The translations under genes were made by a program, and so were the position numbers. DNA of 35,151 nt, taken from Bacteroidota bacterium (lineage in GTDB: Bacteria; Bacteroidota; Bacteroidia; Palsa-948). Shown one piece after another: positions 1 through 35,151 of this stretch. How positions within the stretch are numbered: the stretch's first letter is position 1; every line of letters starts with the position of its first letter. Under the pieces are notes generated by a model, which saw nothing but the letters and a program-made list of their open reading frames with translations, was not told the origin of the DNA and searched no databases. The stretch covers positions 1 to 35,151 of the forward strand of contig PLUL01000013.1 of assembly GCA_003164895.1 (NCBI GenBank), given 5' to 3'.

Positions 1-275
<275 letters not shown>

Positions 276-327
276 AATAATGTTTAAAACTGTCAAAGAT
301 AATTTATATGCGAAGAACGGCTCAAGT

Positions 328-335
328 TAACTTTG
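328..335 (+). promoter_or_regulatory. Bacteroidota-type -7 box for the glycosyltransferase gene
   Basis: TAACTTTG matches the TAnnTTTG consensus exactly and ends 7 bases before the ATG at 343. If transcription starts 4-7 bases after the box, as is usual, the leader would be only a few bases or absent. No clear -33 TTTG was found at the right distance. Confidence 0.5.
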
Positions 336-342
336 GCAAATT

Positions 343-1503
343 ATGAAATCACTATTTACTCCTGAATTAAGTATTCCGTTTATTCTGTTTTGTCTTTTCT
401 GCTTAACGATTCTCGTTCTGCTTTGGTATTATCTGTATTATTTTTCACGTTTGGCTTTTTATAAAGAAACAGATTCTTCCATCAACTATCCTCCGACTTC
501 TATTATCATCTGCGCTAAAAATGAAGACCACAATCTTCCTGAATTTTTACCGCTTGTTCTTGAACAGGATTATTCTGATTTTGAAGTGGTGGTGGTCGAC
601 GATTGTTCTTCGGATAACACAAGCGATGTGCTTCGGGAGTTTGAAAAAAAATATAAGCACCTGCGCACAATTACAATAAAGGAAGATAAAAAACACCATC
701 ATGGAAAAAAATTTGCAGTGATGGTTGGAATCAAAGGAGCAAAATTCGAGCATTTGCTTTTCACCGATGGCGACTGCAAACCAATAGATAATCAATGGCT
801 GAAAAAAATGATGCGAAATTTTTCAAATGAAACTGAAATTGTATTGGGCTACAGCAAATATAAAAAGCTTCCAGGTTTTTTAAATAAGCTAATACGCTTT
901 GATACTTTTCACATTGCACTTCAATATCTTTCATTTGCCATGGCAGGTAATCCGTATATGGGCGTAGGAAGGAATCTTGCGTATAAAAAATCTCTTTTCT
1001 TCAAGTACAAAGGATTTGCTACTCATTACCATATCGAATCGGGAGATGATGACCTGTTCATTAATCAAGCAGCAACAAAAAACAATACAGGTGTAGAAAT
1101 TTCTCCTGAAAGTTTTACGGTTTCTCGTGTGAAAAAAAGTTGGAAAGGATGGATCGAACAAAAACGCAGACATCTCACCACATGGACTGAATATAAATCA
1201 TCTGATAAAATTCGTTTGGGAATTTATCCGTTTGCGCAAGTATTTTTTTGGATTCTATTTATTCTGTTGATCATTTTGTTACAGATTGAAAAGATGGATC
1301 AATCCGAGTTGTATATAATCCTTTCCATGTTTCTGCTAAAAACCATTACTCAACTTATCATTTTTAAGATGGCAATGGATAAATTGAAAGAGAAAGATTT
1401 ATTCGTAATTTCGCTTATAGCGGAAGTGTTTCTTCTTGGATTTTATCCTTTGCTCACTATTTCCAATCGGCTCTTCCGCAGAAAACAATGGAAAAAGAGT
1501 TGA
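343..1503 (+). CDS. Membrane-bound family 2 glycosyltransferase
   Basis: This 386-residue protein has one N-terminal membrane segment (about residues 10-35), a cytoplasmic GT-A domain (about 50-280) and two or three C-terminal membrane segments (about 292-380). The GT-A features are visible: SIIICAKNE at the start of the nucleotide fold, VVVDDCSSDNT, the metal-binding TDGD (142-144) and QKRRH at 273-277, which sits where processive enzymes have QxxRW. This suggests transfer of sugars from a nucleotide donor onto a lipid or growing glycan at the inner membrane. The product cannot be named. Its last 16 bases overlap the sigma factor gene downstream, implying co-transcription and translational coupling. 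The divergent neighbour tgt gives no hint of substrate. Confidence 0.85.
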   Translation: MKSLFTPELSIPFILFCLFCLTILVLLWYYLYYFSRLAFYKETDSSINYPPTSIIICAKNEDHNLPEFLPLVLEQDYSDFEVVVVDDCSSDNTSDVLREFEKKYKHLRTITIKEDKKHHHGKKFAVMVGIKGAKFEHLLFTDGDCKPIDNQWLKKMMRNFSNETEIVLGYSKYKKLPGFLNKLIRFDTFHIALQYLSFAMAGNPYMGVGRNLAYKKSLFFKYKGFATHYHIESGDDDLFINQAATKNNTGVEISPESFTVSRVKKSWKGWIEQKRRHLTTWTEYKSSDKIRLGIYPFAQVFFWILFILLIILLQIEKMDQSELYIILSMFLLKTITQLIIFKMAMDKLKEKDLFVISLIAEVFLLGFYPLLTISNRLFRRKQWKKS

Positions 1504-2099
1504 ATTCACATCTCTCTGCAAAAGGCGTTTACGACTGGAAACTTGTACAGCGCGCGCTTAAAAAAAACGATCAGAAAGCGTATGCCGAACTAATGGGAAG
1601 GTACAAGGAAACTATTTTTTACATGCTTCTTAAAATGATAAAATCCAAAGACGATGCGGATGATCTTACCATAGAAGCATTCGGAAAGGCGTTTAAAAAT
1701 CTTTCGCAGTACACTCCTGATTTTGCATTCAGCACATGGCTTTTTAAAATTGCAACAAACAATTGCATTGATTATATCCGCAGAAAAAAAGAAGCTGTAT
1801 CACTCGATAAAACCTATGAAACTTCCGATGGGGATGTAATTTCTTTTGAACCAAAATCAGAATTTTTGAATCCTGAAGAAAAGGCAATAAAGAAACAAAA
1901 GATACAGGTTATGCAGTCGGTGGTGGAAAAATTACAGCCGCGTTACCGTGTGCTTGTTGAACTGCGCTACTTTCAGGAAAAATCTTACGAAGAAATTGCT
2001 CTGGAACTTGATTTGCCGATTGGCACGGTGAAAGCGCAACTCTTTCGTGCGCGCGAACTTCTTTACCACACCCTCAAAAACATGCACGGAAAAATTTGA
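1488..2099 (+). CDS. ECF-type RNA polymerase sigma factor (sigma-70 family)
   Basis: This 203-residue protein has region 2 at about 33-98, including DDADDLTIEAFGKAFKNL and the -10-recognition stretch FSTWLFKIATNNCIDYIRR. Region 4 at about 145-197 carries the helix-turn-helix KSYEEIALELDLPIGTVKAQLFRAR. No region 3 is present, which defines the ECF group. The start overlaps the end of the glycosyltransferase gene by 16 bases. ECF factors usually have an anti-sigma partner next door, but none is visible; the next gene is a thioredoxin-like protein 85 bases downstream. Targets are unknown. The linker between regions 2 and 4 (about 99-144) is somewhat long and acidic. Confidence 0.92.
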   Translation: MEKELNSHLSAKGVYDWKLVQRALKKNDQKAYAELMGRYKETIFYMLLKMIKSKDDADDLTIEAFGKAFKNLSQYTPDFAFSTWLFKIATNNCIDYIRRKKEAVSLDKTYETSDGDVISFEPKSEFLNPEEKAIKKQKIQVMQSVVEKLQPRYRVLVELRYFQEKSYEEIALELDLPIGTVKAQLFRARELLYHTLKNMHGKI

Positions 2100-2184
2100 A
2101 ACCCATTTATTCATTTTATACGGATAAAAATAATAATTTTATTTTTATTGTTCGAAGTAAATAGTCACTAATAAAAAATTTATC

Positions 2185-2694
2185 TTGAAAACAATTTCTA
2201 TTTTTCTTCTCACATTCTGTTTTCTTACAGCGTTTCAAGGAACTGGAAAAAAAATTCCATCTGTGCAGATTCAAACGCTGGAAGGAAAAAACGTCAATAC
2301 ATCTTCTTTTTCCAATGGCGGCAAGCCTATGCTTATTTCCTTTTGGGCAACGTGGTGCAGCCCCTGCAAAAAAGAACTCAACACAATCGCTGAAGTATAT
2401 GACGAATGGAAAAAAGAAACAGGAGTGAAGCTCATCGCTATTTCCATTGATGATTCAAAAAGTTCGAACAAAGTAGCTCCCTATGTGAATGGAAAAGGAT
2501 GGGAGTTTGAAGAATATTTGGATGTGAATTCTGATTTCAAACGTGCAATTGGCGTCAACAATCCTCCGCAAACTTTTTTGGTTGATGGCAAAGGAGAAAT
2601 TGTTTGGCAGCACGTAGGTTTTAAAGATGGCGACGAAGCACAATATATTGAAGCGTTACGAAAAGTTATCAAAGGTGAAAAGATTGAGCATTGA
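2185..2694 (+). CDS. TlpA-type thioredoxin-fold protein, exported
   Basis: This 169-residue protein begins with a short hydrophobic signal (about 1-17) followed directly by an AhpC/TSA-Redoxin-like thioredoxin domain. The active site is WATWCSPCKK with C58 and C61, and the cis-proline loop is NNPPQTFLVDGKGEIV. TlpA-like proteins act outside the cytoplasm as disulfide reductases, for example on cytochrome c or copper-site cysteines. The substrate here is unknown. I use a TTG start at 2185 because it gives a complete signal peptide and no in-frame ATG lies upstream. The gene is followed after 28 bases by a predicted outer-membrane barrel with a CX4C pair and then by an Omp28-like protein with CxxC motifs, which hints at a shared thiol-redox role (inference). 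Confidence 0.88.
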   Translation: MKTISIFLLTFCFLTAFQGTGKKIPSVQIQTLEGKNVNTSSFSNGGKPMLISFWATWCSPCKKELNTIAEVYDEWKKETGVKLIAISIDDSKSSNKVAPYVNGKGWEFEEYLDVNSDFKRAIGVNNPPQTFLVDGKGEIVWQHVGFKDGDEAQYIEALRKVIKGEKIEH

Positions 2695-2722
2695 ACTATT
2701 TTCGTATTAGCTTTATTCTTAT

Positions 2723-4384
2723 ATGAAAAAACTATTTTTAATTTTTCTATTCCTGTTTTCGTTCCGTATAATTTTTTCACAAAACATTCTTTCTTCAGGT
2801 GAAATCCATGGCAACTTTTCAATGGATGCGCAATATTATAATCCCGATTCATCCATTGGCGCTCCGCCCGTTCCCGAAAAAATGCGGATGCAGGGATATT
2901 CAAATCTCATTTACACGAACGGAAATTTTTCTGCGGGTGCCCGTTACGAAAGTTATCTCAATCCTCTGACCGGCTTTGACCCGCGATACAAAGGCAGCGG
3001 AATTCCATATCGTTTTGCATCTTATAAAGTGGATAAATTAGAAGTTACTGTTGGAAATTATTACGAACAGTTTGGCAGCGGAATGATTTTGCGTGCGTAT
3101 GAAGAAAAAGGACTTGGCATTGATAATTCGTTGGATGGCTTTCGTTTAAAATATGTTTTTCATGGAATTTATCTGAAAGGCATTGTCGGCACTCAGCGAA
3201 ATTACTGGGGAAAAGGTCCCGGTATTGTGCGCGGCATTGATACCGAAGTTCATTTGAACGAACTTCTTGCTCGGGAAAAAGATTCTACCTATCATCCATC
3301 AAAAACAGAAATTACTTTTGGCGGAAGTTTTGTCGGAAAGTATCAGGATGGCAGGCAGGTAACTTCCGGCACAAGTACATTGAACGTGCCGCAAAATGTG
3401 GGAGCAGGTTCCGGACGCATTGGCATCAGCCGTGGAAAAATAAATCTTAATGGCGAATACGTTTATAAATCGCAAGACCCATCGGCATTTAATAATTATA
3501 TTTATAAACCCGGACAAGCAGTACTCGTGAATGCTAATTATTCTGAAAAAGGTTTTGGTTTTTATTTTGGTGCAAAACGAATAGATAACATGTCGTTCAA
3601 ATCCGATAGAAATGCTACCGGAAATGATTTGAATATGAACTATATTCCATCTTTCACAAAGCAGAATACCTATTCACTTCTTGCATTTTATCCTTATGCC
3701 ACACAGCCGAACGGAGAAATAAATTATCAGTCGGAAATAGAAATGAAAATTAAAAAAGGAACTTTTTTGGGAGGAAAATACGGTACCGATCTTGCTTTTA
3801 ATGTTTCTCAGGCGTACGGATTGGATACCACGCATTTGAATCCTGCCACCGATAGTTCGCGCCTGGGGTACAAAGCAAATTACATGGGAATAGGAAAATT
3901 ATATTTCAGCGATTTTAATATTGAAGTGTCGCACAAATTCAGTCCGAAGGTTAAAGTTCTTGTGGTTTATGCCAACGAGATATACGACAAAGACGTGATC
4001 CAGAACGAGAGCGGATTTGGAACGGTATATGCCAATGTTGGATTGACCGAACTTACCTATCATTTTAAAGGAGCAAAATTTTTGAGAATGGAATTTCAGG
4101 AACTTTATACTAAGCAGGATTTTGGAAGCTGGGCAATGGTACTTGCGGAATATGGTGCAGGAGAACACTGGCTTCTCAGCGCATTCGATCAATATAATTA
4201 CGGGAATGATAATTCTGCTGCACGGATTCATTACTATACGGCAGCAGTAACTTATTTAAAAGATGCTACGCGCATTTCGCTTGGCTATGGAAAGCAGCGT
4301 TCCGGAATTTTTTGCGTAGGCGGTGTGTGCAGATATGTTCCTGCATCCAACGGAATATCACTATCGGTAACAACAACATTTTAA
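2723..4384 (+). CDS. DUF6029-like predicted outer-membrane beta-barrel protein
   Basis: This 553-residue protein has a clear signal peptide (about 1-19, ending FSQ). The rest is rich in glycine, tyrosine and alternating hydrophobic residues, and it ends in phenylalanine (SLSVTTTF), the usual terminal residue of an outer-membrane barrel. From memory it resembles the uncharacterised Bacteroidota family DUF6029; I could not run a search. The mature protein contains only two cysteines, C531 and C536, in CVGGVCRY just before the final predicted strand. The placement between a TlpA thioredoxin and an Omp28-like protein suggests these cysteines are kept reduced or oxidised by the neighbours (inference). 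It is not a TonB receptor: there is no plug domain. Function unknown. Confidence 0.8.
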   Translation: MKKLFLIFLFLFSFRIIFSQNILSSGEIHGNFSMDAQYYNPDSSIGAPPVPEKMRMQGYSNLIYTNGNFSAGARYESYLNPLTGFDPRYKGSGIPYRFASYKVDKLEVTVGNYYEQFGSGMILRAYEEKGLGIDNSLDGFRLKYVFHGIYLKGIVGTQRNYWGKGPGIVRGIDTEVHLNELLAREKDSTYHPSKTEITFGGSFVGKYQDGRQVTSGTSTLNVPQNVGAGSGRIGISRGKINLNGEYVYKSQDPSAFNNYIYKPGQAVLVNANYSEKGFGFYFGAKRIDNMSFKSDRNATGNDLNMNYIPSFTKQNTYSLLAFYPYATQPNGEINYQSEIEMKIKKGTFLGGKYGTDLAFNVSQAYGLDTTHLNPATDSSRLGYKANYMGIGKLYFSDFNIEVSHKFSPKVKVLVVYANEIYDKDVIQNESGFGTVYANVGLTELTYHFKGAKFLRMEFQELYTKQDFGSWAMVLAEYGAGEHWLLSAFDQYNYGNDNSAARIHYYTAAVTYLKDATRISLGYGKQRSGIFCVGGVCRYVPASNGISLSVTTTF

Positions 4385-4419
4385 ATCTTCGAAAAACAAA
4401 ACCATACGAAAAATACGAA

Positions 4420-4473
4420 ATGAAACACTTTATTAAATATTACTTTTTACTTTTTATTTTCTTCGTGCGATAA
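4420..4473 (+). pseudogene. Out-of-frame signal-peptide fragment of the Omp28-like lipoprotein
   Basis: An ATG at 4420 opens a 17-codon frame (MKHFIKYYFLLFIFF...) ending at TAA 4471-4473. It has the basic start and hydrophobic core of a lipoprotein signal peptide. The frame used downstream reads FSSCDKVKNPY across 4457-4489, that is, a lipobox cysteine followed by the mature protein. Removing one T from any of the T runs at 4444-4460 joins the two into a normal lipoprotein such as ...FLLFISSCDKV. I therefore read it as the true start of the gene at 4490-5356, separated by a one-base insertion or a sequencing error. Confidence 0.6.
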
Positions 4474-4489
4474 AGTAAAAAATCCTTAT

Positions 4490-5356
4490 GTGAATACTCA
4501 TAATTCTGCCGTAGGTTGTCCTAATCCGGTTTTTCCTGCTAAGGCATTTGTGCGAAAAGTTTTGGTGGAAGATTATACCGGTCATCGTTGTGTGAATTGT
4601 CCGCCTGCTGCGGTAACTTTAGAAAATATTCGCGCGGTTTATCCTACACAAGTTGTCGGAATTGCTGTTCATGCAAATTTTTGGGCAGAACCTTCGCCTT
4701 GTAATCCTCCACCGGGTGGACTTCCAAGCGATGCCTTTTATCATTATCTCGGTTGTCCGGCTGCCGAAAATTATTTTACAAGTTTTGGGTTTGCAAGCAA
4801 TCCGAATGGAATGGTAAATCGAATTCCGGTAGGCGGTTCTCCGGTTATCAGCAATGGCACTTGGAAATCAGTTGTAGATACTATTGTAACAAAACCACCA
4901 GTTGCCGATATAAATATTTTCACCAATTATAATAATTCCACTAATAAACTTTGTGTGTCCTGCAAAACAACTTTTCTGAATGCCATGCAAGGAACTTTCA
5001 ATCTTTCCATACTTTTTGTGGAAGACAGTATTTTTGACTGGCAGGCATTTGCCGGCAGCGACAGCAGCAATTATCTTTTCAGGTATGTGGTGCGCGATGA
5101 TATTAACGGTGCCGGAACAGGATTCGGACCAACCATTAAAATCAATCCTGCTTTAAACGATACGGTAGTAAGCAGTTATTCTTATTCTGTACCAACTGGA
5201 TATGCATTTACATCAGCCAGTTGCCCAGCACCGCTTGCTGTTTCGCCATGCAATCCGTCACATTGCTATGTTGTGGCTTTTATTTATGATGGAAACAGCG
5301 CCAGCGCAACATATCGCGAAATTATTCAGGCGGAAATAAAAAAGATTTATCCCTAA
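4490..5356 (+). CDS. Omp28-like protein with CxxC motifs (5' end frameshifted)
   Basis: The open frame gives 288 residues from a GTG at 4490, but the frame is open upstream to 4424 and encodes SSCDKVKNPY there, so the annotated start is an artefact of a frameshift (see the fragment at 4420). The sequence VLVEDYTGHRCVNCPPAA, with C34 and C37 in this numbering, is the signature of Omp28-related proteins, whose N-terminal domain has a thioredoxin-like fold. A second CxxC (C155, C158; LCVSCKTTF) and further cysteines follow. It would be a lipid-anchored envelope protein. Family members are described as outer-membrane proteins without a settled function. It follows the DUF6029-like barrel gene and probably shares its transcript. 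It converges with the T9SS gene at 5377, 20 bases away. Confidence 0.8.
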   Translation: MNTHNSAVGCPNPVFPAKAFVRKVLVEDYTGHRCVNCPPAAVTLENIRAVYPTQVVGIAVHANFWAEPSPCNPPPGGLPSDAFYHYLGCPAAENYFTSFGFASNPNGMVNRIPVGGSPVISNGTWKSVVDTIVTKPPVADINIFTNYNNSTNKLCVSCKTTFLNAMQGTFNLSILFVEDSIFDWQAFAGSDSSNYLFRYVVRDDINGAGTGFGPTIKINPALNDTVVSSYSYSVPTGYAFTSASCPAPLAVSPCNPSHCYVVAFIYDGNSASATYREIIQAEIKKIYP

Positions 5357-5376
5357 CAGATCAATTTAGGTTTTTT

Positions 5377-6084
5377 TTATTGAACAACAATTAATTTTCC
5401 TGCGCTTACCTGTTGATTATCCGACACAAGTTTGTAGAAATAAATTCCTTGAGAAGTATTTAATGAAATGAGATTATTTCCATTATTCAAATTCGAATAT
5501 TTTGACACAATATTTCCAATAATATCATAAACCGACAAAGAAAAAGAAGTTGTGGAATTTTGTTTGCTGGAGATATTTATAGAGAAAACACTTCCTGAGG
5601 TAATTGGGTTTGGAGAAATTTTAACGCTAACATTTTGCGCATCCAATTCATTTACGCCGGTAATACTGTTGACACAAAAATGCTTATAAATTGTTTTTGT
5701 TGGAGGAGTAAGATTTCTAAATGCCATTAATACCGTGCCGCTTCCGGGAATTGAAGAAGTTATAAAGTGCATTATAAAGCCATCATGCTGATGTGGCTGA
5801 AAAGTAAAATGCACGCTGTCTGTAGTAGGCAAGTAGCAAGTACCATTCATGCAGAATTCAGTTTTCCAACCCGGAGTAGTTACATTTTGAACACGAACGA
5901 CTTCAATAGACAACGAAATGGTTGTATCATTCATTATGGAATCCAATTTATAAACTTCTACATCCGTCGATGTATCACCGACATCACAAGTATCGGGCAT
6001 CACAATAGTAAATGCTTGTGAAAAAGATTTTTCACTTGAAAAAAGAAAAAACGAAAAAATAATTAGAGTATAAATTTTTTTCAT
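5377..6084 (-). CDS. Small T9SS cargo protein with a CxxGxC motif
   Basis: This 235-residue protein has a signal peptide (about 1-23, ending SFSQ) and a type A T9SS sorting domain at about 155-235 (VKISPNPITSGSVFSI ... VYDIIGNIVSKY ... GIYFYKLVSDNQQ ... GKLIVV). It should cross the outer membrane by type IX secretion and be released or anchored at the surface. The middle domain (about 24-135) is beta-rich with cysteines C33, C78, C83 and C137. C78 and C83 form FCMNGTCY. I recall similar Cys-containing Ig-like domains in Bacteroidota envelope proteins, some alongside Omp28 domains, but this is unchecked. It lies at the end of the minus-strand run from rsmG, 79 bases after the TlpA-like gene. 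Confidence 0.85.
   Translation of the reverse strand: MKKIYTLIIFSFFLFSSEKSFSQAFTIVMPDTCDVGDTSTDVEVYKLDSIMNDTTISLSIEVVRVQNVTTPGWKTEFCMNGTCYLPTTDSVHFTFQPHQHDGFIMHFITSSIPGSGTVLMAFRNLTPPTKTIYKHFCVNSITGVNELDAQNVSVKISPNPITSGSVFSINISSKQNSTTSFSLSVYDIIGNIVSKYSNLNNGNNLISLNTSQGIYFYKLVSDNQQVSAGKLIVVQ
5830..5843. repeat. Two copies of the CAAGTAG heptamer inside a coding region
   Basis: CAAGTAG at 5830-5836 is followed directly by CAAGTAC at 5837-5843. On the coding (minus) strand the pair encodes the TCYL of the CxxGxC motif in the T9SS protein. The same heptamer occurs three times at 7370-7390 in the same reading frame, and as diverged copies in rnr at 30256-30290. Confidence 0.5.
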
Positions 6085-6163
6085 CAGATGGGGTTTTATA
6101 TTTTGGAGGATTTACTTTATGAAGTTATAAAGGTAGAAAAAAAATATTATTCTCCAAAATATA

Positions 6164-7426
6164 TCAGGATTCTTTCAGCAGTGATTCAACAAAAGAATTA
6201 ATTTCCTTCACCGATTTATCGTATTCAATTCCGGTAGCAGGACCAGAATAACCGGTACGGATTTTCCGAACGTTTCCTTTTTTATCTATGAAGATGGTGG
6301 TGGGAAACGACATCACATGGTTGAGCATGGGCAATGCTTTGTCTGCATCTTTTGGCTGAAATCCGGTGATAAGAAAATCATAATCCGCATTAAATTTATT
6401 TTTCAGTCGCGATAAATTATTTTTAGCTTTTTCAAAATCATCCGTCTTTTCAAATGCAAGAGCCGCTACTTCCAATCCCTGAGATTTATATTTTTTATGG
6501 AACTCGGAAAGAAACTTAGTTTCGTCCATGCAGTTTGGACACCACGATCCCATTATCTGAAGGATCACCACTTTGTTTTTGTATTTCTCATCGGAGAAAG
6601 AAACCTTTTTATTCTCAATGCTCGGAAAAGAAAAATCAACTTTTGAAAATCCTTTTTTCAGAAACGTGAGTGAATCCGGGTTTCGTAATTTGAAAGTAGA
6701 ATCTTTCCATGCAATCCATGTTTCGTGGTGATGAATGCCGGAATAAAATTCTCCCCAGATGGTGCTGTCGGGCATTATTTCAGCATGAAAAATAAAGGCG
6801 TGTGAACCATCGAAGCAGGAAAGAAGCATGTATTTTCCGAACAAACAACCTTCCAGATAGCGGTAATCTCCAGTTTCAGTTAAAAAAGTTCCGGTTGCGC
6901 TGTGAGCATATTGTTTGAATACTCCGATAGCATAGGAACTGTCGGGTTGGTTGGGACTGAATACACATCGCCATTTCCCGCCAAAAGGAAAATTATCTTT
7001 TTCTTCGTATTCAGGACAATCAAAACGATTTGCTTCGCCATAAATTCCGGTGAAAGGAATAATATTTTTTTCTTTTCGCGCATGATTTATCCAGTTTCCG
7101 TTCATCAATGAATCTCCTGAAAGTTTGCATCTGAATTCGGAATCAAACACAGGCATTTTGATAAAAACAGAATCACCTTTAATAGAAACTTCATTTACAA
7201 GAATTTTTTCTTCCGCATTATGAATCGTGATTTTTGTTGAATCATTTTGAAATGAGAGATCAAAATTGAAAGGAAGAATCAATCCGGTGGAATCTACAAT
7301 CGTAAGAATACCTCTCCATTTTCCTTCTTTGAGGGGAGATGGTTTTTTAGGGTGAGAACAAGAAAAAAAGTAGCAAGTAGCAAGTAGCAAAGCAGTAAGA
7401 ATACGCGATTTGCAATTCGTTTTCAT
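6164..7426 (-). CDS. TlpA-like thioredoxin lipoprotein with an N-terminal beta domain
   Basis: This 420-residue protein starts with a lipoprotein signal (about 1-23) ending FFSCSHP. The first two thirds (about 30-250) is a beta-rich domain I do not recognise. The C-terminal thioredoxin domain (about 265-415) has the active site GSWCPNCMDE with C296 and C299 and the cis-proline segment SFPTTIFIDKKGNVRKIRTGYSG. It is probably a membrane-anchored thiol-disulfide reductase facing the periplasm. It begins 15 bases after the rseP stop, so it is very likely in the same transcript as rsmG-dxr-rseP. Part of its signal peptide (LLATCY) is encoded by three perfect copies of a 7-base repeat. Confidence 0.87.
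   Translation of the reverse strand: MKTNCKSRILTALLLATCYFFSCSHPKKPSPLKEGKWRGILTIVDSTGLILPFNFDLSFQNDSTKITIHNAEEKILVNEVSIKGDSVFIKMPVFDSEFRCKLSGDSLMNGNWINHARKEKNIIPFTGIYGEANRFDCPEYEEKDNFPFGGKWRCVFSPNQPDSSYAIGVFKQYAHSATGTFLTETGDYRYLEGCLFGKYMLLSCFDGSHAFIFHAEIMPDSTIWGEFYSGIHHHETWIAWKDSTFKLRNPDSLTFLKKGFSKVDFSFPSIENKKVSFSDEKYKNKVVILQIMGSWCPNCMDETKFLSEFHKKYKSQGLEVAALAFEKTDDFEKAKNNLSRLKNKFNADYDFLITGFQPKDADKALPMLNHVMSFPTTIFIDKKGNVRKIRTGYSGPATGIEYDKSVKEINSFVESLLKES
7370..7390. repeat. Three perfect tandem copies of the GTAGCAA heptamer
   Basis: GTAGCAA is repeated at 7370-7376, 7377-7383 and 7384-7390. It lies inside the signal-peptide codons of the TlpA-like lipoprotein and on that strand reads TTGCTACTTGCTACTTGCTAC in part, giving L-L-A-T-C-Y. 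Since 7 is not a multiple of 3, gain or loss of one unit would shift the frame. The unit is the same as that at 5830-5843. Confidence 0.75.
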
Positions 7427-7441
7427 TCGTAATCAGTAGTA

Positions 7442-8785
7442 TTAAAACAATTTGAAAATATCATTTCCAATTGCATAAACCATCAACGAGATAAGCAAAA
7501 ACATTCCAAGGTATTGAGCATATTCTAAAAATTTATCGCTTGGCTTTTTACCGGTGATTACCTCGTACAATAAAAATAAAACATGTCCTCCATCAAGAGC
7601 GGGAATCGGCAGAATATTCATGAACGCAAGCACGATAGAAAGTATGGCTGTGAGTTCCCAAAACGGTTCCCATTCCCATTGAGCAGGAAATAAATTTCCA
7701 ATAGAAATAAAACTTCCAACTCCTTTGTATGCGCCTGTTTTGAAATTGAAAATAAGTTTGAACTGATGAATATAATCAACGAGTTTGTCTCCAGCTTTTC
7801 GAATGCCGGCAGGAAAAGATTCAAAAAAACCATACTTGGTTACGCTGAAATCATATACGCCAGATTCTCGCAAAGATTTTAGATCCACCATAGCAGGATA
7901 AACACCAATTTTTCCAGAAGAATCAACTTGAATCGGAATATTCATTGTTTCGCTTCCGCGTTTTACTTTCAGGTTGATTGTTTGATTTTTAAATAAAGGA
8001 ATTAAAGTTGTATATTCATCAAAATATTTCAAGGTCGAATCATTTAGTCCAATTACTTGATCTTTAATTTTTAGCCCAGCTTTTTCAGCAGTAGAATGAT
8101 CTGCAAATTTACCTACATAATAAGGAATACGCGGATAAAGAAAAGGAACATGTTTTCCTTTTTGATCAATAATTTGTTCAATAAAGTTTTTTGGAATCGG
8201 AAGGTCGATTTTTTTTCCCTTGCGTTCTATTTGCATGGAAGTTGCGTACATCATTTCCGGAATAACATCCTGAAACTTTTCTACCTTTTTATTATCAACC
8301 GAAAGGATTTTATCTCCATTCTGAAATCCGATTTGAGTTGCCAGAGAATCAACGCACCAGATTCCATCCTTCATGTTAGCGGTTGGCAAATATTTTTCTC
8401 CGAATACAAACAACAGCATGGCGTAAATGCACATAGCGAGAATCAAATTCATCGTAACTCCTGCCACCATCACGATCAACCGTTGCCATGCCGGTTTTGC
8501 GCGAAACTCCCATGGCTGTGCAGGTTGTTTCATCTGCTCTTTGTCCATGCTTTCGTCAATCATTCCTGATATTTTCACATAACCTCCAAGCGGAATCCAG
8601 CCGATTCCGTATTCGGTGTCGCCTCTTTTTATTTTGAAAAGAGAAATCCATGGGTCAAAAAAAAGATAGAATTTTTCCACGCGCATCTTAAACCATTTTG
8701 CAGTTGCAAAATGTCCAAGCTCGTGCAGCAGAACAAGAATTGACAGCGATAAAATTAGTTGTGCAGCTTTAATTAATATTTCCAT
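7442..8785 (-). CDS. rseP: Site-2 intramembrane zinc protease RseP
   Basis: This 447-residue protein is a member of peptidase family M50. The first membrane helix carries the zinc motif HELGH (H21, E22, H25). The third ligand lies in the C-terminal motif MNILPIPALDGGHVLF, also in a membrane helix. Between them are periplasmic PDZ-like segments (about 130-290), including NGDKILSVDNKKV and AGLKIKDQVIGLND. RseP cleaves membrane-spanning anti-sigma factors and leftover signal peptides within the membrane. Length and topology are normal. It is 81 bases downstream of dxr, a common pairing, and 15 bases upstream of a TlpA-like lipoprotein. An ECF sigma factor lies at 1488, but no anti-sigma substrate is visible in the window. 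Confidence 0.95.
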   Translation of the reverse strand: MEILIKAAQLILSLSILVLLHELGHFATAKWFKMRVEKFYLFFDPWISLFKIKRGDTEYGIGWIPLGGYVKISGMIDESMDKEQMKQPAQPWEFRAKPAWQRLIVMVAGVTMNLILAMCIYAMLLFVFGEKYLPTANMKDGIWCVDSLATQIGFQNGDKILSVDNKKVEKFQDVIPEMMYATSMQIERKGKKIDLPIPKNFIEQIIDQKGKHVPFLYPRIPYYVGKFADHSTAEKAGLKIKDQVIGLNDSTLKYFDEYTTLIPLFKNQTINLKVKRGSETMNIPIQVDSSGKIGVYPAMVDLKSLRESGVYDFSVTKYGFFESFPAGIRKAGDKLVDYIHQFKLIFNFKTGAYKGVGSFISIGNLFPAQWEWEPFWELTAILSIVLAFMNILPIPALDGGHVLFLLYEVITGKKPSDKFLEYAQYLGMFLLISLMVYAIGNDIFKLF

Positions 8786-8866
8786 AAAGGATGTAGGATA
8801 TTCAAAGTATTATAATTTACGACTTTTTGAGACGGCAAAAGTAGGATAAAATTTAAGATTTAATTT

Positions 8867-10024
8867 TTAATAAAGAGTCGTTGCGATTTTTCTTGCTTCT
8901 GCATCTGACTTTACATAATCTTCATACGAAGGTTTTTGGATGAAAGAAACTTTCTCCATTGTCTTTTCAATTACTTCGGAAATTTTTAGAAATGAAATTT
9001 TATCGGTGAGAAAAGCAGTTACAGCGATTTCGTTCGCTGCATTTAATACACAAGCTGCGTTACCTCCTTTATTCATCGCTTCAAATCCAAGAGACAAACA
9101 ACGAAAAGTTTCGGTATCGGGTTTTTCGAATGACAAGTTTGGATAATCAAGAAAGTTGAAACGCTTAAAATCAGAAGTCAAGCGATTCGGAAAACTTAAT
9201 GCATATTGAATCGGCAGCCGCATATCGGGTAAACCCATTTGCGCTTTCATGCTGCCGTCTTTAAATTGCACGACGGAATGAATAATGCTTTGCGGATGAA
9301 CGATGACTTCGATTTGTTCCGGCTTGAGATGAAATAACCATTTAGCTTCAATCACTTCAAGCCCTTTGTTCATCAGTGTAGCGGAATCAATCGTAATTTT
9401 TGCGCCCATTTCCCAGTTGGGATGTTTGAGCGCCTGTTCTTTTTTCACAGAAGCCAAAAAGTTTTTGTCTTTTCCACGAAATGGTCCGCCCGATGCTGTG
9501 AGGTAAATTTTTTCTATCGGATTTTGCCATTCTCCTGCCATGCACTGAAAAATTGCCGAGTGCTCCGAATCAATAGGATAAATATTCACGCCATTTTCTT
9601 TTGCAAGCGAAGTGACCAGATCTCCGGCAACGACCAGCGTTTCTTTATTCGCCAGCGCAATTTGCTTTTTTGCTTTGATGGCTGAAATGGTTGAAGCAAG
9701 TCCGGCATAGCCGACAATTGCCGTGAGGACAATGTCAATACTTTCCATTTGCACCACCTGCTCGATGGATTTATTTCCGGCAAAAACTTTTATATCGTGT
9801 TTTCCGAGCGCGTCTTTTACCGTTTGATATTTTTTTTCATCGGCAATTACAACACAGTTTGGTTTGAATTCAATGGCTTGTTTGATGAGCAAATCTGCAT
9901 TTCCATTTGCGGTGAGTACTTCAACAACAAAATCTTTTGGATGCGCCCTGATAACTTCGAGCGCCTGCGTGCCGATGGAACCGGTGCTGCCGAGAATTGC
10001 AATATGTTTTTGTTTAACGCTCAA
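8867..10024 (-). CDS. dxr: 1-deoxy-D-xylulose 5-phosphate reductoisomerase
   Basis: This 385-residue enzyme catalyses the committed step of the MEP pathway, converting DXP to methylerythritol 4-phosphate with NADPH. The nucleotide-binding loop is ILGSTGSIGTQ (G12-G18). ANKETLVVAG, the metal ligands in DSEHSAIFQ (D152, E154), ASGGPFRG and HPQSIIHSVVQFKDGS are all present, and NKGLEVIEAKWLF holds the other substrate and metal contacts. Length is normal and no key residue is missing. It lies between rsmG (51 bases upstream) and rseP (81 bases downstream) on the minus strand and is probably transcribed with both. Confidence 0.97.
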   Translation of the reverse strand: MSVKQKHIAILGSTGSIGTQALEVIRAHPKDFVVEVLTANGNADLLIKQAIEFKPNCVVIADEKKYQTVKDALGKHDIKVFAGNKSIEQVVQMESIDIVLTAIVGYAGLASTISAIKAKKQIALANKETLVVAGDLVTSLAKENGVNIYPIDSEHSAIFQCMAGEWQNPIEKIYLTASGGPFRGKDKNFLASVKKEQALKHPNWEMGAKITIDSATLMNKGLEVIEAKWLFHLKPEQIEVIVHPQSIIHSVVQFKDGSMKAQMGLPDMRLPIQYALSFPNRLTSDFKRFNFLDYPNLSFEKPDTETFRCLSLGFEAMNKGGNAACVLNAANEIAVTAFLTDKISFLKISEVIEKTMEKVSFIQKPSYEDYVKSDAEARKIATTLY

Positions 10025-10075
10025 GGTTGAAAATTGAAGAGTAAAAGTACGTTTTTAAACTCATCCAATTCTGGT

Positions 10076-10684
10076 TCAAATTGCAGGAATAAAAACTATT
10101 TTTTTGGTTTCAAAAAAATCTTCGGAGAAATAAATTTTGAGTTCAAAAGATTTATTTCCTAAATCGCCTTCTCCGCGCAAATAAAGAGTTCCATTTGGTA
10201 GTTCGTTAAAATTCTCTGGAAGGAATTTATTCTTCACCCATTTTTGAAATTCAGGAAGGTCGGTAACGGCACGACTCACCACAAAATGGAATTTTTCTTT
10301 TAACTCTTCAGCACGAACTTGCTCCGCTTTCACATTTTTTAATCCTAAACTTTCCGCCACCGCATTCACCACTTTAATTTTTTTTCCGACGGAATCCACT
10401 AAATGAAATTCGCACTCAGGGAATAAAATTGCTAAAGGAATTCCCGGAAAACCTCCGCCGGTTCCCACATCTAAAATTTTAGTCTTCGGTTTAAATGAAA
10501 TCATTTTGGCGATGCCGAGAGAATGTAACACATGTCGCTCGTAAAAATTATCTATATCTTTTCGGGAGATGACATTAATCTTTGAGTTCCAGTCAGCATA
10601 TAATTCTCCAAGCAGCGCAAATTGCTCTTTTTGCTCTTTTGAAAGATTCGGAAAATATTTAAAAATGATTTGTGTGCTATCCAT
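10076..10684 (-). CDS. rsmG: 16S rRNA (guanine-527-N7)-methyltransferase
   Basis: This 202-residue protein is close to the usual RsmG length. It uses S-adenosylmethionine to methylate G527 of 16S rRNA, near the streptomycin site. The SAM-binding motif is ILDVGTGGGFPGIPLAILFP. Also visible are NVISRKDIDNFYERHVLHSL near the N-terminus, HLVDSVGKKIKVV and VVSRAVTDLPEF. It is the first gene of the minus-strand run towards dxr and diverges from the T9SS gene at 10833, with 148 bases between them. No recognisable promoter was found for it. Confidence 0.95.
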   Translation of the reverse strand: MDSTQIIFKYFPNLSKEQKEQFALLGELYADWNSKINVISRKDIDNFYERHVLHSLGIAKMISFKPKTKILDVGTGGGFPGIPLAILFPECEFHLVDSVGKKIKVVNAVAESLGLKNVKAEQVRAEELKEKFHFVVSRAVTDLPEFQKWVKNKFLPENFNELPNGTLYLRGEGDLGNKSFELKIYFSEDFFETKKIVFIPAI

Positions 10685-10832
10685 AAATTAAGGATAAAGA
10701 TAATCCGCAAACCTATAATTATTTTTCAATTCAATAAAAAGAGACAGTTACTTGAAAATAAAATTTGTGGGACAAAAAAAATGTTGTTACTTTACGATAC
10801 TATTTGAAACCAAACAACCAAAAACAATTCCC

Positions 10833-11747
10833 ATGAAAAAAATCTTTACGCTAATTTCAATACTGTCGGTTTCCATCACAGGGCTTTGGGCGCAATGTGT
10901 TTGTACTCCCAATCCCGGATTCGAAAGTTGGACTCACACTTCTACTATCTTGGCTACTTATGATACTCCTGATAATTGGAATTGCGCAAATTCTTCTACT
11001 GGAAGTACAGGTGTTATAACTGTTCTAAAAGCAACTTCTGCTCATAGCGGATCTTTTGCGGCAGAACTGATTACAAAACAAATCCCTGCACCTTTCAGCC
11101 AATTAGTACCTGGTATGATAACTACCGGCACGATAAATACAACTTCGCAAACTATTACGGGTGGAATTGCGTACTCATTAAGACCCGATAGCATTACTGG
11201 ATGGTACAAGTACACACCTCAGGGAGGAGAGAATGGAATAATTCAATTTATCTTATTTGGTTCGGCAGCAAACAACACAGATACTGTTGCTATCGCAACT
11301 TTCATTACACCTACGACAACAGTTGGCACTTACACACGATTTTCAACTCAATTAGTTTATCGTTCAGCAAATACTGTTGCAAATTCAATGTGGATTATAG
11401 CTTCAAGTAAAAATGACGGACTTGCTTCAAGTGTTGGAAGCACTCTTTATGTGGATGATCTAGGATTGGTTATTAATCCAGCATCCGGTGTGATAGAACA
11501 AAATATGTCTGAAATATCAGTTGGACCTAATCCTGCTACAGATCATTTTGAAATAAAAAATCCACTAAATACTAACGTCATATTTATTTTATATGATGTA
11601 ACAGGGCGTAAAGTTGCAGAAGAAAAAATCGGAAAAACTACAAATATTATTAGCGTAAATTCATTTCCAAATGGTATATATAGTTATGCTTTAACGGATG
11701 AAAGTTACAAAGCAATTAAAGGCGGAAAGCTTATAATAAAAAAATAA
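10833..11747 (+). CDS. T9SS cargo protein with PCMD-like domain
   Basis: This 304-residue protein is read from ATG 10833, which gives a signal peptide MKKIFTLISILSVSITGLWAQ; an in-frame TTG at 10752 would add 27 unsuitable residues. The mature part begins CVCTPNPGFESW and contains YDTPDNWNC, AHSGSFAAEL, SLRPDSITGWYKYTPQGGENG and STLYVDDLGL. These resemble the putative carbohydrate metabolism (PCMD) domain of secreted Bacteroidota proteins, a jelly-roll type fold. Residues about 225-304 are a T9SS type A sorting domain (VGPNPATDHFEI ... LYDVTGRKV ... NGIYSYALTDE ... GGKLIIKK). It is therefore predicted to be exported to the surface; the ligand is unknown. A strong terminator follows. Confidence 0.87.
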   Translation: MKKIFTLISILSVSITGLWAQCVCTPNPGFESWTHTSTILATYDTPDNWNCANSSTGSTGVITVLKATSAHSGSFAAELITKQIPAPFSQLVPGMITTGTINTTSQTITGGIAYSLRPDSITGWYKYTPQGGENGIIQFILFGSAANNTDTVAIATFITPTTTVGTYTRFSTQLVYRSANTVANSMWIIASSKNDGLASSVGSTLYVDDLGLVINPASGVIEQNMSEISVGPNPATDHFEIKNPLNTNVIFILYDVTGRKVAEEKIGKTTNIISVNSFPNGIYSYALTDESYKAIKGGKLIIKK

Positions 11748-11760
11748 ATCTTTAAATTTA

Positions 11761-11801
11761 AATCAGCTTGTTCAAAAGAAAAATTGAACAAGCTGATTTT
11801 T
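11761..11801 (+). terminator. Rho-independent terminator after the PCMD-like T9SS gene
   Basis: A perfect 15-base inverted repeat, AATCAGCTTGTTCAA (11761-11775) and its complement (11784-11798), encloses an 8-base A-rich loop. It is followed by T residues. It starts 13 bases after the stop codon and separates the T9SS gene from the TonB receptor gene. Confidence 0.85.
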
Positions 11802-11841
11802 GCTATTTGTTGTATCTGTACTTTTTTACCAACGAACCCCC

Positions 11842-14247
11842 ATGAGATTTAAAAAAAATATTTTTTTATCCTTATCTATTTTCTTAGCAATAACTTCTGG
11901 CACACTTCATGCACAAAAATTTGGAATTATTAAGGGCGTTGTAACAGACATCTCGGATAAAGAAGCTATCGCTGGCGCACATATTTATGATCCTAAAGAT
12001 AGAACCCATGGAGTTACTACAGATATTAATGGAAATTATCAGTTGCGACTTAGTCCTGAAAAACATTCTATTGTCTGCTCCTTTATCAGCATGAAAACAG
12101 ATAGCATTAATGTTGTGATTGATTCTTTAAAACCGATTGAGCACAATTTTGTTTTAGAATCTGCCTCCACACAATTAGAAACCATGGTGGTTTCTGCCGG
12201 AAAATACGAACGTAAACTCGAAGAAATAACGGTTTCAATGGAAGTTATAAAACCGGCTTTAATAGAAAATAAAAATTCTTCTAATATAAAAGGAGTTTTA
12301 GAACAAGTTCCAGGATTAAATATTTTGGATGGTGAACCTCAGATTCGTGGCGGAAGCGGATTTGATTTTGGTGTTGGAAGTAGAGTGGCGATCTTGATCG
12401 ATGGATTACCTGCTTTATCGGGCGATGGTAGCGCACTTCCTTGGAATTTTATTCCGCTTGAAAATGTTGAGCAGATTGAAGTGATCAAAGGAGCTTCTTC
12501 AGTGACGTATGGTTCTTCTGCATTAAGCGGCAGTGTGAATGTCCGTACGGCTTATGCAAAAGATGAACCCATCACTAAAGTGGCACTATCCTCTGGTTTT
12601 TATGATGCTCCTCACATTGAAAATTCAAAGTGGTGGAAGGGAGCGGCAAACTTTTCTAATGTAAGTGTGATGCATGCACAGAAATTTGGACAGCTAGATC
12701 TGGTCATTAGTGCTATGGCAATTTACGATCATGGTTTTATAGGTCCTCCAGGCTATAATCCAAACATCATTGATACGACCATAAAAAACAATCAAGTTGG
12801 TGAGCGCACCGCACGTTTTAATTTCAATTTGCGTTATCGCCCGAAGAAGATTCCGCAATTAAATTACGGGATCAATGGAAATTTCATGAGATCAACAAAT
12901 AATATGTCGTTGATCTGGAATAATGACTCGTCTGGACTTTACAGAGCATATCCGTTTACCATGACCTTGCAGCAACAAACAATATTTTACCTAGATCCTT
13001 TCATAAATTTTTATTCAACCAATGGATTGATCCAAAGTTTGCGCACGCGTTATTTATATACCAAGGATGAAGCCACCAATAGTGCAACCTCTGCAACGGA
13101 TCTATCCACGGAAACAAGTATGGCGTATGCGGAATACCAGATATCAAAGCAAATAAATGAAGGGTTGAATATTACTGGAGGATTAATAGAGAATCAAACG
13201 TTTTCTCATTCCGGGTTGGCTTTTCAGGGTGTTGTTCCCAATAATCATCTTCAGAATTATGCCGGCTACGCACAAGTTGATAAAAAATTATGGAGTGTAT
13301 TGAATCTATCTTTGGGAGTCAGGGATGAGTTATTTAAAATGAACAATGATAAGATTGCTGGCAAACCAATTTTCCGTTCAGGAATAAATTTAAAATTAGC
13401 GAAGGCAACATTTTTACGCTGTTCGTTCGGGCAGGGATATCGTTACCCATCCATCAAAGAAAAATTTATTCATTCAGACATAGGCGGGCTTCCCATCTTT
13501 CCAAATCCTCAGTTGCAGGCTGAATCCAGTTGGAATGCAGAAATTGGGTTTAAACAAGGATTTAAAATAAATAATTTTATAGGATCTATTGATGCAGCGG
13601 CATTCTGGCAGGAGTATCAAAATACAATTGAAATCACCTATGGCGCTTGGGATAAAGAAAAAGATAAGTTCGGGAATGACAGTTTATCCACTGGTTTCAA
13701 ATATTTAAATACAGGTTCTACACGCGTGCGCGGTTTTGAATTGTCACTGCCTGCCTCTGGGAAAATCTCAAAAAATTTAAAAGTTGAAGTTTTGGCGGAT
13801 TATACTTACGTGCTGCCTCAGGCAATCAATCCTTCACAGGTTTATGCAGTTGATAGCAATAAATTTTCAATGTCTTATAATACTACCAGTACAAACACAG
13901 CAAATAATATTTTAAAATACAGATTTCAGCATATTGCAAAAACAGATTTACAGTTCACTTACAAGAAATATTTCATTGGTGGAGATTGGCGCTACTATAG
14001 TTTTATGGAAAATATTGACGAAATATTTTATCTCCTAGAGCCTCTTGCTCATTATGGAATTCAACAGTACAGAGAAAAAAATAATAAAGCCACTAACATA
14101 TTTGATGTGAGAGTTGGGATGGATATCACCAAAAAATTCAAAGTGGCTTTCGTGGTTAATAATATAGCTAATATAAGTTATTCATTGCGTCCGCTTAAAA
14201 TTGAACCTCAGCGCACATTTGCGTTGCGGCTTTCGGCACAATTTTAA
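11842..14247 (+). CDS. TonB-dependent outer-membrane receptor
   Basis: This 801-residue protein is read from ATG 11842, which gives a signal peptide ending GTLHAQ; an in-frame upstream start at 11800 overlaps the terminator and is rejected. The domains are a carboxypeptidase-regulatory-like repeat (about 29-105, IKGVVTDISDKEAIAGAHIYD), a plug (about 120-235, with LEQVPGLNILDGEPQIRGGSGF, ILIDGLPAL and VEVIKGASSVTYGSSALSG-like sequence) and a barrel ending ALRLSAQF. Such receptors import chelates, vitamins or oligosaccharides using TonB-ExbBD energy. No SusD partner is adjacent, so a siderophore, metal or cobamide substrate is more likely than a glycan (inference). No cobalamin riboswitch or Fur-like site was recognised upstream. 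Confidence 0.92.
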   Translation: MRFKKNIFLSLSIFLAITSGTLHAQKFGIIKGVVTDISDKEAIAGAHIYDPKDRTHGVTTDINGNYQLRLSPEKHSIVCSFISMKTDSINVVIDSLKPIEHNFVLESASTQLETMVVSAGKYERKLEEITVSMEVIKPALIENKNSSNIKGVLEQVPGLNILDGEPQIRGGSGFDFGVGSRVAILIDGLPALSGDGSALPWNFIPLENVEQIEVIKGASSVTYGSSALSGSVNVRTAYAKDEPITKVALSSGFYDAPHIENSKWWKGAANFSNVSVMHAQKFGQLDLVISAMAIYDHGFIGPPGYNPNIIDTTIKNNQVGERTARFNFNLRYRPKKIPQLNYGINGNFMRSTNNMSLIWNNDSSGLYRAYPFTMTLQQQTIFYLDPFINFYSTNGLIQSLRTRYLYTKDEATNSATSATDLSTETSMAYAEYQISKQINEGLNITGGLIENQTFSHSGLAFQGVVPNNHLQNYAGYAQVDKKLWSVLNLSLGVRDELFKMNNDKIAGKPIFRSGINLKLAKATFLRCSFGQGYRYPSIKEKFIHSDIGGLPIFPNPQLQAESSWNAEIGFKQGFKINNFIGSIDAAAFWQEYQNTIEITYGAWDKEKDKFGNDSLSTGFKYLNTGSTRVRGFELSLPASGKISKNLKVEVLADYTYVLPQAINPSQVYAVDSNKFSMSYNTTSTNTANNILKYRFQHIAKTDLQFTYKKYFIGGDWRYYSFMENIDEIFYLLEPLAHYGIQQYREKNNKATNIFDVRVGMDITKKFKVAFVVNNIANISYSLRPLKIEPQRTFALRLSAQF

Positions 14248-14293
14248 ATTTATATTCCCGAATTAAAACCTGCAATTTTTTGATTGGGTTTTT

Positions 14294-14320
14294 CATTTGT
14301 GTCATTCGTATCATTTGTAT
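14294..14320. repeat. Three tandem 9-base units, CATTYGTRT
   Basis: CATTTGTGT, CATTCGTAT and CATTTGTAT follow each other without gaps in the space upstream of thiG. The same word, ATTCGTA or its complement, occurs near 4403-4420 (ATACGAAAAATACGAA) and at 7424-7432. I read it as a short dispersed repeat; it could also hold the thiG promoter, but no good TAnnTTTG is present. Confidence 0.45.
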
Positions 14321-14343
14321 ATTAGTCTGCTGAAATTTACACT

Positions 14344-15111
14344 ATGGGAAAACTAAAAATCGCTGACAAAATATTTTCTTCTCGTCTTTTCACTGGTACC
14401 GGTAAATTTGGTTCAAGCGCGATGATGGAAAAAGCGTTGCTTGCTTCCGGTTCAGAGTTGGTTACAGTTGCGCTCAAAAGAGTTGATATTAATAATGACA
14501 ACGATGATATTCTGAAACATCTTTCTCATTCTCAATTTAATCTGCTGCCGAACACTTCCGGAGTACGCAATGCAAAAGAAGCAGTGTTTGCTGCGCAGAT
14601 GGCGCGCGAAGCGCTGGAAACAAACTGGCTGAAATTGGAAATTCATCCTGACCCGAAATATCTTTTGCCCGATCCGATCGAAACATTGAAAGCTGCGGAA
14701 GAATTAGTGAAACTTGGTTTTGTGGTTCTTCCATATTGCAATGCCGATGCCGTTTTGTGCAAGCGACTGGAAGAGTCCGGTTGCGCTGCGGTAATGCCAC
14801 TCGGTTCTCCCATCGGCAGCAATAATGGTTTGCAGACAAAAGCAATGCTTGAAATAATTATTGAACAAAGTAATATTCCTGTAGTGGTGGATGCCGGAAT
14901 CGGTGCGCCTTCGCACGCTGCCGAAGCAATGGAAATGGGTGCCGATGCGGTGCTGGTGAATACCGCCATTGCTGTTGCAAACGATCCGGTGCAAATGGGA
15001 ATTGCGTTCAAACTTGCTGTGGAAGCAGGACGCATGGCATACGAAGCAAAACTTGGAGGAAGAAAAAAAATTGCGGAAGCAAGCAGTCCGCTCACAGCGT
15101 TTTTAGATTAA
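14344..15111 (+). CDS. thiG: Thiazole synthase
   Basis: This 255-residue protein is full length for ThiG. It condenses deoxyxylulose phosphate, dehydroglycine and ThiS-thiocarboxylate sulfur into the thiazole half of thiamine. The features are [21 protein letters not shown], the Schiff-base lysine in [10 protein letters not shown] (K97), [32 protein letters not shown] and the phosphate-binding [22 protein letters not shown]. The usual partners thiS, thiF, thiH or thiO, thiC and thiE are absent from the window, and no THI-box sequence was seen in the 96 bases upstream. It is followed after 9 bases by a metallo-hydrolase, probably in one transcript. Confidence 0.96.
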
Positions 15112-15120
15112 AATTATTTT

Positions 15121-15759
15121 ATGATTCAGATACAAGGATTTACTTTCAATCCGTTTTCAGAAAACACATACGTTTTGTACGATGAAACCAAAGAGTGTGT
15201 CATCATCGATCCGGGTTGCTACGATAACAACGAACGGCAGGAACTTGCCGATTTCATCAAGAGCGAAGAATTGAAACCGGTGAAACTTCTGAATACGCAT
15301 TGTCATGTGGATCATGTGGTGGGAAATACATTTGTGGCAAAAAAATATAACATCGGATTGGAAATTCACAAGGAAGATCTGCAAATGCTTCATTCGCTGC
15401 CGCAGGTTTCTCATCTTTATGGGTTGAACACCGAAGAATCCGTTGAGCCGACAAATTTTTTGAACGAAGGCGACAAAATTAAATTTGGAAATTCCGAACT
15501 TGAAATCCTTTTCACTCCCGGACATTCTCCCGGAAGTATATGTTTTGTGAGCAAGGAAGATAAATTCATAATCGGAGGCGATGTTCTTTTTCACGGAAGC
15601 ATCGGCAGAACAGATCTGCCGGGTGGAGATCACGAAGGACTTATCAATAATATCAAGACAAAACTTTTTTCATTGGAGGATGATTTTGTTGTTTTCTCTG
15701 GACACGGAGAACAAACATCTATTGGTTTTGAAAAAAAACATAATCAGTTTTTGGTTTAA
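15121..15759 (+). CDS. Metallo-beta-lactamase-fold hydrolase, glyoxalase II-like
   Basis: This 212-residue protein carries the dinuclear metal motif THCHVDHVVGN (H60, H62, D64, H65), then the histidine in FTPGHSPGSICF, the bridging aspartate in IIGGDVLFHGSIGRTDLPGGD and the final histidine in FSGHGEQTSIGFE. This pattern and the compact length match the YcbL type of glyoxalase II-like enzymes, which hydrolyse thioesters such as S-lactoylglutathione or related substrates. Persulfide dioxygenases look similar, so the substrate is not fixed. The next gene encodes a protein resembling bacillithiol transferases, which makes a low-molecular-weight-thiol ester a reasonable guess (inference). It sits 9 bases after thiG and 14 before that gene. 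Confidence 0.88.
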   Translation: MIQIQGFTFNPFSENTYVLYDETKECVIIDPGCYDNNERQELADFIKSEELKPVKLLNTHCHVDHVVGNTFVAKKYNIGLEIHKEDLQMLHSLPQVSHLYGLNTEESVEPTNFLNEGDKIKFGNSELEILFTPGHSPGSICFVSKEDKFIIGGDVLFHGSIGRTDLPGGDHEGLINNIKTKLFSLEDDFVVFSGHGEQTSIGFEKKHNQFLV

Positions 15760-15773
15760 GAAAAAATAATTTT

Positions 15774-16316
15774 ATGGAAACCATTTCACTAGAACAACTC
15801 AGCTATCCAATCGGCAAATTTAATTTCAACGCAAATGCAGATGAAAAAGAAATAAAACATTGGATTTCAGAAATAGAAAAATTACCTGCACAGTTGAGAA
15901 ATGCAGTTAAGGGATTGAATGATTCGCAACTCAACATACCTTACCGCGATGGAGGATGGAATTTGAGGCAAGTGGTGCACCATGTTGCCGACAGCCACAT
16001 GCACGCCTACATCCGCACAAAACTTGCGCTTACAGAAAACAAACCCACCATCAAACCGTACGCAGAAAAACTTTGGGCTGAAATGGATGATTCAAAAAAT
16101 CTTCCGGTGGAAATTTCACTTTCACTTTTGGATTCGCTTCACATTCGCTGGGCGCACACGCTGAAAAAATTATCTGCCGACGAACTTAACAAAACCGTTT
16201 TTCATCCTGAAAGCAAACGTGAAATGTCCGTTAAATTTTTTCTCGCGCTTTATTCCTGGCACGGCAAGCATCACACGGCACACATCACTTCGCTGAGAGA
16301 AAGAATGAAGTGGTAA
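15774..16316 (+). CDS. YfiT/BstA-like DinB-superfamily metal-dependent protein
   Basis: This 180-residue protein closely resembles Bacillus YfiT, a putative metal-dependent hydrolase later linked to bacillithiol S-transferases. The motifs are SYPIGKF at the start, PYRDGGWNLRQVVHHVADSHMH and SWHGKHHTAHIT near the end. The likely metal ligands are a histidine of H69-H70 together with H166 and H170, in a four-helix DinB fold. In Firmicutes the family conjugates bacillithiol to electrophiles; many Bacteroidota also make bacillithiol, so a detoxification role is plausible but not shown. It follows the metallo-hydrolase after 14 bases. The metF gene after it has its own promoter. Confidence 0.85.
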   Translation: METISLEQLSYPIGKFNFNANADEKEIKHWISEIEKLPAQLRNAVKGLNDSQLNIPYRDGGWNLRQVVHHVADSHMHAYIRTKLALTENKPTIKPYAEKLWAEMDDSKNLPVEISLSLLDSLHIRWAHTLKKLSADELNKTVFHPESKREMSVKFFLALYSWHGKHHTAHITSLRERMKW

Positions 16317-16334
16317 ATCTTATCTGCATTTTTT

Positions 16335-16342
16335 TACCTTTG
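16335..16342 (+). promoter_or_regulatory. -7 box for metF
   Basis: TACCTTTG matches the TAnnTTTG consensus and is followed by C, as is common. It lies 19 bases before the metF ATG at 16362 and gives a leader of about 12-15 bases. Confidence 0.65.
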
Positions 16343-16361
16343 CCGTCCTTAATTCTTTGCA

Positions 16362-17318
16362 ATGAAAGTAGTTGACCACATAAAAAAATCCAAGTCCACG
16401 CTTTTTTCCATTGAGATACTTCCTCCGCTGAAAGGGAAAAGTATTCAGTCCATTTACAATCTAATTGATCCGCTTCAGGATTTCAAACCATCGTTTGTTG
16501 ATGTTACATATCACCGCGAGGAATATTTTTATAAAAAACGCGAAGGCGGATTTCTTGAAAAGATTTCTATTCGCAAGCGCCCCGGCACTGTCGGAATCTG
16601 TGCTGCCATTATGAATAAATATCATATTGACACCGTTCCTCATATTATCTGCGGTGGATTTACCAAGGAAGAAACTGAAAGCGCTCTGATTGACCTGCAA
16701 TTCCTTGGCATTGACAATGTGCTTGTGCTTCGCGGCGATGCGGTAAAAAATGAGCGTTCATTTGTTCCTGAACCCGGAGGAAATGCGTATGCATTAGACT
16801 TGGTGAAGCAGGTGGTGAACATGAATAAAGGAACGTATCTTTATGAAGACGACATGGTGGAAGTAACGCCAACCGATTTTTGTATTGGCGTTGCGGGTTA
16901 TCCCGAAAAACATTTTGAGGCGCCTAACATGACAGCAGATCTTCGCTATTTGAAAATGAAAGTGGATGCAGGCGCGCAATACGTGGTTACTCAAATGTTT
17001 TATGACAATCAAAAATATTTCGATTTTGTAAAAAAATGCCGCGAGATGGAAATAAATATTCCGATCATTCCCGGATTGAAAGTGCTGACCACAAAATCAC
17101 AGACTGCTGTTCTGCCAAAAACATTTTACCTCGACATTCCGCAGGATCTGATGGAAGCAGTTGAAAAATGTAAGAACGATACCGAAGCAAAAGAAGTCGG
17201 AATAGAATGGACGATCAAGCAAGCGAAAGAACTCATTAAGTTTGGCGCACCGGTGCTTCATTTTTATACCATGGGAAGTTCGGATTCAGTGAAAAGAGTA
17301 GCAAGCAAAGTATTTTAA
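16362..17318 (+). CDS. metF: Methylenetetrahydrofolate reductase
   Basis: This 318-residue protein is the flavin-dependent reductase that makes 5-methyltetrahydrofolate for methionine synthesis. FSIEILPP carries the catalytic glutamate (E18). Further family motifs are FVDVTYH, PHIICGGFTKEE, LGIDNVLVLRGD, the stretch CIGVAGYPEKHFEAPN, KMKVDAGAQYVVTQMFYDN and IPIIPGLKVLTTKSQ. The C-terminus VGIEWTIKQAKELIKFGAPVLHFYTMG is also typical. It has no regulatory extension, so it is the bacterial type. It has its own promoter and is followed after 32 bases by the deaminase gene. No S-adenosylmethionine riboswitch could fit in the short leader. Confidence 0.96.
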   Translation: MKVVDHIKKSKSTLFSIEILPPLKGKSIQSIYNLIDPLQDFKPSFVDVTYHREEYFYKKREGGFLEKISIRKRPGTVGICAAIMNKYHIDTVPHIICGGFTKEETESALIDLQFLGIDNVLVLRGDAVKNERSFVPEPGGNAYALDLVKQVVNMNKGTYLYEDDMVEVTPTDFCIGVAGYPEKHFEAPNMTADLRYLKMKVDAGAQYVVTQMFYDNQKYFDFVKKCREMEINIPIIPGLKVLTTKSQTAVLPKTFYLDIPQDLMEAVEKCKNDTEAKEVGIEWTIKQAKELIKFGAPVLHFYTMGSSDSVKRVASKVF

Positions 17319-17350
17319 CATCTGATTCTTAAACAAAGAACCGAACATTT

Positions 17351-17806
17351 ATGCGCCCAAGTTTTGACGATATATATATGGACTTGGCAAAAAACCTTGC
17401 CGAGCGTTCGCATTGTGTGAAAATAAAAGTGGGTGCCGTGCTTACAAAAGATACGCGCATTGTTTCCCTCGGATATAACGGACCTCCGGCAGGCACAAAT
17501 AATTGTGATGTTGAGTGGCCCGATGCAGGATGTCCGCGCGACAGCAAAGGAGGATGTTCATTGGCAATTCATGCTGAACAAAATGCGCTCATCTACGCTT
17601 CAAAAAATAATGTTCCACTCGAAAACTGCGCGATATATGTTACGCTTGCTCCTTGTTTGAATTGCGCGCGAATTATTTATGCTTCAGGTATTAAAAAAGT
17701 AATTTACCTGAACAGCTATGCCGAATACAAAGGATTGCCAACGGATGAAGGTGTAGATTTTCTAAGAAAGTTTGGAATAGAAGTTGTGAAGTACAAGAAA
17801 CCATGA
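17351..17806 (+). CDS. dCMP deaminase family protein
   Basis: This 151-residue protein is a zinc cytidine/deoxycytidylate deaminase. The active-site motif is HAEQNAL (H74, E76) with APCLNCARII (C102, C105) supplying the other zinc ligands. An insert with extra cysteines (NNCDVEWPDAGCP ... GGC) is typical of the dCMP deaminase/ComEB branch and can bind a structural zinc. The likely reaction is dCMP to dUMP, feeding thymidylate synthesis. That is consistent with its position next to metF in folate one-carbon metabolism, although this may be chance. It overlaps the protease gene by 4 bases (ATGA type), implying translational coupling. Confidence 0.92.
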   Translation: MRPSFDDIYMDLAKNLAERSHCVKIKVGAVLTKDTRIVSLGYNGPPAGTNNCDVEWPDAGCPRDSKGGCSLAIHAEQNALIYASKNNVPLENCAIYVTLAPCLNCARIIYASGIKKVIYLNSYAEYKGLPTDEGVDFLRKFGIEVVKYKKP

Positions 17807-19395
17807 ATTCCCGTTTAAAATTATTTCTCCCCATTATTTTTGCGTTGCTGCTCGCGACAGGAATTTTTATTGGATCGAAATTAAATTTTTCAGCCCCCAC
17901 GGTTAAATTTCTTCATTCAGAAAAAAAATCTTCCGATAAACTGAACAGCGTACTTAATTTCATAGGAGAAGAATATGTGGATACGGTTAAAAAAGACGTA
18001 CTGGTTGAAAAAGCAATTACCGATCTGCTGCAAAACCTTGACCCGCATTCTGTTTACATGACCGCAAAGGAAGTGCAGGAAATGCGCGAACCGATGGAAG
18101 GAAATTTTGAAGGCATCGGCATTGAGTTCAATATTATTCAGGATACGATTCGGGTGGTGGCGGCAATTCCGGGTGGTCCATCCGAAGCGCTGGGAATTCA
18201 GGCAGGAGATAAAATTGTGAAGATAGAGGGGAAAACTGCTGCCGGAATAAAAATAAAAAACAAAGACGTTCTTGGAAAACTTCGCGGCAAAGGCGGAACA
18301 AAAGTTACGGTGAGCATCATGCGCGGACATTCAAAAAAATTTATTGATTACACCATCACACGCGGCACAATTCCGATTTACAGCGTGGATGCCGGTTATA
18401 TGCTGAACAAAACTACCGGATATATTAAAGTAAGCCGCTTTGCTGAAAATACCCACGAAGAATTTTTAGAAAAAGCATCCAAACTTCGTACGGAAGGAAT
18501 GCAAAATCTTATCTTGGATTTACGCGGAAATGGCGGCGGGCTTCTTCAAATCGCGATAAAGATTTGCGATGAGTTTTTAGAAAAAGGAAAAATAATTGTC
18601 TGCACCAAAGGCAAATCTCATCCGAAAGAAACCATTAAAGCAACCGATAAGGGAATTCTTACCGATACAAAATTAGTTGTGCTTATCGATGAAAGTTCTG
18701 CTTCGGCAAGCGAGATTGTTGCAGGTGCAATTCAGGATAATGACCGAGGAACAATTGTTGGCAGACGTTCATTCGGAAAAGGATTGGTGCAGCGCGAAAC
18801 CATGTTTCAGGATAGTTCTGCAATTCGTTTGACTGTTGCAAGATATTATACTCCGACCGGAAGATGTATTCAGAAACCGTATGGAAAAGACATTGAAGAT
18901 TATTACAGCGAGGAATACAATCGCTATCAGCATGGAGAATTGCTTCATGCAGACAGCATTCATGAAAACGATTCGCTGAAATACAAAACGCCAAAAGGAA
19001 AAATTGTTTATGGCGGTGGCGGAATCACACCGGATGTTTTCATTCCGCTGGATACGGCAGGAAGAACTTCTTTCTTAAACGAACTTTTTGTGAAAGGCGC
19101 AATCAATCAATTCAGCTTTGATTATGCAGATAAAAATAGAAAAGCACTTTCGGGCATGGGAATGGAAAAATTCAAATCTGCTTTTTTCATTGACGAAAAA
19201 CTATTTGCTGAACTTGTTGCGTATTCAGAAAAAATGGGAGTGAAATCAAATCCGAGACAAGAACAAATTTCTAAATCCATCATCAGCAATCTTCTCAAAG
19301 CAAGCATCGCCCGCCAGATCTGGGGCAACGATGGATTCTATCCTATCCTTAACGAGGAAGACAAAGCCATTCTGAAATCGTTGAAATCATTTTGA
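17803..19395 (+). CDS. S41-family C-terminal processing protease
   Basis: This 530-residue protein has an N-terminal signal or anchor (about 5-25). A helical segment contains NLDPHSVYMTAKEVQEM, and a PDZ domain follows (about 100-185, EGIGIEFNI ... GIQAGDKIVKIEGK). The S41 catalytic core (about 195-390) has ILDLRGNGGGLL, the nucleophile in SSASASEIVAG (S301) and the lysine in RRSFGKGLVQ (K326). It also carries YYTPTGRCIQKPYG and a C-terminal domain of about 120 residues. CtpA/Prc-type enzymes trim or degrade periplasmic proteins from the C-terminus. The Ser-Lys dyad is intact. It overlaps the deaminase gene by 4 bases and is followed by a possible two-way terminator. Confidence 0.93.
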   Translation: MNSRLKLFLPIIFALLLATGIFIGSKLNFSAPTVKFLHSEKKSSDKLNSVLNFIGEEYVDTVKKDVLVEKAITDLLQNLDPHSVYMTAKEVQEMREPMEGNFEGIGIEFNIIQDTIRVVAAIPGGPSEALGIQAGDKIVKIEGKTAAGIKIKNKDVLGKLRGKGGTKVTVSIMRGHSKKFIDYTITRGTIPIYSVDAGYMLNKTTGYIKVSRFAENTHEEFLEKASKLRTEGMQNLILDLRGNGGGLLQIAIKICDEFLEKGKIIVCTKGKSHPKETIKATDKGILTDTKLVVLIDESSASASEIVAGAIQDNDRGTIVGRRSFGKGLVQRETMFQDSSAIRLTVARYYTPTGRCIQKPYGKDIEDYYSEEYNRYQHGELLHADSIHENDSLKYKTPKGKIVYGGGGITPDVFIPLDTAGRTSFLNELFVKGAINQFSFDYADKNRKALSGMGMEKFKSAFFIDEKLFAELVAYSEKMGVKSNPRQEQISKSIISNLLKASIARQIWGNDGFYPILNEEDKAILKSLKSF

Positions 19396-19412
19396 TTCTT
19401 GTCGACAAAAAA

Positions 19413-19452
19413 AATAAATACCTGAATGGAATTAACCAAACAGGTACTTATT
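19413..19452. terminator. Possible bidirectional terminator between converging genes
   Basis: AATAAATACCTG (19413-19424) and CAGGTACTTATT (19441-19452) pair over 11 of 12 bases around a 16-base loop. A and T runs lie outside. It lies between the protease gene and the convergent lipoprotein gene. The stem is AT-rich, so it is moderate evidence only. Confidence 0.5.
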
Positions 19453-19472
19453 ATTCTATAAGAAAAAAGAAA

Positions 19473-19682
19473 TTACTTCTTAGAAGTATCGGCTGGAGCA
19501 GCAACTTTTGTTTTCGCGGTGTCAGATGCAGCAGTTGATGCTTGTTGCAAAAGCGCGTTAGCGGCAGAATCAGCAGCTTTTTGAAGTTGTTGTTCAATAA
19601 CTTTTTTTTCTTCAGCAGACGGTCCGCAGGCAACCAGACCTACAAATACAAATGCTGTAAGGAGTGCAAATACTTTTTTCAT
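19473..19682 (-). CDS. Small lipoprotein of unknown function
   Basis: This 69-residue protein has a clean lipoprotein signal, MKKVFALLTAFVFVGLVACG, with the lipidated cysteine at residue 19. The mature 51 residues are a charged amphipathic segment (SAEEKKVIEQQLQKAADSAA) that could form a coiled coil, then an Ala/Thr/Lys-rich tail ending TSKK. Small lipoproteins of this kind are common in Bacteroidota and have no assigned role; a tether or structural role is possible. It is the only minus-strand gene in this stretch, and no TAnnTTTG was seen in its upstream space shared with the superoxide dismutase gene. Confidence 0.8.
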   Translation of the reverse strand: MKKVFALLTAFVFVGLVACGPSAEEKKVIEQQLQKAADSAANALLQQASTAASDTAKTKVAAPADTSKK

Positions 19683-19768
19683 TGTTTTTTTGATTTTTTA
19701 ATGGGATATTGATGGCAAATGTATAGAAATATATTTTCCATATAGATGCGTCCGAAAATATTTTTTTT

Positions 19769-19776
19769 TATCTTTG
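19769..19776 (+). promoter_or_regulatory. -7 box for superoxide dismutase
   Basis: TATCTTTG matches the TAnnTTTG consensus, is followed by C, and lies 29 bases before the ATG at 19806. It overlaps the codons of the longer open frame that begins at 19746, supporting the shorter start. Confidence 0.7.
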
Positions 19777-19805
19777 CTCCCCTTTTTAAAAACCCCATAA
19801 ATAAA

Positions 19806-20411
19806 ATGGCATTCGAACTACCAAAACTACCTTACGCGTACAACGCACTCGAACCTCATATTGATGCTCGCACGATGGAAATTCACCATACGAAACATCA
19901 CAATGCGTATGTAACCAATTTGAATAACGCCATTGCTGGAAAACCGGAAGAGAAAATGACTCTTGAAGAAATGTTCAAGAATATTTCTAAATCTGCTCCT
20001 GTAATTCGTAATAACGGTGGCGGTCATTATAATCACTCCATGTTCTGGACGTTGATGAAACAGAATGGAGGAGGTGAACCAACAGGCGCTTTAGGTGATG
20101 CCATCAAAGCAACTTTCGGAACTTTTGCAGATTTCAAGACGCAATTCAACGCAGCAGCTACCACACGCTTTGGTTCAGGATGGGCTTGGCTTTGTGTGAG
20201 CGGAGGCAAACTTGCGGTATGTTCAACACCAAATCAGGATAATCCTTTAATGGATGTTTCCGAATGCAAAGGATTCCCCGTTCTTGGATTGGATGTTTGG
20301 GAACACGCATATTATTTAAATTATCAAAATCGCAGACCCGATTACATCAACGCATGGTGGAATGTGGTGAACTGGGATGAAGCATCAAAAAGATTCGCAT
20401 CGGCAAAATAA
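19806..20411 (+). CDS. sod: Superoxide dismutase, Mn/Fe type
   Basis: This 201-residue enzyme is read from ATG 19806 ([20 protein letters not shown]), the canonical start; an in-frame ATG at 19746 precedes the promoter and is rejected. The metal ligands are H27 in [10 protein letters not shown]77 in [11 protein letters not shown], and D163 and H167 in DVWEHAYY. The outer-sphere glutamine is Q144 in TPNQDNPL, and glycine occupies the position where iron enzymes carry glutamine (NNGGGHYNH). Both point to manganese preference, although cambialistic use is possible. It has no export signal and should be cytoplasmic. It is followed by a REP-like palindrome and then rplY after 52 bases. Confidence 0.96.
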
Positions 20412-20422
20412 AATTTAATCAG

Positions 20423-20443
20423 ATGCTGAAACAAGTTCAGCAT
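20423..20443. repeat. REP-like palindrome between sod and rplY
   Basis: ATGCTGAA (20423-20430) and TTCAGCAT (20436-20443) form a perfect 8-base stem around ACAAG, followed by GACAATAA. The word CTGAAACAAGTTCAG next to ATGACA recalls a short palindrome I have seen scattered through intergenic space in several bacterial phyla (from memory). It could also slow or end transcription after sod. Confidence 0.55.
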
Positions 20444-20463
20444 GACAATAAAATAGAAAAACA

Positions 20464-21159
20464 ATGAAAACACTTACACTATCAGGTTCACCAAGAAAAA
20501 CAATTGGAAGAACAAACGCTCATTCTCTCAGAAGAGAAGGAAAAGTTCCTTGCATACTTTACGGAGGCAAAGACATCGTTCATTTCGAAGCGATTGAAAA
20601 AGATTTTAAACATTTGGTTTACACTCCGGATGTTCACATGATAAAATTGGATGTAGGCGGAAAACAAGTGGATGCCATCCTGCAAGCTATTCAGTTTCAT
20701 CCTATATCGGACAAAATCATGCACGTTGATTTTCTGGAAGTTGTTGGTGATAAACCTGTCATCATGGAAATTCCGGTGAAGTTTGTTGGCACATCTGTGG
20801 GAGTGAAAGAAGGTGGAAAGCTTTTGAAAAAACTTTCAAGAATTCGCGTGAAAGCTCCTATTTCAAAAATTCCGGGAACAATTGATTTGAATATTGAACC
20901 ATTAAAAATTGGCGATTACATCCGCATCAAAGACCTCCATTATGAAGGTGTTACATTCCTTCACGAACCAAGCGTAACAATTGTTGCGGTGAAAGTTACA
21001 CGAGAAGTAGTAGCAGAAGTTACACCGGCAGCAGCAGCGGCAGCAGCGGTTGCAGGAGCACCGGCAGCAGCGGCAGGAGCAGCACCTGCGGCAGCAGCAG
21101 CAGCAGCGCCAGCGAAAGACGCAAAGAAAGAAGAAAAGAAAGCGGAGAAGAAAAAATAA
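20464..21159 (+). CDS. rplY: Ribosomal protein L25, CTC long form
   Basis: This 231-residue protein has the N-terminal 5S rRNA-binding domain (about 1-95, LSGSPRKTIGRTNAHSLRREGKVPCILYGG) and the C-terminal TL5/CTC beta domain (about 96-185, VGDKPVIMEIPVKFVGTSVGVKEGG). Residues about 186-231 are a low-complexity tail, nearly all alanine then lysine and glutamate (ending KKEEKKAEKKK), built from GCA/GCG codons. The protein binds 5S rRNA in the large subunit. The pairing with pth 69 bases downstream is common in bacteria; here an intervening hairpin followed by T residues may limit read-through. Confidence 0.95.
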   Translation: MKTLTLSGSPRKTIGRTNAHSLRREGKVPCILYGGKDIVHFEAIEKDFKHLVYTPDVHMIKLDVGGKQVDAILQAIQFHPISDKIMHVDFLEVVGDKPVIMEIPVKFVGTSVGVKEGGKLLKKLSRIRVKAPISKIPGTIDLNIEPLKIGDYIRIKDLHYEGVTFLHEPSVTIVAVKVTREVVAEVTPAAAAAAAVAGAPAAAAGAAPAAAAAAAPAKDAKKEEKKAEKKK

Positions 21160-21179
21160 AGTTCTTCATTCAGATAATA

Positions 21180-21210
21180 AATCCTCCGCCAAAAACGGGG
21201 GATTTTTTTT
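21180..21210 (+). terminator. Rho-independent terminator between rplY and pth
   Basis: AATCCTCC (21180-21187) and GGGGATT with a leading G (21197-21204 region) form an 8-base stem with one G-T pair. It is followed by a run of eight T residues. It starts about 20 bases after the rplY stop and ends about 20 before the pth ATG. Confidence 0.75.
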
Positions 21211-21228
21211 ATCCTTACTTTTACCCCG

Positions 21229-21795
21229 ATGAACAAAATGTTAATTGTTGGCTTGGGAAATCCCGGGAGCGAGTACGACAATACGCGCCATAACATCGGG
21301 TTTAAAATTTTAGATGCGCTGGTTAATTCCCTCAAAGTATCTTTCGAAAACTCACGTCTTGCATTTACTGCTGAAGGAAAAGTGAAGAATAAATTATTTT
21401 TTCTTGTCAAACCAACTACGTTCATGAACCTGAGCGGCAAAGCAGTGAACTATTACATGCAGCAGGAAAATATCCCTCTTGAAAATGTTCTCGTCATTAC
21501 CGATGACGTTGCACTTCCGATCGGACAAATTCGTTTGCGACCGAAAGGAAGCGATGGAGGACACAACGGGTTGAAAAATATTACCGAAGTATTGAACTCC
21601 GGAAATTATTCCCGCCTGCGTTTCGGCATTGGCAATGAATATCCGAAAGGTGGACAAGTGGATTTTGTTTTGGGAAAATGGACGAACGAAGAACTAACTA
21701 TTATCCTGCCGAGAATTCAACTTGCCACCGAAGCCATAAAAGATTTCGGGCTTATGGGAATTGAGAAAACCATGAATGCGTATAACAGCAAGTAG
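21229..21795 (+). CDS. pth: Peptidyl-tRNA hydrolase
   Basis: This 188-residue protein frees tRNA from peptidyl-tRNAs that drop off the ribosome. The motifs are MLIVGLGNPGSEYDNTRHNIGF, with the conserved asparagine N11 and catalytic histidine H21; KPTTFMNLSGKAV; ITDDVALPIGQIRLRPKGSDGGHNGLKNI; and RLRFGIGNE. Length is normal. The ATG at 21229 is used, but the methionine three codons later (MLIVGLG) would match the family start equally well. It converges on kbl with only 3 bases between the stop codons. Confidence 0.96.
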   Translation: MNKMLIVGLGNPGSEYDNTRHNIGFKILDALVNSLKVSFENSRLAFTAEGKVKNKLFFLVKPTTFMNLSGKAVNYYMQQENIPLENVLVITDDVALPIGQIRLRPKGSDGGHNGLKNITEVLNSGNYSRLRFGIGNEYPKGGQVDFVLGKWTNEELTIILPRIQLATEAIKDFGLMGIEKTMNAYNSK

Positions 21796-21798
21796 TAA

Positions 21799-22989
21799 TT
21801 ACTTTTTTATCACTCCCAATTCCTGGCCCACTTTTTCAAAAGCTGTAATGGCTTTATCCAGATGTTCTTTTTCGTGTGCGGCAGAAAGTTGAACGCGAAT
21901 GCGTGCTTGCCCCTTTGGCACCACAGGAAAGAAAAATCCGATCACGTAAATTCCTTCTGCCAAAAGTTTGTCAGCAAAGGTTTGAGAAAGTTTTGCATCG
22001 TACAGCATCACCGGTACTATGGCGGAATCTCCGTTCTTAAATTCCAAACCGATCTTGCGCATGCCTTCTTTAAAATAATTTATGTTCCATTCTAATTTAT
22101 CGCGCAGTGCGGTGGTTTCGCTCAGCATATCGAGCACCGCAATGGATGCGCCCACAATGTGCGGAGCGAGCGAGTTGGAAAACAAATACGGGCGCGAACG
22201 CTGACGCAGCATATCGATGACTTCTTTTTTACTGCTGGTGAATCCGCCCATCGCACCACCCAAAGCTTTTCCTAAAGTTCCGGAAACGATATCCACGCGG
22301 TGCATCACATTTTTTAATTCAATCGTCCCGCGTCCGGTTTTCCCTATGAAACCGCTGGCATGGCTTTCGTCCACCATCACCATCGCATTGTATTTATCAG
22401 CGAGGTCGCAAATTTTATCGAGTGGTGCAACAAATCCGTCCATGGAAAAAACTCCATCCGTAACAATTAAACGAAAGCGTTGCTTCTGCGCTTGTTTCAA
22501 TTGTTCTTCCAGATCGTTCATGTCGCAGTTCTTGTATTTGTAACGCTGCGCTTTGCACAAACGAACTCCATCAATTATTGAAGCGTGATTCAGTTCATCC
22601 GAAATAATTGCATCTTCTTCTCCGAGCAGCGGTTCAAAGATTCCACCGTTCGCATCAAAACAAGCAGCGTATAAAATAGTGTCTTGCTGCCCGACAAACT
22701 TTGAAATTTTTTCTTCCAACGTTTTGTGAATATCCTGTGTTCCGCAAATAAAACGAACTGAACTCATTCCGTAACCGTGCGTGTCTAAAGTTTTATGCGC
22801 GGCTTCGACCACTTTCGGGTGAGAAGAAAGACCGAGATAATTATTCGCGCAAAAAATAATTACTTCTTTTCCATTCACCTTCACCGTTGCGCCTTGCTTG
22901 CTGGTGATGATGCGTTCACGTTTGAAAAGTCCGCTTTCGTCAATGGACTTTAATTCTTTCTGAAGATGTTGCTGAAAGTTTCCGTACAT
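21799..22989 (-). CDS. kbl: Glycine C-acetyltransferase (2-amino-3-ketobutyrate CoA ligase)
   Basis: This 396-residue enzyme matches the length and motifs of Kbl, a PLP-dependent alpha-oxoamine synthase. It interconverts glycine plus acetyl-CoA with 2-amino-3-oxobutyrate in threonine breakdown. The features are [60 protein letters not shown] and the PLP lysine in [14 protein letters not shown] (K241). The related serine palmitoyltransferases and 8-amino-7-oxononanoate synthases share the fold, but the N-terminal segment and [10 protein letters not shown] favour Kbl. Threonine dehydrogenase (tdh), its usual partner, is not in the window. Confidence 0.93.
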
Positions 22990-23072
22990 ATAAATAGATT
23001 TAGATATTCGAATGAATTGCTAAAGGTAAAAATTGTAGGATTTCATCAGCGTTCAGAATCAAACTTGATTTA

Positions 23073-24128
23073 ATGGTTCTTATTACATTCGTACAAATTA
23101 GTTTCACCTTGATCTCCGACAACCTAAATATTATTTCAAAGCTGACCTTCCGCAGAACATTCAACGCGGGAAAAGTTATAGCAGGATATTATTTTTCAAA
23201 GTGGACGAAGAAACCGCATCAGTGGGGAATGCCGATCAGTATTGCCATCGAACCAACCACGAGTTGCAATCTTCGTTGTCCCGAATGTCCAAGCGGACTC
23301 AGAAGTTTTTCGCGTGAGACAGGAATGCTGGAAGAAAAGTTTTTTCAAAAAACCATTGACGAACTTCACAAACATATTTTTTATCTCACATTTTATTTTC
23401 AGGGAGAACCGTATCTGAATCCAAAATTTTTAGAGATGGCAAAGTATGCTTCAGAGAAAAATATTTACACCGCCACTTCCACGAATGCACATTATATGGA
23501 TGATGAGAATTCGAAAAGAACCGTGGAATCAGGATTAGACAGACTTATAATTTCCATTGATGGAACAACACAAGAATCTTATCAATCCTACCGAATTGGA
23601 GGTGATTTGCAAAAAGTAATTGAGGGAACAAAAAATATTCTGAAATGGAAAAAAGAATTGAAATCAAAAACCCCGCATGTGATTTTCCAGTTCGTTGTCT
23701 TCCGTCAGAATGAACACGAAGTGAAAGAAATAAAAAAACTTGGAAAAGAAATTGGCGTTGACGAAGTAAAAATCAAATCCGCACAGATTTACGATTATGA
23801 AAATGGCAATGAAAGAATTCCTGCGAAAGAGGAATTTGCTAGGTACAAGAAAACCCAAGAAGGTAAATATTCTTCGCCACTACTTTCTGAAGGCGAAAAT
23901 GGTTGTTGGAAAATGTGGAACTCCTGTGTTATCACTTGGGATGGCAAAGTTGTTCCCTGTTGTTTTGACAAGGATGCCAAACACCAGTTGGGAAATTTGA
24001 AGGAAAAAACATTTAAAGAGATTTGGATGAACGATTCTTATAAAAAATTCCGCACTTCTCTTTTGAAATCCAGAAAAGAAATTGATATTTGCAGTAACTG
24101 TTCCGAAGGAACGAAGATATGGTTATAA
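23073..24128 (+). CDS. Radical SAM/SPASM-domain protein of unknown substrate
   Basis: This 351-residue protein has an N-terminal stretch (about 1-52) before the radical SAM barrel. The [4Fe-4S] site is PTTSCNLRCPECPSG (C65, C69, C72), followed by FYFQGEPYLNP and RLIISIDGTTQESYQSYR. The C-terminal SPASM region has CW, SCVITWDGKVVPCCFDKDAKHQLGN and ICSNCSEG, enough cysteines for auxiliary clusters. SPASM enzymes often modify peptides or act as anaerobic sulfatase maturases. No precursor peptide, sulfatase or transporter gene is adjacent, so the substrate is open. I recall close relatives across Bacteroidota with the same KKPxxWGxPIS lead-in. It diverges from kbl and is followed by a divergently unrelated T9SS gene with its own promoter. 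Confidence 0.88.
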   Translation: MVLITFVQISFTLISDNLNIISKLTFRRTFNAGKVIAGYYFSKWTKKPHQWGMPISIAIEPTTSCNLRCPECPSGLRSFSRETGMLEEKFFQKTIDELHKHIFYLTFYFQGEPYLNPKFLEMAKYASEKNIYTATSTNAHYMDDENSKRTVESGLDRLIISIDGTTQESYQSYRIGGDLQKVIEGTKNILKWKKELKSKTPHVIFQFVVFRQNEHEVKEIKKLGKEIGVDEVKIKSAQIYDYENGNERIPAKEEFARYKKTQEGKYSSPLLSEGENGCWKMWNSCVITWDGKVVPCCFDKDAKHQLGNLKEKTFKEIWMNDSYKKFRTSLLKSRKEIDICSNCSEGTKIWL

Positions 24129-24159
24129 ATAAATTTCATTCAATTCACCAAAAAAACAC

Positions 24160-24196
24160 ACGAGTATTCTCGTAGATGATTTACGAGTATTCACGC
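24160..24196. promoter_or_regulatory. Pair of near-palindromic sites upstream of the Asp-box T9SS gene
   Basis: ACGAGTATTCTCGT (24160-24173) is a perfect palindrome of two 5-base arms around TATT. ACGAGTATTCACGC (24183-24196) repeats its first ten bases and is a weaker palindrome. The two start points are 23 bases apart, about two helical turns. The second ends 23 bases before the -7 box at 24220, where a -33 element would lie. This is the layout of an activator operator; the regulator is unknown. Confidence 0.5.
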
Positions 24197-24219
24197 ATAT
24201 TTATTTAAAGCCGCTACCT

Positions 24220-24227
24220 TATATTTG
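24220..24227 (+). promoter_or_regulatory. -7 box for the Asp-box T9SS gene
   Basis: TATATTTG matches TAnnTTTG exactly, 34 bases before the ATG at 24262. No TTTG is seen at the -33 position, consistent with dependence on an activator bound at the palindromes just upstream. Confidence 0.65.
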
Positions 24228-24261
24228 AATGTATAAAATCAATGACAAAAAATAAATTATT

Positions 24262-26781
24262 ATGAAAAAACTTTTCCTCCCTTTTGCCTTTTTAATTTTC
24301 ACTTTTTACTTATCGGCACAGCCGACCGTTTGGAATCCCCGCGGAATTGGTGGAGGTGGTGCGCTATTTTCTCCCAGCATTAATCCGGGCAACAGCAGCG
24401 AGTATTACATTGCATGCGATATGAGCGAACTATTTCATACTACAGATTATGGACTCACGTATTCGCAATTGAGCTATTCAAAATTTGTCGGTGGACATAA
24501 TTCCAAAATGTGTTACACTTCCACCGCAAATCTTTTGTACAGCATCAGTTATCCCGACCCTGCGCAGGTTGGGCTTCCGGTAAAAAGCACCGACAATGGC
24601 GCAACGTGGACCCCGCTTGCAGGAAATCCTGACCCCACCTCGGATGTATGGACGATCGATGTTGATTACTCCAATCCAACACGTGTCATTATTTCCGGAT
24701 ACAGTAATATTTATTTCTCCAGCAATGGAGGAACAACTTTTACTTCCATTCACACGGCAGTAAGTTCGGGTTCAGGGAATATTGTAGGCGGAGTTTTTTT
24801 CGATGGAAATAATATTTACATTGGCACAAACGACGGTGTGTTAATTTCTACCAACGGAGGAGCAAACTGGAATACTGCAACCATTACAGGAATTCCGGCA
24901 GCCGAGGCAATTTTTTCTTTTGCAGGCGCAAAAGTTGGAAACACCACCCGATTTTTTTGCACCACAGGAACTGCTGCAAATATGTATGTTGGTTTACAGG
25001 GAAGCGATTACAGTGGTTTTCTCGCAGGCGTTTATTCATGCGATTATGGAACCACACAATGGATTTCCAAGATGAGCGGCATCACATTGGGAACAGATTA
25101 CCTGATGTTCGTGGCGATGGCGCAGAACGATATCAACACCGCGTATCTCGCAGGCAGCAGTAATTCGTATCCTGATATTATGAAAACTATAAATGCAGGA
25201 ACAAACTGGACGCATGTGTTCAACACAACAAATAATCAAAATATTATTACAGGTTGGAGCGGATATCAGGGAGATAAAGACTGGAGTTGGGGCGAATGTC
25301 CGTTTGGAATTTCTGTCAGCGCAACAAATTCCAACTATATGATTTTTGGTGATTTCGGATTCTGTCACAAAACTTCTGATGGAGGAACTACTTGGACGCA
25401 GGCGTATGTGAACACGAACAATCAGCATCCTACAAATGCGCCCACGCCACAAAAACAAAATTACAATAGCATCGGAATGGAAAATACTTCCTGCTGGCAA
25501 GTACTTTGGGCAAACGCAAACACAATGTGGGCAAGCTATTCTGACATTGGAGGAATCCGTTCTACGGATGTGGGAAATTCCTGGTCATTTAATTACACAG
25601 GGAACTCGGTGAATTCAACGTACAGAGTTGTACAAGGAAGCAATGGAACTTTATACGCCGGAACTTCCGGCATTCACGACATGTATCAAAGCACCCGGTT
25701 GAAAGATGCGCAATTAGATGCTGCCGATGCAAGCGGAAAAATTTCTTATTCAACAGATAATGGATTAACATGGAATTTACTTCACTCATTTGGTCATCCG
25801 GTTTTTTGGGTGGCGCTCGATCCGAATAATGCAACACGCGCTTATGCAAGCGTAATTAATTATGCCGGATCGGGTTCTGCCGGTGGAGTTTACATTTGCA
25901 ACAATCTGAATAATCTTGCAGCTTCTACTTGGACTTTATTGTCGGCTCCTCCGAGAACACAAGGACATCCTGCAAGTTTGGTTGTGCTAAACGATGGAAA
26001 ATTAGTTGCAACTTTTTCCGGAAGAATAAATCCTTCGGGAGCTTTCACTGCAAGTTCAGGATGTTTTATTTATGATCCGGTTGCAAGTTCTTGGACAGAT
26101 GTTTCCGCTTCAGGAATGGATTACTGGACAAAAGATATTGTAATTGATCCGAACGATGCAACACAAAATACTTGGTACTCTGGAGTTTTCAGCGGATGGG
26201 GCGGAGCTCCAAACGGTTTGGGCGGATTATATAAAACAACTAATCGCGGTACTTCGTGGACAAATCTTACCGGCACAACTATAGACCGAGTTACTTCCTG
26301 CACGTTCAATCCAAGCAATGCGAATGAAATTTTTCTCACTACCGAAACACAAGGAATGTGGATGAGTAGCAATATTAATTCTGCAACGCCAACTTTTTCA
26401 AATGTGCCAAGCTATCCGTTCCGTCAGCCGGAACGGATTTATTTTAATCCGAACAATACAAACGAGATGTGGGTTTCCAGTTTCGGAAATGGAATGAAGA
26501 TGGGATTACTTAATGCAAATGGTGTTGCTGAATTTTCTCAGGAAGAATTTTCGCTTTATCCAAATCCGACATCCGGATTAGCAAATGTGTCAATTAGCCA
26601 ATCAGCCGATTTGAAAATAAAAAATATTGAACTCTATAATATATATGGAGAAAAATTATCGTCTATGAATTTTCAAATTGGCTCAACTTCAAATTTTCAA
26701 ATTGATTTGAGTTCCCAGCCAAACGGAATTTATTTTTTGAAAATCGGAAATACTGCTAAGAAAATAATAGTGAATAGGTAA
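24262..26781 (+). CDS. Large T9SS cargo protein with Asp-box beta-propeller repeats
   Basis: This 839-residue protein has a signal peptide (about 1-20, ending LSAQ) and a T9SS type A sorting domain (about 760-839, FSLYPNPTSGLANVSI ... ELYNIYGEKLSS ... NGIYFLKIGNTAKKIIV). The body holds at least eight Asp-box (BNR) motifs of the form STDxGxTW, such as KSTDNGATW, KTSDGGTTW, RSTDVGNSW, YSTDNGLTW and KTTNRGTSW. These mark two tandem seven-bladed propellers as in GH74 xyloglucanases or Vps10/sortilin folds. The GH74 catalytic aspartates cannot be confirmed by eye, so enzyme or binding protein remain possible. It is predicted to be surface-exposed or released. It converges with frr with one base between stop codons. 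Confidence 0.88.
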   Translation: MKKLFLPFAFLIFTFYLSAQPTVWNPRGIGGGGALFSPSINPGNSSEYYIACDMSELFHTTDYGLTYSQLSYSKFVGGHNSKMCYTSTANLLYSISYPDPAQVGLPVKSTDNGATWTPLAGNPDPTSDVWTIDVDYSNPTRVIISGYSNIYFSSNGGTTFTSIHTAVSSGSGNIVGGVFFDGNNIYIGTNDGVLISTNGGANWNTATITGIPAAEAIFSFAGAKVGNTTRFFCTTGTAANMYVGLQGSDYSGFLAGVYSCDYGTTQWISKMSGITLGTDYLMFVAMAQNDINTAYLAGSSNSYPDIMKTINAGTNWTHVFNTTNNQNIITGWSGYQGDKDWSWGECPFGISVSATNSNYMIFGDFGFCHKTSDGGTTWTQAYVNTNNQHPTNAPTPQKQNYNSIGMENTSCWQVLWANANTMWASYSDIGGIRSTDVGNSWSFNYTGNSVNSTYRVVQGSNGTLYAGTSGIHDMYQSTRLKDAQLDAADASGKISYSTDNGLTWNLLHSFGHPVFWVALDPNNATRAYASVINYAGSGSAGGVYICNNLNNLAASTWTLLSAPPRTQGHPASLVVLNDGKLVATFSGRINPSGAFTASSGCFIYDPVASSWTDVSASGMDYWTKDIVIDPNDATQNTWYSGVFSGWGGAPNGLGGLYKTTNRGTSWTNLTGTTIDRVTSCTFNPSNANEIFLTTETQGMWMSSNINSATPTFSNVPSYPFRQPERIYFNPNNTNEMWVSSFGNGMKMGLLNANGVAEFSQEEFSLYPNPTSGLANVSISQSADLKIKNIELYNIYGEKLSSMNFQIGSTSNFQIDLSSQPNGIYFLKIGNTAKKIIVNR

Positions 26782-26782
26782 A

Positions 26783-27346
26783 TTATACCGTCATTATTTC
26801 TTTTTCTTTTTGCTCAAGGTGCTTATCCACTTTGGTGATATAAGAATCCGTAAGCTCCTGAATTTTTGCTTCCGCTTCTTTTGTTTCATCCAAAGTGAGA
26901 GTAGGTTTGGTTATTTTTTTTACCGCTTCATTTCCTTCCTGACGCGCTTTACGAATTCCCACTTTCGCGCTTTCTCCTTCTGCTTTTGCTTTTTTCACCA
27001 AATCTTTTCTTCTGTCTTCTGTCAGTGCAGGAACATTTATAATTACCGCAGTGCCATTATTTCCAGGATTGAATCCAAGATTTGCTGCATGAATTGCTTT
27101 TTGGATTGGATCCAACATACTTTTTTCCCACGGCTGGATCATCAGCGTGCGCGCCTCGGGAGAACTCACATTTGCCACTTGGCTTAGCGGAGTCATGTTG
27201 CCGTAATAATCCACGCGAATTCCTTCCAGCATGGATGGATTTGCCCGACCGGTACGGATTTTTGAAATTTCATTTTCAAGATGAGAGATGGCTTTGTCCA
27301 TCTGTTCCTTAGTGGAATCAACTACAAGTTGTGCGTTTGCGTTCAT
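26783..27346 (-). CDS. frr: Ribosome recycling factor
   Basis: This 187-residue protein has the standard length for RRF, which with EF-G splits the post-termination ribosome. Visible motifs are KIRTGRANPSMLEGIRVDYYG, TPLSQVANVSSPEARTLMIQPWEKSMLDPIQKAI, NLGFNPGNNGTAVIINVPALTEDRRKDLVKKAKAEGE and the C-terminal helix ending in IMTV. It is normally the gene after pyrH, but here the upstream neighbour is a divergent protease gene 105 bases away, so it must have its own promoter; none was recognised. The stop codon is one base from that of the converging T9SS gene. Confidence 0.96.
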   Translation of the reverse strand: MNANAQLVVDSTKEQMDKAISHLENEISKIRTGRANPSMLEGIRVDYYGNMTPLSQVANVSSPEARTLMIQPWEKSMLDPIQKAIHAANLGFNPGNNGTAVIINVPALTEDRRKDLVKKAKAEGESAKVGIRKARQEGNEAVKKITKPTLTLDETKEAEAKIQELTDSYITKVDKHLEQKEKEIMTV

Positions 27347-27437
27347 GACCTAAAATATTTATTGGCAAATGTAAAAAAATCCGCTTCATTATTTTTAAAG
27401 AAGTGTTTTCGCATTCTCTTTTAAAAAATAATTATGT

Positions 27438-27445
27438 TATCTTTG
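27438..27445 (+). promoter_or_regulatory. -7 box for the HEXXH protease gene
   Basis: TATCTTTG matches TAnnTTTG, is followed by C, and ends 6 bases before ATG 27452. An upstream in-frame ATG at 27434 lies within or before the box, so the shorter start is preferred. The transcript would be nearly or fully leaderless. Confidence 0.6.
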
Positions 27446-27451
27446 CATAGG

Positions 27452-28369
27452 ATGTTTAAAAAGAAATCATACCTGACAATTATTTTTGTTTCTATATGTT
27501 GTGAATTTATTTTTTCACAGCCAAACGAAAGATATTCAAAAGAACATGGCGATAGTTTGATCCATCCGAAATATGACGTGGATTCAAAAAAAGAAGCGGA
27601 GGACGAAGTGGCGCACATTGTCCACTATACCGGACTTACTCAGAATTTCCAGATCGTGGAAAATTCAAATATTTCCACCGCCATTGCTTATATCAGAAAA
27701 AAGCAGCGGTATATTGCCTATAATCCCAAGTTCATGTTGCGTGTGAAAGACAGAACAAAATCCGACTGGGGTGCGATCTGCGTATTGGCGCACGAGATCG
27801 GGCACCATCTTTCGGGAAATACTTTGATTAAAGGAAAAAATAATTTGCAAGAAGAATTAGATGCGGATAAATTTTCAGGATTCATTATGTGTAAAATGGG
27901 AGCTTCGCTCGAAGAAGCAAAATCTGTTATTAATCTGGTGGAACTGAACAGCAATCCGGAAACTCATCCGCCCAAGATACAACGCCTTGTTGCCATTACA
28001 GAAGGATGGCTGGATGCAAATAAATTGGAAGAGGGATTTCTATATCAGGATAATTCCACTAAAATTATTTCACCGGCAATTTCTTCCGATTCAATTAAAC
28101 AGAAGAAAAAATTATATGTGTACAAGTGTGTTATTTATGGAGATAAAAATTATTATTTCGTGGATGCAAAAAATCAAATCGTTTCGATTGATAATAATTT
28201 AGAACCTTATGTTGTTGGATACAAAGTGAGATCTCAAGACCCGAGTTTCGACTGGATTTTTTCCGTTCAGAGTTTGACCTATGGAGTTGATTCTCGGGGA
28301 AAAATGTGGAACAAAACGTATGCCGGAGACATGTTTGTGGTTGGCAGAGTTTATAATATCGAGCGCTGA
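27452..28369 (+). CDS. Secreted M48-like HEXXH metalloprotease with unknown C-terminal domain
   Basis: This protein has 305 residues from ATG 27452 (MFKKKSYLTIIFVSIC...), which gives a signal peptide ending IFSQ. The zinc motif is CVLAHEIGHHLSGN with H114, E115 and H118. The likely third ligand is in LQEELDADKFSGFIMCKMG about 25 residues later, the glutamate-helix arrangement of gluzincins such as M48. Residues about 215-305 form a separate beta-rich domain (YKCVIYGDKNYYFVDAKNQIVSID ...) that I do not recognise. Substrate unknown; it should act in the periplasm or outside the cell. It diverges from frr and is followed by rnr after 111 bases. M48 membrane helices are absent, so it is a soluble variant. 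Confidence 0.82.
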   Translation: MFKKKSYLTIIFVSICCEFIFSQPNERYSKEHGDSLIHPKYDVDSKKEAEDEVAHIVHYTGLTQNFQIVENSNISTAIAYIRKKQRYIAYNPKFMLRVKDRTKSDWGAICVLAHEIGHHLSGNTLIKGKNNLQEELDADKFSGFIMCKMGASLEEAKSVINLVELNSNPETHPPKIQRLVAITEGWLDANKLEEGFLYQDNSTKIISPAISSDSIKQKKKLYVYKCVIYGDKNYYFVDAKNQIVSIDNNLEPYVVGYKVRSQDPSFDWIFSVQSLTYGVDSRGKMWNKTYAGDMFVVGRVYNIER

Positions 28370-28394
28370 TATCAGCGTTTTCGTATCTTCGCAG

Positions 28395-28459
28395 TAATTA
28401 TTCAAAATAATTAATCGTCAATGGCGCAAAAATTATTGCCATTTCTATATACGATTAAT
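28395..28459 (+). promoter_or_regulatory. Possible structured leader of rnr
   Basis: AATTAATCGT (28408-28417) pairs perfectly with ACGATTAATT (28450-28459). Inside it AATGGC (28419-28424) pairs with GCCATT (28437-28442) around a 12-base loop. The left arm also overlaps an alternative hairpin, AATTATT (28395-28401) with AATAATT (28405-28411), so the two are mutually exclusive. TATCTTCG at 28383-28390, one base from the -7 consensus, would start transcripts just upstream. The rnr ATG is 22 bases after the stem. Confidence 0.45.
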
Positions 28460-28480
28460 TCCAACCATTAAATTAAATTC

Positions 28481-30658
28481 ATGTCCCGTTCAGGAAGTAA
28501 AAACAAATCAGACACAAACAAGCCACGCCTTTTCGAAGAAGTTCTCCAGGTATTACAAGATTCAAACAAGCCGCTTAATTACAAACAAATATCCACACGA
28601 CTCGGATTAAATGATCAGTCGCAAAAAATGCTCGTCAATTTTATTTTGCGAGACCTCGCAGGTAAAAAAACCATCAAAGAAGTAGGAAGAGGAAGTTACA
28701 TCGTTGGTGAAAATCATCAGAGAAAAACTTACGGAACAGCTCAATATGTTACCGGAATTGCCGACACAACAGCAACCGGAGCAGCATATATTGTTGTGGA
28801 AGGATCCGATCAGGATATTTATGTTGCGGAGAGAAACGCAATGCATGTGATGGATAAGGACAAGGTGAAAGTCCGCCTCATCCAAAATAAAAAAGGAAGG
28901 AAGCCGGAAGGTGTTATTGAAGAAATAATCCAACGGGCGAAAACAGAATTTGTCGGCACGGTGCAGTTGTCTAAGGATTATGCTTTTCTTGTTCCTGACA
29001 GTTCAAAGATTTCTTTTGACCTTCACATTCCTCTCGATAAAATAAACGGAGCCACCAACGGAATAAAAGCTGTTGGAAAAATCACCAGCTGGAATCCCGG
29101 AAGAAAAAATCCTCAGGGAGAAATTTTACGCGTACTTGGAAAATCAGGAAGCAACGATACGGAAATGCACGCCATCCTCGAAGAGTTCGGCTTGCCGTAT
29201 AAATTTCCTTCGGAAGTTGAAAAAGCCGCAGATCATATTCCAATTGAAATAACCAAAGAAGAAATTTCCAAGAGAAGAGATTTTCGTGACACCACAACAT
29301 TCACCATTGATCCGGTGGATGCAAAAGATTTTGACGATGCCATCTCTGTACAAAAACTAAAAAACGGATTGTGGGAGATTGGCGTACATATTGCCGATGT
29401 TTCGCATTATGTGAAAGAAAATACTCCGCTTGATAAAGAAGCGTATGCCCGTGCTACTTCGGTTTACTTGGTGGATCGCGTGGTGCCGATGCTTCCCGAA
29501 AATCTTTCCAACGGACTTTGCTCGCTTCGTCCGCACGAGGAGAAACTTTGTTTCTCTGCCGTGTTTGAAATGGATGACAACGCGCAGGTAAAAAACCGAT
29601 GGTTTGGAAGAACAGTAATTAATTCCAACAGACGATTTACCTATGAAGAAGCGCAGACCGTTATTGAAACCGGGAAAGGAGATTTTGCAGATGAAATCCT
29701 TTTGCTGAATGTTCTTGCGAAAAAACTTCGCGCAGAAAGATTCAAAAAAGGAAGCATTGCATTTGATAAACTGGAGGTAAAATTTCACCTGGACGAAAAC
29801 GGAAATCCTACCGGAGTATTTTTCAAAAGAATGAAAGATGCAAATCTTCTTATTGAAGATTTTATGCTGCTGGCAAATAAATGTGTGGCGGAATTTTGTT
29901 CGCCCAATCCTCAACAAAAAAATCAAGCGCCCAGCGCACCGTTCGTTTACCGCGTGCATGACAAACCCGATGGTGAAAAATTAAAAGCGTTTGCCGATAT
30001 CGCTGCGCGTTTCGGATACAAAATAAATCTGAAAAATGAAATTACCATTGCGGAAACGATGAATAAGACGCTGAAGGATTGCGCAGGCAAACCCGAAGCG
30101 AACATGATTGAGATGCTTGCCATCCGCACCATGGCAAAAGCAATTTACACGTCAAAAAATATCGGACATTACGGGCTAGGTTTTAAACATTATACGCACT
30201 TCACTTCTCCTATCAGACGATATCCGGATGTGATGGTGCATCGGTTGTTAGCAGCCAAGTTGCAGGTTGCAGGATCCAAGCTGCAGGTTAATATAAACAA
30301 CATTGAAGAGCAATGCAAGCATTCATCTCAGCGTGAAAAATTAGCTGCCGATGCAGAGCGGTCTTCCACCAAATACAAACAGGTTCAGTACATGAACAGC
30401 AGAATAGGGCAGGAGTTTGAAGGAATGATCTCAGGCGTAACAGAATGGGGAATTTTTGTGGAACTTATTGAAAACCGCTGCGAGGGATTGGTGCGTATCA
30501 AAGACCTGCGCGATGACCAATATTTTATTGACGAAAAAAATTATTGCCTCGTGGGAAGAAAAACCAAACGCAAACTTTCGCTCGGCGACAAAGTGAGAGT
30601 AGAGGTGAAAAGTGCCGACATGATGAAGAAGCAATTGAACTTTGCGATGGTGGGATAA
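28481..30658 (+). CDS. rnr: Ribonuclease R
   Basis: This 725-residue 3'-5' exoribonuclease degrades structured RNA and takes part in rRNA quality control. In order it has an N-terminal winged-helix segment (about 15-75), cold-shock domains (about 80-250), the RNB catalytic domain (about 260-590) and a C-terminal S1 domain (about 640-722, GQEFEGMISGVTEWGIFVELIENRCEGLVRI). The RNB acidic cluster is DPVDAKDFDDA (D277, D283, D285, D286), and HFTSPIRRYPDVMVHR is intact. Just after that motif an in-frame AKLQVAGSKLQVN segment (residues 592-604) is built from a 7-base repeat. Its leader may fold (see 28395-28459). It converges with the minus-strand gene at 30696. Confidence 0.96.
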   Translation: MSRSGSKNKSDTNKPRLFEEVLQVLQDSNKPLNYKQISTRLGLNDQSQKMLVNFILRDLAGKKTIKEVGRGSYIVGENHQRKTYGTAQYVTGIADTTATGAAYIVVEGSDQDIYVAERNAMHVMDKDKVKVRLIQNKKGRKPEGVIEEIIQRAKTEFVGTVQLSKDYAFLVPDSSKISFDLHIPLDKINGATNGIKAVGKITSWNPGRKNPQGEILRVLGKSGSNDTEMHAILEEFGLPYKFPSEVEKAADHIPIEITKEEISKRRDFRDTTTFTIDPVDAKDFDDAISVQKLKNGLWEIGVHIADVSHYVKENTPLDKEAYARATSVYLVDRVVPMLPENLSNGLCSLRPHEEKLCFSAVFEMDDNAQVKNRWFGRTVINSNRRFTYEEAQTVIETGKGDFADEILLLNVLAKKLRAERFKKGSIAFDKLEVKFHLDENGNPTGVFFKRMKDANLLIEDFMLLANKCVAEFCSPNPQQKNQAPSAPFVYRVHDKPDGEKLKAFADIAARFGYKINLKNEITIAETMNKTLKDCAGKPEANMIEMLAIRTMAKAIYTSKNIGHYGLGFKHYTHFTSPIRRYPDVMVHRLLAAKLQVAGSKLQVNINNIEEQCKHSSQREKLAADAERSSTKYKQVQYMNSRIGQEFEGMISGVTEWGIFVELIENRCEGLVRIKDLRDDQYFIDEKNYCLVGRKTKRKLSLGDKVRVEVKSADMMKKQLNFAMVG
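30256..30290. repeat. Five diverged heptamer units inside rnr
   Basis: CAAGTTG, CAGGTTG, CAGGATC, CAAGCTG and CAGGTTA follow each other without gaps. Three units equal 21 bases, so the segment encodes a seven-residue period, KLQVAGS then KLQV. The unit is related to the CAAGTAG repeats at 5830 and 7370. Confidence 0.65.
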
Positions 30659-30695
30659 TTCAAAATATTTTAGAAATTTTGTTCCTTAACACAAC

Positions 30696-31628
30696 TCATT
30701 CCGTTCCAATGTGCATCAGCGCATCTCCTTCGTTCACAACCGGTTTATTATTTATGCCTATAAGAAATCCGTTGTCGGGTGCAATAAGCGGTTTTTCCAA
30801 TTCCGCGTAAGGAGAACTCACCGTGCCAATGATCTGATCTTTCTCCACATACTGTCCGAATTTTTTTGTGGTGCGGAACAATCCCGAAACCCGTGCGCGA
30901 ATCCATCTTGAACCGTGAAGCGTAATGCTCTGAGGTTTGGGCGTGTTGATGTCAAGCATTTTCAAATTCTTCATCAGGCGCAGGCAGCCGTTTATTCCTT
31001 CTGTAATTCCAACCGTGCTGAAGCGGAACGATTCTCCCGCCTCAAAAACCAAAATTTGTTTTCCTTGTTTGGCAGCTTCCTTCCGTAGCGATTTATCGCG
31101 GTAAGGAGAATTCAGAATGAACGGAGCGCCAAATGATTTTGCCAGCTCCATACTTTCTGCATCGTCAAATACACAACGGGCTTGTGGATAATTATTTATT
31201 TCGTCACCGCCCGTGTGAAAGTCAACTCCAAAATCGATTATCGGAAGAATTTTTTTTGTCAGGTCGTACGCAATTCGGCTGCCGAGCGAACCGCTTCGCG
31301 TTCCAGGAAAACATCGGTTCAAATCGCGTCCGTCAAGAAGTTCGCGGGAGCGGTTAAGAAAAGCAATTACATTCACGATGGGAATGGCAATAACATTTCC
31401 GCGTTCTATTTTTTCAAAATATTTTTCTTTCAAAAGATTACGTAGGATTTCAATTCCGTTTATTTCATCTCCGTGCATTCCCGCCATAAATAAAACCGAA
31501 GGACCTTTTTTCCTGGAGCGGAAAATATAAACCGGAATTTCCATCTTCGCGCCCGTGGGAAGATAATACACGTTAAGATTTACTTTCGTGTTTTCGCCAG
31601 GATTGATTATTGTTCCGTTGATTTTCAT
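30696..31628 (-). CDS. Succinylglutamate desuccinylase/aspartoacylase-family zinc enzyme
   Basis: This 310-residue protein is read from ATG 31628 (MKINGTIINPG); a longer in-frame start at 31685 adds 19 residues with no support. It belongs to the M14-like AstE/AspA group. The zinc ligands are H52 and E55 in MAGMHGDEINGIE and H138 in DFHTGGD. R101 and N104 in DGRDLNRCFPG bind the substrate carboxylate, and E196 in VFEAGES is the general base. The C-terminal beta domain (about 225-310) resembles a biotinyl/lipoyl-like barrel seen in this group. The substrate, an N-acyl amino acid or a small amide, is not fixed. In many Bacteroidota this family lies next to rimK, but no rimK is in the window. Confidence 0.88.
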   Translation of the reverse strand: MKINGTIINPGENTKVNLNVYYLPTGAKMEIPVYIFRSRKKGPSVLFMAGMHGDEINGIEILRNLLKEKYFEKIERGNVIAIPIVNVIAFLNRSRELLDGRDLNRCFPGTRSGSLGSRIAYDLTKKILPIIDFGVDFHTGGDEINNYPQARCVFDDAESMELAKSFGAPFILNSPYRDKSLRKEAAKQGKQILVFEAGESFRFSTVGITEGINGCLRLMKNLKMLDINTPKPQSITLHGSRWIRARVSGLFRTTKKFGQYVEKDQIIGTVSSPYAELEKPLIAPDNGFLIGINNKPVVNEGDALMHIGTE

Positions 31629-31811
31629 AATAGAGAAACGAAGATAAAGAAATTTGTAAGTATGGATTTGAAGAAAAAAATTCAATGGAAGTCAGATTTA
31701 CAGAATACGGAAATAGTTCGCAAGGACTTTTCCACATACCCTCCACATTTTTTAGTGCATAACTTGGGTCAGTATTAGGATAGGATTCTTTAAATTCGCA
31801 ACCCTTTTCAA

Positions 31812-33809
31812 GTGATCAGCAAACCAACCATAGCACGCATTTTTGACACCGCCCGCATTGAGGAAGTGGTCGGTGATTTTCTCACGCTCAAAAAGCGCGG
31901 AGTGAATTATATTGCCTGCTGTCCGTTTCATAATGAAAAAACTCCTTCGTTCAATGTAAATCCGGTTCGAAATATTTATAAATGTTTTGGCTGCGGAAAA
32001 GGCGGTGACTCGGTGAGTTTTGTGATGGAGCACGAAAAACTTACTTATCCCGAAGCGTTGCGTTATCTCGCAAAGAAATACAACATTGAGATTGAGGAAA
32101 CTTACGATCGAAATATTGAAGAAGAAAAAAAGCAGGAAACCGAACGCGAAAGTTTGTATGTAATAAATTCATACGCTCAAAAATATTTTTCCAATTTGCT
32201 GATGAATACTGATGAAGGAAAATCTATTGGACTTAGTTATTTTAAAGAGCGTGGATTATCAAACGAAATCATTGAGAAGTTTCAGCTGGGTTATGCTTCC
32301 GAAGGAAGAACGATTTTTACTGAAACCGCAGTTAAGGAAGGATATAATTTAGATTATCTGGTAAAAACCGGACTCACCATTCGACCTGAAGATCATCCCG
32401 AAAGAACCTACGACAGATTTGCCGGACGTGTGATGTTCCCGATTCACAATATTACTGGAAGAGTGATTGGCTTTGGTGGACGTGCTCTGAAGAAAGAAGC
32501 AAAGGCGAAATATGTCAATTCGCCAGAGAGTGAAATTTATCACAAGAGTAATGTGTTATATGGAATGTCGGTAGCACGTAAAGCGATTTCAAATGAGGAT
32601 AATTGTTTTTTAGTGGAGGGATACATGGACGTAATTTCTATGCATCAATCGGGAATTGAAAATGTGGTGGCATCGTCAGGAACTTCACTTACTGTTGAGC
32701 AAATTCGTCTCATCAAGCGCTATACAAATAATATCACCATCATGTATGATCGAGATTCTGCGGGTATTAAAGCAAGTTTTCGCGGAATTGATTTGGCGTT
32801 ACGAGAAGGGTATAATAGAATGTATCAGGAAGGATTAAATATACGTTTAGTAGAATTCCCTGATGGTGAAGACCCAGATTCTTATGCAAGAAAAGTAAGC
32901 GAAACAGAACTTCGTACTTATATTAAACAGCACACTATTGATTTTATTCGCTATAAAACTACTGTTCAATATGAAGAGGTAAAAAATGATCCGATAAAAA
33001 AATCGGCTTTTATTCATGATATAATGGAGAGTATTGCCAGTATGCCAAATACTGTTACTCGTTCATTGTATATTCAGCAATTTAGCGTTATCGCCAAAAT
33101 TGACGAACAAGTTTTAATCACCGAATTAAATAAAATTTTAAGAAGTAGATATGTTAAAGAAAGACCTAATGATTTAGGTATTGAAGAAACAATAGACATT
33201 GATAACCCTTCCGTTCCACAGCCGGTGGATTCAGATAGAGATTCTGCGGAGCTTCACGAAAAAGAAATAATTCGTTTGTTGCTTAGCTACGGAAATCAGA
33301 CTTTGGAAATTAAATCTGAAACGGAAGAATCAGATGAAGATTCCCCTGCTGAAATTCATAAAGTTAGTATTGCGCAATTCATCAGCGAACATCTTGCAAC
33401 TGACAGCATTCGTTTTGAGAACGAGCTTTTTCAGAAAATTTTTATTGAGTATTCATCTGCCATTCTTACCGGTGAAGTTCCTGCGCTGGAGCATTTTGTT
33501 CATCATGAAGATCCCGAAATATCGCATCTCGCAATTGACCTCACTACTTTTCCTTATACAATTTCCGATTGGCTGAAGAAACACGGAATTCAGGTTGCAC
33601 GGGAAGAAGATTCTTTGAAAATTGCTGTAGAACATGTAATTTATTCTTTGAAGATCAAAATTATTTTGAAAATGATTTCTGAAACGCAAAAACAATTGCA
33701 GGAAGCAACTTCAGATGAAGAGATCATGATACTTGTTGCGAAGAAAAAGCAACTGGACGAAGCAAAAAATATTTTCTCTAAAGAACTTGGCTGGGTCGTT
33801 CTCCGATGA
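31812..33809 (+). CDS. dnaG: DNA primase
   Basis: This 665-residue protein synthesises RNA primers at the replication fork. The N-terminal zinc finger is CCPFHNEKTPSF with C37, H40, C58 and C61 as ligands. The RNA polymerase core includes RYLAKKYNIEIEE, IGFGGRAL and KYVNSPESEIYHKSNVLYG. The TOPRIM segment has EGYMDVISMHQSG (E269) and MYDRDSAGIKA (D313, D315). The C-terminal third (about 430-665) is the helicase-interacting region with a variable acidic linker (about 480-520). I use GTG 31812 because MISKPTIARIFDTARIEEVV matches the family start. It overlaps folC by 4 bases and is probably transcribed with it. Confidence 0.96.
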   Translation: MISKPTIARIFDTARIEEVVGDFLTLKKRGVNYIACCPFHNEKTPSFNVNPVRNIYKCFGCGKGGDSVSFVMEHEKLTYPEALRYLAKKYNIEIEETYDRNIEEEKKQETERESLYVINSYAQKYFSNLLMNTDEGKSIGLSYFKERGLSNEIIEKFQLGYASEGRTIFTETAVKEGYNLDYLVKTGLTIRPEDHPERTYDRFAGRVMFPIHNITGRVIGFGGRALKKEAKAKYVNSPESEIYHKSNVLYGMSVARKAISNEDNCFLVEGYMDVISMHQSGIENVVASSGTSLTVEQIRLIKRYTNNITIMYDRDSAGIKASFRGIDLALREGYNRMYQEGLNIRLVEFPDGEDPDSYARKVSETELRTYIKQHTIDFIRYKTTVQYEEVKNDPIKKSAFIHDIMESIASMPNTVTRSLYIQQFSVIAKIDEQVLITELNKILRSRYVKERPNDLGIEETIDIDNPSVPQPVDSDRDSAELHEKEIIRLLLSYGNQTLEIKSETEESDEDSPAEIHKVSIAQFISEHLATDSIRFENELFQKIFIEYSSAILTGEVPALEHFVHHEDPEISHLAIDLTTFPYTISDWLKKHGIQVAREEDSLKIAVEHVIYSLKIKIILKMISETQKQLQEATSDEEIMILVAKKKQLDEAKNIFSKELGWVVLR

Positions 33810-35026
33810 CATATTCCGAAACACTTTCATATTTATTCACCAAGCTTGCGATGTACCAGCGCGTTGGTGCATCTGCTTACAAAGCCGATTTGAATAACAC
33901 CAAAGCCATCTGCAAACTTCTCGACAATCCGGAAAATAAATTTAAGTCAGTACATGTTGCGGGAACAAATGGAAAAGGTTCTACCTCGCACATGCTGGCG
34001 GCGGTGTTGCAAAGTGCAGGATATAAAGTCGGATTGTACACTTCTCCTCATTTGAAAGATTTTCGCGAACGCATCAAGATCAATGGAAGGATGATCCCCA
34101 AAAAATATGTAATGAATTTTGTAGATAAATACAAAAATGATTTTGAAAAAATAAATCCATCTTTCTTTGAATGGTCTACCGGACTGGCATTTGATTATTT
34201 TGCTAAAGAAAAAGTAGACATCGCCATCATTGAAACGGGTCTTGGCGGAAGATTGGATTCAACAAATGTAATTTCTCCACTGCTTTCCATTATCATCAAC
34301 ATAAGTTATGATCACCAGAATTTGCTTGGCAACACACTGAAGGAAATAGCTTATGAAAAAGCAGGCATCATCAAACAAAATGGAATTATTGTGATTGGTG
34401 AAAAACAAAAAGAAACGAAAAACTTTTTTCAAAAGAAAGCGAAAGAGAAAAACGCTCTGCTTTTGTATGCAGAAGATTATGCAAACGCAAAAAATATTTC
34501 ATGCGAGTTAAAAGGAATTTATCAGGAAAAAAATATTCCAACCGTGCTTGTTGCGTCAGAGATCCTGAATCATCAGGGATATGAAATAAGCAGCAAGGCA
34601 GTTGCAAAAGGATTAAAAGATGTTTGTAAACTTACCGGCTTACGCGGAAGATGGGAGGTGCTTTCAAAAAAGCCTTTGATCGTTGCTGACATCGCTCACA
34701 ACGAAGCGGGAATTAAAGAAGTGTTCAAACAGGTTAAAACGATCAAGTACAAAAAACTTCATGTTGTCTTCGGAACCGTAAATGACAAAGACATTCAAAA
34801 GATTCTTTCTCTTCTTCCCAAAAAAGCAATCTATTATTTCTGTAAAGCAAATATTCCACGAGCCCTTGATGAAAACATCCTTTCAGAAAAAGCAAAAACA
34901 ATCCGTCTTAACGGAAAAACTTTTGATAATGTGAAACAAGCGTTGGGTACAGCCAAGAAAAATGCTTTTTCAAATGATTTTATTCTTGTAACAGGCAGTG
35001 CTTTTGTGGTAGCCGAAGCGATTTAA
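33806..35026 (+). CDS. folC: Folylpolyglutamate synthase/dihydrofolate synthase
   Basis: This 406-residue Mur-ligase-family enzyme adds glutamate to dihydropteroate and to folates. The ATP loop is VHVAGTNGKGSTSHML (G53-S59), followed by LYTSPHLKDFRERIKING, AIIETGLGGRLDSTNV, INISYDHQNLLGNTLKEIAYEKAGIIK and the C-terminal domain RGRWEVLSKKPLIVADIAHNEAGI. Length is normal for the bifunctional bacterial form. It overlaps the end of dnaG by 4 bases (ATGA), indicating translational coupling. It is the second folate gene in the window besides metF. It ends 48 bases before the tRNA gene. Confidence 0.95.
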   Translation: MTYSETLSYLFTKLAMYQRVGASAYKADLNNTKAICKLLDNPENKFKSVHVAGTNGKGSTSHMLAAVLQSAGYKVGLYTSPHLKDFRERIKINGRMIPKKYVMNFVDKYKNDFEKINPSFFEWSTGLAFDYFAKEKVDIAIIETGLGGRLDSTNVISPLLSIIINISYDHQNLLGNTLKEIAYEKAGIIKQNGIIVIGEKQKETKNFFQKKAKEKNALLLYAEDYANAKNISCELKGIYQEKNIPTVLVASEILNHQGYEISSKAVAKGLKDVCKLTGLRGRWEVLSKKPLIVADIAHNEAGIKEVFKQVKTIKYKKLHVVFGTVNDKDIQKILSLLPKKAIYYFCKANIPRALDENILSEKAKTIRLNGKTFDNVKQALGTAKKNAFSNDFILVTGSAFVVAEAI

Positions 35027-35054
35027 TTCGGCATTTTCACTATAAAAAATATTC

Positions 35055-35062
35055 TATATTTG
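35055..35062 (+). promoter_or_regulatory. -7 box for tRNA-Val
   Basis: TATATTTG matches the TAnnTTTG consensus and is followed by C. It ends 11 bases before the first base of the tRNA, giving a 5' leader of a few bases to be trimmed by RNase P. Confidence 0.7.
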
Positions 35063-35073
35063 CACTCCTTTTT

Positions 35074-35151
35074 GGGAGCCTAGCTCAGTTGGTTCAGAGC
35101 ATCTCGTTTACACCGAGAGGGTCGGGGGTTCGAGCCCCTCGGCTCCCACCA
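35074..35151 (+). tRNA. tRNA-Val (anticodon UAC)
   Basis: All arms are visible: acceptor GGGAGCC/GGCTCCC, D stem GCTC/GAGC, anticodon stem TCTCG/CGAGA with loop TTTACAC (anticodon TAC), variable loop GGGTC, and T arm GGGGG-TTCGAGC-CCCTC with one G-T pair. The discriminator is A and CCA is encoded, ending at the last base of the window. The anticodon reads GUA/GUG valine codons. More tRNA genes may follow beyond the window. Confidence 0.95.

Follow-up and report, generated by a model that had tools for sequence, protein, structure and literature searches.

A conserved TlpA, DUF6029 barrel and Omp28 gene set as a possible core of a cell-surface thiol-disulfide module in Bacteroidota

The window analysed here, a stretch of 35,151 nucleotides from a Bacteroidota bacterium of the Palsa-948 lineage (GCA_003164895.1, contig PLUL01000013.1), carries three consecutive plus-strand genes with exported products, namely a TlpA-type thioredoxin, a DUF6029 beta-barrel and an Omp28-family protein. 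The first-pass annotation had already reported these adjacent genes and their cysteines, all of which were present according to sequence reading and Pfam searches. The first gene (2185..2694, plus strand, TTG start) encodes a putative TlpA/ResA-type periplasmic thioredoxin, assigned to this type by the combination of a match to AhpC-TSA (PF00578; E 2.4e-21 and 76.4 bits in the Pfam profile search), a WCxxC active site (WCSPC, C58/C61) and an export signal, read from the sequence as an N-terminal signal peptide without lipobox. It scored below the cut-offs of the NCBIfam ResA, DsbE and TlpA equivalogs (best NF002854, 85.1 bits vs 170), and reads as a relative of ResA and DsbE that is filed as neither. 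The closest of the solved chains was 2m72_A (E 1.8e-47), and the CxxC was kept in 96/96 operon copies spanning the site. A DsbD homologue is encoded in the window's genome, and TlpA-type WCxPC proteins with DsbD partners are, as a rule, reductases.

The second gene (2723..4384, plus strand) encodes a predicted outer-membrane beta-barrel that belongs to DUF6029 (PF19494) by a full-length match above the gathering score (residues 1-553 vs profile positions 1-538; E 6.4e-180, 599.8 bits, cut-off 27). The AlphaFold2 model, built from 17 sequences and without a partner protein (pLDDT 82, pTM 0.75), has about 24 strands, a large lumen and both N and C termini on the periplasmic side. In structure comparison, its best match was the FimD usher pore (Z 18.4, 378 residues, 4.2 Å), and the ends of the model align to the barrel ends of the 24-strand ushers FimD and PapC. 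The 24-strand fold is thus shared with these ushers, but at about 11% identity this is a likeness of fold and not a sign of membership; indeed, the protein ends at its last strand, without plug, without chaperone-binding domains and without N- or C-terminal periplasmic domains, and pilus genes were not noticed at the barrel loci.

The barrel has a CX4C hairpin, C531-VGGV-C536 (4313..4330, plus strand), located between the last two strands; the model strands in this region span residues 516-525, 528-532, 535-539 and 542-552. Since the C terminus is placed in the periplasm, the hairpin joining the final two strands would lie on the outer face, and it is accordingly predicted to be extracellular. 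Both cysteines were found in 148/148 homologues, drawn from several classes, and were kept even in barrels matched by DUF6029 at only about E 1e-7. Seven positions were fully invariant (G111, G120, G528, C531, G534, C536 and G544), five of which (G528, C531, G534, C536 and G544) fall within this C-terminal hairpin, with C-x-[GNS]-G-[VI]-C as its consensus. The hairpin may serve as a relay step, a switch or a dock, or may merely be structural, and a cysteine pair spanning a two-glycine turn could indeed be purely structural.

The third gene encodes the body of a putative Omp28-family thioredoxin-fold outer-membrane lipoprotein (4424..5356, plus strand; ORF as called from a GTG, 4490-5356). This ORF belongs to PF11551 (37.8 bits, cut-off 34.9), scored below the curated cut-off of the lipoprotein subfamily NF033782 (103.5 vs 150 bits), and has no in-frame signal peptide when read from the GTG at 4490. 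An ATG at 4420 opens a signal peptide, MKHFIKYYFLLF..., which runs to a stop at 4473 (4420..4473, plus strand, MKHFIKYYFLLFIFFVR*) in a frame that differs by one base from that of the body, while the lipobox cysteine (4466-4468, plus strand, LFSSC-DKVKN) is in the Omp28 frame. A cysteine was aligned at the lipobox position in 99/99 Omp28 homologues, and the homologue from the same genus (L005) starts with MKHFLKYYLIPYT...LSACDKVENPY. In the window's genome, the signal peptide is shifted by one base against the body; the shift may be due to misassembly, to decay of the start or to a T-run of variable length. The CxxC of Omp28 (C34/C37; 4589-4600, plus strand) was kept in 99/99 aligned operon copies. 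By contrast with this pair, and with those of TlpA and the barrel, which bear out the cysteine pairs first proposed for each family, the second Omp28 pair (C155/C158) did not hold up: position 155 was a cysteine in only 14/99 operon proteins, and the pair reads as a peculiarity of the window copy. A metal site formed by several cysteine pairs was rejected on the ground that this second pair is not conserved.

The Omp28 model (pLDDT 92) shows a thioredoxin domain, with the CxxC at a helix start, and a beta-sandwich. Its best match among solved structures was HBP35 (5y1a; Z 23.4, 228 residues, 2.8 Å), followed by the DUF1223 protein 2axo and then by 2r2c, the C-domain of Porphyromonas gingivalis Omp28, which matches residues 109-288 (Z 9.7, 24% identity). 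The sequence search of the PDB returned only 2axo (E 0.095), so that the HBP35 likeness emerged from the fold search. What had been annotated as an Omp28-like CxxC lipoprotein is retained as a CxxC member of its family, but its description shifts towards that of an HBP35-type surface thioredoxin, often a T9SS cargo. The two proteins have in common the thioredoxin domain with CxxC and the beta-sandwich that define the HBP35-type fold; they differ in that the window protein is of lipoprotein type and its C terminus has no T9SS sorting domain. A second Omp28-type protein of the same genome carries such a domain, as read from its C-terminal end. According to one study of P. gingivalis, HBP35 depends on a C-terminal sorting domain to reach the cell surface, reduces insulin in a CxxC-dependent manner with DTT as donor, is able to bind hemin and helps the cells to grow when hemin is scarce, and a plasmid carrying hbp35 is cited there as complementing an Escherichia coli dsbA mutant (PMC2907840). 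In the part of this study considered here, no barrel or TlpA partner is described (PMC2907840). The Omp28 of P. gingivalis (PG2173) is a lipoprotein and belongs to PF11551, as does the window protein, a putative lipoprotein; PG2173 has been described only as an antigen or putative adhesin. Its neighbours are, we assume, PG_2174, which we take to be a DUF6029 protein, and PG_2175 (PDB 2m72), presumably a TlpA. PG2173 is named as the Omp28 lipoprotein of this species (PMC9722745), and PG_2174 as an uncharacterised protein present in vesicles (PMC4335976). Paraprevotella 00502, an "Omp28-related" protein required for trypsin degradation at the surface, was set aside: its published model consists of WD40 and Ig-like domains (PMC9477747), and the annotation by itself gives no link to the module.

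The barrel searches retrieved 29 of 40 relatives and, in species genomes, at least 588 further relatives by means of a peptide pattern that lies well away from the cysteines. DUF6029 was found in 56/198 genomes sampled across the phylum and in 208/296 sampled Bacteroidia genomes. At 64 of the 80 species-genome loci, TlpA was directly upstream and Omp28 directly downstream of the barrel on one strand. Adjacency beyond the window's genome, on which the first-pass annotation had made its proposal depend, was borne out in the wider set: TlpA adjoins the barrel at 128/149 loci, 123 of them with both genes on one strand, and a thioredoxin-fold CxxC partner, Omp28 or other, was recognised at 134/149, these locus counts being inflated by shared ancestry. 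An Omp28 lipoprotein was recognised at 113/149 loci, a T9SS-tailed Omp28 at 43 (27 loci having both) and another CxxC thioredoxin-fold partner at 5. The window itself is among the 15 loci at which no partner was recognised, because the lipobox rule demands an in-frame signal peptide. Some barrels (L046, L070) had no TlpA or Omp28 within the fetched DNA, yet kept their CX4C. The thiol module is conserved across Bacteroidota, by adjacency and by its cysteine pairs, beyond what chance would give. Neighbour clustering gave no recurrent polysaccharide gene family, and no recurrent transporter family except a porin-like family at 21 loci.

The module also reaches past 5356 to a minus-strand gene (5377..6084) encoding a small T9SS-sorted protein with a PF18962 tail and a CX4C hairpin (FCMNGTCY), which is a candidate surface client. 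The small T9SS-tailed CX3-4C family to which it belongs was present at 40/149 barrel loci, under a filter that required the cysteine motif, so that conservation of the motif is not independent of the count; only 2 copies occur in the whole genome of the window. An Omp28 domain was also found upstream of the barrel at 27/80 species-genome loci, mostly directly before TlpA, and those inspected read as exported CxxC proteins with a T9SS-type C-terminal end; HBP35 is the same type of protein as these T9SS-tailed partners. Elsewhere, in several lineages, the barrel's neighbouring partner has a T9SS tail in place of the lipobox, and at loci L176-L180 Omp28 gives way to another kind of thioredoxin-fold CxxC protein, encoded after the barrel in two versions, as a lipoprotein and with a T9SS tail. 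This swap of anchors between lineages suggests that the Omp28-type partner works outside the cell.

The relation of the module to the T9SS is drawn from co-occurrence and from proximity to sprA. Coordinates of both DUF6029 and sprA were listed for 81 class-sample genomes; in 43 of these the two are no more than 12.1 kb apart, against about 0.9 expected at random positions, a count to which inherited gene order contributes. In the class sample, DUF6029 was present in 207/289 SprA-positive vs 1/7 SprA-negative genomes (Fisher P 0.003), and in the phylum sample, where many SprA-negative genomes belong to one family, 56/56 DUF6029 genomes carry SprA. In the window's genome, the two genes are on different contigs. 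Strict dependence on the T9SS was rejected, as one of the seven SprA-negative Bacteroidia genomes (G037) keeps the barrel and the module.

Three exported families, in each of which a single cysteine pair is invariant, are thus encoded together phylum-wide, and we consider that they may form the core of a cell-surface thiol-disulfide module fed from the periplasm, a reading to which we give nearly, but not quite, an even chance. The direction of electron flow, the contacts between the proteins and the crossing of the membrane are what we infer beyond the conserved gene set, the invariant pairs, the modelled folds and the anchors. Mechanistically, a DsbD-type electron supply would reduce TlpA in the periplasm, and the wide DUF6029 barrel would offer TlpA both a passage and a docking site, so that the two together would keep a thioredoxin-fold protein (Omp28, HBP35-like) reduced at the outer face. 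The CX4C hairpin at the surface may then act as the last relay step, or as a redox switch or dock for the surface thioredoxin. The latter would in turn act on exported proteins, for instance the small T9SS CX3-4C proteins encoded nearby, by reducing or reshuffling their disulfides, or may alternatively do so with external substrates. The narrower proposal of an outer-membrane thiol relay, running from TlpA to the 24-strand barrel, with the invariant surface disulfide as an active step, and on to Omp28/HBP35-type surface thioredoxins with external disulfides and proteins exported by the T9SS as their targets, is one joint claim that we put forward tentatively and hold to be rather doubtful as a whole. 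The thiol module reaching the outer membrane, as first proposed, survives in its conserved gene set, but a simple periplasmic handover from TlpA to the hairpin does not, because the hairpin is predicted to be extracellular and could not simply be reduced by TlpA in the periplasm.

Invariant barrel cysteines and adjacent genes would also be expected if TlpA and Omp28 were dedicated to maturation, isomerising or reducing the barrel disulfide during assembly in the manner of Dsb proteins and LptD, with the barrel transporting some substrate. LptD, a large barrel with disulfides that need Dsb proteins, counts in favour of this explanation, but a lone CX4C pair over a two-glycine turn should need no dedicated enzyme pair in order to form, and at many loci the partner is exported to the outer face as T9SS cargo, ill-placed for a periplasmic assembly factor; we regard it as unlikely. 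The linkage to sprA and the T9SS CX3-4C hairpin proteins recurring beside the module, along with the complementation of dsbA by hbp35, would suit an outward oxidation or isomerisation, in which disulfides of surface T9SS cargo would be formed or proofread by the module, with the role of TlpA limited to resetting the isomerase. This is distinctly unlikely in our view, as the pairing of a TlpA-type WCxPC protein with DsbD points, from family knowledge, to reduction, and HBP35 itself behaved as a reductase in vitro (PMC2907840).

Acquisition of heme or metal, with surface thioredoxin-like proteins capturing the ligand, the barrel importing it and TlpA reducing either ligand or cysteines, is in line with the TonB receptors next to the module at some loci and with hemin binding and growth support by HBP35. 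It nevertheless appears improbable, since the porin-like family is the only recurrent transporter family beside the module, the cysteine pairs apart, no conserved residues were seen to cluster as heme or metal ligands, and the direct support for metal handling, which the first-pass annotation had also entertained, is limited to the published hemin binding by HBP35 (PMC2907840). The least probable of these explanations is an export porin for polysaccharides or other solutes with incidental thiol neighbours, as proposed for DUF6029-like barrels from the HHpred likeness between myxobacterial Wzi-like barrels and DUF6029 (PMC9603273); it is the thiol proteins, and not polysaccharide gene families, that recur at the loci in the neighbour clustering.

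The surface thiol-disulfide module resembles the DsbD/CcdA-driven TlpA, ResA and CcmG pathways in its periplasmic TlpA fold with WCxPC and in the DsbD of the window's genome, but the known pathways go no further than periplasm or inner membrane, whereas the partners considered here sit further out, at the outer membrane and the cell surface. MtrCAB, whose large barrel MtrB was among the structural hits, serves electron transfer across the outer membrane, but by a heme wire instead of thiols, and no cytochrome was noticed in the module. HBP35 of P. gingivalis shows that working thioredoxins operate on the Bacteroidota surface, out of reach of NADPH and of inner-membrane electron carriers, and we are aware of no account of what keeps them reduced. 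A gene set combining a periplasmic reductase, a barrel and surface thioredoxins, often near sprA, makes this question testable, and its adjacency and invariant pairs suggest an undescribed route carrying reducing power to the cell surface. If true, this would give a role to two families that have none, DUF6029 and Omp28.

Each family is known, and the novelty lies in the system joining them by an inferred functional link. In the literature searched, with most subscription journals outside its scope, we found no description of a TlpA/DUF6029/Omp28 system, and nothing on Omp28 together with a selenoprotein; DUF6029 appears in a single paper, as a possible polysaccharide barrel (PMC9603273), and HBP35-like surface thioredoxins were reported in Muribaculaceae without the TlpA-barrel-Omp28 module (2026 preprint, PMC13404670). 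As regards other neighbours, the ECF sigma factor gene of the window (1488-2099) was rejected as a conserved member, being absent from the recurrent neighbour clusters, and DsbD beside sprA, seen in the window's genome and in 0/19 others, was put down to chance.

A strongly conserved motif, C-D-K-[IV]-[ED]-x-P-Y, was found at the mature N terminus of the operon Omp28 lipoproteins (D in 85/99 and P in 85/99 of the aligned proteins), and such a sequence pattern may perhaps constitute a signal for docking or surface export. In the window, at 4420-4490, the body of the Omp28 lipoprotein and its signal peptide were offset by one base, with T-rich runs nearby; this frame offset may reflect an assembly error, a decayed gene or a variable tract.

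The module is not strictly dependent on the T9SS, since locus L024 retained TlpA, the barrel (CSGGVC) and an Omp28 protein with a lipoprotein-like start in a genome (G037) where SprA was not detectable. Variant loci (L176-L180) combined TlpA and DUF6029 with a thioredoxin-fold lipoprotein and a thioredoxin-fold T9SS cargo, and in several of them a TonB receptor or a TolB-like lipoprotein adjoined the module. At two other loci (L046 and L070), the barrels kept an intact CX4C pair, and neither TlpA nor Omp28 was recognised in the DNA on either side. Two in-frame TAA stops were observed within a further DUF6029 copy (G307:C32:1641-3272), which is probably decayed.

A porin-like outer-membrane protein of roughly 220 residues recurred near the module, at 21 of 121 barrel loci. 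Two genes from the module, on the minus strand of the window (6164-7426), another exported thiol protein is encoded, a lipoprotein whose C-terminal domain is TlpA-like (GSWCPNC). Away from the module, on contig C19 of the window's own genome, lies a second Omp28-type protein (L204; 392 aa, WCGYC), whose C-terminal end, as read from sequence, resembles a T9SS sorting domain. The window also encodes, at 24262-26781, a T9SS-tailed protein of 839 residues with Sortilin/BNR-type propeller repeats.
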